Under the pieces are notes generated by a model. That model searched no databases. It was not told the origin of the DNA and saw nothing but the letters and a program-made list of their open reading frames with translations. This document shows positions 1-64,000 of a stretch of 64,000 bases of DNA, piece after piece; within the stretch, counting starts at the first letter, position 1, and each line of letters begins with the position of its first letter. This DNA is from Gottfriedia acidiceleris (lineage in GTDB: Bacteria > Bacillota > Bacilli > Bacillales > Bacillaceae_G), in the NCBI RefSeq assembly GCF_023115465.1, contig NZ_CP096034.1, positions 1,116,001-1,180,000 of the forward strand. The letters run 5' to 3'. The translations under genes and the position numbers were made by a program.

Positions 1-57
1 AAAAAATAGTAGATGATATTGATTAATCAGATCGTCTTTAAGAAGAAGGAGAAAAAA

Positions 58-1044
58 ATGACTTATTCTATTCCGTTTGATCGTCACCGTCGTTTAAGAA
101 GTACACAAGCATTACGTTCTATGGTTAGAGAGACTCATTTACATAAAGAAGATTTTATTTATCCTCTTTTTGTTGTTGAAGGACAAGGAGTAAAAAATCC
201 TATTAGTTCAATGCCGGGTGTATTTCAATTTTCGTTAGATGAATTAAAAAAAGAAATGGATGAAATTGTATCATTAGGTATAAAATCTGTCATATTCTTT
301 GGTATTCCTGATGTAAAAGACTCAGTAGGTTCTGAAGCGTACTGTGCAACTGGAATCGTTCAACGTGCGATTTCACAGACGAAACAACAATATCCTGAAA
401 TGATTGTTATTGCAGATACATGTTTATGTGAGTATACAGATCATGGACATTGTGGGGTTTTAGAAGATGGGTATGTTAATAATGATGAATCGTTAATACT
501 ATTAGCAAAAACAGCAGTAAGTCAAGCACAAGCCGGCGCAGATATTATTGCTCCTTCAAATATGATGGATGGTTTCGTAGCAACAATTCGCCATGCTTTA
601 GATGAAGCTGGATTTGATAATATTCCAATTATGTCTTATGCAGTAAAATATGCTTCAGCATTTTATGGACCATTCCGTGAGGCAGCTCAAAGTGCTCCAG
701 GACAAGGTGATCGTAAGGCATATCAAATGGACCCTGCAAATCGTTTAGAAGCGTTCCGTGAAGCAGAATCAGATACAGTTGAAGGTGCAGATTTCTTAAT
801 CATTAAACCAGCTCTTTCATATTTAGATATCATTCGTGATATTAGAAATAACTATCACCAACCAATCGTTGCTTATAATGTTAGTGGAGAATATGCAATG
901 GTTAAAGCTGCTGCTTTGAATGGTTGGATTGAAGAAGAAAAGGTTGTAATGGAAAAGTTAATTAGTATGAAACGTGCTGGTGCAGATATGATTATGACTT
1001 ATCATGCTAAAGATGCTTGCAGATGGTTATCAGAAGGGAAGTAA
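58..1044 (+). CDS. hemB: Delta-aminolevulinic acid dehydratase (porphobilinogen synthase)
   Basis: Condenses two 5-aminolevulinate molecules into porphobilinogen in the cytoplasmic haem pathway. The 328-residue product has the metal-site cysteines C122, C124 and C132 in [14 protein letters not shown] and the two catalytic lysines, K197 in [13 protein letters not shown] and K250 in IIKPALSY. The reading frame is open from base 13, but ATG 58 is preceded by AAGAAGGAG at good spacing and gives the usual family length. hemL follows 6 bases after the stop, so the two are co-transcribed. Bases 1-9 may be the tail of an upstream hem gene, but too little is present to claim it. Confidence 0.97.
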
Positions 1045-1050
1045 TAATAA

Positions 1051-2337
1051 ATGAGATCATATAACAAGTCAATTGAAGCTTTTGAAGAGGCAAAACAAGT
1101 ACTTCCTGGTGGAGTAAATAGTCCGGTACGTGCATTTAAAAGTGTTAATATGTCACCAATTTTTATGAGTCATGGAAAAGGTTCTAAAATATATGATATA
1201 GACGGAAATGAGTATATAGATTATGTATTATCATGGGGACCTCTAATTTTAGGTCACTCAAATGATCGTGTAGTTGAAGGTTTAAAGAAAACAGCAGAAA
1301 CTGGAACTAGCTTTGGGGCACCAACATTAAAAGAAACAGAATTAGCTAAACTTGTAATCGAAAGAGTGCCTTCAATTGAAGTTGTTCGAATGGTTAACTC
1401 AGGAACAGAAGCGACAATGAGTGCTTTACGTCTTGCTCGCGGATATACTGGTCGAAACAAAATCTTGAAATTTGAAGGATGCTACCACGGACATGGTGAT
1501 TCCTTATTAATTAAAGCAGGTTCTGGTGTAGCTACACTTGGATTACCAGATAGTCCTGGTGTACCTGAAGGTGTTGCATCTAATACAATCACTGTTCCTT
1601 ATAATGATTTAGAAAGTATAAAATATGCTTTTGAACAATTTGGAGATGACCTAGCAGCGGTAATTGTTGAGCCAGTTGCAGGTAATATGGGTGTTGTTCC
1701 ACCAGTTGAAGGTTTCTTAGAAGGCTTAAGAGAAATTACGACTCAATATGGTACATTATTGATTTTTGATGAAGTTATGACGGGCTTCCGTGTAGGATAT
1801 AATTGTGCACAAGGTCATTTTGGTGTAACACCCGATATCACTTGCTTAGGAAAAGTGATCGGTGGAGGTTTACCAGTAGGTGCATATGGTGGTAAAGCTG
1901 AAATCATGAATCAAATTGCTCCAAGTGGTCCAATTTATCAAGCTGGAACTCTTTCAGGAAATCCTTTAGCGATGACGGCTGGTTACGAAACATTAAGTCA
2001 GCTATCTAAAGAAGATTATGTAGAATTTAACCGAAAAGCTGATTTACTAGAAGCTGGTTATAAAGCTGCTGCTGAAAAATACAATATTCCACATTGTATT
2101 AATCGTGCAGGTTCAATGGTTGGATTCTTTTTCACAAACGAAAAAGTTGAAAATTACGAAACAGCAAAAACTTCTAATTTAGAAATGTTTGCTAAATACT
2201 ATCAACTAATGGCTGAACAAGGTGTCTTCTTACCACCATCACAATTTGAAGGTCTATTCCTATCAACTTCACATACAGACGAAGATATTCAAAAAACGAT
2301 TGCAGCTGCTGAATACGCATTTTCGCAATTAGTTTAA
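1051..2337 (+). CDS. hemL: Glutamate-1-semialdehyde 2,1-aminomutase
   Basis: PLP enzyme that converts glutamate-1-semialdehyde to 5-aminolevulinate, the substrate used by HemB just upstream. The 428-residue product is full length for the family. It shows [15 protein letters not shown] (PLP phosphate contact), [11 protein letters not shown] and the Schiff-base lysine K268 in [17 protein letters not shown]. The ribosome binding site (GAAGGGAAG) lies within the end of hemB, implying translational coupling. A terminator follows directly. HemL paralogues (gsaB) exist in Bacillus, but the hemB linkage favours hemL. Confidence 0.97.
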
Positions 2338-2342
2338 ATTAA

Positions 2343-2375
2343 AGTGGTGTCCTATTTTTAGGGCACCATTTTTTG
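2343..2375 (+). terminator. Intrinsic terminator of hemBL
   Basis: Stem GGTGTCCTA / TAGGGCACC (one G-U pair) with a short T loop, followed by a T-rich tract. It ends the haem operon. Confidence 0.85.
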
Positions 2376-2790
2376 TTATAGAAAATAGAGTTGGTAAAGC
2401 TTCAGTAGAACGACTGTAGAGAAAAATAGAGAAGTTCAAGCTACAAATAGATAGAGAGGGGAACCTGCAAATAAGATGCTAGTCTATGTAAAAATAGATG
2501 AAATTAACTTGTAAATTTTACCCATACCAGTTAAGGGATATTGACCTAAAAACCGAAGAAAAATCTATAAATCTGATCGAGCGAATGAAAAACACCCTTT
2601 AGTTCCCCATCTCCTAATTATAAAAAATTTCAAGGACATAGTTGCCCATTTTTTTCTTCAGCTTTTTCTGATACTATTCGTCCAGTGCTTCATAAATGCC
2701 GCTTTTAATTTTTTTTTTCCTATTCCCTTATCATGTTTTTCTTTATTCCAGCAATTATTAAACCTTTCTTAATATAAAATAACAATCTTT
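2376..2790. other. Non-coding interval between hemL and spoVID
   Basis: About 415 bases with no supportable gene. The first half is A/G-rich and includes TTTTACCCATAC followed by a short purine stretch, which resembles a segment at about 28582-28600. The second half is strongly T-rich on the + strand. It may be decayed repeat sequence; nothing functional is evident apart from the promoter annotated just downstream. Confidence 0.5.
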
Positions 2791-2794
2791 TCTT

Positions 2795-2823
2795 CATAAA
2801 TTTTTCGTTTCTTTCATAAAAAT
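2795..2823 (+). promoter_or_regulatory. Candidate sigma-E promoter of spoVID
   Basis: A -35-like CATAAA (ATA at 2796) is separated by 16 bases from CATAAAAAT, near the sigma-E -10 consensus CATACAnT. The 16-base ATA-to-CATA spacing matches the safA and spoIVFA candidates in this window. spoVID is a sigma-E gene in B. subtilis. The -10 match is imperfect. Confidence 0.4.
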
Positions 2824-2867
2824 GTAATGTCATAGACCAAATTGGACGATGAGAGGAGGACATTAAC

Positions 2868-4649
2868 GTGTCTTCAGAAAATCAAACAAATATTCGCTTT
2901 TCATTGAAAGAAACTGTCTGGTTCCAAAAAGGACAGGAAGTTAAAGAGGTAAGGTCACTCTCGTTAAATCCAGACATTACTATACAGCAATTTGAAGAAT
3001 ATGTTCAAGTGAAGGGTGTCTTAACCCTAGGAGGTAATTACACACCTGATTTGACGAATCAAGGTGAATATTACTCATTAAGGGAATTAGCACCTTCAAG
3101 AATGATCGAAAATGTAGTCGTTCTTGAAGATGGAAGTTGTGAAATGAATCATCAGTTCCCTGTAGATATTTCAATACCATTAACTAGGATTACTGATCTT
3201 GAAAATCTATGTGTTTCTGTAGAGACATTTGATTATCAAATAGCTGAAAAAGGTAGTATTCAAATTGCTGCTGATTTATGTATTTCTGGTTTACATGACC
3301 ATAATAGAGCAGTAGAAACTTATCAAGAACAAAGAGGGTATGAGCAGTATAATAGCTATGCATACGAAAATGAATATCGCTCAAGTAATGAAGGAAATGA
3401 AGGATATAAGTATCAAGAAGAAAGAGAGCAAGAGGAACAATTCCAATTCTTTCATCAACCAACTTCAGAACAGGAAACAAGTGAACAAGATAATCTTTAC
3501 GGAAGTGATTGGATTCAATCCCTTGAAGAGAATGATGAGCAAGAAGAACAAGACACATATCCTGGGCAACCTACTTACTTAGAGGTATTTCAGCCTGAAG
3601 AAGTAGTTGAAGATCGAGTTGAAGCAGTTGAAAATGAAGTGGAACATTATTATGAGTTAGAAGAAAGCGATGAACAAAGTTATGAAGAGGAACAACAAGT
3701 AGGAGAACAATTTAATGTTGAAATTATGGCCCAGTCAGAGCAGACAGAACAGTTAGAAGAACAATTAGAGTCTCAAGAGGAAGAAGAATATGAAGAAGTA
3801 TTTAGAGGCTTTAATATATCAGCTGAAGCAATAGAGCCACAAGCAATGGAACCACAAGCAGTGGATACAACCCCGAGCTTCTTAATGAATAATAATAATG
3901 CAGAAGCTAGTCAAAGTGAAAATGATGAACAGGAATCTAACAATGTAAATAATACGTATAATGAGCGACCTAGTTTCTTGAATAATGATTTTAATGTACA
4001 CAGTTATTTAAACAATTCATTAAATAGTAGACCTAGCTTCTTAGATAATGATTTTAGCACTTTGCAAAATGTTAATAATGAAAATAATGCTCAAAAAGAA
4101 ATAGAAAAATATGAAGAACTATATAATCGAACTTTAGAGCAAAACTATCAACCATATGTTAACCAACAATATCAGCAAGCACCATTTGCTTATAATCAAA
4201 ATCAGGAACAACAATTCTATCAAAATCCATTCCCGCAAGTAAATCAAGAAAATAATTTCGCCAATCCAAATGATGTTCGTCAAACACCACCATATTATGC
4301 GGATTATTATCAAGCTCAAGTGGAGCAGCAAGAAGCACCACCACCTGAATTACCAAAAGTAGAAATAAAAGCTGATCCAGTTAGTAAAAAGGAAGTAAAA
4401 GAAGAAGTAAGCGAAGCAAGAAGTGTTAAAAGTGACAATCTACTATCAAGTTTGTTTACTGGCGAAGGAAGAGAAGATTCTTATACTAAATTAAAATTAT
4501 ATTTAGCTCAAAATGGAGATACAATTGAATCTGTAGCTAAGAAATATAACTTACAAACTCAGCAGTTGAATCGAGTTAATAACTTGACTGATGAATTTTT
4601 ATCGGAAGGCCAGATCATTTATATTCCTGTAACTGCTATAAAACAATAA
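2868..4649 (+). CDS. spoVID: Spore coat morphogenetic/encasement protein SpoVID, LysM-containing
   Basis: Mother-cell protein needed for coat proteins to encase the forespore; in B. subtilis it binds SpoIVA and SafA. The 593 residues comprise a conserved beta-rich N-terminal region (about 1-140, beginning IRFSLKETVWFQKGQEV), a long E/Q/N-rich low-complexity middle (150-540) with recurring PSFL-type motifs, and a C-terminal LysM domain (about 543-591, NGDTIESVAKKYNLQ). The GTG start follows GAGAGGAGGA. ysxE follows, as in B. subtilis. SafA, the known partner, is encoded at 34372 in this window. Confidence 0.95.
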   Translation: MSSENQTNIRFSLKETVWFQKGQEVKEVRSLSLNPDITIQQFEEYVQVKGVLTLGGNYTPDLTNQGEYYSLRELAPSRMIENVVVLEDGSCEMNHQFPVDISIPLTRITDLENLCVSVETFDYQIAEKGSIQIAADLCISGLHDHNRAVETYQEQRGYEQYNSYAYENEYRSSNEGNEGYKYQEEREQEEQFQFFHQPTSEQETSEQDNLYGSDWIQSLEENDEQEEQDTYPGQPTYLEVFQPEEVVEDRVEAVENEVEHYYELEESDEQSYEEEQQVGEQFNVEIMAQSEQTEQLEEQLESQEEEEYEEVFRGFNISAEAIEPQAMEPQAVDTTPSFLMNNNNAEASQSENDEQESNNVNNTYNERPSFLNNDFNVHSYLNNSLNSRPSFLDNDFSTLQNVNNENNAQKEIEKYEELYNRTLEQNYQPYVNQQYQQAPFAYNQNQEQQFYQNPFPQVNQENNFANPNDVRQTPPYYADYYQAQVEQQEAPPPELPKVEIKADPVSKKEVKEEVSEARSVKSDNLLSSLFTGEGREDSYTKLKLYLAQNGDTIESVAKKYNLQTQQLNRVNNLTDEFLSEGQIIYIPVTAIKQ

Positions 4650-4661
4650 CAATATGGTGAG

Positions 4662-4706
4662 AGCTTTGTATTATTTAAGACACTTGTCTACTAATACAAG
4701 GCTTTT
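4662..4706 (+). terminator. Hairpin between spoVID and ysxE, possible partial terminator
   Basis: Arms AGCTTTGTATTA and TAATACAAGGCT flank an 18-base loop, followed by only a short T run. It may attenuate transcription into ysxE rather than stop it. Confidence 0.45.
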
Positions 4707-4735
4707 ACGCATTTAGAAAGTGAGAGTGACGCATC

Positions 4736-5764
4736 TTGTATAGAAAACCTAAAGATGAAATAAGCGTCATTTTAGCACAGTATCATATTGTACCAAATTA
4801 TTTTGAAACTGTTGGTAAGGTAGTTAAGATTTATACAAATCAAGGTGTATTCGCACTAAAAGAGGCGAATGTGAATCGTGTATATAGAAATAATTTGATT
4901 GAAAATGTGCGTTCTTTACAAGATAAAGGCTTTCGAAATGTTGTACCAATATATCATACCCAGAGTGGAGATTATATTGTTGAATTTAATACGAAGCATT
5001 ACTATTTAATGCCGTGGATTGAAAGTGTTGATGAAAAGGCAGATGAGAATTTACATTTTCAACGAATGTTTACTTCACTAGGTAAGATGCACAACAGTAC
5101 ACAAAAAGAGAAAAAGGTAGATAAAGATCAATTACAAACCCATTATGATACGTTAACAAAAAGGTGGAGTAAAGATAAAGAAGTATTGGAAAATTTCATT
5201 GAAGTTGCAGAAGGAAATTGGTATATGTCACCTTATGAATTAAGCTATTGTACGTATTTCCATAAAATATTAAGTGCACATCAATTTGCTAAGGGACAGT
5301 TAGATGAATGGTTTAAAAAAATGAAAGAAACTGAAAATACTAGAGTTGTCATGAACCATGGAAATTTATCAATTTCTCACTTTCTTGTAAATAAAAGAGG
5401 TGAAGGTGTCTTTATCAATCTAGAAAATGCACAAGAAACTACACCAATTCAAGATTTAACGAACTATTATAAGAATTCTTTTAAAACATATCCTATTCAG
5501 CAACCCGATCGTAATAATTGGCTTAAAATGTATGAAAAGAATTTTTCATTAAGAGAAGAGGAAAGAATGTTATTTTTAAGCTATATGGCATATCCAACAC
5601 AGTTTTCTTCCAAAATTTCTAAATATTTAAAGCGATCCGGGGTTAATAATGAAAAAGACAATGTAAGAGATTTATTAAATGCATACTGGCATATGATTAA
5701 TATTGAATATTTTGTTTCTAAAATACAAGAGGATATTGAAGCAGAGAAATCGATAGATAGTTAA
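4736..5764 (+). CDS. ysxE: Spore coat-associated protein YsxE, CotS-family kinase-like fold
   Basis: The 342-residue product is placed and shaped like B. subtilis YsxE, a coat protein of the aminoglycoside-phosphotransferase/CotS superfamily. The N-lobe lysine context FALKEAN is present. The expected catalytic-loop motif HGDLH is HGNLSISHFL, and the metal-binding IDFD-type motif is INLENAQ, so the essential aspartates are not visible; I infer a pseudokinase. The start is TTG with an upstream purine-rich site (AGAAAGTGAGAG). It lies downstream of spoVID and converges on spo0M with a shared terminator. Confidence 0.9.
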   Translation: MYRKPKDEISVILAQYHIVPNYFETVGKVVKIYTNQGVFALKEANVNRVYRNNLIENVRSLQDKGFRNVVPIYHTQSGDYIVEFNTKHYYLMPWIESVDEKADENLHFQRMFTSLGKMHNSTQKEKKVDKDQLQTHYDTLTKRWSKDKEVLENFIEVAEGNWYMSPYELSYCTYFHKILSAHQFAKGQLDEWFKKMKETENTRVVMNHGNLSISHFLVNKRGEGVFINLENAQETTPIQDLTNYYKNSFKTYPIQQPDRNNWLKMYEKNFSLREEERMLFLSYMAYPTQFSSKISKYLKRSGVNNEKDNVRDLLNAYWHMINIEYFVSKIQEDIEAEKSIDS

Positions 5765-5797
5765 CGCGTTTCTGACTGCATCATTAAGAGAGAAAAT

Positions 5798-5860
5798 AAA
5801 AACATCTATCCAAAAAATGTATCACCGCATTAATGATAGCAACATGGATAGATGTTTTTT
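5798..5860. terminator. Bidirectional terminator between ysxE and spo0M
   Basis: Perfect arms AAAAACATCTATCCA and TGGATAGATGTTTTT with an A tract on one side and a T tract on the other, placed between convergent genes. Confidence 0.85.
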
Positions 5861-5867
5861 ATGTTTA

Positions 5868-6632
5868 TTATTTTACATGACGTTTAATAGCATTTACTAC
5901 ACTTTTACGTACAAAATCCTTGTCCGTAATATGATCCTTTGAAAAAGAGATTCGAACATTATTTTCATCAGTTCCAAATAACTTAGAAAACTTACTATTT
6001 GTTTCTTTTTGTTTTTGATTTAGTTGAAGGATTAAGTCGACTGTTTTGTCAAAGCTTAAATAGTTAACTTCAACCTCCTCTAATTTTCCACGGAATTCGC
6101 CATTCATTGGGTAAAATTCAAATTCTTGAATAATTTTCCCATATTTCTTTTTATTTTCACTATCTCTTAAGACAAATCCTTCTTCTTGAAGTGCCTGAAT
6201 TACCGTTTTTAAGCCGACTGAAGGAACTACCTGAACTCCATCAGCATCATATTGGTCAACAGCTTTTTCTATTTCTAAATGAGTTTTAATCCAAATATGG
6301 GATTTGTGAAGTGATACTGGTGTATTTTCAGATAAAGTGAAAAAGAAAGGAATAATAACTTCTTCATTTGCATTTATAATACGATCAACTGATACGATAA
6401 ATTTTTGTAAAGTACCATTCTTATTAATAATCTTATCATTTGATTCAACTTGATATTCAGTCATTACATGTAAAAAGACGGAATCTAGTTCTTGTTTAAC
6501 TCGACCACCTTTTATATATAATTCACCTTTTACTCGTTCTCCAGCTTGATATTCTTTTTTTTCAAGCTTTGTATCGATTCTCGTTCCACCGATTCCGAGA
6601 ACACGAGCTAATGTATTTTTAAATAAACCCAT
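5868..6632 (-). CDS. spo0M: Sporulation control protein Spo0M, arrestin-like fold
   Basis: Spo0M-family protein (254 residues; B. subtilis about 258) that affects sporulation control and cell morphology. The start MGLFKNTLARVLGIGGTRID and the following KKEYQAGERVKGELYIKGG are characteristic of the family, whose N-terminal half adopts an arrestin-like beta-sandwich. No membrane segment is seen. The ATG is preceded on the minus strand by AGGGGGAT. It is monocistronic and convergent with ysxE. Confidence 0.95.
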   Translation of the reverse strand: MGLFKNTLARVLGIGGTRIDTKLEKKEYQAGERVKGELYIKGGRVKQELDSVFLHVMTEYQVESNDKIINKNGTLQKFIVSVDRIINANEEVIIPFFFTLSENTPVSLHKSHIWIKTHLEIEKAVDQYDADGVQVVPSVGLKTVIQALQEEGFVLRDSENKKKYGKIIQEFEFYPMNGEFRGKLEEVEVNYLSFDKTVDLILQLNQKQKETNSKFSKLFGTDENNVRISFSKDHITDKDFVRKSVVNAIKRHVK

Positions 6633-6695
6633 GAATATCCCCCTAAAAAATTATATCTACATATTATATAATTATCGCATAATTAAATAAGTACT

Positions 6696-6730
6696 AGTAT
6701 ACCAGAATGTTAAATAATCATTACAATTAT
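6696..6730 (-). promoter_or_regulatory. Candidate extended -10 promoter for spo0M
   Basis: On the minus strand TGGTATACT forms an extended -10 (TGnTATACT) about 65 bases before the start. No good -35 is seen. No obvious sigma-W motif was found. Confidence 0.35.
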
Positions 6731-6813
6731 TTGTCGTATTTTTTTTATGTATTAAAAAATGTGGTACTATATTGACACATATTGAATAATCTAGAAAGAA
6801 ATTAGAAATAATG

Positions 6814-6843
6814 TTGACTAAGCTTAAGTAAATTTTGTAGACT
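6814..6843 (+). promoter_or_regulatory. Candidate sigma-A promoter of the valS T-box leader
   Basis: TTGACT and TAGACT separated by 18 bases, placed just before the T-box leader. Confidence 0.6.
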
Positions 6844-6864
6844 ATTACATATATTCATAATGAA

Positions 6865-7127
6865 ATGCAATGATAGGGAAGAGTACAACGAACTAGTTCT
6901 TCAGAGAGGAAACCATTTGGTGGGAGGTTTCTAGAAAATAGAGTTGGAATGTCGCCCTTGAGCAGTGACTTTGAAAGCAAAGCTTTTGGTGATTAGAAGT
7001 TACCGGATGATCCGTTATCTTTTTTAAGTGTGTCAGGATAAAACACAAGTTTTTTCTGACAAAAAAAGGTGGTACCGCGAATTCAACTCCATTCGTCCTT
7101 TTCAAGGATGAGTGGAGTTTTTTTATT
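6865..7127 (+). ncRNA. T-box leader (valine specifier) with terminator upstream of valS
   Basis: tRNA-sensing leader RNA. The conserved T-box AAGGTGGTACCGCG lies at 7066-7079. Stem I includes GATAGGGAAGAGTA (from 6872), and the likely specifier GTC (Val) lies in GGAATGTCGCCC near 6950. The terminator has arms ACTCCATTCGTCCTT / AAGGATGAGTGGAGT followed by T7 (7085-7127). Uncharged tRNA-Val should pair with the T-box bulge and favour the antiterminator, raising valS (and perhaps folC) expression. Confidence 0.93.
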
Positions 7128-7158
7128 TTTCAATAATTATTTGAGGAGATGAATCCGA

Positions 7159-9801
7159 ATGGAAACTACAAAAAAATCATTACCAACAAAATATGATCCG
7201 AATTTAGTTGAAAAAGATCGTTACCAATTTTGGTTAGATGGGAAATTCTTTGAAGCACAAGTGGAATCAGAAAAGCCGAAATATACAATTGTAATTCCTC
7301 CACCAAACGTAACTGGAAAATTACACTTAGGTCATGCTTGGGATACAACATTACAAGATATCTTAACTCGTACTAAACGAATGCAAGGTTATGATGTACT
7401 TTATTTACCTGGTATGGACCATGCTGGTATTGCTACACAAGCAAAAGTTGAAGCGAAATTAAGAGAAGAAGGCTTATCAAGATATGATTTAGGACGAGAA
7501 AAATTCCTAGAAAAAGCTTGGGAGTGGAAAGAAGAATATGCTTCTCACATCCGTTCCCAATGGGAAAAAATCGGTTTAGGTTTAGATTACACTCGTGAAC
7601 GATTCACTTTAGATGAGGGTCTATCTGATGCAGTAAAAGAAGTATTCGTAAAGCTCTACAAAAAAGGGTTAATCTATCGTGGTGAATATATCATCAACTG
7701 GGATCCGGCAACGAAAACAGCTTTATCAGATATCGAAGTTATTTATAAGGATGTTCAAGGTGCCTTCTACCATATGCAATATCCATTAACAGACGGAACA
7801 GGAAAAATTCAAATTGCAACTACTCGTCCTGAAACAATGCTTGGTGATACTGCAATTGCGGTTCACCCAGAAGACGAAAGATATAAATCAATGGTTGGTA
7901 AAACAGTTACACTTCCTATCGTTAATCGTGAAATTCCAATTATTGCAGACGATTATGTTGATATGGAATTTGGTACTGGAGTTGTAAAAATTACTCCTGC
8001 CCATGACCCTAATGATTTTGAAGTTGGAAACCGTCATGACTTACCTCGCATTCTTGTAATGAATGAAGATGGTACGATGAATGAAAAAGCAGGAAAATAC
8101 AATGGTATGGATCGCTTTGAATGCCGTAAACAAATCGTTAAAGATTTACAAGAGATGGGTGTTTTAGTTGAAATCGAAGAACATATGCATTCTGTAGGCC
8201 ATAGTGAACGTAGCGGAGCGGTTGTTGAGCCATATTTATCAACTCAATGGTTTGTTAAAATGCAACCACTAGCTGATGCTGCTGTAGCATTACAAAATTC
8301 TGATGATAGCGTAAAATTTGTACCGGATCGTTTTGAAAAAACATATCTACGTTGGATGGAAAATATTCGTGACTGGTGTATTTCACGCCAATTATGGTGG
8401 GGACATCGAATTCCGGCTTGGTACCATAAAGAAACTGGTGAGATTTATGTAAATCAAGAGCCACCAGCTGATATTGAAAATTGGAATCAAGATAACGATG
8501 TATTAGATACATGGTTCAGTTCAGCATTATGGCCATTCTCAACTTTAGGTTGGCCAAATGAAGAAAGTAAGGATTTCCAAGCTTACTTCCCAACAAATGT
8601 ATTAGTAACTGGTTATGATATTATTTTCTTCTGGGTATCACGAATGATTTTCCAAGGAATTGAATTTACTGGTAAACGTCCATTTAACGATGTTTTAATT
8701 CATGGCTTAGTACGTGACGAGCAAGGACGTAAAATGAGTAAATCACTTGGTAATGGTGTTGACCCAATGGATGTTATTGAGAAATATGGAGCAGATTCAT
8801 TACGTTACTTCTTAACAACAGGAAGTTCACCAGGCCAAGATTTACGTTTCAGTATTGAGAAAGTTGAAGCTACTTGGAACTTTGTAAACAAAATTTGGAA
8901 TGCTTCTCGTTTTGCGTTAATGAATATGGAAGGCTTCACATATGAAAATATCGATTTAACGAAAGAAAAATCTGTTGCTGATGAATGGATTTTAACTCGC
9001 TTAAATGAAACAATTGAAAGTGTAACAGCTTTAATTGATCGTTATGAATTTGGTGAAGTTGGCCGTGTACTTTATAACTTCATTTGGGACGATGTTTGTG
9101 ACTGGTATATTGAAATGGCAAAGATTCCTTTATACGGTGACAATGAAGATGCAAAAAATATGACTCGTTCTGTTCTTGCACACGTATTAGAAAGTACAAT
9201 GAAGCTTTTACATCCATTTATGCCTTTCGTTACTGAAGAAATTTGGCAATCTCTACCACACCAAGGGCAGTCTATTACAGTTTCTGCTTGGCCGACAGTT
9301 AGAGAGGAATTAACAAATAAAGAAGCTTCTGAAACGATGAAAATATTAGTTGAGTTAATTCGTTCAGTTCGTAATATTCGTGCAGAAGTAAATACACCTA
9401 TGAGCAAAAAAGTTCAACTAATGATCTCTGCAAAGGATGAAACGATTGCAGCTGCATTAGAAGAAAATCGTTCATATATTGAGCGCTTCTGTAATCCAGA
9501 AGAATTGACAATTTCTACTAACTTAACTGCACCGGAAAAATCGATGTCAGCAGTAATTAGTGGGGCTGAGCTTTATCTTCCTCTAGAAGGTTTAATTAAT
9601 CTTGAAGAAGAGAAAAAACGTTTAGAGAAAGAATTAGAAAAATGGACTAGTGAAGTTGAACGAGTTCAAAAGAAATTAAGTAACCAAGGATTTGTAGCGA
9701 AAGCTCCTGCAGCAGTTATTGAAGAAGAGCGTCGTAAAGAAAAAGATTATCTTGAAAAACAAGAATCTGTAAGAGCTCGAATTGCAGAACTAAGTAAATA
9801 A
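7159..9801 (+). CDS. valS: Valyl-tRNA synthetase
   Basis: Class I synthetase that charges tRNA-Val and edits mischarged threonine. The 880 residues are exactly the B. subtilis length. The HIGH signature is HLGH at residues 56-59 in [16 protein letters not shown], and KMSKS is at 525-529. The connective editing domain and a C-terminal coiled-coil arm rich in E/K (about 810-880) are present. The ATG is preceded by GAGGAG. Expression is controlled by the T-box leader directly upstream. Confidence 0.98.
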
Positions 9802-9850
9802 GTTAGTTTAAGCAGCAAATCTAATTGACTGCAATAAAAGTTTGTAAAAT

Positions 9851-9887
9851 AAAAACGACGAATTGAGTTAATGATTCGTCGTTTTTT
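9851..9887 (+). terminator. Intrinsic terminator after valS
   Basis: Perfect arms AAAACGACGAAT / ATTCGTCGTTTT with a 10-base loop and a T run, 50 bases past the valS stop. folC is therefore probably only partly under T-box control. Confidence 0.88.
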
Positions 9888-9907
9888 ACTATAAAGGTAG
9901 GGTTAAG

Positions 9908-11209
9908 ATGGTTAATACATATGAGGAAGCACTGAAATGGATGTATAACAGAACAAAATTTGGCATTGTACCTGGACTACAAAGAATGGAAGAAATGCTA
10001 GTTAGACTAGGAAATCCTCAGCTAAGTGTCAATGCAATTCATGTCGCAGGAACGAATGGAAAAGGCTCTACAATTACTTTCCTTCAAAGTATTTTATTAG
10101 ATGCAGGGTATACTGTAGGAACTTTTACATCACCATATATATTAGATTATCGTGAACAAATCATGTTCTGCGGTGAAATGATTAGTGAACAAGAATTTAT
10201 TCAACTAGTAAACTGTATGATTCCAGTTGTCGAAGAAGTTGAACAGTTACCATGTGGTGCTCCAACTGAATTTGAAATCATTACATCAATGGCTTTTTAC
10301 TTTTTCGGTAAAATAAAAGAACATGACATATTTTTAGTAGAAGCTGGTTTAGGTGGGTTAGAGGATTGCACAAATGTAATGACACCTTTAATTAGTATTA
10401 TTACGAGTATTGGCCATGATCATCAACAAATTCTTGGTGAAACAATAGAAGAAATCACTAACCATAAGGCAGGAATTATTAAAAAGGGAATTCCAATTGT
10501 TACAGCAGAATTGAAAGAAAAAGCTTTATCCATTATTCAAAATGCCGCAATCAAAAATGAAGCTGATTATTTTGAATATGGAAAGCATTTTTTTGCTTCT
10601 CTTTTGAAAGATTCACTTTTTGAAAAGTTTAATTACAAAGGCAATGACAGGTTAATTGAAAATATTGAGCTATCCATGCTTGGGCACCATCAAATTAGGA
10701 ATGCTTCTTGCGCAATCTGTGTTGTTCAATTATTACAAAATAAATATGGAATGAAGTTTAATGAAGATCATATCAAAAGAGGATTAAAAATTGCTCAAAA
10801 AGCAGGTAGATTAGAACGAATAGCTTCTAATCCTGTCATTTATATTGATGGCGCACATAATGTTGAAGGGATTAAAAGTTTAGTGGAGACGATGAATAAC
10901 CGTTTTCTTGATAAGGAAATTAAGATTTTGTTTTCTGCCTTGAAAGATAAAAATGCCCGAGAGATGTTAAAAGAATTACGAGAAATAACAAATAATATTG
11001 TAATGACAACTTTTGATTTTCCTAGAGCGATGACTAAAGACGAATTAATTTCGAATGCTAATACACTTAATATAAAATATGAAAGTGATTTTTCTATTGC
11101 AATAGATAAGAATATAAAGGATATACAGGAAAACGAGATATTGTTGATAACCGGGTCTTTATATTTTATCTCAGTAGTGAGAAGATATTTGCTAAAAAAA
11201 TTTGCTTAG
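9908..11209 (+). CDS. folC: Folylpolyglutamate synthase / dihydrofolate synthase
   Basis: Mur-ligase-family enzyme that adds glutamate to folates (and, in many bacteria, to dihydropteroate). The 433-residue protein carries the P-loop GTNGKGST at residues 48-55, the FTSPYI motif after it, and the C-terminal YIDGAHNVEGI motif typical of FolC. Start ATG 9908 has a modest upstream GGTAGGG site. It lies next to valS as in B. subtilis and precedes a GGDEF gene 24 bases downstream. Confidence 0.95.
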   Translation: MVNTYEEALKWMYNRTKFGIVPGLQRMEEMLVRLGNPQLSVNAIHVAGTNGKGSTITFLQSILLDAGYTVGTFTSPYILDYREQIMFCGEMISEQEFIQLVNCMIPVVEEVEQLPCGAPTEFEIITSMAFYFFGKIKEHDIFLVEAGLGGLEDCTNVMTPLISIITSIGHDHQQILGETIEEITNHKAGIIKKGIPIVTAELKEKALSIIQNAAIKNEADYFEYGKHFFASLLKDSLFEKFNYKGNDRLIENIELSMLGHHQIRNASCAICVVQLLQNKYGMKFNEDHIKRGLKIAQKAGRLERIASNPVIYIDGAHNVEGIKSLVETMNNRFLDKEIKILFSALKDKNAREMLKELREITNNIVMTTFDFPRAMTKDELISNANTLNIKYESDFSIAIDKNIKDIQENEILLITGSLYFISVVRRYLLKKFA

Positions 11210-11233
11210 AAATGTAAAGGAGGGCCCATAATT

Positions 11234-12949
11234 TTGATTAGTAAAAATAGTAATAGGTTGATTTGGATCGCATGGATTGTTTTAATGCCTATCATTTTTT
11301 ATTATGCTAATATGGTTAGCCCTCTTAGACATATAGATCGTTCAAATTTTTTGATTATAATCGCGTTATTTCTAATTGTAGCGAATATGCCTATTAAAAT
11401 TAATGATGCTACATTTTCTTTTATTTTCGGAATCTCGATATTGGTTTTTTTATCGTATGGTTTAGTTGCAGAACTTTTAATAAGTCAATTAGCCTATTCA
11501 ATTCTGTTTATAAGGTTGAGTATTACAAAAAAAACTCTCTACCGAATGCCGCTTAATTCGCTAATGTTTGCATTATGTTCGATTGGTAGTGCGCTACTGT
11601 ATTATTTAGTCGGGGGAAAGATTGAACCTATTGGGACTAAAGCAATATTGAACAGCTTACTTCCGATTCTCATTTACACACTTGCATCTTTTTGGATTAA
11701 TCAAATCGTTATTTATTTTATTACGATTTACTTGTATAAAAAAGAAATAAAATTGATTAATAGGGAATTTAAGTGGGATTTGTTTATTTATTTATTAATG
11801 TATCCAATCGGAATAAGTCTTTATTTAATGTTAGAGACAAATGGATATATTACGATTATTTACATAACTATATACTATATTATTTTAATGATTATTTTAA
11901 ACTCTTTATCCTCTGCTTTAAATATGAACAAATATTTGAAAAAAACGATGGAAATAAGTCAAAAACTGTCTCAAAGAATGGAAGAAGAGAAAGTAATCGA
12001 TGAGTTTTTTGAACAATTATCTACTTTGATTCCAGTTTCATATGGAAATTTATTTATAGTTGAAGATAAATCGCTTAAATTAAAAAGATATTTTCAAAAT
12101 AAATGTGATGAACAGATATTTAGTTGTCCTCACCTTGATACGCTTGAAGGCTCAATTTCTAAAAAAGTATTTTTTGAAAAAAGAAGATATAATTTTAACA
12201 GACGTTCACAATGGTACACAAATGATCATTTAAATTTTTCAGTAGCAGAAAGCTTATTATCAATCCCAATTATAAAAAATCACGAAGTAGTTGGTGTACT
12301 CACAATTGCATCAGAACAAAAAAATGCTTTTAAAAAATACCAAATAGTTCTGATTGAAATCCTTGCATTATATCTAGCAATTGCAGTAGAAAATGCAAGG
12401 TTTTACTTACAAACAAAAATCAGAAGTGAAACGGATTCTTTAACCGGCTTATATAATTTTGAATATCTCGAATCCAAAATTAAAGATGAATTTGAACAAT
12501 TGAAAACATTCAAGATAAAGACAATTTCATTACTTCTAATTGATTTAGATTATTTTAAAAGAGTGAATGACCAATACGGTCATCAAGCAGGTAATGAAGT
12601 ATTATTTGAAGTTGCTAGACGGATTAAAATGGTAGTGAAGCAAAGTGGTTTAGTTGCTCGCTTTGGTGGAGAAGAATTTTCAGTACTTCTTGTAAATCAT
12701 AGTGAAAGAGAAACATATGATTTAGCAGAAGAAATTAGAAAATCGCTTGAAATTATTCCATTTTACATTACAAATCATATGACTAACGAAGATCAACAGA
12801 TTAACTTAACAGTAACAGCAAGTATAGGAGCAGCAGTTGCACCATTTGTGGCGAGAGAACCGTCAGACTTAATTCGATGTGCAGACAGAGCTATGTATTC
12901 AAAGGCAAAAAATGCTGGAAGAAATAAAGTGGCAATGTACAGCAAATAA
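11234..12949 (+). CDS. Membrane GAF-GGDEF protein, probable diguanylate cyclase
   Basis: The 571-residue product has about six predicted membrane helices in residues 1-225, a GAF-like sensor domain (about 240-385) and a C-terminal GGDEF domain (about 398-570). The active-site motif is GGEEF at 478-482, and the substrate and metal region LIDLDYFKRVNDQYGHQAG is intact, so c-di-GMP synthesis is likely. The inhibitory RxxD site expected just before GGEEF is absent (VVKQSGLVARFGGEEF). The TTG start has a strong AAAGGAGGG site. The gene lies 24 bases after folC and is not in this position in B. subtilis. The signal sensed is unknown. Confidence 0.88.
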   Translation: MISKNSNRLIWIAWIVLMPIIFYYANMVSPLRHIDRSNFLIIIALFLIVANMPIKINDATFSFIFGISILVFLSYGLVAELLISQLAYSILFIRLSITKKTLYRMPLNSLMFALCSIGSALLYYLVGGKIEPIGTKAILNSLLPILIYTLASFWINQIVIYFITIYLYKKEIKLINREFKWDLFIYLLMYPIGISLYLMLETNGYITIIYITIYYIILMIILNSLSSALNMNKYLKKTMEISQKLSQRMEEEKVIDEFFEQLSTLIPVSYGNLFIVEDKSLKLKRYFQNKCDEQIFSCPHLDTLEGSISKKVFFEKRRYNFNRRSQWYTNDHLNFSVAESLLSIPIIKNHEVVGVLTIASEQKNAFKKYQIVLIEILALYLAIAVENARFYLQTKIRSETDSLTGLYNFEYLESKIKDEFEQLKTFKIKTISLLLIDLDYFKRVNDQYGHQAGNEVLFEVARRIKMVVKQSGLVARFGGEEFSVLLVNHSERETYDLAEEIRKSLEIIPFYITNHMTNEDQQINLTVTASIGAAVAPFVAREPSDLIRCADRAMYSKAKNAGRNKVAMYSK

Positions 12950-12974
12950 CCACCGGGATTCCTACAGTGGTTAT
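12945..12974 (+). terminator. Probable terminator after the GGDEF gene
   Basis: Arms AATAACCAC / GTGGTTATT overlap the stop codon. The following T tract is weak. Confidence 0.5.
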
Positions 12975-13116
12975 TTATGTAGATAAAAAATGGGCAAGTT
13001 TTTGTAATTTTTTGTTGCACGATACCTGATTGCCATCGACAAATGTCGGCGTGTTTTTCTGGAATTATATGTTAGTATTTTTTTACGTTTTAAAATAAAG
13101 TAGTAGGAGGATTCAT

Positions 13117-14085
13117 ATGGACAAGTCCTCAAAGATATCAATTAAAATTAATGGCGAGGAAAAAGCGTTTGAAGAAGGTGCCGTGACTTCTCAAAATCAA
13201 GTAGAGGAGAAGGACGGGGAATTTGGATGGGTTTTACCGACTCCTGATGGATTAGGGAAAAAAGTAATCGTTTTAGATGATGTTAAAAAGAAGAAGAAGA
13301 TTAAGCCGGAGCAAAAGGTGAAGGAGAAAAAGAAGATTTCTTTTTTCGCAAAGAAGTCACCTTCGAAAAGTATTATTATTTCGATTATAGGTGCAAGTTT
13401 AATAGGACTATGTTTTGGGTTTGTATTTTTAGGGATATTTAAACAATCAAAGCCAGATGCACTTAACCCAACTAAAAATAGTGTATCGGTTTCTGGTACA
13501 GCATCGAATCTAGTACAAATGCAGATTCCAGCAGTGAAGTTTGATCTGGCACAAGTTGGAATGTATAAAAGTATGGAATCAGCTAAGAAAAATGTAAAAG
13601 AAGTATCTACAAACGGCTTTACCCCTGTCATTTATGAAAAAAATAATAATTTTTTCGTCGTTATTGCTTTGAGTGGGAAAGATAGCACATTTCTAGCAGA
13701 TGAAGTTAAGAAAAAATTTAAAAGTACTTATTTAAAAGAAGAAACAGTTGGTGGGCAAGTATACAAAGGCCCAAAACAATCAGTAGATATGTATAAAGCT
13801 GAAGTTGAAATATTTAATTTTATGTTATCGTATTTAACTGATGAAAACTTTAATAATGAAAAACAACTTGAACAAATAAGCTCAACGATGTTAATTCTGA
13901 GTAAACAAAAAGATTATATTAAAAATAAGCAATTACTAAGCGGACTTAAGCATTTACAAAATATCGAAAAAGTAATGTCCTCAAGCAGTAAGCAAAGTCT
14001 AAATAAAGTAACCCAATCAGTCCAATATGACATGTTATCCTTATTTAAAATATTAAAAGAACAAAAAAATACACTAACAAATTAA
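13117..14085 (+). CDS. spoIIB: Stage II sporulation protein SpoIIB-like, SPOR domain
   Basis: Septal sporulation protein that, in B. subtilis, localises to the polar septum and helps SpoIIM/D/P recruitment and engulfment. The 322 residues start MDKSSKISIKINGEE, as in SpoIIB. A charged cytoplasmic part precedes one membrane helix (about 89-112, IIISIIGASLIGLCFGFVF), then an external SPOR-like segment (about 148-190, VKFDLAQVGMYKSMESAKK). The ATG follows TAGGAGG. The gene lies between folC and maf as expected. comC, which follows spoIIB in B. subtilis, is absent. Confidence 0.87.
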   Translation: MDKSSKISIKINGEEKAFEEGAVTSQNQVEEKDGEFGWVLPTPDGLGKKVIVLDDVKKKKKIKPEQKVKEKKKISFFAKKSPSKSIIISIIGASLIGLCFGFVFLGIFKQSKPDALNPTKNSVSVSGTASNLVQMQIPAVKFDLAQVGMYKSMESAKKNVKEVSTNGFTPVIYEKNNNFFVVIALSGKDSTFLADEVKKKFKSTYLKEETVGGQVYKGPKQSVDMYKAEVEIFNFMLSYLTDENFNNEKQLEQISSTMLILSKQKDYIKNKQLLSGLKHLQNIEKVMSSSSKQSLNKVTQSVQYDMLSLFKILKEQKNTLTN

Positions 14086-14103
14086 ACTTTGTTGGTGTAT
14101 TTA
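14067..14103 (+). terminator. spoIIB terminator hairpin (left copy of a duplicated hairpin)
   Basis: Arms AATACACTAACAAA / TTTGTTGGTGTATT include the spoIIB stop codon in the loop region. A near-identical hairpin recurs at 14601-14634 on the other side of the repeat element. Confidence 0.7.
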
Positions 14104-14106
14104 CGT

Positions 14107-14595
14107 TGTTGAAAAACAACCTTGTCAATTAATTATCAAATTTTCGTAAAAGGAGTAGAGTGATGTTGATTTCCATTACAGGATGCTCGCTTTCCATGGG
14201 GCGAGATTCTTTAGCCTCCTCAGCAAGCCTGCGGGGTCTCAGCCTTCCCGCTAATCCCATAGGAGTCGAGCATCCCTCCATTCCAATCAACTTATTCATC
14301 AAAAAATGTCTGCGATAAACCCTAATCAAATAGCCTTTACTTAGATTAATCTAACTTTAATCAGATTGTAGATCAATTAATATAGAACCAGTTATTAAAC
14401 TAAACAATCGAATTTGTTTTCCTAAAAATAGCTCATAATATTTTTAACTTCTAAAAAAATCAATTCTATTGTTATTGAAATAATAAAATTGCTCAAACAT
14501 ATTAACATTTAAAATCATTCAAAGAATGCTAATTTTATCATTATAAATGTTCATTTAAAGTCCGTTTTCCCTATTGACGTCTTTATATTTCAACA
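14107..14595 (+). repeat. Terminator-associated dispersed element, copy 1
   Basis: A 489-bp non-coding element with terminal inverted repeats TGTTGAAA (14107) and TTTCAACA (14588-14595). It contains a GC-rich palindromic core at 14165-14291 whose outer arms are GTTGATT/AATCAAC and GGATGCTCG/CGAGCATCC. The rest is AT-rich. It is about 90% alike to copies at 22452 and 37891. A 55-bp sequence (14068-14122), comprising the spoIIB terminator plus the first 16 bases of the element, recurs at 14601-14655 with two mismatches. No transposase is encoded. Confidence 0.9.
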
Positions 14596-14655
14596 ACGTA
14601 AATACACTAACAAACTAAACTATGTTGGTGTATTTACGTTGTTGAAAAACAACCT

Positions 14656-14935
14656 CATAATAAATTGACGAAATTATTTTTTTACTACGTGAATTCATTG
14701 GTAAATTATTTTTATTAGTGTATTTTTTATTACAAATTGAATGAAAGAAATTAATATTTATCATTAAAAACTTCTTATTGAAATTTATATCTATTCAAAT
14801 TTTAAGCAAATTTTACTCCGAAAAGACTGGGTTTAGACATAAAATATTTAAAAATGAAATTTTATTATTAGGGTATTTTAATACTTAACAAAACTTTCAT
14901 TTTTATTACATTTTAATAACGAATAGGCAACGAAA
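14656..14935. other. AT-rich non-coding interval before maf
   Basis: No gene is seen. In B. subtilis comC lies between spoIIB and maf; I find no comC coding remnant here on either strand. Confidence 0.6.
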
Positions 14936-14954
14936 AGTGTTTTTTACTAATTTG

Positions 14955-14963
14955 TGTTATAGT
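14955..14963 (+). promoter_or_regulatory. Candidate extended -10 promoter for maf-radC
   Basis: TGTTATAGT forms an extended -10 about 60 bases before maf. No convincing -35 is seen. Confidence 0.35.
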
Positions 14964-15024
14964 GATTACTTGGGTAGGATAGTCATGTATCCTTCCTTTT
15001 AAATAAAAATAATAGGTGAATGAA

Positions 15025-15585
15025 ATGAAAAAACTTATATTAGCCTCAGCATCTCCTCGAAGAAAAGAACTTCTTAGCATGTTAAATATCCCTTTTATCA
15101 TTGAAACTAGTGATGTTGAAGAAGTAATGGAGCAGAACTTGCAGTCTTCTGAGATTGTAATGAAATTGGCGGAAGAAAAGGCTATTGATGTATCTAATAA
15201 ATTTCCAAATGCAGTAGTAATCGGTGCTGATACGATCGTTACTTATAATGATAAAAAACTAGGTAAGCCTACCTCAAAAGAAGATGCATTTACAATGTTA
15301 AAAATGCTATCTGGAAAAACACACGAGGTTTTTACTGGAGTTTCTATTATTAATGAAGGTAAAAGTAGTAGCTTTTATCAATGTACAAAAATTACCTTTA
15401 GTGAACTAAGTGATCAAGAAATAATTGATTATATCAATACTAATGAACCGATGGATAAAGCAGGTTCTTACGGCATACAAGGATATGGCGGAACATTTGT
15501 AGAGAAAATTGACGGCGACTATTATTCTGTTGTTGGACTTCCGATCAATAAAGTTAAGAAAAAACTAAGAGAACTAAATTTTTAA
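15025..15585 (+). CDS. maf: Maf-family nucleotide pyrophosphatase
   Basis: House-cleaning nucleoside triphosphate pyrophosphatase; in B. subtilis Maf is linked to septum formation and transformation-associated division arrest. The 186 residues carry the N-terminal signature LASASPRRKELL, the GADTIV motif and KAGSYGIQG. A GTG at 15016 is in frame, but AGGTG just before ATG 15025 and the usual family start MKKLILASASPRR favour 15025. It is followed after 21 bases by radC, starting the maf-radC-mre-min cluster. Confidence 0.95.
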   Translation: MKKLILASASPRRKELLSMLNIPFIIETSDVEEVMEQNLQSSEIVMKLAEEKAIDVSNKFPNAVVIGADTIVTYNDKKLGKPTSKEDAFTMLKMLSGKTHEVFTGVSIINEGKSSSFYQCTKITFSELSDQEIIDYINTNEPMDKAGSYGIQGYGGTFVEKIDGDYYSVVGLPINKVKKKLRELNF

Positions 15586-15606
15586 CTTTTGATTTGAGGT
15601 GATACT

Positions 15607-16293
15607 TTGTCAAATTCGCTTCTCATTAAAGATTTTCCGAAAGATGAAAGGCCGAGAGAGCGATTGTTAAAATTTGGTCCCGGTAGTTTGTCTAATCAGG
15701 ATTTACTTGCGATCTTATTACGGACTGGGACAAAAAATGAATCGGTTTTAAAAGTTTCAAACGAACTTTTATCGAAATTTGATGGACTAAGATTATTAAT
15801 GAGTGCGTCTGTTGAAGAAATATCAAATATTAAAGGGATCGGTGAAGCGAAAGCTGTACAGTTAATTGCTGCCTTTGAATTAGGAAAAAGGATTAACCGT
15901 CTTCAATATGACGAAAGATTTATTATTAAAAGTCCAGATGATTGTGCTAAATTTATGATGGATGAAATGCGATTTCTTGAACAAGAGCATTTTGTATGTT
16001 TATACTTAAATACGAAAAATCAAGTTATTGTCCGTGAAACTATTTTTAAAGGTAGTTTAAATGCTTCAATCGTCCATCCTCGTGAAGTTTTTAAAGAAGC
16101 TTTTCGTAGATCTGCAAGCTCGATTATTTGTTTACACAATCATCCAAGTGGGGATCCAACTCCAAGTAGAGAAGATATCGAAGTAACAAAACGATTAGTT
16201 GAATGTGGAAAAATAATTGGAATTGAATTACTAGACCATATTATTATTGGTGAACATAAGTATGTCAGTTTAAAAGAAAAAGGTTACGTTTAA
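15607..16293 (+). CDS. radC: RadC/JAB (MPN+) domain protein
   Basis: A 228-residue RadC homologue (YsxA of B. subtilis). An N-terminal helix-hairpin-helix region (about 35-85, IKGIGEAKAVQL) precedes a JAMM metalloprotease-like domain with HNHPSGDPTPSREDI. The biochemical role of chromosomal RadC remains unsettled, and a DNA-repair role is not well supported. The start is TTG after GAGGTGATAC. Confidence 0.95.
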   Translation: MSNSLLIKDFPKDERPRERLLKFGPGSLSNQDLLAILLRTGTKNESVLKVSNELLSKFDGLRLLMSASVEEISNIKGIGEAKAVQLIAAFELGKRINRLQYDERFIIKSPDDCAKFMMDEMRFLEQEHFVCLYLNTKNQVIVRETIFKGSLNASIVHPREVFKEAFRRSASSIICLHNHPSGDPTPSREDIEVTKRLVECGKIIGIELLDHIIIGEHKYVSLKEKGYV

Positions 16294-16296
16294 GGG

Positions 16297-16325
16297 TGTT
16301 CATTAGTAGCTAATTGTTTTATAAT
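16297..16325 (+). promoter_or_regulatory. Candidate sigma-A promoter for mreBCD-minCD
   Basis: A perfect TATAAT (16320-16325) with a poor -35 TGTTCA 17 bases upstream, in the radC-mreB gap. Confidence 0.42.
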
Positions 16326-16428
16326 GTAAGTTATGGATAAAAACCTGTTATTTACTAACGATAAGAGAATATAGTATAGATACTTTAAATATGAATTTAA
16401 GTTGTACGTTTTAGAAAGGAAGATACAT

Positions 16429-17469
16429 ATGTTTGGATTAGGTGGATTTACTCGTGATTTAGGAATAGACTTAGGTACTGCTAATACTTTAGTCTTTGTA
16501 AAAGGAAAAGGAATAGTAGTTAGAGAACCTTCTGTTGTCGCTTTAAAAACGGATACGAAACAAATTGTTGCTGTAGGGAATTCAGCAAAACTTATGATTG
16601 GACGTACTCCGGGGAATGTTGTTGCAACTAGACCAATGAAGGATGGGGTTATTGCTGACTTCGAAACAACAGCAACAATGATGAAACATTATATTGATCA
16701 AGCTCAAAAGAGTAACGGATTTTTCTCACGTAAACCTTATGTAATGGTTTGTGTGCCATCAGGCATTACTGCTGTTGAAAAAAGAGCTGTTATTGATGCT
16801 ACAAGACAAGCGGGTGCACGTGATGCATTCTTAATTGAAGAACCATTTGCCGCAGCAATTGGTGCTAATTTACCGGTTATGGAACCAACTGGAAGTATGG
16901 TTGTTGATATTGGTGGAGGAACAACTGAAGTTGCAATTATCTCATTAGGTGGAATCGTTACTAGCCAATCTATTCGTACTGCTGGTGATGATATGGACGA
17001 AGCGATTATTCAATATATTAAAAAGAACTATAACTTATCAATTGGTGAACGTACTGCCGAACAGTTAAAGCTTGAAATTGGTTCAGCTATTAAAACTGAA
17101 TCAGATGAACAAATGGATATTCGCGGTCGTGATTTAATTTCAGGTTTACCTAAAACAATTACAATCCATGGAGAAGAAATTGCAACAGCATTAAGTGATA
17201 CAGTTGCGGCAATTGTTGAATCTGTAAAAAATACCTTAGAGAAAACACCACCTGAATTAGCAGCGGACATTATTGATCGTGGAATCGTTCTTACTGGTGG
17301 TGGAGCACTTCTTCGTAATATTGACAAAGTTATTGCTCAAGAAACAAATATGCCTGTAATAGTTGCGGAAGACCCTCTTGACTGTGTTGCAATGGGTACA
17401 GGTAAAGCATTAGATAATATCGATATTTTCAAAAAGAATTATTCTTCTTCAAGTTCTTCATATCGATAA
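16429..17469 (+). CDS. mreB: Rod shape-determining protein MreB
   Basis: Actin-like ATPase that organises lateral cell-wall synthesis with MreC, MreD and RodA/PBP2. The 346-residue product has the phosphate-1 motif [17 protein letters not shown], the connecting [11 protein letters not shown] motif and the [10 protein letters not shown] motif of the actin fold. An in-frame TTG at 16402 exists, but ATG 16429 has AAAGGAAG upstream and gives the family N-terminus [12 protein letters not shown]. The C-terminus is an S-rich tail. It heads the mreB-mreC-mreD-minC-minD order typical of Bacillus. Confidence 0.98.
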
Positions 17470-17558
17470 AAGTTGATTGGTAATTAAAAATTTGGCTAGT
17501 TTTCTAAAAGGATGAACTACTAAATAAGTTCTTTAATAAGAAGATTAGTTAAAATTTG

Positions 17559-17587
17559 TAATCCTCACTACAATTAGTGAGGATTAC
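17559..17587 (+). other. Perfect stem-loop in the mreB-mreC gap
   Basis: Thirteen-base perfect arms GTAATCCTCACTA / TAGTGAGGATTAC with a CAAT tetraloop, not followed by a T run. It is thus unlikely to be a standard terminator. It may set relative mreB and mreCD mRNA levels by processing or 3' stabilisation. Confidence 0.75.
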
Positions 17588-17640
17588 ATTCATGAAATCG
17601 TTAGAACAAAAAAGTTGAATTGTTATAAGAGGGTGTAAGA

Positions 17641-18495
17641 ATGCCACAATTTTTTCAAAATAAACGTTTAATGATTGTCTTAGCTGCTATTATCTTACTA
17701 GTGGCACTTCTAGGTTATTCTTTAAGAAGTAATAGAAACCTTTCAATTCCTGAGCAGTTTATTAAAGATACAGTAAGTTTGACTGAAAAAGTATTTAATA
17801 AGCCCGCACAACTTATTGCGGGTTTATTTAATAATATAGCGGACTTAAAAGATACATATGATGAAAATCAGGTTTTGAAAAGTAAGCTAGATAAATATGT
17901 TGAGTTATCAGTACGTGAGAAAGCATTAGAAAAAGAAAATAAAGAATTAAAGGACATGATTGGAATCAAAAAAAGCTTAAGTGATTATGATACATTTCAA
18001 GCTACCGTAACAATAAGAGATCCGGATAAATGGCAACAAATCATTACCATAGATAAGGGATCAATAAGTGGAATCGAAAAAGAAATGGCAGTTATCACTT
18101 CTAAAGGCTTAATTGGTAAAGTTAAAAATGTTTCTAAATTTTCATCAACTGTACAATTATTAAGTTCTTCAGATCGTACAAATCGAATTTCTGCTAAAAT
18201 TCAGCAAAAAGATACGGTTTTTGGCTTGATAGAAGGTTATGATGTTGAAAAACAAGCTTTATTATTCAAACGAATTCCTTCAAATGCAAAAGTAAAAAAA
18301 GGACAAACAGTCGTGACTTCAGGTCTTGGTGGTGTTTTTCCAGCTAATCTAGTGATAGGAAAAGTTGAGGAAGTTGTTCCAGACGACCACGGGCTAACTC
18401 AAACAGCTTATATTAAACCGCAAGCAGATTTTAATGACATAAATCACGTACTAGCTGTTAAGCGTTCAATTGATCAGCCACAGAAAGGAGAGTAA
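17641..18495 (+). CDS. mreC: Rod shape-determining protein MreC
   Basis: Bitopic scaffold of the elongation machinery, contacting PBPs outside the membrane. The 284 residues have an N-terminal membrane helix (about 10-27, LMIVLAAIILLVALLGYS), a coiled coil (about 65-115) and a C-terminal double beta-barrel domain with VTSGLGGVFPANLVIG. The ATG follows AAGAGGGTG. mreD starts 7 bases downstream with its binding site in the mreC end. Confidence 0.97.
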   Translation: MPQFFQNKRLMIVLAAIILLVALLGYSLRSNRNLSIPEQFIKDTVSLTEKVFNKPAQLIAGLFNNIADLKDTYDENQVLKSKLDKYVELSVREKALEKENKELKDMIGIKKSLSDYDTFQATVTIRDPDKWQQIITIDKGSISGIEKEMAVITSKGLIGKVKNVSKFSSTVQLLSSSDRTNRISAKIQQKDTVFGLIEGYDVEKQALLFKRIPSNAKVKKGQTVVTSGLGGVFPANLVIGKVEEVVPDDHGLTQTAYIKPQADFNDINHVLAVKRSIDQPQKGE

Positions 18496-18502
18496 TTAGT
18501 AA

Positions 18503-19021
18503 ATGAGTAAGTATGGTTTACCTCTCCTTTTAACATTTCTGTTTATTTTAGAAAATATTTATGTTTCAACTGTATCGCCAAACATTCTTGGTCACAATGC
18601 GATAATTGTTCCACATTTTTTATTTTTTGGTTTATTATTTATTACATTATATTACAATCCGAAGAAGGCACTTATTTATGGTGTTATCTTTGGATTCATT
18701 TATGATATTGTTTATACAGAGATTATAGGTATATATTTAGCTGCGTTTCCGTTATTTATCTTTTTAATAAGTCAAGCAATTAAAATACTTTACGCGAATT
18801 TATTCGTTCGAAGTATTCTTGTTTTAATTTGGACAGCAGCCTTAGAATATTTAGTATACGGATTAAATGCGTTGTTCGGATTTACTAATATGAATAATAC
18901 ATACTTTTTGAATCATCGATTATTTCCGACATTATTACTGAATGCACTATTTATATTAATTTTTGCATATCCTTTCTCATCATTATTAAGAACGATTAGT
19001 GAAAATAATGAGGAAAAATAA
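18503..19021 (+). CDS. mreD: Rod shape-determining membrane protein MreD
   Basis: Small polytopic membrane partner of MreC. The 172 residues are very hydrophobic, with about five helices. Its position between mreC and minC and its length match the family. The start ATG follows AAAGGAGAG at the end of mreC. Confidence 0.93.
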   Translation: MSKYGLPLLLTFLFILENIYVSTVSPNILGHNAIIVPHFLFFGLLFITLYYNPKKALIYGVIFGFIYDIVYTEIIGIYLAAFPLFIFLISQAIKILYANLFVRSILVLIWTAALEYLVYGLNALFGFTNMNNTYFLNHRLFPTLLLNALFILIFAYPFSSLLRTISENNEEK

Positions 19022-19071
19022 AGGATTTTTCGGGTGCATGTCGAATTATACAATCGGGGTGAACACTTATC

Positions 19072-19755
19072 ATGGAACAGAGGCAACAATATGTTACAAT
19101 AAAAGGAACGAAAGATGGTCTAACACTGCACCTCGATGATACATGTTCTTTTCAAATTTTAGTAGATGAAATTGAAGAAAGACTGTCTACCCACTTGTTT
19201 GAGAGCAATGATCGTCCTTTACTTGCAGTTCGTTTAAAAATAGGAAATCGTTTTTTATCTCCCGAACAAGATGAAATTATTCGTTCAATTGTTCGCAAAA
19301 AGAATAATCTTGTGGTTGAAACAATCGAAAGTAATGTGATTTCGAAGCAAGAAGCTATTGAATGGATGAAAAGGGAGGAAATTGTACCTATTTGTAGAAT
19401 GGTAAGATCCGGTCAGATTCTCCAAGTGAAAGGTGATTTACTGTTAATCGGTGATGTTAACCCAGGTGGAACTGTTATTGCGGGTGGAAATATCTTTATT
19501 ATGGGTGCACTAAGAGGTACTGCTCATGCCGGTTTTAATGGTAATAAGGAGGCAGTTATTGCGGCATCAATAATGAGACCAATGCAGTTGAGAATTTGCA
19601 GCATAATGAACAGAGCACCGGATCATTATGGTGATGAAGGCAATGAGATGGAATGCGCGTATATAAACGAAGACAGCCAAATCATTGTCGATCGCATACA
19701 ATTTCTGACTCATCTTAGACCTAGTTTGACAAGGTTAGAAAGGGGCATGATGTAA
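19072..19755 (+). CDS. minC: Septum site-determining protein MinC
   Basis: FtsZ-assembly inhibitor that prevents polar division. The 227 residues comprise an N-terminal FtsZ-interacting domain (about 1-100) and a C-terminal beta-helical domain (about 105-215) with [19 protein letters not shown], which binds MinD. minD starts 2 bases after the stop, implying coupled translation. The ATG follows GGGGTGA. Confidence 0.97.
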
Positions 19756-19757
19756 CT

Positions 19758-20552
19758 GTGGGAGAGGCTATAGTAATTACATCTGGTAAAGGTGGAGTTG
19801 GTAAAACAACTACATCAGCAAATTTAGGAACAGCATTAGCGATGTTTGGAAAAAAAGTGTGCTTAATTGACACTGATATCGGCCTACGTAACTTAGACGT
19901 TGTCATGGGATTAGAAAACCGCATCGTCTATGATTTAGTGGACGTTGTTGAAGGTCGCTGTAAAACGCATCAGGCATTAATAAAGGATAAGCGTTTTGAA
20001 TGCTTATATTTATTACCTGCTGCACAAACAAGCGATAAAACTGCTGTTTCTCCTGAACAAATGAGAGAGCTTGTTGATGAATTAAAAAAAGACTATGATT
20101 ATATATTAATAGACTGCCCTGCTGGTATTGAGCAAGGATATAAAAATGCAGTAGCAGGTGCAGATAAAGCGATCGTTGTCACAACTCCTGAAGTTTCTTC
20201 AATTCGTGATGCAGATCGTATTATTGGATTATTGGATCAAGAGGATATTGAGCCTCCTAAACTAGTAATCAATCGTATTAGAAGTCATATGATGGAAAAT
20301 AGAGATAGCTTAGATGTTGATGAAATTACTTCAATGTTAGCTGTAGATTTAATTGGTATTGTCCAAGATGATGAAAGCGTTATTAAGGCAACCAATAGTG
20401 GTGAACCTGTAGCAATGAATCCAAATTCAAAAGCTTCTATTGCATATAGAAATATTGCTAGAAGAGTGCTCGGGGAATCTGTACCATTACAATCATTAGA
20501 AACTGAAAAGAGTATTTTCTTTAAAGTGAAAAAATTATTTGGTATCCGATAA
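19758..20552 (+). CDS. minD: Septum site-determining ATPase MinD
   Basis: Membrane-binding ParA/MinD ATPase that recruits MinC. The 264 residues show the deviant Walker A GKGGVGKTT (K11, K16), DTDIGLRNLD and a C-terminal amphipathic membrane-targeting helix KSIFFKVKKLFGIR. The start is GTG, tightly coupled to minC. A terminator overlaps the stop codon, ending the mre-min cluster. Confidence 0.98.
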   Translation: MGEAIVITSGKGGVGKTTTSANLGTALAMFGKKVCLIDTDIGLRNLDVVMGLENRIVYDLVDVVEGRCKTHQALIKDKRFECLYLLPAAQTSDKTAVSPEQMRELVDELKKDYDYILIDCPAGIEQGYKNAVAGADKAIVVTTPEVSSIRDADRIIGLLDQEDIEPPKLVINRIRSHMMENRDSLDVDEITSMLAVDLIGIVQDDESVIKATNSGEPVAMNPNSKASIAYRNIARRVLGESVPLQSLETEKSIFFKVKKLFGIR

Positions 20553-20579
20553 CACTTCGTAAAATACGAAGTGTTTTTC
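20551..20579 (+). terminator. Intrinsic terminator after minD
   Basis: Arms AACACTTCGT / ACGAAGTGTT with a short A-rich loop, followed by TTTCTTTTTTT. Confidence 0.9.
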
Positions 20580-20655
20580 TTTTTTTCGATCTTTCGAATG
20601 TCCTCTTTAATCACTTCCAAAATCCTAATCCTTTGTCCACTTTTCAAATTATCTA

Positions 20656-20686
20656 CACATAAGTTGTCCTACCCATTCATATAAAT
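20656..20686 (+). promoter_or_regulatory. Candidate sigma-E promoter of spoIVFAB
   Basis: ACATA (ATA at 20659) and CATATAAAT (20678) separated by 16 bases. The spoIVF operon is sigma-E-dependent in B. subtilis, and this spacing is shared with the safA candidate. Confidence 0.6.
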
Positions 20687-20718
20687 TAATTAACTAGTTT
20701 GCGAGGAGAGGTGACACT

Positions 20719-21489
20719 TTGAGTAAGCGCGTAGATGATATTAGAAAGCGGATCGCTAAACGGCGTGAACAAGAAGAAAAATGGGGAAATCCGAATCAAT
20801 TGATGAGCAAATTTCCGGTAAAAGAAGTGCAAAATACTGAGGGCGGATACACTTATACTTATGATGATTTAGTCGAAGAGCAAGGTAAGAAAATAATGAA
20901 TAACTCTAACTTTATGTTTAGAAGTTTATTATGCGCAATTATTGTACTAGCTTTAGCTATCATCTTAAAAAGTAACTCACCTATGGCATCTCAAGTTCGG
21001 CATGGTCTATCACAAGTTTATGAAAGTGAATTTCAATTTGCTTCATTACAAAAATGGTATGAAGATCGGTTTGGAAGTCCAATTGCTTTTTTACCGCAAT
21101 TAAATGATCAAAAACAGAATGTTGGAAATGATAATTATGCTGTTCCTGCAAGTGGTAAAGTACTGCAAAGTTTTAAAACGGACGGCCAAGGGATATTGAT
21201 TCAAACTGAAGCTAACCAAAAAGTAGAGTCAATCAAAAAAGGGCGAGTACTTTTTGTAGGAAAGAAAGATAATTTAGGAAATACAGTCATTATTCAACAC
21301 GCCGATGGTTCAGAATCTTGGTACGGAAAATTAGGAACAACTAACGTAAAAATTTATGACGAAGTGGATAGTAAAAAGGTTATCGGAACGGTATCATCCA
21401 ATGATGAAGGGAATCTAGGTACGTATTATTTTGCAATTAAAATGGGGGAAAAATTTATTGATCCGAAACAGGTGATTTCATTTGAATAA
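20719..21489 (+). CDS. spoIVFA: Stage IV sporulation protein FA, inhibitor/anchor of SpoIVFB
   Basis: Holds SpoIVFB and BofA in the outer forespore membrane and keeps the protease inactive until a forespore signal. The 256 residues have a cytoplasmic N-terminus, one membrane helix (about 74-92, FRSLLCAIIVLALAIIL) and a C-terminal LytM/M23-like domain (about 145-255) that lacks an evident HxH zinc set. The TTG start follows GAGGAGAGGTGA. It overlaps spoIVFB by 8 bases, so translation is coupled. BofC, another member of this checkpoint, is encoded at 39847. Confidence 0.95.
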   Translation: MSKRVDDIRKRIAKRREQEEKWGNPNQLMSKFPVKEVQNTEGGYTYTYDDLVEEQGKKIMNNSNFMFRSLLCAIIVLALAIILKSNSPMASQVRHGLSQVYESEFQFASLQKWYEDRFGSPIAFLPQLNDQKQNVGNDNYAVPASGKVLQSFKTDGQGILIQTEANQKVESIKKGRVLFVGKKDNLGNTVIIQHADGSESWYGKLGTTNVKIYDEVDSKKVIGTVSSNDEGNLGTYYFAIKMGEKFIDPKQVISFE

Positions 21490-22342
21490 ATGGCTAATTC
21501 TTCCTTCCAAAATTTCTGTTCATCCACTATATTTATTAATCGCTTGTATAGGTATTATGACAGCTAATTTTTGGTCAGTATTGTTTGTATCAATTATTAT
21601 TTTCTGCCACGAATTAGGTCACGCCATTGCTGCTACTTCGTTTAATTGGAGAATAAATAAAATTACACTACTTCCATTTGGGGGAGTTGTGGATCTTGAT
21701 GAACATGGAAATCGACCAACTTACGAGGAGTTTATTGTTACAATCTCTGGCCCCATTCAACATTTAACTTTATATATAATCGCTAACTTCCTATTACAAA
21801 TGAATTTAATGCCTGAAAACCTTTATACACTTTTTATCAATTACAATCTTAGTATTCTTTGTTTTAATTTATTACCAATATGGCCATTAGACGGTGGGAA
21901 ATTAATCTATCAGTTATTTTCATTGATTTTTCCGTTTGTTAGAGCTCATATATATAGCCTGTACTCATCATTTGTATTTTTATTATTATCCTCATTACTT
22001 ACGATCATAATACAGCCTATGAATATTACAATTTGGGTTTGTCTATTATTTTTAATCGTTTCATTATGGGGAGAATGGAAAAATAGGCATTTTGTTGTTA
22101 TACGATTTTTAATGGAACGGTTTTATGGAAACAAACAATATATCCAAAAAATCAAATCGATCTCCTTGAATAAAGAAACAAAATTATTTCAAGTTTTTTC
22201 TAACTTTCAAAAAGGATATAAATACAACGTCGTTTTTTCTCTTGATAAAAAAAACCAACAAATGTTAGATGAAAATGAATTATTACATGCGTACTTTACT
22301 GAGAAGAAAGCAACCTATTCGCTTGAAGAACTAATTAGTTAG
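21482..22342 (+). CDS. spoIVFB: SpoIVFB intramembrane metalloprotease (pro-sigma-K processing)
   Basis: Site-2-protease-family enzyme that cleaves pro-sigma-K in the mother cell. The 286 residues contain the zinc motif HELGH (H43, E44, H47) in a membrane helix and the third ligand D137 in LPIWPLDGGK, at the same positions as in B. subtilis. About six membrane helices precede a C-terminal cytoplasmic region (about 200-286) that in the family resembles a CBS domain. The only good start is TTG inside the spoIVFA end. Confidence 0.97.
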   Translation: MNKWLILPSKISVHPLYLLIACIGIMTANFWSVLFVSIIIFCHELGHAIAATSFNWRINKITLLPFGGVVDLDEHGNRPTYEEFIVTISGPIQHLTLYIIANFLLQMNLMPENLYTLFINYNLSILCFNLLPIWPLDGGKLIYQLFSLIFPFVRAHIYSLYSSFVFLLLSSLLTIIIQPMNITIWVCLLFLIVSLWGEWKNRHFVVIRFLMERFYGNKQYIQKIKSISLNKETKLFQVFSNFQKGYKYNVVFSLDKKNQQMLDENELLHAYFTEKKATYSLEELIS

Positions 22343-22413
22343 TTAAATGCTTGCTTTCAAAATTTTATCGCTTATGGGGAACTTAACCCCTTGAAAAATG
22401 ATATAGTTTGCAC

Positions 22414-22445
22414 AAAAAAATGGTCTCAACGTGAGGCCATTTTTT
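22414..22445 (+). terminator. Intrinsic terminator after spoIVFAB
   Basis: Arms AAAAAATGGTCTCA / TGAGGCCATTTTTT (one G-U pair) around a three-base loop. The 3' arm plus T tract (22431-22446) is repeated at 22947-22962, beyond the dispersed element. Confidence 0.9.
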
Positions 22446-22451
22446 ACATGC

Positions 22452-22946
22452 TGTTGAAAAATTACCTTGTCAATTAATTATCAAATTTTCGTAAAAGGAG
22501 TAGAGTGATGTTGATTTCCATTACAGGATGCTCGCTTTCCATGGGGCGAGATTCTTTAGCCTCCTCGGCAAGCCTGCGGGGTCTCAGCCTTCCCGCTTAT
22601 CCCATAGGAGTCGAGCATCCCTCCATTCCAATCAACTTATTCATCAAAAAATGTCTGAGATAAACCCTAATCAAAAAGCCTTTACTTAGAGTAATATAAG
22701 TTTAATCAGATTGTAGATCAATTAATATTGAACATTTATTAAATTAAACAATCGAATTTGTTTTCTAAAAAAAGCTCATAATATTTTTAACTTCTAAAAA
22801 AATCATTTCTATTGAAATAATGAAATTGGTCAAACATACTAACAGTTAAAACCATTAAAAGGATTATAAAAAAATGCTAATTTTATCATTATCTAATGTT
22901 CAATTAAAGTCCGTTATCCCTAGACGATTTTATATTTTAACACTCT
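22452..22946 (+). repeat. Terminator-associated dispersed element, copy 2
   Basis: A 495-bp element closely matching copies 1 and 3. Its left end is TGTTGAAA, its right end TTTTAACA plus CTCT, and the GC-rich palindromic core is at 22510-22636. It directly follows the spoIVFB terminator in the same orientation as the other copies. A 16-bp piece of that terminator (GTGAGGCCATTTTTTA) recurs immediately after the element. Several small indels in the AT-rich right half suggest it is older than copy 3. Confidence 0.9.
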
Positions 22947-22983
22947 GTGAGGCCATTTTTTAATTAATTTTATTCAATTCTTA

Positions 22984-23550
22984 CTATACATACCACGAGG
23001 AGTCTTTTGGAATATAGTCATAATAATACAATATAGAAGGGATCCTCTTTTGAATTTTTATATCGTTTGAAACTCGTCTGCCCCATTCATCGTCTTCTCC
23101 AAAACTGATGTTAAGAAATTTATGTGTCGAGGCAATCTTTTTTGAATAGCACATCAAATGATTTGGTTTTCGATAATAATAATTTTCATCTTCCCCATGT
23201 GCAAACTCTTTCCCATATTTACAAACCTTAGAATATTGGTTATTAAAATTTACTAAAACGTCAAATACAATACAGTCAACATTTGGTGTTTCATTGATAG
23301 CTGAGCACAATAATTCGATATAATTTGGTTCTATCCGATCATCGTCATCTATAAATACTACATAATCTCCTTTTGCTTGCTCAATTAGAACATTTCTTTT
23401 TTCACCAATGCTTCTTTTTTTATTTTCCAAAAGTACTAATATTTCAACAGGATATGTTTGACTCTGTTTATCTAATTCATTAATAATACGATTTAAATAC
23501 CCCATTCTTTCGGGGACACTTGGAATAAGAATTGATAGAATTATATCCAT
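22984..23550 (-). CDS. Small family 2 glycosyltransferase
   Basis: A 188-residue single-domain GT-A protein. It starts with the typical ILIPSVPERMGYLNRII and has the nucleotide/metal motif VVFIDDDD (residues 65-71) and a later GEDDEWGRRV acidic segment. The acceptor and product are unknown. The minus-strand ATG has ATAGGAGCG upstream. It is a lone gene, opposite in direction to its neighbours, placed between spoIVFB and the RNase G gene where B. subtilis has none, and its end lies 38 bases from repeat copy 2. This suggests an acquired gene. Confidence 0.85.
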   Translation of the reverse strand: MDIILSILIPSVPERMGYLNRIINELDKQSQTYPVEILVLLENKKRSIGEKRNVLIEQAKGDYVVFIDDDDRIEPNYIELLCSAINETPNVDCIVFDVLVNFNNQYSKVCKYGKEFAHGEDENYYYRKPNHLMCYSKKIASTHKFLNISFGEDDEWGRRVSNDIKIQKRIPSILYYYDYIPKDSSWYV

Positions 23551-23669
23551 ATAATCGCTCCTATCTAAATCAGAATTAAGTAAAAGAAAGGGTAAAAAAA
23601 CGTTTCAGTAAAGAAGAACGTAAGAGAAATCTTAATATAATATTCAATTTCTAATATTCATGTGAGTAG

Positions 23670-23687
23670 ACAAACTAATTAGTTTGT
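23670..23687. promoter_or_regulatory. Perfect 18-bp palindrome upstream of the RNase G gene
   Basis: ACAAACTAATTAGTTTGT is perfectly self-complementary and lies about 65 bases before the start, in the divergent gap with the glycosyltransferase gene. It could be an operator; the protein is unknown. Confidence 0.4.
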
Positions 23688-23750
23688 ATTAACTAGCTTT
23701 TTTCTATTTAAATGAATAAAATGTGATAGATACTATACATAGTTAGGAAG

Positions 23751-25214
23751 ATGAATTTGAAGAAAGTTATTATGAATGTAAAACATTCAGAGAAAAGAAT
23801 TGCTGTAACTGAAAATGACCAGCTAGTTGAATGGTTTTCTTCTGCAGACCAAAATACATATGTAGGGAATATATACGTAGGACAAATCCAAGAAGTAATG
23901 CCAAAATTAAATGCAATTTTTGTAAATATTGGTTTAAATAAAAATGGCTTCATGAGATTCGAAGATACAATCGAGGGTAAAGAATCTGATATCAATAAAG
24001 ACGAATTAATAAGAAAAAAGTTCCAAAAGGGACAATATATTTTAGTTCAAGTCATAAAGGATGCGTTTGATGAGAAAGGTCCTAAGCTTACAAATAATCT
24101 TGAGTTCTCTGGTGATTACGTTGTATATTTCCCTCTTACAAAACAAGTTGCTGTTTCAAATAAAATAAAAAAAGAATCGAAACGAAATAAATTATACTCA
24201 TTAGGCCGAGATTACACTAGTGAGAATGAGGGGTTAATTTTCAGATCTTCATGTGAAAATGCTGAATCAGATGTGATTTTAAATGAGTTAAAAGGCTTTC
24301 AAACATTTTATGAGTCATTAAAAAATGAAAGTTTTAAAAAAATTACTTGTGTATGGGAAGCAAATTCCTTGTTTAATAAGTTTTTTAAATTACATCCTAG
24401 AGATACAATCAGTGAATTAATCATTGACGATTTAGCTGCTTATAAAAATTATTTACCTGAAGATCTTCAAATAAGTAGTTATAGAGGAAATGAAAATATT
24501 TTTGTGGCATTTAATATTGAAGAACAAATAGAGAAATCCTTTAAACAAATTGTATGGTTAAAAAATGGTTCATTTCTATTAATCGAGCAAACTGAAGCTA
24601 TGACAGTGATCGATGTAAATACGGGTAAATTTAGCGGGAAAAATAATCGTGAAGAAACTGTTTATTTTACAAATCAATTAGCTGCAATTGAGATTGTTCG
24701 CCAATTAAGGCTTCGTGATATTGGTGGAATGATTATTATAGATTTTATAAATATGAAGTCTGTTGAACAGCAAAAAAGTATAGGCGATCAATTAAAGGAA
24801 GCCTTTAAAAATGACCGAGCATATACAAAGCTATTTGGATTTTCAGACCTTGGTTTATTTGAACTTACACGCAAAAGAACAGCTCATTCACATATTGAAG
24901 CAACACATCAAAAGTGCCCTGTGTGTAATGGTAGTGGGCTTGTAAAAAACACAGTTCAGACAGTTTTTGAGCTAGAAAGAGCGCTTTGGGAGCTCTCTAC
25001 AAGTCGTGATATTGAAGCTTTACTTGTTGAATGTAGTGAGGATGTCGCAAAAGCGTTAAATGGTGAGCAAAATAATCATGTACAAAGACTAGAAAAAGCA
25101 ATGTTTATAAAAATCGGTTTAAAAAGTATATCTTCAAAAACACCATTTTATAATATAGTTAGAACTGGTACGATCAAGGAAATAACAAGCTATTTAGAAA
25201 CAATCATTAACTGA
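23751..25214 (+). CDS. rng: Ribonuclease G (RNase E/G family)
   Basis: Endoribonuclease of the RNase E/G family, acting on rRNA precursors and mRNA 5' regions. The 487 residues have an N-terminal S1-like domain (about 35-125), the catalytic aspartates D288 (VIDVNTGKF) and D331 (IIIDFINMKS), and the zinc-link CPVC at C389/C392. The spacing of these residues matches E. coli RNase E. There is no long C-terminal scaffold, so it is RNase G-like. B. subtilis 168 lacks this gene, but several Bacillaceae carry it upstream of rplU, as here. Confidence 0.93.
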   Translation: MNLKKVIMNVKHSEKRIAVTENDQLVEWFSSADQNTYVGNIYVGQIQEVMPKLNAIFVNIGLNKNGFMRFEDTIEGKESDINKDELIRKKFQKGQYILVQVIKDAFDEKGPKLTNNLEFSGDYVVYFPLTKQVAVSNKIKKESKRNKLYSLGRDYTSENEGLIFRSSCENAESDVILNELKGFQTFYESLKNESFKKITCVWEANSLFNKFFKLHPRDTISELIIDDLAAYKNYLPEDLQISSYRGNENIFVAFNIEEQIEKSFKQIVWLKNGSFLLIEQTEAMTVIDVNTGKFSGKNNREETVYFTNQLAAIEIVRQLRLRDIGGMIIIDFINMKSVEQQKSIGDQLKEAFKNDRAYTKLFGFSDLGLFELTRKRTAHSHIEATHQKCPVCNGSGLVKNTVQTVFELERALWELSTSRDIEALLVECSEDVAKALNGEQNNHVQRLEKAMFIKIGLKSISSKTPFYNIVRTGTIKEITSYLETIIN

Positions 25215-25222
25215 AGTAGTTG

Positions 25223-25251
25223 TTGACATTCGACATGCGTCATGGTAACAT
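25223..25251 (+). promoter_or_regulatory. Strong sigma-A promoter of rplU-prp-rpmA
   Basis: Perfect -35 TTGACA, a 17-base spacer ending in TGG, and -10 TAACAT. It lies directly before the L21 leader. Confidence 0.88.
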
Positions 25252-25257
25252 CATAAT

Positions 25258-25356
25258 GTTATTGTTTGTAGCGCACCCGTGCTACAACCGCGCATAATAG
25301 GTATTAAATTGCTATTTTTAGCATGCCTATTGGTGGCGAGTCTTAGACTATTGAGG
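25258..25356 (+). ncRNA. L21 leader RNA (autoregulatory 5' leader)
   Basis: The leader contains a hairpin GTAGCGCA...TGCTAC and a second long stem formed by AATAGGTATTAAATTGCT and AGCATGCCTATT, ending just before the rplU binding site GAGGAGG. This matches the position and style of the Firmicutes L21 leader, thought to let L21 or a partner repress its own operon. I assign it by position and structure, without a covariance search. Confidence 0.75.
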
Positions 25357-25366
25357 AGGTGCAATT

Positions 25367-25675
25367 ATGTACGCAATTATTGAAACTGGTGGTAAACAAA
25401 TCAAAGTTGAAGAAGGTCAAGCAATCTACATCGAAAAACTTGATACTAACGCAGGTGAAACTGTAACATTCGACAAAGTTTTATTCGTAGGTGGCGAAAA
25501 CATCAAAGTTGGTAGCCCAACTGTTGAAGGAGCTACTGTAACTGCAAAAGTTGAAAAGAACGGTAAAGCTAAAAAGATTCTTGTATTCAAATACAAATCT
25601 AAAAAGAACTACCGTCGTAAGCAAGGTCATCGTCAACCTTACACTAAAGTTGTTATCGAAAAAATCAACGCTTAA
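25367..25675 (+). CDS. rplU: 50S ribosomal protein L21
   Basis: A 102-residue protein matching L21 throughout: [18 protein letters not shown] at the start and the RNA-binding [18 protein letters not shown] near the end. It is the first gene of the rplU-prp-rpmA operon. Codon use is biased as expected for a highly expressed gene. Confidence 0.99.
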
Positions 25676-25684
25676 TTTTAAGTA

Positions 25685-26020
25685 ATGACTAAAATAACAA
25701 TTGAACGTTTAAAAGATGGACGTATAGGTTCCTTTAAAATAAGTGGACATGCATTTTTTTCTGATGCTGGGACTGACATTGTTTGTGCCGGTATATCAGC
25801 AGTTTCAGTAGGAACTGTAAATGCTTTGGAAGCAATTTGCCGTATAGATTCGGAATTAAATACAGTGATTGATGAAAAGAAAGGTTTCTTGAAGTATCAA
25901 TTACCGATTGATTTAAATGAAGATAATATGCAAAAAGCGCAACTTATCCTTGAAGCGATGATCGTATCTTTACAAACTATCGCTGCAAGTTACGGTGACT
26001 ATGTCACTATAAACGAGTAA
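25685..26020 (+). CDS. prp: Ribosomal processing cysteine protease Prp
   Basis: A 111-residue YsxB/Prp protease. The catalytic pair is H22 ([10 protein letters not shown]) and C34 ([13 protein letters not shown]). It removes the N-terminal extension of L27, encoded next in the operon; the L27 here has the expected extension. It starts 9 bases after rplU, with a weak site, so translation is probably coupled. Confidence 0.95.
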
Positions 26021-26036
26021 AACAGGAGGTGTAACC

Positions 26037-26327
26037 ATGTTAAAATTAAATCTTCAGTTATTTGCTTCTAAAAAGGGAGTAGGTTCTACAAAAAACGGTC
26101 GTGACTCAATGTCAAAACGTCTTGGCGCTAAACGTGCTGATGGACAATTCGTAACTGGTGGTTCAATTCTTTACCGTCAACGCGGCACTAAGATTTATCC
26201 AGGTGTAAACGTTGGTCGTGGTGGAGATGATACATTATTTGCGAAGGTTGATGGCGTAGTTAAATTCGAACGTTTAGGCCGTGACCGCAAACAAGTAAGT
26301 GTATACCCTGTAGCTCAAGAAGCTTAA
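26037..26327 (+). CDS. rpmA: 50S ribosomal protein L27 with cleavable N-terminal extension
   Basis: L27 (96 residues) starting [18 protein letters not shown]. The LNLQLFA segment is the Prp recognition extension typical of Firmicutes; cleavage near residues 9-10 exposes the functional N-terminus that reaches the peptidyl-transferase centre. A strong AGGAGGTG site precedes the ATG. Confidence 0.99.
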
Positions 26328-26339
26328 GAAACTAACTTA

Positions 26340-26370
26340 GAAACTCTAACCTTTTAGGTTAGAGTTTTTC
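26340..26370 (+). terminator. Intrinsic terminator after rpmA
   Basis: Arms AAACTCTAACCT / AGGTTAGAGTTT around TTT, followed by a T run. Confidence 0.92.
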
Positions 26371-26459
26371 TGTACTTAAGACATTTTTATTTAATAATAA
26401 TTGCTTTTCAACATAGAAAAAGGTGTTGTAAGAGCAACCTCTCAAACAATATGCTCCAA

Positions 26460-26537
26460 AGACTCGGCATTTTACAAGCTACACACTAGTTTGAGACTAT
26501 CAAAATGATCAATCAAAATGCCGAGTCTAACTTTTTT
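26460..26537 (+). terminator. Second long hairpin with T tract upstream of spo0B
   Basis: Fourteen-base perfect arms AGACTCGGCATTTT / AAAATGCCGAGTCT enclose a 41-base loop and are followed by AACTTTTTTA. It could end a short untranslated RNA from the 26371-26459 interval or be an attenuator before spo0B. No ORF of note lies before it. Confidence 0.65.
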
Positions 26538-26580
26538 ATTACCTTCATAAATAATACCAAAAAACCTATAGGAGAATACA

Positions 26581-27123
26581 ATGCAGGAGAAATGGGACGT
26601 TCTAGAGGTATTAAGACATTCACGTCATGATTGGTTAAATCGAATTCAATTAATAAAAGGATACATGGCCACAGGTCAATCCGACCAACTAGAAGAAACG
26701 ATTACGAAAATTGTAGCTGATTCTTTAAATGAAGCTAAAATTTGTTCGTTACAAATTCCAGAGTTTGCAGAATTTATCATTACCTATAACTGGAAGCCTC
26801 GTACAATTGTACTAGATTATGAAATTTTAGGGGAACCTTGTTCGCTTAAAAATTTAGACGAAGTGATGACAGGATGGATTCAAAATTTTTTAGAAAAACT
26901 AGAATCTTGGGTACATATTTATGAGGAGAATTTTGTTAGTTTAACAATTGAAATAAATGATAAAACAGTTAGTTTCTTTTTTGACTTCAGAGGTAAACTA
27001 ACAAAGAAAGAAGATATGTTGAAGTGGATTGTTTCATCATCAAATGACAGCTCAAAAATTAGAATGATGTCATATTTTTGTGAGACAGAAGAGTGCAGTA
27101 TCGAATTTAAAATGGAAAAATAA
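26581..27123 (+). CDS. spo0B: Sporulation initiation phosphotransferase Spo0B
   Basis: Relays phosphate from Spo0F to Spo0A in the sporulation phosphorelay. The 180-residue protein carries the histidine motif LRHSRHDWLNRIQLIKGYM near its N-terminus; the phosphorylated residue by alignment is H16. The N-terminal helical hairpin is followed by a degenerate kinase-like domain. The ATG follows ATAGGAG. It lies next to obg, as in B. subtilis. Confidence 0.95.
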   Translation: MQEKWDVLEVLRHSRHDWLNRIQLIKGYMATGQSDQLEETITKIVADSLNEAKICSLQIPEFAEFIITYNWKPRTIVLDYEILGEPCSLKNLDEVMTGWIQNFLEKLESWVHIYEENFVSLTIEINDKTVSFFFDFRGKLTKKEDMLKWIVSSSNDSSKIRMMSYFCETEECSIEFKMEK

Positions 27124-28425
<1,302 letters not shown>

Positions 28426-28436
28426 TAATTTCTGTA

Positions 28437-28467
28437 TAAAAAGAGGGTCCTGGGCACCCTCTTTTTT
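28437..28467 (+). terminator. Intrinsic terminator after obg
   Basis: Arms AAAAGAGGGT / ACCCTCTTTT with loop CCTGGGC and a T run. Confidence 0.9.
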
Positions 28468-28883
28468 ATTTATTCGGAAAATCACAATTGAAATTGTCAA
28501 AATTGCAATTAAAATTCGAGAATGGCAATTAAACTTAACAAAACTACAAATAAATTTCCAAGAATCGCAAATGAGATAAAGTTTTACCCATACTAGTAAA
28601 GGTATTATGACTTCACATTGTACAAAAATAAGATCCTTTAAATGGGAAAGGAGCAATTTTATTCCTAATTCGACTTGAGAATTGATGAAAGCTTGCTGAA
28701 ATGATCATAACAAGATTGAAAACATCAACTACAATTTAAAGTCTGACTGAGATACCCCTGTTCTAGATACCCCTGTTCTACATAAAAAAAGGATGCCCAT
28801 ATGTCCCTTACCACATGAGACAACCCCTTATTGGTTAATCAAAGAAATCTACTATCACCTTTTTCAATCTTTTAAACCTTCAC
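28468..28883. other. Non-coding interval between obg and nadR
   Basis: About 415 bases without a gene. The first part holds several A-rich units resembling GAATGGCAATTAAA (for example at about 28520), which also occur near 58598. Two exact copies of a 15-base unit, GATACCCCTGTTCTA, lie in tandem at 28751-28780. No clear terminator for nadR was found. Confidence 0.55.
28751..28780 (+). repeat. Tandem 15-bp direct repeat
   Basis: Two exact adjacent copies of GATACCCCTGTTCTA. It is probably a slippage duplication in non-coding DNA; the copy number may vary between strains. Confidence 0.9.
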
Positions 28884-29420
28884 TTATGGCATGTCTACCA
28901 AAAAACCTTCTTTTTTTAATTGTAAGATTGCACTTTCTAGCTGCTGTTCACGATCTGCCTCTATCGTATGAAGATGTGTTCCATTTGTTAAATTAGACAG
29001 AGGGACAGAGCTCGTTTCTCCCATTTTTTGGAGGAATAAGGTTATATCATAACGGTTCGCAATTTGTAATTGGGCTGTGATATATCCATAGACGGGATGT
29101 TCAACCATTACATCTCTAACTGTAACACCGTGATCGACTAATATTTCTAGTTCTTTTTGAGTTTCTTCAGCTGTATGGTGACAAATGATTACTTTTCTAA
29201 TTTTGTCCGTTTTCTTATTAGGATGTATATAAATATAACCTTGTGCAGTTGCTAGAATAGGCTCATTTTTCGCTTTTAAAAGTGTTATATCACCTACAAC
29301 AACTTGTCGACTAACATTTGCTCTTTTAGCTAAGGAATTGCCTGATAAGGGCGATTCAGACTCCTTTAACCATTGTAAAACTTTCTTTCTTCTTTCTTCC
29401 CCTAAAAGTTTTTTATTCAT
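28884..29420 (-). CDS. nadR: NAD biosynthesis repressor NadR/NiaR (YrxA family)
   Basis: Niacin-responsive repressor of de novo NAD genes. The 178 residues have an N-terminal winged HTH (about 1-65, NSLAKRANVSRQVVVGDITLL) and a C-terminal 3H domain with the ligand/metal histidines in ICHHTAEE, MVEHPVYG and GTHLHTIEA. It lies 14 bases after nadS in the same operon, and its probable operator is in the nadS-nadB gap. This is not the enterobacterial NadR, which is unrelated. Confidence 0.94.
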   Translation of the reverse strand: MNKKLLGEERRKKVLQWLKESESPLSGNSLAKRANVSRQVVVGDITLLKAKNEPILATAQGYIYIHPNKKTDKIRKVIICHHTAEETQKELEILVDHGVTVRDVMVEHPVYGYITAQLQIANRYDITLFLQKMGETSSVPLSNLTNGTHLHTIEADREQQLESAILQLKKEGFLVDMP

Positions 29421-29434
29421 ATAAATTTCCTCGA

Positions 29435-30565
29435 TTAAAAATTTTGATTAATGATTAATTTTAACACAGACGAAAATTTGATTAAGTCTTCTTCTGTTGT
29501 ATGCTTCCCAATTGAGACTCTGAAGAATTGTTTTGCCTCATGAGGATCTCTTCCGATTGCTAACATTGTTTCTGAAGGTTTTTGCATGCCAATTGCACAA
29601 GCACTTCCCGTTGAAATGGCAAATTGATGTCGATTACATTCAAGCATGACAAACTGACCTTCAAGTCCAATGATCCTTATACCAATTATATTTGGAATAC
29701 ATTCTTCATCAGAACCTTCAAATTTTACAAGTTGTTGAACATCTTGTAATTGTGATATTAAAACATTTTTTAAATAGTGATATCTCTTTTGCTCTTCGTC
29801 TTGATTTTTTATTATATGCCCAGCTGCCGTAACGAATGATGCAATTGCTGGCACATTTACAGTACCGGGACGAATCCCACTTTCATGAGATGTACCGGGA
29901 TAGATTGGTTGACAAGTTAATTTAGGATTTAAATAGAGGGCACCAATACCTTTTGGTCCATATAATTTATGACCTGAAATACTAAGACTTGAAATTTCAT
30001 ATTTTGAAACATCTATTGCTATTTTTCCAAATGATTGTACACAATCGCAGTGAAGTAAAATATTTGAAGAATAAAATAAATTTGCAATCTCGTTAATCGG
30101 TTGAATAGCTCCAATTTCAGAATTTACATGTTGAAAAATTCCTAATACAGTATCTTCACGAATTGCATTTTTAATCACTTCTAATGAGATAATCCCGCTT
30201 TTTGTAACTGGTAAATAAGATACTTCATATCCTTGTTCTTCCAATACCTTTAAATAATTACTTATTGAAGAATGCTCTAATGTTGTGGTTAATATGTGTT
30301 TTCCGACTTTTTTTGTACTCTTCAAGAGGGTTTTAATAGCAACTAAATTTGATTCAGTTCCTCCACTTGTAAAGTAAATTGAAGCGGGGCTAGCATTTAT
30401 AAATCCTGCTAATTGCTTGCGGCATGCTTCAAGTAACAGTGATGCCTTTGAGCCAATATCATGTAAACTTCGCTCATTTCCAAAGTAATTTTTAGAGGCA
30501 GTGACAAATGTCTCAATGGCTTCTTCACTCATTGGAGTTGTTGCAGCATAGTCTAAATAAATCAA
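29435..30565 (-). CDS. nadS: NifS-like cysteine desulfurase NadS
   Basis: PLP cysteine desulfurase thought to supply sulfur for the Fe-S cluster of NadA. The 376 residues have the PLP lysine K200 (SISGHKLYGPKG) and the active cysteine C323 (STGSACAIGMQ). The frame is open 15 codons further upstream, but AAAAGGAG sits 8 bases before a TTG that gives the conserved N-terminus MIYLDYAATTP, so I place the start there. It is divergent from nadBCA. Confidence 0.94.
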   Translation of the reverse strand: MIYLDYAATTPMSEEAIETFVTASKNYFGNERSLHDIGSKASLLLEACRKQLAGFINASPASIYFTSGGTESNLVAIKTLLKSTKKVGKHILTTTLEHSSISNYLKVLEEQGYEVSYLPVTKSGIISLEVIKNAIREDTVLGIFQHVNSEIGAIQPINEIANLFYSSNILLHCDCVQSFGKIAIDVSKYEISSLSISGHKLYGPKGIGALYLNPKLTCQPIYPGTSHESGIRPGTVNVPAIASFVTAAGHIIKNQDEEQKRYHYLKNVLISQLQDVQQLVKFEGSDEECIPNIIGIRIIGLEGQFVMLECNRHQFAISTGSACAIGMQKPSETMLAIGRDPHEAKQFFRVSIGKHTTEEDLIKFSSVLKLIINQNF

Positions 30566-30611
30566 ATTAAAGTCTCCTTTTTTACGCATTAAAAAAAAAT
30601 TTCTTGTCATT

Positions 30612-30641
30612 AGTTTAAATATATGTAAATATAGGTGTCAA
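30612..30641 (-). promoter_or_regulatory. Candidate sigma-A promoter of nadS-nadR
   Basis: Minus-strand TTGACA (complement of 30636-30641), an 18-base spacer and TAAACT (complement of 30612-30617). The -35 lies inside the NadR dyad. Confidence 0.65.
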
Positions 30642-30647
30642 GACAGC
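30634..30647. promoter_or_regulatory. Candidate NadR (NiaR) operator shared by divergent nad operons
   Basis: The dyad GGTGTCAAGACAGC has a perfect TGTC-AA-GACA core. It resembles my memory of the Bacillus NiaR-type site. It holds the -35 boxes of both divergent promoters, so one bound repressor could shut off both operons. Confidence 0.62.
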
Positions 30648-30669
30648 TTTTTTATCTATAAGATAAAAT
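30640..30669 (+). promoter_or_regulatory. Candidate sigma-A promoter of nadBCA
   Basis: AAGACA (30640), an 18-base spacer and TAAAAT (30664). It overlaps the nadS -35 within the dyad. Confidence 0.6.
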
Positions 30670-30703
30670 TTAAATAGATGTACTGTAAATGGAGGGGGCA
30701 ACT

Positions 30704-32185
30704 ATGCGAACTGCAGACGTTGTCATTATTGGCAGTGGGATTGCTGCTTTAATGGCTGCTGAGGAAATTTGTCAGTCTAAAAATGTGATTCTATTCACAA
30801 AGAAGAAAGTTTGGGACAGCAATTCGATGCTTGCACAAGGTGGAATTGCAGCTGTAATGTCTGATGATGATTCTTGGGAACTTCATAAACAAGATACGCT
30901 CGAAGCGGGTTGTAATGTAAATAATATAGAAGCAGTAGAAGAACTAGTAAAGAACGGAACAAAGTCTATGAAAGATCTAGTTTCTATAGGCATGGAGTTT
31001 GATAAAAATGAATTAGGTCAGTTTCATCTTGGTAGAGAAGGGGCGCATCAGAAAAATAGAATTTTACATTCTGGCGGAGATGCCACTGGAAAGCATTTAG
31101 TTGAAACCGTTTATGCACGGATAAAAGATAAAATAACCATAATTGAAAATGAAATGGTAATTGATTTAATCATACAAGATGGAATATGTAAGGGTGTTTA
31201 TATACTTAATGAAAATGGGGAATTAGAATCCTGTTTTGCAAACACAACACTTCTGGCAACGGGCGGTATTGGGGCAATGTATCAATTTAGTTCGAATAAT
31301 AAGGCCATAACCGGAGATGGAATTGCTATGGCATATCGAGCGGGTTGTGAGATGGCTGATTTGGAATTTATTCAATTTCATCCTACCATGCTTTATATTA
31401 ATGGGGCATGTAAAGGTCTGATATCTGAAGCTGTTAGAGGTGAAGGAGCTTTTTTAGTAACGAAAACTGGACGTCGGATTATGAAAGGAATTCATCCTTT
31501 TGAAGATTTAGCACCAAGAGATGTTGTTAGTAGGGCGATTTTTAATGAAATGCTAAACGGGGAAGAAATCTATTTATCGATCGAAATGATTGATGGATTT
31601 GAACGACGTTTTCCAACAATTACAGCCAATCTTATTAATAATGGAATAGATCTACAAAAAGGATTGATTCCTGTTGTTCCAGGCGCACATTTCCACATGG
31701 GTGGAGTAAAAACATCTGCAAACGGAGAAACGACAATTCCAGGATTGTATGCAGTAGGAGAGGTTGCTTGTACAGGTGTACATGGTGCAAATCGACTTGC
31801 TAGTAATTCTTTATTGGAAGGGATTGTGTTTGGAAAAAAGGTTGCGAAATTTATTGCTGACCTTCCTTTAGGTAAAATAAATGACAATCCACCTAAATAC
31901 ATGATACCAAGATATAGATCGTTACCTACAAAAGATGAAATTAAAGAAATAATGATGAAGTATATCGGTATTGTAAGAAATGAAGACGATTTAAATAAAG
32001 CAATTACCTATTTTTCTTACTTCTTAGAGTCTAAAACAGATGATTTACGCCCAATGAACAAAGAGGAAATAGAAAGATACAATATGTTAATTACTGGGAA
32101 ACTAATTGCAGAAGCTGCAATAAGAAGAAAAGAAAGCATCGGCTCACATTTTCTAGAATATATAGATCATCCAGCTAATATTTGA
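30704..32185 (+). CDS. nadB: L-aspartate oxidase
   Basis: FAD enzyme that oxidises L-aspartate to iminoaspartate, the first step of de novo NAD synthesis. The 493 residues show the FAD-binding VVIIGSGIAALMAA near the start, HLGREGAHQKNRILHSGGD, EFIQFHPTMLY and SEAVRGEGAFL of the succinate dehydrogenase/fumarate reductase flavoprotein family. An upstream in-frame ATG (30689) overlaps the GGAGGGGG binding site, so ATG 30704 is preferred. nadC follows after 12 bases. Confidence 0.96.
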   Translation: MRTADVVIIGSGIAALMAAEEICQSKNVILFTKKKVWDSNSMLAQGGIAAVMSDDDSWELHKQDTLEAGCNVNNIEAVEELVKNGTKSMKDLVSIGMEFDKNELGQFHLGREGAHQKNRILHSGGDATGKHLVETVYARIKDKITIIENEMVIDLIIQDGICKGVYILNENGELESCFANTTLLATGGIGAMYQFSSNNKAITGDGIAMAYRAGCEMADLEFIQFHPTMLYINGACKGLISEAVRGEGAFLVTKTGRRIMKGIHPFEDLAPRDVVSRAIFNEMLNGEEIYLSIEMIDGFERRFPTITANLINNGIDLQKGLIPVVPGAHFHMGGVKTSANGETTIPGLYAVGEVACTGVHGANRLASNSLLEGIVFGKKVAKFIADLPLGKINDNPPKYMIPRYRSLPTKDEIKEIMMKYIGIVRNEDDLNKAITYFSYFLESKTDDLRPMNKEEIERYNMLITGKLIAEAAIRRKESIGSHFLEYIDHPANI

Positions 32186-32197
32186 GGAGAGAAATTC

Positions 32198-33025
32198 ATG
32201 AATACATTAAAAGCTAAAAAAATGATTGAGCAATTTTTACTAGAAGATATTGGGGAAGGGGATCTATCCTCAATTCATATTTTTCCAATGCATGAAAGAA
32301 CAACTGGAAAAGTACTTGCAAAAGCAGATGGAGTAATTGCGGGTACTGATTTAATCGAAATAACTTATAAATTACTTCATGAAGATATAAAAGTAACACT
32401 ATATGTCAAAGATGGTGAATCTGTTCAGGCAGGGCAGCTACTTGCAGAAGTAGAAGGACCAGTTCAAGTATTATTATCAGGTGAAAGAGTGATGCTTAAT
32501 CTTTTACAACGAATGAGTGGGATTGCAACGCTTACATCAAAAGCAGTTGAAACATTAAATGACGAGAAAATCAAACTTGTCGATACAAGAAAAACGATAC
32601 CAGGTTTACGTTTGTTTGATAAGTATGCAGTTACTTGTGGCGGAGGAGCGAACCATCGTTTCGGTTTATATGATGCAGTGATGCTGAAAGATAATCATAT
32701 TGCTTACGCAGGTTCAATTAAAAATGCAGTTGATTCATTACGAAATAAATTAGGACATATGGTCAAAATTGAGGTCGAGACTGAAAACAAAGATCAAGTT
32801 CTTCAAGCTATTGAAGCTGGTGCGGATGTCATTATGTTTGATAATCGTACTCCAGATGAAATAAAAGAATTCGTTAAGCTTGTTCCAGAAACAATTGTAA
32901 CGGAAGCTTCTGGTGGAATTACTTTAGATAATTTAGCAAATTTTCAAAACTGTGGTGTAAATGTTATTTCTTTAGGCTGTTTAACACATTCAGCAAAAGC
33001 ATTAGATATAAGCTTCTATTTGTAA
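32198..33025 (+). CDS. nadC: Quinolinate phosphoribosyltransferase
   Basis: Converts quinolinate and PRPP to nicotinate mononucleotide, the last step encoded in this operon. The 275-residue protein has the type II PRTase motifs VDTRKTIPGLRLFDKYAV, GGGANHRFGLYDAVMLKDNH and IMFDNRTPDEI. It is typical in length. GGAGAG precedes the ATG. Order nadB-nadC-nadA, as in B. subtilis. Confidence 0.97.
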   Translation: MNTLKAKKMIEQFLLEDIGEGDLSSIHIFPMHERTTGKVLAKADGVIAGTDLIEITYKLLHEDIKVTLYVKDGESVQAGQLLAEVEGPVQVLLSGERVMLNLLQRMSGIATLTSKAVETLNDEKIKLVDTRKTIPGLRLFDKYAVTCGGGANHRFGLYDAVMLKDNHIAYAGSIKNAVDSLRNKLGHMVKIEVETENKDQVLQAIEAGADVIMFDNRTPDEIKEFVKLVPETIVTEASGGITLDNLANFQNCGVNVISLGCLTHSAKALDISFYL

Positions 33026-33049
33026 TAAAGTGGGATTGGAGTGGGGACA

Positions 33050-34159
33050 ATGAACGTTTTAGATATGATACAAAAAAATGAAGGATATCAAATTCCTGAT
33101 GAGTACTATACATTATCAACTGAGGAAATGGAAAAAAGAGTAAAAGATATAAAAGAGAGATTAGGTGATGCTCTTTTCATTCCAGGTCATCATTATCAAA
33201 AGGAAGAAGTTGTAGTTTTTTCAGATTCGACTGGAGATTCTCTACAACTTGCTCAAGTTGCTGCTAATAATAAAAAAGCAAAATATATTGTATTCTGTGG
33301 TGTGCATTTTATGGCAGAGACAGCAGATATTTTAACGGAAGAAGAGCAGATTGTTATTTTACCTGATATGAGAGCGGGCTGTTCAATGGCTGATATGGCA
33401 GATCACCATCAAACTGATCGTGCGTGGGTAGAGTTACAGAAGCTTTTCGGAGACACAATTTTACCGTTAACATATGTTAATTCAACTGCTGCTATTAAAG
33501 CGTTTGTCGGTAGAAATGATGGTGCAACCGTAACATCATCTAATGCTAAAAAAGTTGTTTCGTGGGCTTTCACACAAAAAGAACGTATATTGTTCCTACC
33601 TGATCAACATTTAGGTAGAAACACAGCATTTGAATTAGGGATACCGTTAGAGCATATGGCGATTTGGAACCCAATAACGGACACCTTAGAATATGAGGGC
33701 GAGCTAAATAACATCAAAGTAATACTTTGGAAAGGTCACTGCTCTGTTCATGAGAATTTTACAGTGAAAAATATCGAGAATGTACGAAAAAATCATCCAG
33801 ATATGAGAATTATTGTGCATCCAGAATGTTCTAGAGAAGTTGTCGCTGCAAGTGATGACAATGGATCTACTAAATATATTATTGACCAAATTGAAGCTGC
33901 TCCTGCAGGAAGTAAGTGGGCAATTGGAACTGAGATGAATTTAGTTCAAAGAATTATTAAAAATCATCCAGATAAGGAGATCATTTCATTAAATCCATTT
34001 ATGTGTCCTTGCTTAACGATGAATCGTATCGATTTACCACATTTATTATGGTCTTTAGAAAATATAGAAAAAGGTAACATCCAAAATATTATTTCAGTTG
34101 ATAAACAAACTGCAAAAGATGCAGTTAAGGCATTAGATAAAATGCTTGAGCTTGCTTAA
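33050..34159 (+). CDS. nadA: Quinolinate synthase A
   Basis: Condenses iminoaspartate with dihydroxyacetone phosphate to give quinolinate, using an oxygen-sensitive [4Fe-4S] cluster. In the 369-residue product the probable cluster cysteines are C111 (RAGCSMAD), C231 ([11 protein letters not shown]) and C321 (MCPCLTMN). An in-frame GTG at 33041 lies within the GGAGTGGGG binding site, so ATG 33050 is chosen. NadS, encoded divergently, is the likely source of cluster sulfur. Confidence 0.96.
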
Positions 34160-34177
34160 AAATTAAATAGCAAAAAA

Positions 34178-34219
34178 TTAAAATCATTTAGTTGGAATCT
34201 GAGCTAAATGATTTTTTTA
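34178..34219 (+). terminator. Intrinsic terminator after nadBCA
   Basis: Arms AAAATCATTTAG / CTAAATGATTTT followed by TTTAT. Confidence 0.87.
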
Positions 34220-34284
34220 TAGAAAAAACAAGAAAAAAGTAAATACTTATACAAGCTTACTCGTCATAAATTAAAATACCTTCT

Positions 34285-34314
34285 ATCATAAATACAAATA
34301 TTCAGACATACATT
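34285..34314 (+). promoter_or_regulatory. Sigma-E promoter of safA
   Basis: TCATA (ATA at 34288), a 16-base spacer and CATACATT (34307-34314), a full match to the sigma-E -10 consensus. safA is transcribed by sigma-E in B. subtilis. Confidence 0.72.
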
Positions 34315-34371
34315 GTTGTGAGGTACTAATGTACAATCCAACGTAGAGGCAATTGGTCAGGAGGGGAAAAG

Positions 34372-36819
34372 GTGAGAATTCACATAGTAATAAAGGGCGA
34401 TACCCTTAAGAGCATTGCTCAAAAATATAACATCGACTATGAAGAGATAGTTAAATTAAATGCCCAACTAAGTAATCCAGATATGATCTATCCTGGCATG
34501 AAAATAAAAGTGCCAGAAAGGGGAGAAAAACCAGCCCCATTAGGTTCTAAAAAGGAGGTACAGCTACCTAAAGAACCTAAGCCAAGTGTTGCTTTGGAGG
34601 TAGAAGAAGGAAATGTTCAACCTGTAGCTCAGACACAACCTACTGTCTTACCGAATACAAAGCCAGTTGATAATAATTTGAATATTAATGTAGAGGTTAC
34701 ACCGACAGTAAAACCTGTAATTCAGGTACCTATTCCACCTGCGAAACCGACTGTATCACCTGCGACAAATAATGCGAATCAACAAGTATCTCCTGTTCAA
34801 ACTGGAAAACCAAATGCGAACATACCGCAAGTTGTTTCGCCAGTGGCAGTTAAAAATCCGATAAATGATAATAAATCAAATGTGAACACCAAGGGAGGAC
34901 AAAGCATGTCAGAGAAAAAGAACTACTTCCCAGGATCATTAGTTTCTCCGTCAACACCAAATCCGCAAGTATCTCCAGCGGAAACAGGAAAACCAAATCA
35001 ACAAGTATCGCCAGTATCAACAGGAAAACCAAATCAACAAGTATCACCGATATCAACAGGAAAACCAAATATGCAAGTATCACCAGTATCAACTGGAAAA
35101 CCAAATGTGCAAGTATCCCCAGTTTCAACTGGAAAAGGGAAAGAGCAAGTCTTACCAGTAGCAACAGGAAAACCAAATATGCAAGTATCACCGATATCAA
35201 CAGGAAAACCAAATATGCAAGTATCACCAGTATCAACAGGAAAGCCGAATATGCAAGTATCACCAATATCAACAGGGAAACCAAATATGCAAGTGTCACC
35301 AGTATCAACAGGAAAACCAAATATGCAAGTGTCACCGGTATCAACAGGAAAACCAAATATGCAAGTATCGCCAGCGGAAACAGGAAAACCAAATGCACAA
35401 GTATCACCAGTAGCTACAAATAAAGCTCAAACATTACCAGCATATATGGGACCAAATGCACCACAAACATTGCCAGCATATATGGGACCAAATGCACCAC
35501 AAACACTTCCAGCATACTCAGGACCGAATGTACCGCAAACATTACCAGCGTATATGGGACCAAATCCAAACGCAGCCCAAACATTACCAGCATATATGGG
35601 ACCAAATGAAAACTACCCACAAACGCTACCAGCATATATGGGACCAAATCCAAACGCAGCCCAAACGCTACCAGCATATATGGGACCAAATCCAAATGCA
35701 GCCCAAACATTACCAGCATATATGGGACCAAATGAAAACTACCCACAAACAATGCCGGCATATATGGGACCAAACGCAAACTTCCCACAAACAATGCCAG
35801 CATATATGGGACCAAACGCAAACTTCCCACAAACATTACCAGCATATATGGGACCAAATGCTGGTTACCCATACTATCCACGAGGAGAAGGAGGAGCATT
35901 ACCAACATTACCGAGTTTTGGAGCTATGCCGATGTTGCCAGGATTAACTGGAGAAGCACCAGGAGCGACTGGAGGAGCACCAGTTCCGCCAACTGCGATG
36001 CCAACTCCATTACCAGCACCAATGCCAGGAAATACTGGGCAAACAATGCCATCGTATATGGGACCGAATCCAAATACAGGCCAAACATTACCGTCATATA
36101 TGGGACCGAATCCAAATACAGGCCAAACATTACCGTCATATATGGGACCGAATCCAAATGTAGCTCAAACATTACCGGCATACATGGGACCGAACGGAAA
36201 CTTCCCACAAACATTACCAGCATATATGGGACCAAATGAAAACTTCCCAGCAACAATGCCGGCATATATGGGACCAAATGAAAACTTCCCAGCAACATTA
36301 CCAGCATATATGGGACCAAATGAAAACTTCCCAGCAACATTACCAGCATATATGGGACCAAACGCAAACTTCCCAGCAACATTACCAGCATATATGGGGC
36401 CAAATGAAAACTTCCCAGCAACACTACCAGCATATATGGGGCCAAACGCAAACTTCCCAGCAACATTACCAGCATATATGGGACCAAACGCAAACTTCCC
36501 ACAAACATTGCCAGCATATATGGGACCAAACGCAAACTTCCCAGCAACAATGCCAGCATATATGGGACCAAACGCAAACTTCCCACAAACATTGCCGGCG
36601 TATATGGGACCAAATGAAAATTTCCCACAGACATTGCCAGCTATGGATTATCCAAAGTTCCAAGGCGGACCAGTTGTTTCACCGTATGCTACTGGACCGA
36701 CACCGATGTATCGTGATGCATCAGAACCTTATTTTGATCCAAATTCGCAATTATTTACTCCTTATGCACAAAATCAGTCTTCATATGGAGTGCCATATTT
36801 CGAGGAAGATGAACAATAA
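34372..36819 (+). CDS. safA: SafA coat/cortex morphogenetic protein, greatly repeat-expanded
   Basis: LysM protein at the cortex-coat interface; in B. subtilis it organises the inner coat and binds SpoVID. This version has 815 residues against about 387 in B. subtilis. Layout: N-terminal LysM (1-50, VIKGDTLKSIAQKYNIDYEE), Pro-rich linker, 13 tandem 12-residue units like MQVSPVSTGKPN (198-353), 11 TLPAYMGPN units (354-496), a Gly/Ala/Pro spacer, 14 more 14-residue units (558-753) and a C-terminal Tyr-containing tail. The GTG start follows GGAGGGG. An internal in-frame ATG at 34906 has its own binding site. Confidence 0.93.
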   Translation: MRIHIVIKGDTLKSIAQKYNIDYEEIVKLNAQLSNPDMIYPGMKIKVPERGEKPAPLGSKKEVQLPKEPKPSVALEVEEGNVQPVAQTQPTVLPNTKPVDNNLNINVEVTPTVKPVIQVPIPPAKPTVSPATNNANQQVSPVQTGKPNANIPQVVSPVAVKNPINDNKSNVNTKGGQSMSEKKNYFPGSLVSPSTPNPQVSPAETGKPNQQVSPVSTGKPNQQVSPISTGKPNMQVSPVSTGKPNVQVSPVSTGKGKEQVLPVATGKPNMQVSPISTGKPNMQVSPVSTGKPNMQVSPISTGKPNMQVSPVSTGKPNMQVSPVSTGKPNMQVSPAETGKPNAQVSPVATNKAQTLPAYMGPNAPQTLPAYMGPNAPQTLPAYSGPNVPQTLPAYMGPNPNAAQTLPAYMGPNENYPQTLPAYMGPNPNAAQTLPAYMGPNPNAAQTLPAYMGPNENYPQTMPAYMGPNANFPQTMPAYMGPNANFPQTLPAYMGPNAGYPYYPRGEGGALPTLPSFGAMPMLPGLTGEAPGATGGAPVPPTAMPTPLPAPMPGNTGQTMPSYMGPNPNTGQTLPSYMGPNPNTGQTLPSYMGPNPNVAQTLPAYMGPNGNFPQTLPAYMGPNENFPATMPAYMGPNENFPATLPAYMGPNENFPATLPAYMGPNANFPATLPAYMGPNENFPATLPAYMGPNANFPATLPAYMGPNANFPQTLPAYMGPNANFPATMPAYMGPNANFPQTLPAYMGPNENFPQTLPAMDYPKFQGGPVVSPYATGPTPMYRDASEPYFDPNSQLFTPYAQNQSSYGVPYFEEDEQ
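34893..34908 (+). promoter_or_regulatory. Internal ribosome binding site and ATG within safA
   Basis: GGGAGG, seven bases, then ATG 34906 (codon 179, MSEKKNYFPGSL) in frame with safA. It would give a 637-residue form without the LysM domain. B. subtilis SafA makes a comparable short form from an internal start. Confidence 0.75.
34963..35430 (+). repeat. Thirteen 36-bp in-frame repeats in safA
   Basis: Units encode variants of xQVSPxxTGKPN; copies differ by single changes (V/I, AE/VS). The array is contiguous and ends exactly where the next repeat type begins. Confidence 0.93.
35431..35859 (+). repeat. First TLPAYMGPN repeat block in safA (11 units)
   Basis: Three 36-bp units, then seven 42-bp units and a partial one. 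Each encodes T-L/M-P-A-Y-M/S-G-P-N with a variable tail (APQ, PNAAQ, ENYPQ, ANFPQ). Confidence 0.93.
36043..36630 (+). repeat. Second TLPAYMGPN repeat block in safA (14 units)
   Basis: Fourteen uninterrupted 42-bp units. The first three have PSYMGPN; later ones alternate ENFPA/ANFPQ tails, suggesting recent unequal exchange. Confidence 0.95.
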
Positions 36820-36831
36820 AGAATCTTATTT

Positions 36832-36866
36832 AAAAAGGCGATTATTTTCTAATCGTCTTTTTTTTA
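36832..36866 (+). terminator. Intrinsic terminator after safA
   Basis: Arms GGCGATTA / TAATCGTC (one wobble pair) followed by a run of eight or more T. Confidence 0.88.
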
Positions 36867-37010
36867 TTTTAACTTTTTCATACAGGAAATAATTGGTGTA
36901 GAAATTTATTTCACATGTAACAGCCTTTAAAGGCTAGTTTTTTACTTAAAATTGAGTTTCAAACCATCAATTAACAATTTAAAATCCACCTAAAAAGGCC
37001 AACCTAACTT

Positions 37011-37033
37011 TGTAATACATCTTTAGTATTACA
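37011..37033. promoter_or_regulatory. Inverted repeat upstream of coxA
   Basis: TGTAATAC and GTATTACA, perfect 8-base arms seven bases apart, about 30 bases before the start. There is no T run. It may be an operator in the promoter region. Confidence 0.4.
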
Positions 37034-37063
37034 ATTCGCAGTAATTAAAGGGAGGGTTTTATA

Positions 37064-37837
37064 TTGAATAAAAAAGGTCTTATCGTTGCTACAGGTACGG
37101 TGCTAACAGTTTTAACATTATCTGCTTGTGGAACAAACAATAATGCTATGAATGACCATAAAAGAAATGTTGGTTATGAAAAAGTAAACTTCAATAGACC
37201 GACAAACCCTTATGCTGTTAATGATCGTTATGAAAACGTAAACTATCCTAATAACCAAGATTATTTCGCAAAGAAAAATAATCACTACGGAAATGATCGT
37301 ATAAATGAAGGTTTGAGTAGTGAGTATTCTAATGATGGCGTTATCCATGACGGAACATATGGAAGAAATGTCAACAATATGAATAGAAACTACACGATGG
37401 ATCAAGTTCGTTATAATAATGATTTAAATACAGCTCCTCTTGTACCATATACAAATATTAGTACAAATACTAATATGAATGCTGGTGAACGAAAGTTTGC
37501 TGACCAAATTTCTAAACGAGTAGAACAAATGTCAAATGTAGCCAAGGCAAACACGGTAGCTGTTGGTGATCAGGTTCTTGTTGCAGTAGATTTAGTAAAT
37601 AAAAATGTTGATGAAAGCGCATTTAGATCTAAAATCAAAGACGCTTTATCACCATACACGAGTGGTAAAAAAGTATATGTAACATTTGATGGAACGATTA
37701 GAAATAATTTAAATAACATTACAAATAATGTTCCAAATGCCACTAAAAATGTATTATACGATACAAAAGAAAATGTTAAACATATGTATCGAAATGTAAA
37801 AAATGATGTTAAGGATGCAACTAATCCAAACCGATAA
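37064..37837 (+). CDS. coxA: YhcN/YlaJ-family sporulation lipoprotein, CoxA-like
   Basis: Probable spore cortex/forespore lipoprotein. The 257 residues have a signal peptide with lipobox LSAC (VLTVLTLSACGTNN), an N/Y-rich linker (25-145) and a C-terminal YhcN/YlaJ domain (about 145-220, ADQISKRVEQMSNVAKANT). Its position just after safA and before bofC matches coxA of B. subtilis. The start is TTG with a strong GGGAGGG site. The name rests mainly on synteny and family; another YhcN paralogue is possible. Confidence 0.8.
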   Translation: MNKKGLIVATGTVLTVLTLSACGTNNNAMNDHKRNVGYEKVNFNRPTNPYAVNDRYENVNYPNNQDYFAKKNNHYGNDRINEGLSSEYSNDGVIHDGTYGRNVNNMNRNYTMDQVRYNNDLNTAPLVPYTNISTNTNMNAGERKFADQISKRVEQMSNVAKANTVAVGDQVLVAVDLVNKNVDESAFRSKIKDALSPYTSGKKVYVTFDGTIRNNLNNITNNVPNATKNVLYDTKENVKHMYRNVKNDVKDATNPNR

Positions 37838-37854
37838 ATATCAATTTTTACATT

Positions 37855-37886
37855 AAAAAGGAAGAAGCTCTTGCTTCTTCCTTTTC
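37855..37886 (+). terminator. coxA terminator hairpin (left copy of a duplicated hairpin)
   Basis: Arms AAAAGGAAGAAGC / GCTTCTTCCTTTT with loop TCTT. The exact 30-bp sequence recurs at 38395-38424 beyond repeat copy 3. Confidence 0.85.
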
Positions 37887-37890
37887 ATGC

Positions 37891-38394
37891 TGTTGAAAAA
37901 CTACCTTGTCAATTAATTATCAAATTTTCGTGAAAGGAGTAGAGTGATGTTGATTTCCATTACAGGATGCTCGCTTTCCATGGGGCGAGATTCTTTAGCC
38001 TCCTCGGCAAGCCTGTGGGGTCTCAGCCTTCCCGCTTATCCCATAGGAGTCGAGCATCCCTCCATTCCAATCAACTTATTCATCTAAAAATGTCTGCAAT
38101 AAACCCTAATCAAATAGCCTTTCCTTAGAGTAATCTAACTTTAATCAGATTGTAGATCAATTAATATTGAACATTTATTAAACTAAACAATCGAATTTGT
38201 TTTCTAAAAAAAGCTTATAATATTTTTAACGTCTAAAAAAATCATTTCTATTGTTATTGAAATAATGAAATTGCTCAAACATATTAACATTTAAAATCAT
38301 TAAAAAATCATTCAAAAAATGCTAATTTTATCATTATTAAATGTTCATTTAAAGTCCGTTTTCCCTATTGACGTCTTTATATTTCAACACTCTG
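37891..38394 (+). repeat. Terminator-associated dispersed element, copy 3
   Basis: A 504-bp element with ends TGTTGAAA (37891) and TTTCAACA followed by CTCTG. The palindromic GC-rich core is at 37949-38075. It is flanked by an exact 30-bp direct repeat of the coxA terminator (37856-37885 and 38395-38424), which reads as a target-site duplication. No ORF codes for a mobility enzyme. The orientation relative to the upstream gene is the same as in the other two copies. Confidence 0.92.
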
Positions 38395-38433
38395 AAAAGG
38401 AAGAAGCTCTTGCTTCTTCCTTTTCAGAGTGTT
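38386..38433 (+). terminator. Duplicated terminator forming a long perfect palindrome after copy 3
   Basis: The right copy of the coxA terminator is extended on both sides (AACACTCTG / CAGAGTGTT) to give 22-base perfect arms with a TCTT loop. It would terminate anything transcribed out of the element, but there is little T run. Confidence 0.75.
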
Positions 38434-38538
38434 CAGTTTTAGGGACGGATTTCTACAAATTTAGGTACTTTTAGTTCTTAGAATAGTTAAATAATTCGTT
38501 TGATGAGGCTTATACAATATGGTAAAGTGATTTTTATA

Positions 38539-38563
38539 TTGACCAAAAGTTCGAAGTGGTCAA
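38539..38563. promoter_or_regulatory. Candidate TetR-family operator
   Basis: Perfect arms TTGACCA / TGGTCAA with an 11-base centre containing TTCGAA, located 31 bases before the TetR gene. The dyad is typical of autoregulated TetR repressors. Confidence 0.6.
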
Positions 38564-38594
38564 TTGGTTAATAATAGAATTTGAGGTGAGTTCT

Positions 38595-39167
38595 TTGAAA
38601 AAGCAAAAAATTTTACAAGCTGCCACAAAGTCATTTACTATTTTTGGCTATAAAGCAACTACAATGAGTCAAATCGCAAAACAGGCAAATGTTGGAAAGG
38701 GAACAATCTATACTTTCTTCAAAAATAAAGAAGAGTTGTTTGATGAAATCATCAATAATTTGATTAATGAAATGAAATTTTTAGCAGAACAATCTATTCG
38801 TGATGAAGATTCATTCATCGAAAAAGCACATAAAGGAATTGAAGTTTTTATTGACTTTCATAATGAACATGAATTAACAATAAAGTTGCTTCAGGAACAA
38901 AAAGAAATTGGAACGACTATAGTACACGATGCTTTAAAACGATTGAATCATTCAATCATTCTATACATACAGAAAAAAATTGAAGAGGCAATCGTAAAGA
39001 AAGAAATTGTTGAATGTGATCCCGAAATAACTGCTTTGGTAATGTTTCGACTTTATACAACACTTAAAATCGATTGGGAGAAAGAGCATGAAGCACTAAG
39101 TCCTAAAAAAATTACAGAGTTATTTAACTTTTATATCCTAAATGGTTTATCAAAAGGGCAGGATTAA
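38595..39167 (+). CDS. TetR/AcrR-family transcriptional regulator
   Basis: A 190-residue repressor. The N-terminal HTH (about 5-55) includes TMSQIAKQANVGKGTIYTFF and the FKNKEELF helix-4 motif. The C-terminal ligand domain is unassigned. GAGGTGAG precedes a TTG at 38595, which gives the normal family length; longer in-frame starts lack a site. A palindrome just upstream is a likely self-operator. It lies 24 bases before a GNAT gene, the probable co-regulated partner. The pair sits between coxA and bofC, an insertion relative to B. subtilis. Confidence 0.9.
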   Translation: MKKQKILQAATKSFTIFGYKATTMSQIAKQANVGKGTIYTFFKNKEELFDEIINNLINEMKFLAEQSIRDEDSFIEKAHKGIEVFIDFHNEHELTIKLLQEQKEIGTTIVHDALKRLNHSIILYIQKKIEEAIVKKEIVECDPEITALVMFRLYTTLKIDWEKEHEALSPKKITELFNFYILNGLSKGQD

Positions 39168-39191
39168 GGGTCAAGGGATTAGGAGGGAGAA

Positions 39192-39653
39192 ATGTTGATT
39201 TTTAAATTAGACAATAAAGACAAAAAAATGGCAAATTCAATTTTAAATGTACAGTTACCAGCATATAAGGTAGAGGCAAAGTTAATCAACTTTGAAGGAA
39301 TACCACAATTAAAGGACAATGTTGAAAGTATTAGAGATTCCAAAGAAATTTTTATTGGTTATGTGATTAATAATGATTTAAAAGGATTTTTGGCCTATTC
39401 AGAAGACGATAACGAATATCAAATATGTAGATTGGTAGTACATCCTAGTTGCTTTAAGCGGGGGATAGGAAGAAAATTAGTAAATTATTTTTTAAATGAA
39501 ATTGCCAAAAAGAAAAAGGTAATTGTTTCAACAGGTTCAAATAACCTACCAGCCATTAACTTATATAAAACTTCTGGTTTTAAATTTTATAGGAAAATTG
39601 AAGTGGCACCTAATTTTTTTATATCTCTATTTGAAAATACATCTGACCATTAA
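39192..39653 (+). CDS. GNAT-family N-acetyltransferase
   Basis: A 153-residue GNAT domain protein. The acetyl-CoA-binding motif A is RLVVHPSCFKRGIGRKLV (residues about 82-99), followed by a typical beta5-alpha4 segment NNLPAINLYKTSGFKFYR. The substrate is unknown. AGGAGGGAG precedes the ATG. It is in an operon with the TetR gene upstream and ends in its own terminator. Confidence 0.9.
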   Translation: MLIFKLDNKDKKMANSILNVQLPAYKVEAKLINFEGIPQLKDNVESIRDSKEIFIGYVINNDLKGFLAYSEDDNEYQICRLVVHPSCFKRGIGRKLVNYFLNEIAKKKKVIVSTGSNNLPAINLYKTSGFKFYRKIEVAPNFFISLFENTSDH

Positions 39654-39705
39654 AGATAAAATAAAAATGTAAAAAAATGAGGATCAAAAGCTTTCTTCCC
39701 CCTTT

Positions 39706-39732
39706 CCTAAAGACAACTCTTTAGGTTTTTTT
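39706..39732 (+). terminator. Intrinsic terminator after the TetR-GNAT pair
   Basis: Arms CCTAAAGA / TCTTTAGG with loop CAAC and seven T. Confidence 0.92.
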
Positions 39733-39846
39733 GTTTAAAAGATTAATGCCCATTTACATATAAAAATTTTAAACAGCTGGATAAAGATAAAAGGAATGGT
39801 CAAACTAAAAAAGCTTGTATAATTGTGTCTAAAGGAGTGGATGTTT

Positions 39847-40356
39847 GTGAAAAAGTTCATTTTAATATTTGTTTGTTTACTAGCTTTATTAATACCGGCA
39901 CAAACTGAAACATTGGCAGCTCATAATGATATTCATCATAGTTCGAACAAAAAGGGGATTACAATCATTTTACATAAAGTATATATAAACGGTGAAGTGA
40001 TTGAGGAAATTTATATTAATCAACATAAAACCCTAGGTCAAGTCAAAAAAGAATTTAAGGGTTGGAAAGTCATAGAAGAAAATGATGATCAAATCGTATT
40101 AATGAAAAAAATAAATGATCTTTCACCTACTTTAAAGTCGAAAGGATATTTAGGAATAAATTCAAATGGAGTTTTGAATTTATATATTGGAGCGCCAAGT
40201 GGTAATAATATTATTGAATCTTTTTTTCAAATAGATACGAATAAACTAGAAGTAAATAAACAAAAGCAACTTGAGAAAGGGATTAAAATTTCCACTAAAT
40301 ATCATTACGATTATCTATTACATTACTTAAAAGAGTATGAAAGAATTGTAAATTGA
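39847..40356 (+). CDS. bofC: BofC, forespore checkpoint protein for pro-sigma-K processing
   Basis: Exported forespore protein that moderates the SpoIVB signal controlling SpoIVFB. The 169 residues have a signal peptide (KKFILIFVCLLALLIPAQ, cleavage near AAHN) and BofC features: KITIILHKVYINGEVIEE-like N-domain and DLSPTLKSKGYLGINSNG, IIESFFQID and LEKGIKI in the C-domain. An ATG at 39841 is only 3 bases from GGAG, so GTG 39847 at 9 bases is preferred and gives the B. subtilis length. It acts in the same pathway as spoIVFAB at 20.7-22.3 kb. Confidence 0.88.
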   Translation: MKKFILIFVCLLALLIPAQTETLAAHNDIHHSSNKKGITIILHKVYINGEVIEEIYINQHKTLGQVKKEFKGWKVIEENDDQIVLMKKINDLSPTLKSKGYLGINSNGVLNLYIGAPSGNNIIESFFQIDTNKLEVNKQKQLEKGIKISTKYHYDYLLHYLKEYERIVN

Positions 40357-40388
40357 ATTTAAATTGGTAACGACTATCTAAAATTTTA

Positions 40389-40430
40389 AAAAAATCCACA
40401 ATGGTGATTTATTTTCATTGTGGATTTTTT
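40389..40430. terminator. Bidirectional terminator between bofC and the RimJ-type GNAT gene
   Basis: Arms AAATCCACAATG / CATTGTGGATTT with an A tract before and a T tract after, between convergent genes; it overlaps the GNAT 3' end. Confidence 0.88.
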
Positions 40431-41026
40431 GTATTGTTATGGTTCAAGTTATTTTTTCTATTTAGAATCTCCTTTTCCGGGGCCCTTTCCCATTCACTTC
40501 GCAAAATTGAATAAACATAAGTATCATGGGCAGTACTTCCTTGTATTAAATACTGGCGTAGTAGACCTTCATTTGTAAATCCTATTTTTTCAAGAAGTTT
40601 TTGAGAAGGGAGATTTTCTGGATAAACGATTGCTCCAATTCGATTTAGTTGAAGAATATCAAATCCATATGATAATAATGCTTTTAAAGCCTCTGACGCA
40701 AAACCTTTTCTCCAATAGTCTGGGTGTAGCTCATAGCCAACTTCGGCTCTTTTGTTTCGTTGTTGGTAGGCATTAAATCCACATGTTCCGATTAATTTGT
40801 TTGTTTCATTATCAATCATTCCCCAACGGATGCCGTTGTGCGTCTCATACATTTCTCTAAAATAATGAATTAAGTCCAATACTTCACTACTATTTTTTAG
40901 TGCATCGAGTCCATAATATTTGGTGACATCTTCTCTTGATAAAATATTGAACATTCGATTAAGATCAGTGACTTTAATTTCTCTTAAATAAAGTCTTTCT
41001 GTAGTTAGAATTGGAAACATGTCCAA
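40415..41026 (-). CDS. RimJ/RimL-type GNAT acetyltransferase
   Basis: The 203 residues begin LTTERLYLREIKVTDLN, the hallmark of the RimJ/RimL branch, with motif A YWRKGFASEALKALL and ENLPSQKLLEKIGFTNEGLL. The substrate could be an N-terminal protein amine or a small molecule; it is not determinable here. The first codon is TTG, 9 bases after GGGAGG on the minus strand; the ATG two codons later is too far for that site. The C-terminus is N/K-rich. Confidence 0.9.
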   Translation of the reverse strand: MDMFPILTTERLYLREIKVTDLNRMFNILSREDVTKYYGLDALKNSSEVLDLIHYFREMYETHNGIRWGMIDNETNKLIGTCGFNAYQQRNKRAEVGYELHPDYWRKGFASEALKALLSYGFDILQLNRIGAIVYPENLPSQKLLEKIGFTNEGLLRQYLIQGSTAHDTYVYSILRSEWERAPEKEILNRKNNLNHNNTKNPQ

Positions 41027-41177
41027 ATTGAATAGCCTCCCTTTGGATTTTCTTATGTATCGAGCTTTTTAAATTTTGCTAAATTATTTAGCCATTTTTA
41101 TATGAACTTTTTAATTAAATTGTATGTATAAAATTTTTATTTTCGACAGCCGACTATTTTTTTCCTTCTTCTTTCTA

Positions 41178-41186
41178 TGGTACAAT
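41178..41186 (+). promoter_or_regulatory. Candidate extended -10 promoter of ruvAB
   Basis: TGGTACAAT fits TGnTATAAT in five of six -10 positions, 29 bases before ruvA. No -35 or LexA box is seen nearby. Confidence 0.45.
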
Positions 41187-41214
41187 GGAATACATGTAAA
41201 AAGGGGAGAAAACC

Positions 41215-41832
41215 ATGTACGAATACATAATTGGAAAGATAGAATGGGTTGGACCAGAATATATTGTAATTGATCATAACGGAATGGGCTATCAATTATT
41301 TACACCTAATCCGTATGTTTTTAGACCTTCAAATGAAATCTTAAAAGTTTATACTCATCATTATGTAAGAGAAGATGTTATGATGTTATATGGTTTTAAA
41401 ACACTAGATGAACGTACTTTATTTCAAAAATTGTTAAGTGTGTCAGGAATCGGTCCTAAAGGTGCCTTGGCAATTGTTGCGACTGGAGAGCCAAATCAAA
41501 TTGTTCATGCGATAGAAGAAGAGGACGAAGTATTTTTAACAAAATTTCCTGGTGTTGGTAAAAAGACAGCAAGACAGATGATCCTTGATTTGAAAGGTAA
41601 ACTTGAAAAAGTCTTTGGAGCAGTTCAAGTCGATTTATTTACTGACCTAGATGCTATTGAAGAGAAAGAAAGTGCAGCATCTTCATTAGATGATGCAATT
41701 GAAGCTTTAAAAGCATTAGGCTATGCAGAAAAAGAAGTTAAAAAGATCGTACCGTTATTGAAGAATGAAAAACTTTCAACTGATGAATATATTAAAAAAG
41801 CACTTCAATTACTATTGCAAGCTAAGAGGTGA
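41215..41832 (+). CDS. ruvA: Holliday junction helicase subunit RuvA
   Basis: Tetrameric junction-binding protein that loads RuvB. The 205 residues start [20 protein letters not shown] and include two helix-hairpin-helix motifs ([14 protein letters not shown] and [16 protein letters not shown]) and a C-terminal RuvB-binding domain (about 155-205). GGGGAG precedes the ATG. ruvB starts 5 bases after the stop. Confidence 0.98.
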
Positions 41833-41837
41833 TGAAA

Positions 41838-42839
41838 ATGGATGACCGAATTTTATCAAGTGAAAGTAGTGGCGAGGAATTTGATCAAGAGCTTTCACTA
41901 AGGCCTCAATCATTAAGGGAATATATAGGGCAAGATAAAGTTAAAAAGAATTTGCAAGTTTTTATTGAAGCTGCAAAAATGCGAAATGAGTCTTTAGATC
42001 ATGTTCTATTATACGGTCCTCCTGGTTTAGGTAAAACCACTTTAGCAGCGATTATTGCGAATGAACTAGGTGTTGGATTCAAAACAACTTCAGGACCAGC
42101 GATTGAACGCCCTGGAGATTTAGCAGCTATTTTGACTTCACTTCAACCAGGTGATGTATTATTTATTGATGAAATTCACCGGCTGCCTCGAACAGTGGAG
42201 GAAGTACTTTACCCAGCAATGGAAGACTTTTTCTTTGATATCGTAATTGGCAAGGATGCAACTGCTAGGTCGGTAAGAATAGATTTACCACCATTTACAT
42301 TAATAGGTGCAACAACTAGAGCAGGTCTCCTTTCTTCACCACTTAGAGATCGTTTTGGAGTATTAAATCGCTTAGAATTTTATACAGTTGAACAGCTGGC
42401 ATTGATCGTTAAAAGAACAGCAGAGTTATTTGGAATGGAAATCGAAAATGACGCTGCTTTAGAAGTAGCTAGAAGGTCTCGAGGTACACCTCGAATTGCA
42501 AACCGATTATTACGAAGAGTTAGAGATTTTGCACAAGTTCAAGGAAGTGAAATCATTACTTTTGCCATTGCTAAAGACTCTTTAATTCAAATGCAGGTAG
42601 ATGAAGCAGGTCTAGACCATATCGACCATAAATTGTTACTAGCTATTATTGAGCGATTTAAAGGCGGACCTGTTGGGGTTGATACAATTGCAGCTTCGAT
42701 CGGTGAAGAGTCACAAACAATTGAAGATGTATATGAGCCATACTTACTTCAAATTGGATTTCTTCAGCGGACTCCAAGGGGACGAATTGTTACTGATTTA
42801 ACATACAAACATTTCGGGTTGCAGGTGCCGGAGCAATGA
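41838..42839 (+). CDS. ruvB: Holliday junction branch-migration ATPase RuvB
   Basis: AAA+ motor of branch migration. The 333 residues show Walker [13 protein letters not shown], Walker B LFIDEIHR, sensor 1 GATTRAG and arginine finger SPLRDRFG. Upstream in-frame GTG and ATG codons exist, but AAGAGGTGAT lies best for ATG 41838, giving [10 protein letters not shown], as in B. subtilis. It overlaps the next gene by 4 bases. Confidence 0.98.
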
Positions 42840-43033
42840 TTGATTTGTCAAAAATTTTAATAACGGTAGGAATTATCTTATTAGTTGTTGGGTTGTTTAT
42901 TCGATTTGTAGGGAAACTTCCAGGCGATATTTTTATAAAAAAAGGAAATGTATCGTTTTACTTTCCGATTGTAACATGTATTATCATAAGTATTTTACTT
43001 TCACTTATTTTTTCACTATTTGGGAGAAAATAA
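42836..43033 (+). CDS. DUF2905-family small membrane protein
   Basis: A 65-residue protein with two membrane helices (about 7-25 and 43-60) around a conserved [20 protein letters not shown]-like loop (here [20 protein letters not shown]). It matches the DUF2905 family, often found next to ruvB. Its ATG overlaps the ruvB stop by 4 bases, so it is translationally coupled. No function is known to me. Confidence 0.85.
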
Positions 43034-43120
43034 ATGAGTAGGAATAAATAGAGTTTGGAAAAGGGAATATTGGATAACCTCCCTTTGTCCTTACTCCTGA
43101 AATTTATGAGGTGTAAAGAG

Positions 43121-45309
<2,189 letters not shown>

Positions 45310-45336
45310 AATTTACATATTGAAAGGAAGATTAAG

Positions 45337-45609
45337 ATGGGTAATGGTTTAATGGGGATTTTACCTCTAATATTAATGTTCATAGTTTTCTACTTCTTAC
45401 TAATCCGTCCACAACAAAAGCGTCAAAAGCAAACAGCTACTATGCAAGCTGGAATTAGCAAAGGCGATATGGTTGTAACAATCGGTGGATTACACGGTAT
45501 AGTTGATGCTGTTAACGAAGAAAATAATACAATTACATTAAAAACTACTGATGGATCACGTATGGTATTTGAAAAAAGCGCAATTCGTGAAACAAGAACA
45601 CAAGCTTAA
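45337..45609 (+). CDS. yajC: Preprotein translocase accessory subunit YajC
   Basis: A 90-residue protein with one N-terminal membrane helix (LMGILPLILMFIVFYFLL) followed by IRPQQKRQKQ and the VVTIGGLHGIVDAV beta domain typical of YajC. It associates with SecDF, encoded at 49214. GAAAGGAAG precedes the ATG. A terminator follows. Confidence 0.96.
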   Translation: MGNGLMGILPLILMFIVFYFLLIRPQQKRQKQTATMQAGISKGDMVVTIGGLHGIVDAVNEENNTITLKTTDGSRMVFEKSAIRETRTQA

Positions 45610-45631
45610 TTTTTAATTTATTGTATCTTAA

Positions 45632-45668
45632 GAAACGCTAGTTCCAATTTGGAAACTAGCGTTTTGTT
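45632..45668 (+). terminator. Intrinsic terminator after yajC
   Basis: Arms AAACGCTAGTTCC / GGAAACTAGCGTTT (small bulge) with a short T run. Confidence 0.85.
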
Positions 45669-45735
45669 TATTTTGCAAGAAATTTAAATTAAGTCTTAAG
45701 TGGAAAAACTCAAAATAAGTTGATGATCAGACTAA

Positions 45736-46119
45736 TTATTTATTATAAGATTTATTACTTGCAGCATTCACTCCAAAAATTGACCCTAACATACAAACAC
45801 CTAAGAAAATACCATGATACATTATTTGTTCCTGTGAAAAAGTTCTGTCATAACCAAGAAACTGTACAAAAAATACAAAAATAGAATACGCTCCACTCGT
45901 TAATAATCCAAGAATCCAACCCTTTTCTTTCCCTTTCGCTCCTGTTACAAAACCGCCAATTAACATAACGATAAATGATAGGATCAGAGTTGTAGTTGTG
46001 ACACTTGCTTCTGTAAGTGAAGTTAGTTTAAGTAATAATGATAAAATCAAACTAATTGACAATACTAATAATAGAATAGTTAAAAAGCCAAAAGAGACAG
46101 CTACAGCTGTTTTTTTCAT
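45736..46119 (-). CDS. yrzE: TIGR04086-family membrane protein (YrzE-like)
   Basis: A 127-residue protein with four membrane helices, which occupies the YrzE position between yajC and yrbG. Glycines in MLIGGFVTGAKGKEKGWILG and a short N-rich tail are typical. The function is unknown. The minus-strand ATG follows AAGGGGGAA. Confidence 0.82.
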   Translation of the reverse strand: MKKTAVAVSFGFLTILLLVLSISLILSLLLKLTSLTEASVTTTTLILSFIVMLIGGFVTGAKGKEKGWILGLLTSGAYSIFVFFVQFLGYDRTFSQEQIMYHGIFLGVCMLGSIFGVNAASNKSYNK

Positions 46120-46342
46120 TCATATTCCCCCTTGTACACTCTTTTAATACAAGCATATTCATGAGATGAATTTTTAGAATACTTATAGGGCAATTACAAA
46201 TAGTAAAATTATGAACAAAATTCTACCATTATTTTCTTTATGGATAATTAGTTGGATTTGGACTTATATTTACAGGTATTAAGTGCTAGCTTAAGAACAT
46301 GTTTTTTATAATCAACAAGTTTTGGATGTGAGGGTAAGTAAA

Positions 46343-46993
46343 ATGGAATTAGGTTCTATGACGATTCGTACCATTTTAATCTATTTAATTATTGCATTTT
46401 TCTTTCGTTTAATGGGTAAGAGAGAAATAGGAGAGTTAAGTTTATTAGATTTAGTCGTTTACATATTATTAACTGAGATTGCAGCCATCGGTATCGAAAA
46501 CCATGATGATCCGATCATAAAAGTGATTTATCCAATGTTTTTAATTGTAGTTATCCAAATAATTTTTTCTCTAATTTCGCTAAAAAGTGTTAAATTTAGA
46601 AAAATATTAGATGGACATCCTGTATTAATCATTAGTAAAGGTAAAGTCTTAGAGAAAGAGATGAAAAAACAGAGATATACGTTTGACGACCTATTACTCC
46701 AACTAAGAGAGAAGGATATTGGGGATGTAAGGGATGTTGATTATGCACTACTAGAGCCTACAGGAAAATTATCAATATTTAAAAAGGAAATAAACGGTGA
46801 TATAAATTATAGTTCGCTCACATTTCCATTAATATTAGATGGTATCGTACAAGAAGATAATTTAAATCAGTATCATAAAGATAAAAAATGGTTATTAGAA
46901 CAGTTAAAAAAACATGGTTATGATGAATTTAAACAAGTATCTTATTGTAGCTTACGAGGCGAAGAAATATTTTTCGATAAGAAAGACGAGTAA
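46343..46993 (+). CDS. yrbG: DUF421/YetF-family membrane protein (YrbG-like)
   Basis: A 216-residue protein with about three N-terminal membrane helices, the family motif FRLMGKREIGELSLLDLVV and a cytoplasmic C-terminal domain with DDLLLQLREKDIGDVRDVDYA. YetF relatives occur in spore germinant receptor-associated complexes, but the role of this paralogue is unknown. The frame extends upstream to a TTG at 46322; ATG 46343 has GAGGG eight bases before it and is preferred. Confidence 0.85.
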   Translation: MELGSMTIRTILIYLIIAFFFRLMGKREIGELSLLDLVVYILLTEIAAIGIENHDDPIIKVIYPMFLIVVIQIIFSLISLKSVKFRKILDGHPVLIISKGKVLEKEMKKQRYTFDDLLLQLREKDIGDVRDVDYALLEPTGKLSIFKKEINGDINYSSLTFPLILDGIVQEDNLNQYHKDKKWLLEQLKKHGYDEFKQVSYCSLRGEEIFFDKKDE

Positions 46994-47061
46994 TTGCAGT
47001 ATCTAGAGAAATCAGTACCCTGCAGTGGAAATAAACTAACATAGATAGAGAAGCAAATAAT

Positions 47062-47099
47062 TAAACCACAGAGTACATTAATTACTTTGTGGTTTTGTT
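47062..47099. terminator. Bidirectional terminator between yrbG and spoVB
   Basis: Arms AAACCACAGAGTA / TACTTTGTGGTTT (one wobble) with A and T tracts on either side. Confidence 0.8.
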
Positions 47100-47119
47100 A
47101 TGGTCTATTCTATTGTCAA

Positions 47120-48676
47120 TTATCTTGTAATTAGCTTTTTAAAGAATGGGATTCGGATGATCTCATCTTTCTTAACTAGGTTAAATAATAGAATTAATAA
47201 AATATACATTAATGTAACAACAGAAATACTTGCTAGGGTTTGTACTAATAATGAAGATGAAAAAACTACATATTCTTTGATGAATTTTCCGACATAAATA
47301 CAAATTCCTAAAATGATTAGACAATAAACATAATCCTTAACAAAAATTGAAAAGTTGATAGCCTTTAATACAGTGAAATAGTGAAGGACTGTTATTGTTA
47401 CAATACTAATATTCATAGCTAAAGCAACACCGTTAATACCGAACTTTGGATTTGTAGCTAGTAATAAAATACTAGCGATTTTAACGACTGAACCGACAAA
47501 GCTATTAATCATAGCTGAATTTGCAAGATTAAGTGCCTGCAATACAGCTTGTAGTGGTCCTTGGAAATAGTAAAAAATAAAGCAAGGTGCTAAAAGTAAT
47601 ATAAAATTTGTAGCTTGGTCACTTTTGTACATTAGTGTTAAAATCGGTGAGGCAAAGACGTATAAAATGACAACAGACCAACCACCAGCAATCATTGAGT
47701 ACCGAAGTGCTTGCTGCAATCTTCTTTCAACAGTTATACGATCTTTTTTGGCCATTGCTTCACTAATCGCTGGCACAAGTGAAGTAGATAGTGCATAAGT
47801 AATAAACGCTGGTAAAAGTAATAGAGGTAAAGCGTATCCTGCAAGTAAACCATATTGCTTAGTTGCAACTGCTGCTGTTACCCCTGCAATCGCTAAACTT
47901 TGTGAAACAACGATTGGTTCTAAAAACATTGAAATTGAACCAATTAAGCGACTTCCAGTTGTTGGTAATGCGATACTTAATAGATCACTAAGCGTCTTTC
48001 TTCCATCTTTAATATTGTTCTTAAATCCAGAAATGAACTTTGCATTTTTTTCTTTCTTAAAAACATAAAGCATATAAATTAATGAAGCTAATTCTCCTAA
48101 TACAGAAGAGATAATGGCGCCACTAGCGGCAAATTCAACTCCATATGGTAAAAAAGTTTTAGTACAAACTGCAACTAGTACTATACGAACAACTTGTTCA
48201 ATAACTTGGGAAAAGGATGAAGGGCGCATATTCTGTACGCCTTGAAAATATCCTCGTAAAACTGATGAGATTGCGATAATTGGAACAACTGGAGCGATGG
48301 CAATTAATGGGTACATAGTCCTTGCATCCGTCAATAAGTTTTTAGCGATGAAAGGGGATAAAAAGATCATTGCTGTTGTAAAAATAATACTTAATATGCC
48401 AGTTATTGACATCGAAACAGCTAAAATCTTTTTTATCCGATCTTGTCTATTTTGTGCAACTGCTTCTGCAATTAATTTTGAGATGGCAATCGGAAGGCCG
48501 AGCTGTGTAAGCGTCATGACCAAAAATAGTGTCGGGACTGCCATCATAAATAATCCTACGCCTTCTTCACCCATTATTCTTGCAACAACAATACGATTAA
48601 AAAATCCTAATATTCTTGTGATGAGCCCTGCAATAAGTAAAAAAAACGTTCCTCTTAAAAACGTTTGCTTTGTCAT
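47120..48676 (-). CDS. spoVB: Stage V sporulation protein B, MOP-superfamily flippase
   Basis: Polytopic protein of the MATE/MOP exporter superfamily needed for cortex peptidoglycan synthesis, probably moving lipid-linked precursor. The 518 residues equal the B. subtilis length, with about 14 helices. The start MTKQTFLRGTFFLLIAG and GEEGVGLFMMAVPTLFL match SpoVB. The frame is open 24 codons upstream, but AAGGTGG precedes ATG 48676. It is divergent from comN-secDF. Confidence 0.96.
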   Translation of the reverse strand: MTKQTFLRGTFFLLIAGLITRILGFFNRIVVARIMGEEGVGLFMMAVPTLFLVMTLTQLGLPIAISKLIAEAVAQNRQDRIKKILAVSMSITGILSIIFTTAMIFLSPFIAKNLLTDARTMYPLIAIAPVVPIIAISSVLRGYFQGVQNMRPSSFSQVIEQVVRIVLVAVCTKTFLPYGVEFAASGAIISSVLGELASLIYMLYVFKKEKNAKFISGFKNNIKDGRKTLSDLLSIALPTTGSRLIGSISMFLEPIVVSQSLAIAGVTAAVATKQYGLLAGYALPLLLLPAFITYALSTSLVPAISEAMAKKDRITVERRLQQALRYSMIAGGWSVVILYVFASPILTLMYKSDQATNFILLLAPCFIFYYFQGPLQAVLQALNLANSAMINSFVGSVVKIASILLLATNPKFGINGVALAMNISIVTITVLHYFTVLKAINFSIFVKDYVYCLIILGICIYVGKFIKEYVVFSSSLLVQTLASISVVTLMYILLILLFNLVKKDEIIRIPFFKKLITR

Positions 48677-48719
48677 TACTTTTACCACCTTCTCAAACAG
48701 CCTAGAATGATTTACAATT

Positions 48720-48751
48720 ATATATATGCTAGAAATGTAGGCAAGCATGAC
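48720..48751 (-). promoter_or_regulatory. Candidate sigma-E promoter of spoVB
   Basis: On the minus strand GTCATG and CATATATAT are separated by about 17 bases. spoVB is a sigma-E gene in B. subtilis. Confidence 0.45.
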
Positions 48752-48832
48752 AAGTTAGTTCAACATCTAGGAAATGAATGTGAAGATCTAAAATCATTTT
48801 TCTAAAAATACAGAAAATTAGGGGGGAAGAGT

Positions 48833-49111
48833 ATGTCGACTTTTCATCAACAAGCTGCAGAATTTAAACCACAGCTACAGGTAGTAATTGAAAGTAAACT
48901 GGATGAATTTAGAATGCTTGGATTCGATACTGTCAGTGAGGATGACTTATGGGAATGCCTCGAAAGAACTTTATGGCGAAAGAAAGAGGACGAACCAAAG
49001 CTTTTTCAACTGGTAGAAGACATACTCTCTTTAACTGTAAACGATTATATGAATTATATTCGAATCGAAGCATTTAAATCACCTACTTGGCAGTTTGGGG
49101 AGTCAGTTTAA
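48833..49111 (+). CDS. comN: ComN-family post-transcriptional regulator
   Basis: A 92-residue helical protein matching ComN/YrzD, which in B. subtilis influences comE mRNA and interacts with DivIVA. Conserved features include LDEFRMLGFDTVSEDDLWE and LSLTVNDYMNYIRIEAFK. The ATG follows GGGGGGAAG. It lies between spoVB and secDF, as expected. comC is missing from its usual place (14.1-15.0 kb), so a competence role here is uncertain. Confidence 0.88.
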   Translation: MSTFHQQAAEFKPQLQVVIESKLDEFRMLGFDTVSEDDLWECLERTLWRKKEDEPKLFQLVEDILSLTVNDYMNYIRIEAFKSPTWQFGESV

Positions 49112-49118
49112 CCATTAA

Positions 49119-49148
49119 TTGACAATAAAAAAATTGCATTTGTATAAT
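49119..49148 (+). promoter_or_regulatory. Strong sigma-A promoter of secDF
   Basis: Consensus TTGACA (49119) and consensus TATAAT (49143), 18 bases apart. Confidence 0.9.
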
Positions 49149-49213
49149 ATAAGAATGAAAACATACCAATTTCGTACTAGAACTTGAACTAGTTAGAGGA
49201 GGAAAACCACAAC

Positions 49214-51451
49214 ATGGTGAAGCGTAATAGAATTGTTGCCTTCTTCTTAATTATTGCTGTATTAGCAGCAGTAATCGGCACAACTGTATTTGGTACCGCG
49301 AAAAATATTAAGCTTGGTCTGGATTTACAGGGCGGGTTTGAGGTGCTTTACAAAGTTAAGCCGATTAAGAAGGGCGACAAAATTAACAAAAATGTTTTAG
49401 TAAGTACAGCAAAAGCTCTTGAAAAACGTGTAAACGTTTTAGGAGTAAGTGAACCAAACATTCAGATCGAAGGGAAAGATCGTATTCGTGTACAATTAGC
49501 TGGTGTAAAAGATCAAGCTAAAGCACGTGATATTCTTTCTACTGAAGCGAACTTAACCATTCGTGACGTAAATGATAAGGTTCTAATGACTGGAGCGGAT
49601 TTAAAAGAAGGCGCTTCAAAGCAAACATTTGACCAAATGGGTAAACCTAGTGTATCAATCACATTTAAGGATGCTAATAAGGTTAAAGATGTTACAAGTA
49701 AAGTATTAAAAATGGGTGCTCCAAATAATATGATGGTTATTTGGTTAGATTTCAAAGAAGGAGAAGACTCTTTCAAAAAGGAATCTGCAAAAGCAAAGCC
49801 TAAATTCTTATCTGCAGCTAGTGTAAATCAAGTATTTACCGACGATTCACTTTCTATTGTTGGTTCTACATTTACAGTTGAAAGTGCAAAAGAACTTTCA
49901 GATTTATTAAATGCAGGGGCTCTTCCAGTACACCTTGAAGAAATGTATTCAACATCAATCGGTGCAAAATTTGGTACAGATGCTCTGCATGAAACAATCT
50001 TCGCTGGAATTATTGGTGTATCAGTTATTTTCTTATTTATGCTTTATTTCTACCGCTTACCAGGTTTAATCGCAAGCATCATGTTAATGGCTTATACTTA
50101 CGTAACGTTACTTGTATTTGACGGCATGAATGCGGTATTAACACTTCCAGGTATTGCGGCATTAATACTTGGTGTTGGTATTGCGGTTGATAACAACATT
50201 ATTACTTTTGAGAGATTGAAGGACGAGCTTAAACTAGGAAAATCAGTTGCATCTGCATATCGTGCAGGTAATCAGCGTTCATTTGGAACGATTTTTGATG
50301 CTAATATTACAACTTTACTTGCTGCAGTGGTATTGTTCTCATTCGGTACAAGCTCAGTAAAAGGATTTGCAACAAGTTTAATTGTTAGTATTTTAGTAAG
50401 CTTTTTAACTGCAGTATTCGGTACTCGTTTATTACTTTCTTTATTAGTTCAAAGTCGTTATTTAAATAATAAGAAAACATGGTTTGGTGTTAAACAAAGT
50501 GAAATTCTTGGTTTAAATCATAACTTAGCACATCCTCCTACAAAATATGATAAAGTCGATTTTGTAAGCGTTGGTCGAAAATTTGTTTATTTTTCAATCG
50601 CTACAGTAGTTGTCGGGGTAATTATACTTTCTATTTTCCGATTAAATTTAGGAATTGATTTTGCAAGTGGTACACGTGTAACATTTGAATCAAAATCAGC
50701 AGTTACCAAACAAGTTGTTAATGATGAAATTTCAAAAATGAACTTGAAGCCGGAAAGTATTACTATTTCTACAAATGATGCAAAAACAGGTTCAATCGTA
50801 TTTAAAGGTGTATTAACAAAAGATCAGATTAATGATTTGAAAAAGGATTTTACAACTAAATTTGGGGTAGAACCAAATGTAAGTACTGTTGATCCAGTTG
50901 TTGGTAGAGAATTAGCAGCTAATGCTATTAAAGCATTAATTATCGCATCAGCTGGTATTATTCTATACGTATCATTACGTTTCCAATTCTCATATGCCAT
51001 TGCTTCAGTAATTGCACTACTACATGATGCATTCTTCATTGTTGTAGTATTTAGTATTTTTAGATTAGAAGTAGATATCACTTTCATCGCAGCGGTTCTA
51101 ACGATTGTTGGTTATTCGATAAATGACTCGATCGTTACATTTGACCGAGTTCGTGAAAATATGAAGCTTAAGAAGAAAATTCGTTCTAGAGAAGAATTGA
51201 AACAAGTTGTAAATGAATCAATTCGTCAAACTTTAGGACGATCTGTTAAAACAGTTCTTACTGTACTACTAGCAGTACTTGCATTGCTTTTATTCGGAAG
51301 TCATGCAATTCTTAACTTCTCACTTGCTTTATTAATAGGTTTAGTTGTTGGAACATATTCTTCAATCTTTATTGCTTCACAAATTTGGTTATTTATTAAA
51401 GGTCGCCAACTTGATAAAAACCAAGTAATTGATGTTGAAGAAGCTAAATAA
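49214..51451 (+). CDS. secDF: Fused protein-export membrane protein SecDF
   Basis: Proton-motive-force-driven RND-family helper of Sec export. The 745 residues are a natural SecD-SecF fusion, as in B. subtilis (737): a SecD half with GLDLQGGFEVLYKV, periplasmic-type P1 region and GVGIAVDNNIITFERLKDEL, then a SecF half (from about 450) with LGIDFASGTRVTFE and VGYSINDSIVTFDRVRENM. About 12 helices. AGAGGAGG precedes the start. It partners YajC (45337). Confidence 0.98.
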   Translation: MVKRNRIVAFFLIIAVLAAVIGTTVFGTAKNIKLGLDLQGGFEVLYKVKPIKKGDKINKNVLVSTAKALEKRVNVLGVSEPNIQIEGKDRIRVQLAGVKDQAKARDILSTEANLTIRDVNDKVLMTGADLKEGASKQTFDQMGKPSVSITFKDANKVKDVTSKVLKMGAPNNMMVIWLDFKEGEDSFKKESAKAKPKFLSAASVNQVFTDDSLSIVGSTFTVESAKELSDLLNAGALPVHLEEMYSTSIGAKFGTDALHETIFAGIIGVSVIFLFMLYFYRLPGLIASIMLMAYTYVTLLVFDGMNAVLTLPGIAALILGVGIAVDNNIITFERLKDELKLGKSVASAYRAGNQRSFGTIFDANITTLLAAVVLFSFGTSSVKGFATSLIVSILVSFLTAVFGTRLLLSLLVQSRYLNNKKTWFGVKQSEILGLNHNLAHPPTKYDKVDFVSVGRKFVYFSIATVVVGVIILSIFRLNLGIDFASGTRVTFESKSAVTKQVVNDEISKMNLKPESITISTNDAKTGSIVFKGVLTKDQINDLKKDFTTKFGVEPNVSTVDPVVGRELAANAIKALIIASAGIILYVSLRFQFSYAIASVIALLHDAFFIVVVFSIFRLEVDITFIAAVLTIVGYSINDSIVTFDRVRENMKLKKKIRSREELKQVVNESIRQTLGRSVKTVLTVLLAVLALLLFGSHAILNFSLALLIGLVVGTYSSIFIASQIWLFIKGRQLDKNQVIDVEEAK

Positions 51452-51454
51452 ATT

Positions 51455-51490
51455 AAAAAGAGTATAGGCTCATGCTTATACTCTTTTTTT
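51455..51490 (+). terminator. Intrinsic terminator after secDF
   Basis: Arms AAAAAGAGTATA / TATACTCTTTTT with a 10-base loop and a T run. Confidence 0.92.
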
Positions 51491-51498
51491 GTATTAAA

Positions 51499-51528
51499 TT
51501 CATTATGATTTGAAGATACTAATATAAT
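51499..51528 (+). promoter_or_regulatory. Candidate sigma-A promoter of the cation efflux gene
   Basis: A perfect TATAAT (51523-51528) with a poor -35 (TTCATT) 18 bases upstream. Confidence 0.4.
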
Positions 51529-51588
51529 GTGTTAATAATGATAAGTGTTTTTTTAGAGGAGTTAGAAAAAGGGAAGTAGGTAAAGTAT

Positions 51589-52500
51589 ATGGAACAAGAA
51601 GAGCGTTATAAGGAAGCCAAGAAAGGGGCTTATATCGGAATATATGGAAATTTACTTCTAGCAATTGTTAAGGCAATTATCGGATATATTGGAAATAGTA
51701 AAGCGTTAATGGCTGATGCAGTACATTCAGCGTCAGATGTGGTCGGTTCGATAGCGGTTTTATTTGGTTTAAGAGCTGCGAAAATGCCACCGGACGAGGA
51801 TCATCCTTATGGCCATGGTAAAGCTGAATCAATTGCTGCAATTATTGTTGCCGTACTTTTATTTATTGTTGGAATTGAAATAACGAAATCATCTATAACT
51901 GCGTTTTTTAAACCAGTTCATCCACCAGAGTTAATCGCTTTATTAGCAGCTTTTATATCTATATTTTTAAAAGAATGGATGTTTCGCTATAAATATGCTT
52001 TAGGGAAAAGGTTAAATAGTGACGCAATCATCGCTAATGCATATGAACATCGCTCTGATGTATACTCATCTGCTGCAGCTATGATTGGTATTGGTATTGC
52101 AATTTTAGGTACTAAATTTAATATGCCAGTACTTTTATACGCAGACCCAGCTGCTGGGCTTATCGTAGCAATTATGATTTTAAAAATGGCATGGGATATA
52201 GGAGCGGAATCAATACATACAACAATGGATCATGTCCTTCATGAAGAAGAGATTGAACCATATAAAGAAGTCGTTAGGAACGTAGAAGGAGTTAAAGAAA
52301 TAAATTCGCTCTATGCAAGGGAACACGGCTATTATGTCATAATTGATATAAAAGTCTCAGTAGATCCATATATAACGGTTGAAGAAGGACATAAGATCGG
52401 TAAAAATGTTAAAGCAAAGTTGATGGAACAAAAAGATGTGGAAAATGTTTTTGTCCATATTAATCCATATAATGATAAAAATAACTCTTTCATCCAATAA
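51589..52500 (+). CDS. Cation diffusion facilitator family transporter
   Basis: A 303-residue CDF exporter with six predicted helices and a C-terminal cytoplasmic ferredoxin-like domain (about 212-295). The helix 2 metal motif is HxxxD (H46, D50 in ADAVHSASD). The matching helix 5 motif reads YEHRSD, so the position normally H or D before D157 is E153. HPYGHGKAE follows helix 2. The metal (Mn, Zn or Fe) cannot be told from this. It lies between secDF and recJ, a spot held by other genes in B. subtilis. Confidence 0.9.
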   Translation: MEQEERYKEAKKGAYIGIYGNLLLAIVKAIIGYIGNSKALMADAVHSASDVVGSIAVLFGLRAAKMPPDEDHPYGHGKAESIAAIIVAVLLFIVGIEITKSSITAFFKPVHPPELIALLAAFISIFLKEWMFRYKYALGKRLNSDAIIANAYEHRSDVYSSAAAMIGIGIAILGTKFNMPVLLYADPAAGLIVAIMILKMAWDIGAESIHTTMDHVLHEEEIEPYKEVVRNVEGVKEINSLYAREHGYYVIIDIKVSVDPYITVEEGHKIGKNVKAKLMEQKDVENVFVHINPYNDKNNSFIQ

Positions 52501-52517
52501 GTTTACTTTAGTATAAT
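52489..52517 (+). promoter_or_regulatory. Candidate sigma-A promoter of recJ-apt
   Basis: A perfect TATAAT (52512-52517) with a weak TTCATC -35, 17 bases away. Confidence 0.45.
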
Positions 52518-52539
52518 AGTACAGTTAGGGGTGAGAGTA

Positions 52540-54891
52540 ATGTTAAAATCAAAAGCACGTTGGAAACCGAAACTATCAAATCACCAAGAAGAGCAATTAT
52601 TAAGTAAAGAATTACAGATTTCCCCTCTATTAGCTAAGCTACTTGTTACTCGTGGATTTAATACAGTAGATGCAGCAAGTAAGTTTTTATATGAAGATCA
52701 AATGAGCTTTCATGACCCGTTTTTATTAGAGGGTATGGATATTGCAATTGACAGAGTATTTCAAGCGATTGAAGAAAATGAAAAAATATTAATTTTTGGC
52801 GATTATGATGCAGATGGAGTTAGCAGTACTTCAGTATTGTATTTAACATTAATCGAACTAGAAGCAAAAGTAGATTATTATATACCAAATCGTTTTACTG
52901 AAGGGTATGGTCCAAATAAGAATGCATTTAAATGGGCGAACGAACAAGGTTATTCTTTAATCATTACTGTAGATACAGGTATTTCAGCAGCTGAGGAAGT
53001 TAATTTTGCAAATGAACTAGGCATGGATGTAATTATTACCGATCATCATGAACCACCAGAAGAACTACCAAACGCTATTGCAATTATTCATCCAAAGCTA
53101 AGTCCTAGCTATCCTTTTAAAGAATTAGCAGGTGTAGGAGTTGTGTTTAAATTCGCTTCCGCATTATTAGGTAGGGAGCCTGAGGAATATTTGGAACTAG
53201 TTTCGATTGGGACGGTTGCTGATCTAGTACCTTTAGTTGATGAAAATCGTTTAATTGTAAAAAAAGGTGTAAGGCAACTGAAGCAAACTCAGCGTGAAGG
53301 ACTAAGAGCTCTTTTAGAAATTAGTGGAACTACAACAGATTCAATTACGGAAGAAACAATTGGATTTGCAATTGGTCCTAGAATTAACGCAGTTGGTAGA
53401 CTGGGTGATGCTAAGCCTGCAGTAGACTTAGTTTTGGAAAATGATAGAGCACTTGCTAAAAAAAGAGCAGAGCAAATTGAAATCCTAAATAAGGAACGAC
53501 AAGAATTAGTTTCACGCATGACCGAAGAGGCAATTAAGCAAGTTAACGAACTTGATTCATCTTGTTCAAATAAAGTAATTATTGTCGCAAAAGAAGGCTG
53601 GAATGCAGGAGTAGTTGGAATCGTTGCTTCGAAATTAGTTGATCGCTTTTACAAACCAGTAATTGTTCTAAGTATTGATCATGAAAAGGGAATAGCAAAA
53701 GGTTCAGCAAGAAGCATTGAAGGTTTTTCTTTATTTGAAAACTTAACAAAATGTAAAGATATTTTACCTCATTTTGGAGGCCATACACTTGCTGCTGGTA
53801 TGACGTTGGCAATTGAAGATGTCGAGCTATTAAGACATCGTTTAAATGAATATGCAGATCAAATTATGACAGATGAAGATTTTATCCCATTAAAAGAAGT
53901 CGATTTAAAATGTCAGGCTAGTGAAGTTTCAATCTCATTCATTAATGAATTAAATATGCTGGCACCATTTGGTATGCATAATCCAAAACCTGTTTTAGAA
54001 ATAAACGAGGTTGATGCTCTAAATATTAAACAAATCGGTAATGAAGGTGCACATCTTAAAGTACAACTTAAAGATGACGTTACATTCCTTGATGCTGTAG
54101 GGTTTGGATTTGGACATGTTGCGAATGAAATTGCAACTGGATCAAAAATATCCTGCTTAGGGATGGCTTCCATTAACGAATGGAATGGGAAACGAAAGCC
54201 ACAGTTAATGATTCATGATATTAAAGTAAATCATTGGCAGTTATTTGATTTAAGAGGTCAAGAGCCACATCGATTAACTTTACCTCATACCGAAGAAAAA
54301 TTCATATTTTTACATCAATCATCAAATGAATATGAAAATTTAAAGACTAAATATCCTATTTCTACGTTTGTTGCATATGAAGATATCCTAAACTTAGATC
54401 TTAATATACAAAATAACTATGTGATCTTACTTGATTTACCTAGTTCTGAAAATGTTTTAAAAGAAGTTTTTCGAAAAGGATTATCAGAACGAATCTACTT
54501 AATTTTTAATCAAGAAGAATTACATTTCTTCTCACCAATCCCGAGTAGAGAAAGTTTTAAAAAATTTTATTCAATCTTAGCAAATACCAATCCATTTGAC
54601 ATGAACATGTATGAAGTGGCATTATGTCGTAAGATGGGATGGAAAAAAGAACAAGTCGATTTTATGACAAAGGTGTTTTTTGATTTAGAATTTGTTACAA
54701 TAGAGGATGGAAAAATTCGTTTGTTGCCACAAACTGAGAAGAAAGATCTCTCTTTATCTAATACGTATGCAAGAAAATTAGCTAGTATTGAACTAGAACG
54801 TTTGTTTCTGTACTCAAAATGTGATGAATTAACTACATTTTTTCAAAATATGAAAAGTCATTTTTCCGAAAATGGGGAGGCACTTATTTAA
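52540..54891 (+). CDS. recJ: Single-strand-specific exonuclease RecJ
   Basis: 5'-3' exonuclease for recombination and mismatch repair. In the 783 residues the DHH-family motifs are [12 protein letters not shown] (motif I), [19 protein letters not shown] (motif III) and the DHHA1 motif [10 protein letters not shown]. The C-terminal extension (about 570-783), typical of Firmicutes RecJ, is present. A GTG at 52531 lies in the AGGGGTGAG binding site, so ATG 52540 is preferred. Its stop overlaps the apt start by one base. Confidence 0.96.
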
Positions 54892-55403
54892 TGAATTTAA
54901 AAGATTATATAACGATTGTACCGGACTGGCCAAAAGAAGGTGTTCAGTTTAAAGATATTTCATCACTAATGAATGATGGAAAAGCTTATAAAGAAGCAAC
55001 TGATCAAATCGTAGCTTATGCGAAACAAAAAGATGTTGATTTAGTAGTTGGACCAGAAGCTCGTGGATTCATCGTTGGTTGTCCAATTTCTTATGCTTTA
55101 GAAATAGGTTTTGCACCTGTTCGTAAGCCAGGTAAATTACCTCGTGAAGTTATTAGCTACAACTACGATTTAGAATATGGTACAAATACGTTAACAATGC
55201 ATAAAGATGCTATTAAACCAGGTCAACGTGTTCTGATCACTGATGATTTATTAGCTACTGGTGGTACGATTGAAGCTACAATTAAACTAGTTGAAGAATT
55301 AGGTGGAATTGTAGTAGGTATTGCTTTCTTAATTGAGCTATCTTACTTAGAAGGTCGTAAAAAATTAGAAGGCTATGATATATTTACACTAATGACTTAT
55401 TAA
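54891..55403 (+). CDS. apt: Adenine phosphoribosyltransferase
   Basis: Purine salvage enzyme making AMP from adenine and PRPP. The 170 residues, exactly typical, include the PRPP loop [13 protein letters not shown] and [14 protein letters not shown]. It is translationally coupled to recJ and ends with a terminator; rel follows, as in B. subtilis. Confidence 0.98.
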
Positions 55404-55430
55404 TTTTTAACATATGATAATGTTATCCAA

Positions 55431-55465
55431 ACAGGGTACTCTGATTAGTCAGAGTGCTCTTTTTC
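55431..55465 (+). terminator. Intrinsic terminator after apt
   Basis: Arms AGGGTACTCTGA / TCAGAGTGCTCT (wobble pairs) with loop TTAG and a T run. Confidence 0.88.
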
Positions 55466-55508
55466 TATCAAAGATCTGCAAAAAAAAATGAATTTTGACG
55501 ACTCCTGC

Positions 55509-55537
55509 TTTACAAAAAACGAAATTTTCATGATAAT
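55509..55537 (+). promoter_or_regulatory. Sigma-A promoter of rel
   Basis: TTTACA, a 17-base spacer and GATAAT, placed 28 bases before the start codon. Confidence 0.75.
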
Positions 55538-55565
55538 AGAAGAAATAATGATTTAAGGTGATTAG

Positions 55566-57761
55566 ATGGCTACTGAGCAAGTTTTGACAGCAGAACAGGT
55601 TTTAGAGCAAGCGACCCATTATTTAAAAGAAGATGATGTGGCGTTTATTAAACGTGCTTATGAATATGCTCGTGACGCACATAGTGAGCAATTTCGTAAG
55701 TCAGGTGAACCATATATTATACACCCGGTTCAAGTAGCAGGTATCCTTGTTGGTTTAGAGATGGATGCGACAACCATTAGTGCTGGGTTTCTTCATGATG
55801 TAGTAGAGGATACTGAAGTATCTAAAGAGGACTTAGAGAACCATTTTGGCAAAGAAGTATCTATGCTTGTAGATGGTGTAACAAAGTTAGGTAAAATCAA
55901 GTTTAAATCGAAGGAAGAACAGCAAGCTGAAAATCATCGCAAAATGTTTGTAGCGATGGCACAGGACTTGAGAGTAATATTAATTAAATTAGCCGATCGC
56001 CTTCACAATATGAGAACGTTAAAACACTTACCTCAAGAAAAACGTATGCGAATTGCGAATGAAACGTTAGAAATATTTGCACCGCTAGCTCATCGACTAG
56101 GGATTAGTAAAGTAAAGTGGGAGCTTGAAGATACAGCATTGCGCTATTTAAATCCACAACAATACTATCGAATTGTTAACTTAATGAAGCGAAAAAGAGC
56201 AGAGCGTGAGCAATATTTAGAAGAGGTTATAAACGAAATCTCAACTCAGCTTGAAGATGTAGAAATTAAAACAGAAATTTCTGGACGTCCTAAGCATATT
56301 TATAGCATTTATCATAAAATGGCTAAGCAGAATAAACAATTTAACGAGATCTACGACTTATTAGCCGTACGTGTCATTGTTAATAGTATTAAAGATTGCT
56401 ACGCTGTTTTAGGCGTTATTCATACTTGCTGGAAACCAATGCCAGGTCGTTTTAAAGATTATATTGCTATGCCTAAGGCAAATCTGTATCAATCTCTTCA
56501 TACGACTGTTATCGGTCCAAAAGGTGAACCACTAGAAGTACAAATTCGTACACAAGAAATGCATCAAATTGCTGAATATGGTGTTGCAGCACACTGGGCA
56601 TATAAAGAAGATAATGCAAATCTTACTTCACAAAAAACATTAGAAAATAAATTAAGTTGGTTCCGTGAAATTATCGAATGGCAAGATAATTCTACAAATG
56701 CAGAAGAGTTTATGGAATCAGTAAAAATGGACTTATTCTCTGATATGGTTTTTGTATTTACTCCAAAAGGTGATGTTTTTGAATTACCACTAGGGTCTGT
56801 TCCAATCGATTTTGCTTACCGAATTCACTCTGAAATCGGAAATAAGACAATTGGTTCAAAAGTAAATGGAAAAATGGTACCACTAGATTATAAACTTAAA
56901 ACCGGTGATATCGTTGAGATTATGACATCTAAGCATTCGTATGGACCTAGCCAAGATTGGTTAAAGGTCGCTCAGTCTTCACATGCTAAAAATAAAATAC
57001 GTCAATATTTTAAAAAGCAAAGAAGAGAAGAGAATGTTGAAAAAGGCAAGGAATTAGTTGAAAAAGAAATTAAAGCGCTAGAATGTGATTTGAAAGAAGT
57101 ATTAACGTCTGAAAATTTAAAACGCGTCGCAGAGAAATTTAATTTTTCAAATGCAGAAGATATGTATGCAGCCGTCGGATACAATGGAATTACTGCAACA
57201 CAGATTGCTCACCGTTTAACAGATAAATTCCGTAAACGTACTGAAATTGAGCTAGAAGACCGATTAAAAGAACTTTCTTCGGATCTTAAAAAAGCTCCAT
57301 CACGTCGTAAAGATGCTGGTATTTCTGTAAAAGGTGTAGATAATTTATTAATCCGTTTATCTAAATGCTGTAATCCTGTACCTGGTGATGATATTGTTGG
57401 CTATATCACAAAAGGCAGAGGAATCTCAGTTCATAGAAGCGATTGTGTAAACATGTTAAATGATAGTGAAGAAGATCGCTTTATTGAAGTTGATTGGGAA
57501 GAAAGCCCTACGTTTGAACGTGATTATAACGTTGATATAGAAATTTTCGGTTACGATCGTCGCGGTCTTTTAAATGAAGTTCTTTCAGTAGTAAATGAAA
57601 CAAAAACGAATATCTCTTCAGTAACAGGAAAAAATGATCGAAATAAGATGGCAACTATTACAATGAGCTTGTCTATTCGTAATATAAACCACCTGCAAAA
57701 AGTAGTGGATAAAGTTAAACAAATTCCAGACATTTACTCTGTGAGACGTATTTTCCACTAA
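55566..57761 (+). CDS. relA: Bifunctional (p)ppGpp synthetase/hydrolase Rel
   Basis: Ribosome-associated stringent-response enzyme. Of 731 residues, the N-terminal HD hydrolase is intact (H53, H77-D78 in FLHDVVEDTEV), the synthetase has GRFKDYIAMPKANLYQSLHT, then TGS (about 390-450, VFTPKGDVFELPLGSVP), a zinc-finger region with CCNPVPGDDI and a C-terminal ACT/RRM domain (about 655-731). Both activities are thus predicted. It is followed by dtd after 15 bases. Confidence 0.98.
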   Translation: MATEQVLTAEQVLEQATHYLKEDDVAFIKRAYEYARDAHSEQFRKSGEPYIIHPVQVAGILVGLEMDATTISAGFLHDVVEDTEVSKEDLENHFGKEVSMLVDGVTKLGKIKFKSKEEQQAENHRKMFVAMAQDLRVILIKLADRLHNMRTLKHLPQEKRMRIANETLEIFAPLAHRLGISKVKWELEDTALRYLNPQQYYRIVNLMKRKRAEREQYLEEVINEISTQLEDVEIKTEISGRPKHIYSIYHKMAKQNKQFNEIYDLLAVRVIVNSIKDCYAVLGVIHTCWKPMPGRFKDYIAMPKANLYQSLHTTVIGPKGEPLEVQIRTQEMHQIAEYGVAAHWAYKEDNANLTSQKTLENKLSWFREIIEWQDNSTNAEEFMESVKMDLFSDMVFVFTPKGDVFELPLGSVPIDFAYRIHSEIGNKTIGSKVNGKMVPLDYKLKTGDIVEIMTSKHSYGPSQDWLKVAQSSHAKNKIRQYFKKQRREENVEKGKELVEKEIKALECDLKEVLTSENLKRVAEKFNFSNAEDMYAAVGYNGITATQIAHRLTDKFRKRTEIELEDRLKELSSDLKKAPSRRKDAGISVKGVDNLLIRLSKCCNPVPGDDIVGYITKGRGISVHRSDCVNMLNDSEEDRFIEVDWEESPTFERDYNVDIEIFGYDRRGLLNEVLSVVNETKTNISSVTGKNDRNKMATITMSLSIRNINHLQKVVDKVKQIPDIYSVRRIFH

Positions 57762-57776
57762 TAGGAGGTGCCACTT

Positions 57777-58217
57777 ATGAAAGTATTATTACAGCGCACA
57801 AAAGAAGCAAAAGTCGTAGTTGACGGACAAGTAGTAGGTCAAATACCTAAAGGGTTATTATTATTAGTCGGAATAACGCATGAAGATACTTTAGAGGATG
57901 TTAAATATTGTGCGGACAAAGCAGTTAACCTAAGAATTTTTGAAGATGAACTCGGAAAAATGAATTTATCATTAAATGATGTTGGAGGCCAGATTCTATC
58001 CGTTTCTCAATTCACTTTATATGGCGATACGAGAAAAGGTAGACGTCCAAGCTTCACAGATGCAGCTAGGCCAGAAATCGCAAATGAATTATACGAATAT
58101 TTTAATTCATATCTACGTGAACAAGGTTACGAAGTACAAACAGGCATTTTTGGTGCAGATATGGATGTAACCTTTACAAACTGGGGACCAATTACGATTA
58201 TGATTGAAAGTAAATAA
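57777..58217 (+). CDS. dtd: D-aminoacyl-tRNA deacylase
   Basis: Removes D-amino acids (and glycine from tRNA-Ala) from mischarged tRNA. The 146 residues carry the active-site motifs [11 protein letters not shown] and [13 protein letters not shown] (the cross-subunit Gly-cisPro pair). TAGGAGGTG precedes ATG 57777, so the upstream GTG is not used. It is co-transcribed with rel, as in B. subtilis. Confidence 0.97.
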
Positions 58218-58229
58218 GCTAATCTTTTA

Positions 58230-58260
58230 CCTCCTTTTCCATAAAGGAGGCATTTTTTTT
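58230..58260 (+). terminator. Intrinsic terminator after rel-dtd
   Basis: Arms CCTCCTTT / AAAGGAGG with loop TCCAT and eight T. Confidence 0.93.
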
Positions 58261-58349
58261 GATAGAATTAATTATTAAAATAATAACTTCATTTAGCGAA
58301 TATACTTAAGTACACGGGTTCTTACAAAGAATTTAGAGGAGGTCGCTAT

Positions 58350-58529
58350 ATGGACATAATTACAATTGTGTTAATCCTTATCGCTGGTGTAATTTTGTTT
58401 ACAATCCTCAAAAGTTTCTTTAAAGCACTTTTATTTGTTATTTTAATCATCCTAGTTTATTACGGATTAATGTATTTCATTGACGGATCAGTTGAAAGCA
58501 TTCAGTCTAGTTTAAGAATATTTCATTAG
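58350..58529 (+). CDS. Small two-helix membrane protein
   Basis: A 59-residue ORF starting MDIITIVLILIAGVILF, with a near-perfect AGAGGAGGT site eight bases before its ATG and its own terminator just after the stop. Residues 2-17 and about 27-44 are membrane helices separated by KSFFK; the tail is polar (DGSVESIQSSLR). I do not recognise the family. The combination of binding site and terminator makes it a credible gene, easily missed for its size. Confidence 0.8.
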   Translation: MDIITIVLILIAGVILFTILKSFFKALLFVILIILVYYGLMYFIDGSVESIQSSLRIFH

Positions 58530-58557
58530 ACCATGGTGTGTACCATGGTTTTTTTTG
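58530..58557 (+). terminator. Intrinsic terminator after the small membrane protein
   Basis: Arms ACCATGGT / ACCATGGT (self-complementary) with loop GTGT, then eight T. Confidence 0.92.
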
Positions 58558-58860
58558 AGGAAATGAGAATGTCAGGATGTAGTAAATAATAACTTGGGAA
58601 TGGCAAATTATAAAATGTGGAATCGCAATTAAAAATCAGAAATGGAAAATAAAAACTGATATTCACCATTAAACTACGAATTAAAATCTACTTTCAATAA
58701 AGATCACACAAAAACTACTTAAATTTAATCAATTTCCACCTTTTGACTGAATCCATAGAACTAGACTAAATGACTTAATTCCCCAAAAAACATTCCTAAG
58801 TTCACAACAGTATTTTGTTTAATCCATTAATTATTTGGACATCCTATATAACAACATACT
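58558..58860. other. Non-coding interval before a small gene
   Basis: About 300 bases, A-rich, with units such as GGGAATGGCAAATTA and GGAATCGCAATTAAAA similar to the stretch after obg. No gene is supported here. Confidence 0.5.
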
Positions 58861-58877
58861 TGGAAGGAGACTGCAGC

Positions 58878-59051
58878 ATGAGAATAAATAATCGTAATAG
58901 TCTAGGATCAGGTAGAAAAGGTGTCTTGAATATGGATTTTCATGAGTTTCAAAATAGGGGACAAGAATCCAATTCATTAGAGATGGCAAGTGAGTTTGGT
59001 TTAACTTTAAGAGAAGTGCGTGATTTAAAAAGACAGTTGGAGCGTTCGTAA
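58878..59051 (+). CDS. Small HTH-like protein of unknown function
   Basis: A 57-residue product starting MRINNRNSLGSGRKG. GGAAGGAG lies 8 bases before ATG 58878; the longer frame upstream has no site. The C-terminal half EMASEFGLTLREVRDLKRQLE looks like a helix-turn-helix or sigma-region-4-like pair of helices. Its position just before hisS is where Bacillus genomes often have a small hypothetical gene. The function is unknown. Confidence 0.75.
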   Translation: MRINNRNSLGSGRKGVLNMDFHEFQNRGQESNSLEMASEFGLTLREVRDLKRQLERS

Positions 59052-59068
59052 AAAATTTTTAACTGTTC

Positions 59069-59097
59069 TTGACATTTGTTGTATCCGAACGTAAGAT
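59069..59097 (+). promoter_or_regulatory. Sigma-A promoter of the hisS T-box leader
   Basis: Consensus TTGACA, 17 bases, TAAGAT. Confidence 0.75.
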
Positions 59098-59103
59098 ATT
59101 AAA

Positions 59104-59381
59104 TAACATATTGATACATAGTAACATTCCATAGACGGAGAAAAGTAAGATAGAATCTCTTGTAGAGAGAGGAAATGCCGTGGCTGAGAGCATTTCCACA
59201 AGTAGACTATTTGAAAGACACTCCTGAGGCTTTATCCTGAACGATTTCTAGTAAGGATAAACGTAATCGGCGTTAACGATGAAAGTGGGAGAACAGTTTA
59301 TTGTTCTTCAATTAGGGTGGCACCACGGGCTTATAACTCTCGTCCCTACTGTTTTTATTTCAGTAGGCACGAGGGTTTTTT
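59104..59381 (+). ncRNA. T-box leader (histidine specifier) upstream of hisS-aspS
   Basis: tRNA-sensing leader. The T-box AGGGTGGCACCACGG lies at 59315-59329. The likely specifier CAC (His) is in AAAGACACTCCTGAG (about 59218). The terminator has arms CTCGTCCCTACTG / CAGTAGGCACGAG followed by T6 (about 59338-59381). Uncharged tRNA-His should allow read-through into hisS and aspS. Confidence 0.93.
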
Positions 59382-59416
59382 GTATTTATAAAGGTTTATT
59401 ATTAGGAGGATTTACA

Positions 59417-60682
59417 ATGTCGATTAATATCCCAAGAGGTACTCAGGATCTTTTACCTGGTACGATTGAAAAATGGCAGTATATTGAAAAGTTTGCACGA
59501 GACTTATGCAAACGATATAACTATAACGAAATTCGTACACCAATCTTTGAACATACAGAATTATTCCAACGTGGTGTTGGAGATACAACGGATATTGTTC
59601 AAAAAGAAATGTACACATTTACTGATCGTGGAGATCGTCAATTAACATTACGTCCAGAAGGTACTGCTTCAATTGCTCGTTCTTATGTTGAAAATAAAAT
59701 GTACGGCAATAGCAATCAACCTAATAAATTGTATTATATCGGTCCTATGTTCCGTTATGAACGTCCACAGGCTGGTCGCTATCGTCAGTTCGTACAATTC
59801 GGTATCGAAGCTTTAGGTAGTAATGATCCATCTATCGATGCAGAAGTATTAGCTCTATCAATGGATTTATATCGTGGTCTTGGATTGAAAAATGTTAAGT
59901 TAGTTCTTAATAGTTTAGGTGACTTAGAAAGCCGTAAAGCACACCGTGAAGCGCTTGTGAATCATTTTAAACCGGTAGCACATGAGTTGTGTAGTGATTG
60001 TAATAATCGTTTAGAAACTAATCCATTACGTGTTTTAGATTGTAAAAAGGATCACGATCACCCTTCAATGAAGACAGCACCGTCGATTTTAGAATATTTA
60101 AATGAAGAATCTATGAACTATTTCAAAGCTGTTCAATCTTACTTAACAGCTATGAAAATTCCGTTTGAGATTGATGCAAATTTAGTACGTGGTTTAGATT
60201 ATTATAATCACACTGTTTTTGAAATCATGTTAGAAGGTAAAGGATTTGGAACAATTTCAACTTTAAGTGGCGGCGGTCGCTATAACGGATTAGTTGAAGA
60301 AATCGGTGGCCCTAATACACCTGGTATTGGTTTCGCATTAAGTATCGAGCGTTTAATACTAGCTCTTGAAACAGAAGGAATTGAACTTCCTATTCAACAA
60401 GAAATGGATGTATTCCTAATTGGACTTGGAGAAGAAGTGAAAAAAGAAGCGACTGCTATTTTATATCAATTGCGTAAAGCTGGTCTTGTTTGTGAAAAAG
60501 ATTACCAAGATCGTAAAATAAAAGCGCAATTTAAAGCAGCGGAACGTTATAAAGCAAAATATGTAGCGGTTCTAGGTGAAGAAGAATTATCTCGAGGTGT
60601 CATTAATTTAAAAGACCAAGAGACAGGTGTACAAGAAGAAGTTGCATTAGACATCTTTGTAAAATACGTAAGCTCTAAATAA
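59417..60682 (+). CDS. hisS: Histidyl-tRNA synthetase
   Basis: Class II synthetase. The 421 residues have motif 2 [15 protein letters not shown], the histidine-A loop [19 protein letters not shown] and motif 3 [11 protein letters not shown], plus the C-terminal anticodon-binding domain (about 330-420). The open frame reaches into the T-box leader, but AGGAGG precedes ATG 59417 and gives the family start [15 protein letters not shown]. Confidence 0.98.
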
Positions 60683-60701
60683 ACAAATGGGGGAATTGAA
60701 A

Positions 60702-62471
60702 ATGGAACAACGAACGCATTTATGTGGAGAACTAAGGGAATCACATATTGGTCAAAGTGTAACACTTAAAGGATGGGTACAAAAAAGACGTGATTTAGGT
60801 GGATTAATTTTTATTGATTTACGTGACCGTTCTGGACTTGTACAAATCGTTTTTAATCCTGAAACTTCAGGTGAAGCTTTAGCTCTAGCTGAAACTGTAC
60901 GTAATGAGTTTATTCTTCACGTTCACGGGAAAGTAGTATCTCGTGGTGAAGGTACTGCTAATACAAATCTTGAAACGGGAGCAATTGAAGTTTCTGTTGA
61001 AAAGCTTGAGATTATTAATAAAGCTAAGAATCCTCCATTTGCAATTGAAAATAAAACGGAGGTAGCAGAAGACCTTCGTTTAAAATATCGTTATTTAGAT
61101 CTACGTCGTCCAGTTATGTATGACACATTTAAATTACGTTCAAAAATTACAAAATCAATTCGTGATTTCTTAGATGGTGAAGACTTCTTAGAAGTTGAAA
61201 CGCCAATTTTAACGAAGAGTACACCAGAAGGAGCTCGTGACTATTTAGTACCTAGCCGTGTACACCCTGGTGAGTTTTATGCATTACCACAATCACCTCA
61301 AATTTTTAAACAATTATTAATGGTTTCAGGATTTGAACGCTATTTCCAAATTGCACGATGCTTCCGTGACGAAGATTTACGTGCTGATCGTCAACCAGAA
61401 TTTACTCAAATAGACATTGAAACTAGCTTCCTTTCTCAAGAGGAAATAATGGAAATGTCTGAAAGAATGATGGTTAAAATGATGAAGGAAACAAAAGGTG
61501 TTGAACTAGTTACACCGCTTCCTCGTATGAGCTATGATGAAGCGATGAATCGTTACGGTTCAGATAAGCCTGATACACGTTTCGGATTAGAGTTAATTGA
61601 TGTTTCTTCTTTCGCTAAAGAAAGTGGATTTAAAGTATTTACTTCAGCTGTTGAAAACGGTGGCCAAGTGAAATGTTTAAATGTAAAAGGTCAAGCAGCA
61701 AATTATTCTCGAAAAGACATCGATGGTCTTCAAGAATATGCCGGTCGTTATGGAGCAAAAGGTCTTGCCTGGTTAAAACTTGAAGAAGATGGTTTCAAAG
61801 GTCCAATCGCTAAATTCTTTAGTGAAGAAGAATTTGCTACATTAAAATTAGCTGTAGAAGCCCAAGCAGGAGACTTAATATTATTCGTAGCTTCAGATGC
61901 TTCAGTAGTTGCAAATAGCTTAGGCGCACTTCGATTAAAACTAGGTAAAGACTTAGATTTAATTGATCAATCTAAATTCAATTTCTTATGGGTTACTGAC
62001 TGGCCATTACTTGAGTATGATGCAGATTTAAATCGTTATTTTGCTGCTCATCATCCATTCACTTCACCTGTTCGTGAAGATATTGATAAATTAGATACTG
62101 ATCCAGGTAGCGTAAAAGCTCAAGCTTATGACTTAGTACTAAATGGTTACGAGCTTGGTGGAGGATCAGTTCGAATTTACGAAAGAGATATACAAGAAAA
62201 AATGTTCAAATGCTTAGGTTTTTCTGAAGAAGAAGCACAAGCACAGTTTGGTTTCTTAATGGAAGCATTTGAATACGGAACTCCACCACACGGCGGAATT
62301 GCGCTAGGTTTAGACCGTATTGTTATGTTACTTGCAGGTCGCACAAATTTACGTGACACAATTGCATTCCCTAAAACAGCATCAGCAAGTTGCTTATTAA
62401 CAAATGCACCAAGTCCAGTTTCTTCTGCACAATTAGAAGAATTAGCGTTAAAAACAACTGTAGAAGAGTAA
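60702..62471 (+). CDS. aspS: Aspartyl-tRNA synthetase
   Basis: Class II synthetase. The 589 residues have an N-terminal OB-fold anticodon domain (about 15-105), motif 2 [19 protein letters not shown], the bacterial GAD insertion (about 290-420) and motif 3 [16 protein letters not shown] 60687 is inside the GGGGG binding site, so 60702 is preferred. It is co-transcribed with hisS under the His T-box. Confidence 0.98.
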
Positions 62472-62474
62472 AAT

Positions 62475-62521
62475 AAAAAGGAAGGGTGAAGGAATTAATT
62501 TTCTTAATCCTTTCCTTTTTA
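62475..62521 (+). terminator. Intrinsic terminator after hisS-aspS
   Basis: A long hairpin with outer arms AAAAAGGAA / TTCCTTTTT and inner pairing GGAATTAA / TTAATCC, ending in T5. Confidence 0.82.
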
Positions 62522-62564
62522 TTGTTGAAGGATTAAGTAAAATTCTGTTTTTTTTAATTCAAGC

Positions 62565-62594
62565 TTGATGTAATTAGCTTGTATCATGTATATT
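62565..62594 (+). promoter_or_regulatory. Candidate sigma-A promoter of tcdA
   Basis: TTGATG, 18 bases, TATATT. Confidence 0.55.
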
Positions 62595-62635
62595 TAAATC
62601 ATTGTAATCTGATTAAGATAGTGGGAGTTGAATAA

Positions 62636-63403
62636 ATGTTACACCAATTTTCTCGTAATGAACTTGCTTTTGGTAAAGCAGGTTTAGAGCGATTACAAAA
62701 CAGTACGGTAGCTATTTTAGGTATTGGAGGCGTTGGCTCATTTTCTGCAGAAGCTTTAGCGCGTTCTGGAGTTGGACGTTTAATACTAGTGGATAAAGAT
62801 GTAATTGATATTACAAACGTGAATAGACAAATTCATGCTTTATTATCAACAGTTGGAGAGCCTAAAGTAGAAATGATGAAGCAACGTATTCTTGAGATTA
62901 ATCCTGAATGCGAAGTAATTACACATAGAATGTTTTATACAGAAGAAACATTCGAAAAGTTTTTCGAAATTCCATTAGATTATGTAATTGATGCTTCTGA
63001 TACAATTACATATAAAATTCACTTAATTAAAGAATGTCGTCGCCGTGGAATTCCACTTATTTCAAGTATGGGTGCTGCTAATAAGATGGATCCGACTCGA
63101 TTTAAAATTGCTGATATATCAAAAACAACTCACGATCCTATTGCAAAGGTTATTCGAACTAAACTTCGCAAAGAAGGTATTCAAAAAGGAGTAACAGTTG
63201 TCTATTCAGATGAAAGTCCTATTGTTATTCGTGAAGATGTACGTAAAGAAATCGTACCAGATGAAAATACAAAGATTCGAAAAGCGAAAATGCCACCATC
63301 TTCAAACGCTTTTGTACCTTCGGTTGCTGGCTTAATAGCAGCTAGTCATGCAGTACGTGAATTAATTAAAGATATTGAAATTATGCGTGTAGGTAAAGAA
63401 TAA
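62636..63403 (+). CDS. tcdA: tRNA threonylcarbamoyladenosine dehydratase
   Basis: E1/ThiF-like ATP enzyme that cyclises t6A37 in ANN-decoding tRNAs. The 255 residues (YrvM length) show the adenylation motif ILGIGGVGSFSAEALARSG, DKDVIDITNVNRQ and KMPPSSNAFVPSVAG near the end. It lies after aspS, as in B. subtilis. GGGAG precedes the ATG. Some annotations call this a generic ThiF protein; the sequence length and locus favour TcdA. Confidence 0.95.
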   Translation: MLHQFSRNELAFGKAGLERLQNSTVAILGIGGVGSFSAEALARSGVGRLILVDKDVIDITNVNRQIHALLSTVGEPKVEMMKQRILEINPECEVITHRMFYTEETFEKFFEIPLDYVIDASDTITYKIHLIKECRRRGIPLISSMGAANKMDPTRFKIADISKTTHDPIAKVIRTKLRKEGIQKGVTVVYSDESPIVIREDVRKEIVPDENTKIRKAKMPPSSNAFVPSVAGLIAASHAVRELIKDIEIMRVGKE

Positions 63404-63423
63404 CCAATGATTAAATATTGCTC

Positions 63424-63453
63424 ACTGTAGGAATTAATTTCCTACAGTTTTTT
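63424..63453 (+). terminator. Intrinsic terminator after tcdA
   Basis: Arms ACTGTAGGAA / TTCCTACAGT with a six-base loop and seven T. Confidence 0.93.
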
Positions 63454-63494
63454 TATTTATTAATGTAAAAACTACCTTCAATAGGAGGTGTTTG

Positions 63495-63743
63495 ATGTTG
63501 AATAGAGCTTTCAAAGTATTTTGTACTTTCGGATTATCATTATCAATATTAACTGCTTGTAATAGTACAAGTGACGTGGAAAAAGATTCAAAACAGCATC
63601 ATGTAGATAATTTATCCAATCGGATTAATGTTAAGTATAAAAAGAAAAATAATGTTGTCGAGAAAAATGGTAAGGTTGGGAAAGATGGCGTCGTTAACGA
63701 TATGGAATCGATTGAAATGAATAAACGTAAGCCTAATAAATAA
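63495..63743 (+). CDS. Small lipoprotein of unknown function
   Basis: An 82-residue product with a signal peptide and lipobox ILTAC (CTFGLSLSILTACNSTSD), then a short K/N/D-rich polar tail. ATG 63495 is 6 bases from GGAGG and is preferred over the TTG one codon earlier. No family is recognised. It is followed by a terminator that also serves the opposing gene. Confidence 0.75.
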   Translation: MLNRAFKVFCTFGLSLSILTACNSTSDVEKDSKQHHVDNLSNRINVKYKKKNNVVEKNGKVGKDGVVNDMESIEMNKRKPNK

Positions 63744-63771
63744 AAAAGACCCCCAAATTATTGGGGGTTTC
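63743..63771. terminator. Bidirectional terminator at the right end
   Basis: Arms GACCCCCAA / TTGGGGGTT with an A6 tract on the left, so it is a strong terminator for the minus-strand gene and a weaker one for the lipoprotein gene. Confidence 0.8.
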
Positions 63772-63809
63772 AGTCTGCTTAAATACATTACGGTATAGGT
63801 AAAAGGATA

Positions 63810-64000
63810 TTACATATTTAAATCCTTCTCATTTTTAGCACTATTCTTACGTCTTCTCCCAAATTGACGTCCAATTAGAGAAATAACTAATAGTCCAACT
63901 ACAAGAAGTAGAATTTGAAGATATGATAAGTTAAAGTATTTAGCACCTGTAACAATTAAAAGTGTAGATAACGTACCTTTAATAATAAAAAATATAATAA
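63810..64000 (-). CDS. C-terminal part of a membrane protein, cut by the window edge
   Basis: The minus strand is open from the window end to a TAA at 63810-63812, giving 63 residues. There are two hydrophobic stretches (IIFFIIKGTLSTLLIV and LSYLQILLLVVGLLVISLIG) and a basic tail GRQFGRRRKNS. Only the end is visible; the family is not recognised. A terminator with a minus-strand U tract lies 39 bases downstream of its stop. Confidence 0.65.
   Translation of the reverse strand, partial: IIFFIIKGTLSTLLIVTGAKYFNLSYLQILLLVVGLLVISLIGRQFGRRRKNSAKNEKDLNM

Follow-up and report, generated by a model that had tools for sequence, protein, structure and literature searches.

A terminator hairpin of Gottfriedia acidiceleris occurs twice, in identical form, with a short noncoding element between the two copies. 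How does an element come to be bracketed by a whole hairpin, and what kind of element is it? We examined this locus in a window of 64,000 nucleotides (the whole stretch of DNA analysed), in the rest of the genome, in congeners and across the Bacillales.

The locus, one of three in the window, is a 509-bp element (copy 3) that starts with CATGCTGTTGAAAAA and ends with TATTTCAACACTCTG; an intrinsic terminator, the 30-bp hairpin AAAAGGAAGAAGCTCTTGCTTCTTCCTTTT, flanks it on both sides (Table 1). The first-pass annotation had seen this exact 30-bp terminator repeat, as we do, and had given the element a size of 504 bp, which is 5 bp too short. The 8-bp terminal inverted repeats that it described (TGTTGAAA/TTTCAACA) are present but form only the core of a longer imperfect repeat (CATGCTGTTGAAA / CAGAGTGTTGAAA), the terminal repeats being inverted, imperfect and 13 bp long. 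Its name for the upstream gene, coxA, fits loosely, as the gene (37064-37837) encodes a YhcN/YlaJ-type spore protein. No ORF of at least 60 aa was found in copy 3, in agreement with the proposal that the element is non-autonomous, and when the element was searched against Rfam, nothing, introns included, reached the gathering cut-offs; the matches below them were microRNA-like and fell on the element's hairpin. All or part of the terminator is also recreated downstream of copies 1 and 2, as had been noted: the two hairpins of copy 1 differ by 2 mismatches, and copy 2 has a remnant on its right. The suggestion that termination would be kept on both sides agrees with the predicted folds for copies 1 and 3 but not with that for the right side of copy 2. 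A palindromic match between the right end of copy 3 and the sequence past its right hairpin (AACACTCTG / CAGAGTGTT) was considered as the remnant of a second insertion and rejected; congeners already have (ag)agtgtt there, so the match is mostly older flank. Elsewhere in the window, positions 34372-36819 encode a LysM-domain protein with long in-frame tandem repeats of 36 and 42 nt.

Table 1. Positions of the element copies, their flanking hairpins and nested elements (window coordinates unless marked G000)
Feature	Position	Strand	Basis or remark
Copy 1	14103..14599	+	sequence
Left stem-loop of copy 1	14067..14102	+	sequence, fold
Right stem-loop of copy 1	14600..14635	+	next comes another short piece of the element's left end
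Copy 2	22447..22947	+	sequence
Left stem-loop of copy 2, full	22414..22445	+	sequence, fold
Right stem-loop remnant of copy 2 (3' arm only; 5' arm and loop missing)	22948..22961	+	sequence, fold
Copy 3, 509-bp non-autonomous element (very probably a MITE of an IS1182-family IS)	37886..38394	+	sequence; 45 copies in own genome
Left stem-loop of copy 3, terminator of the YhcN/YlaJ-family gene	37856..37885	+	one copy at congener empty site
Right stem-loop of copy 3, target-site duplication, 30 bp exact	38395..38424	+	sequence, fold
Left terminal repeat of copy 3, CATGCTGTTGAAAAA	37886..37900	+	as left end of autonomous G011 IS except T/C at position 3
Right terminal repeat of copy 3, CAGAGTGTTGAAATA on - strand	38380..38394	-	first 13 bp identical to G011 IS right end
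GC-rich hairpin core of copy 3 (GTTGATT...AATCAAC)	37949..38075	+	homologous repeat in 25/45 sampled genera; fold z = -3.1
GGCAAGCC site in core	38006..38013	+	insertion point of nested elements in other copies; empty in window copies
Second IS, copies L044-L048, L052	G000 about 1742647-1744841, 4086225-4088441, 1957219-1959420, 1858533-1860745, 4266362-4268568, 179700-181907

Duplicated hairpins in the genome and the choice of target

Searching the genome, a single contig of 4.69 Mb, yielded 45 matches to the element, about 40 of them full or long, a collection from which strongly decayed copies may be missing; identity to copy 3 reaches 97-99% in some of them. Long forms located by their end patterns were added to the search matches, and 45 copies had flanks that could be compared. 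In 44 of these the hairpin, complete or in part, stands on either side; the sole exception (L034) has lost its left end. When the two flanks of a copy are aligned with each other, scores range from 14 to 38, L034 excepted; mismatched pairs score 7.1 on average and 18.5 at most, a maximum that 40 of the 45 true pairs exceed. Of 44 copies, 32 have a perfect stem of at least 7 bp beside the left end and 34 have one beside the right end, as against 16 of 399 control stretches. The centre of the duplication lies no more than 1 bp from the dyad of the hairpin in 32 of 39 readable copies, whereas randomly placed duplications of the same lengths gave a rate of 0.11 (binomial tail 4e-24); the remaining seven are more than 1 bp off-centre, for some of which decay accounts. 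On the flank scores and the dyad centring, the earlier judgement that the association is not due to chance is well founded.

Whole duplications in this genome measure 19-39 bp, and their length follows that of the stem-loop (r = 0.83). In many copies (L008, L013, L024, L025, L026, L030, L031, L036, L038 and L040) the limits of the duplication coincide with the feet of the perfect stem; in L010, L016 and L029 the duplication ends up to 5 bp within a longer stem, and the term "foot" is thus approximate. Three arrangements were observed besides. Tandem arrays of hairpin-element-hairpin-element-hairpin occur at L023/L042 and at L047, where a new copy has landed on a hairpin that was duplicated before. 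At L036 the element ends in TTTCATCCAATT, which is exactly complementary to the flank past the right hairpin (AATTGGATGAAA), as if this end had been rewritten by inverted-repeat template switching. At L049 (195-1711; G000 about 3349795-3351310), a gene for an EamA-type transporter lies between the two ends of the element, and the duplicated hairpin lies outside them; this may be a case of gene capture or transport like that of TnSha1.

Most of the target hairpins are intrinsic terminators. Of the 29 sites with long flanks, 28 adjoin at least one gene 3' end, and A/T tracts are present at 32/39 hairpins; most copies neither lie away from terminators nor lack the flanking duplication. The claim that the element targets intrinsic terminators is correct in that it inserts there and the hairpin is recreated, but AT-rich hairpins that do not resemble terminators also serve as targets and are likewise duplicated (L015, AAATAAACTAAAGTTTATTT; L021). 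Likewise, the constant orientation behind the upstream gene described for the three window copies is real there but does not extend to the genome, where 11 of 29 copies lie between convergent genes, 7 in the arrangement > >, 10 in the arrangement < < and 1 between divergent genes. Because AT-rich hairpins are used and orientation is mixed, it is more likely that the recognised feature is the stem-loop rather than the terminator as such. It is also possible that the transposase reads a process associated with terminators, RNA polymerase paused there, and not the hairpin DNA. The proximity of nearly all copies to gene ends and the frequency of A/T tracts would fit this explanation, which we nevertheless regard as improbable: orientation relative to transcription is mixed, the AT-rich non-terminator hairpins and one divergent site were used, and the targets of the related IS1272 include a hairpin in a coding region (PMC4923244). 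We infer instead that the target hairpin is read as folded DNA. Terminators would then be the main targets as the commonest strong hairpins between genes, and insertion at a terminator would leave a terminator on each side and do little harm.

Probable IS1182-family partners and nested elements

A partner for the element was sought across the genus with an IS1182 transposase model. One congener, G011, has an intact IS1182-family IS (L111/L185) of 1536 bp (CACGCTGTTGAAAAA...TTTTTCAACACTCTG) with an open transposase frame of 492 codons that scores 290.8 bits against NF033551 (cut-off 270); it lies between two copies of AAAAGACATTGTAGTTCACAATGTCTTTT, a duplicated hairpin with a 12-bp stem. A broken copy of an IS with the same ends is present in G002. 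The left end CACGCTGTTGAAAAA and the right end TTTCAACACTCTG of the G011 IS are common to the 509-bp element, and in both the hairpin is duplicated; the IS differs in carrying a transposase frame and in its interior, which is unrelated to that of the element and has no GC-rich core. The likeness extends past the terminal 15 bp on the left (0/1000 shuffles as good) but is not significant past the terminal 13 bp on the right (162/1000 shuffles). The element is not an orphan kind, as its termini are those of IS1182-family ISs.

Hairpin duplication is not confined to this genus. An order-wide search of 249 genomes with the G011 transposase led to 30 IS1182 loci, and in 25 of these (15 genomes, 13 genera) the IS is flanked by an exact direct repeat of a hairpin, 17-42 bp long; the others are cut by contig ends or have no exact repeat. 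Of these 25 repeats, 23 have their centre no more than 1 bp from the dyad. The termini of the loci share CAGNNTGTNGANAAA. At the right end of the 509-bp element (CAGAGTGTTGAAATA) the match to this sequence is complete, save for one base missing from the final A run, and at the left end it is nearly complete. Duplication of a whole hairpin, with the length set by the hairpin, thus appears to be a general property of such elements in the Bacillales.

The element has the features of a MITE: it is short, has no transposase gene, bears inverted terminal repeats, shares its ends with an autonomous IS, makes a target duplication of the type seen on the G011 IS and on 24 further IS1182 loci and, for copies 1, 2 and 3, has empty sites with a single terminator. 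No matching transposase was found in the same genome. The best match there to the transposase of the G011 IS, none being intact, is a 30%-identity pseudogene with other ends, and the only further candidate is an IS1182 of a different type. The pseudogene (L070) was rejected as the autonomous partner, its ends belonging to another IS1182 type. As no intact match was found although some copies are 97-99% identical to copy 3, the mobilising enzyme has probably been lost from this genome, diverged greatly or gone unrecognised. A MITE can outlive its partner, and a matching transposase in the same genome is not obligatory.

The IS1182 of different type, a second IS of 1687 bp with ends GAGGCCACTGAAAAA and a 496-codon frame (369 bits against NF033551), could itself be the mobiliser, having entered the core, with the resulting 2.2-kb composites as the autonomous form. 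All six intact copies do lie within the 509-bp element; each interrupts the core at GGCAAGCC, some in one orientation and some in the other, and theirs is the sole intact IS1182 transposase found in the genome. Against this, the IS copies differ by only 0-8 of 1687 bases, whereas the shells that carry them differ by 4-16%, which together with the two orientations indicates that the IS entered the shells separately. Its ends are unlike those of the shell; between its transposase and the one encoded by the G011 IS, which bears the shell's termini, identity is only 19% over 165 aa; and it has a small MITE of its own (about 150-200 bp) at the same core site in L024, L038 and L040. We consider this explanation unlikely, a little more so than that of the paused polymerase, and the nested 496-aa IS1182 was rejected as the element's own transposase. 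The near-identical IS copies in diverged shells point to repeated insertion into one hairpin. Here one mobile element uses the hairpin of another as its landing site.

Repeats with about 75-89% identity to the 127-bp core occur in many Bacillales genera (25 of 45 sampled), in line with the earlier remark on a Bacillaceae repeat with a similar GC-rich core. It is not the core that ties the element to terminators, because core-only copies of this GC-rich repeat, which is not known to have a formal name, mostly have no duplicated hairpin within 600 bp; those in several congeners have none. The core is also dispensable: L051 (282 bp) and L060 are without it, and L051 retains an exact 38-bp hairpin duplication. 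In G038, from another genus of the order, two of three core copies have a duplicated hairpin; these two (L179 and L180) lie between duplicated terminator-like hairpins and have ends that are not clearly IS1182-like.

Empty sites in congeners

A single terminator occupies the copy 3 site in congeners and the copy 2 site in G003, G005, G006, G007, G010 and G012, and a single hairpin the copy 1 site in G005 and G011. The copy 2 terminator of G011 and the copy 1 site of G006, G007, G008 and G012 contain elements in the opposite orientation, which arose by separate insertion into those hairpins. Full-length copies in G005, G006, G007, G010 and G012 have the same flanking hairpins and are more decayed. 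It could be argued that the two hairpins pre-existed as tandem terminators and that the element landed between them, or that one arose later by gene conversion; inverted-repeat correction does seem to be active at some ends, such as the right end of L036. We give these explanations very little weight, since sites empty of copies 1, 2 and 3 have one hairpin and not two, and the duplicated hairpin differs from copy to copy in about 40 copies.

Proposed mechanism and relation to known systems

Sequence comparison shows termini shared with an IS1182-family IS, a stem-loop target, duplication from about foot to foot and empty sites with a single hairpin. The length of the target duplication is normally almost constant for a DDE transposase, and the variable, dyad-centred duplications seen here would not result from a transposase with a fixed stagger acting on linear DNA. 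We consider it highly likely that the element is a MITE derived from an IS of the IS1182 family and that the transposase of this IS attacks a hairpin or cruciform at its two feet, the length of the duplication being set by the size of the hairpin. The DDE transposase, supplied in trans, would recognise the extruded structure; in an extruded cruciform the two feet would be adjacent at any stem length, and the duplication would follow the hairpin (17-42 bp). A group IIC intron-like retroelement or another RNA-based element inserting at terminators is the least credible alternative, as group IIC introns choose terminators but here neither intron RNA structure nor a reverse transcriptase is apparent (no Rfam family at gathering cut-offs, no ORF in copy 3), and inverted terminal repeats of DDE-IS type are accompanied by a target duplication, which to our knowledge group II introns do not make. 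IS200/IS605 or REP elements would have a Y1 transposase, hairpin ends and no duplication; here a duplication and DDE-IS-type ends are found.

Targeting of hairpins has precedents in the family. Furi et al. (2016; PMC4923244) described insertion of IS1272/TnSha1, of the IS1182 family in Staphylococcus, into terminator hairpins with deletion and no duplication, and cite Siguier et al. for some IS1182 members that target palindromes. IS1272/TnSha1 resembles the element in its transposase family, in using hairpins without sequence consensus, several of them terminators, and in inserting in both orientations (PMC4923244, PMC5678879), but it replaces or deletes the stem-loop without target duplication, whereas the 509-bp element duplicates the whole stem-loop and is left with a hairpin on both sides. 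Wan et al. (2017; PMC5678879) drew whole-hairpin duplication as "pathway b", the alternative to the stem-loop replacement seen with IS1272; the mechanism proposed here is that pathway. Reports on REP/BIME-targeting ISs and ISPpu9-like elements (PMC1525189, PMC8450116) describe a palindromic DNA target, as here, but one of a particular repeated sequence, and not any strong stem-loop. In the literature covered, we found hairpin targeting by IS1272 but whole-hairpin duplication never demonstrated; ISfinder and subscription reviews were outside this scope, and priority is uncertain. Hairpin targeting by the IS1182 family is known; duplication of the whole hairpin, with a length set by the hairpin, is a well-supported and apparently new variation on it.

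In summary, the dependence of duplication length on the hairpin suggests that the transposase attacks folded DNA, either a cruciform or a hairpin, and about 45 copies of the element together with 25 full ISs with mapped junctions provide material for testing this geometry. The element is the mirror image, within one family, of IS1272, which removes the hairpin. We think it probable, with less confidence than for the element itself, that a widespread Bacillales branch of IS1182 and its MITEs transpose in this structure-guided way, with a duplication of 17-42 bp set by the hairpin, copying the terminator and insulating the element on both sides. Such behaviour would account for the repeated paired terminators encountered in annotating Bacillaceae genomes, and, since the insertions fall behind genes and restore the terminator, would explain how a genome tolerates such repeats.
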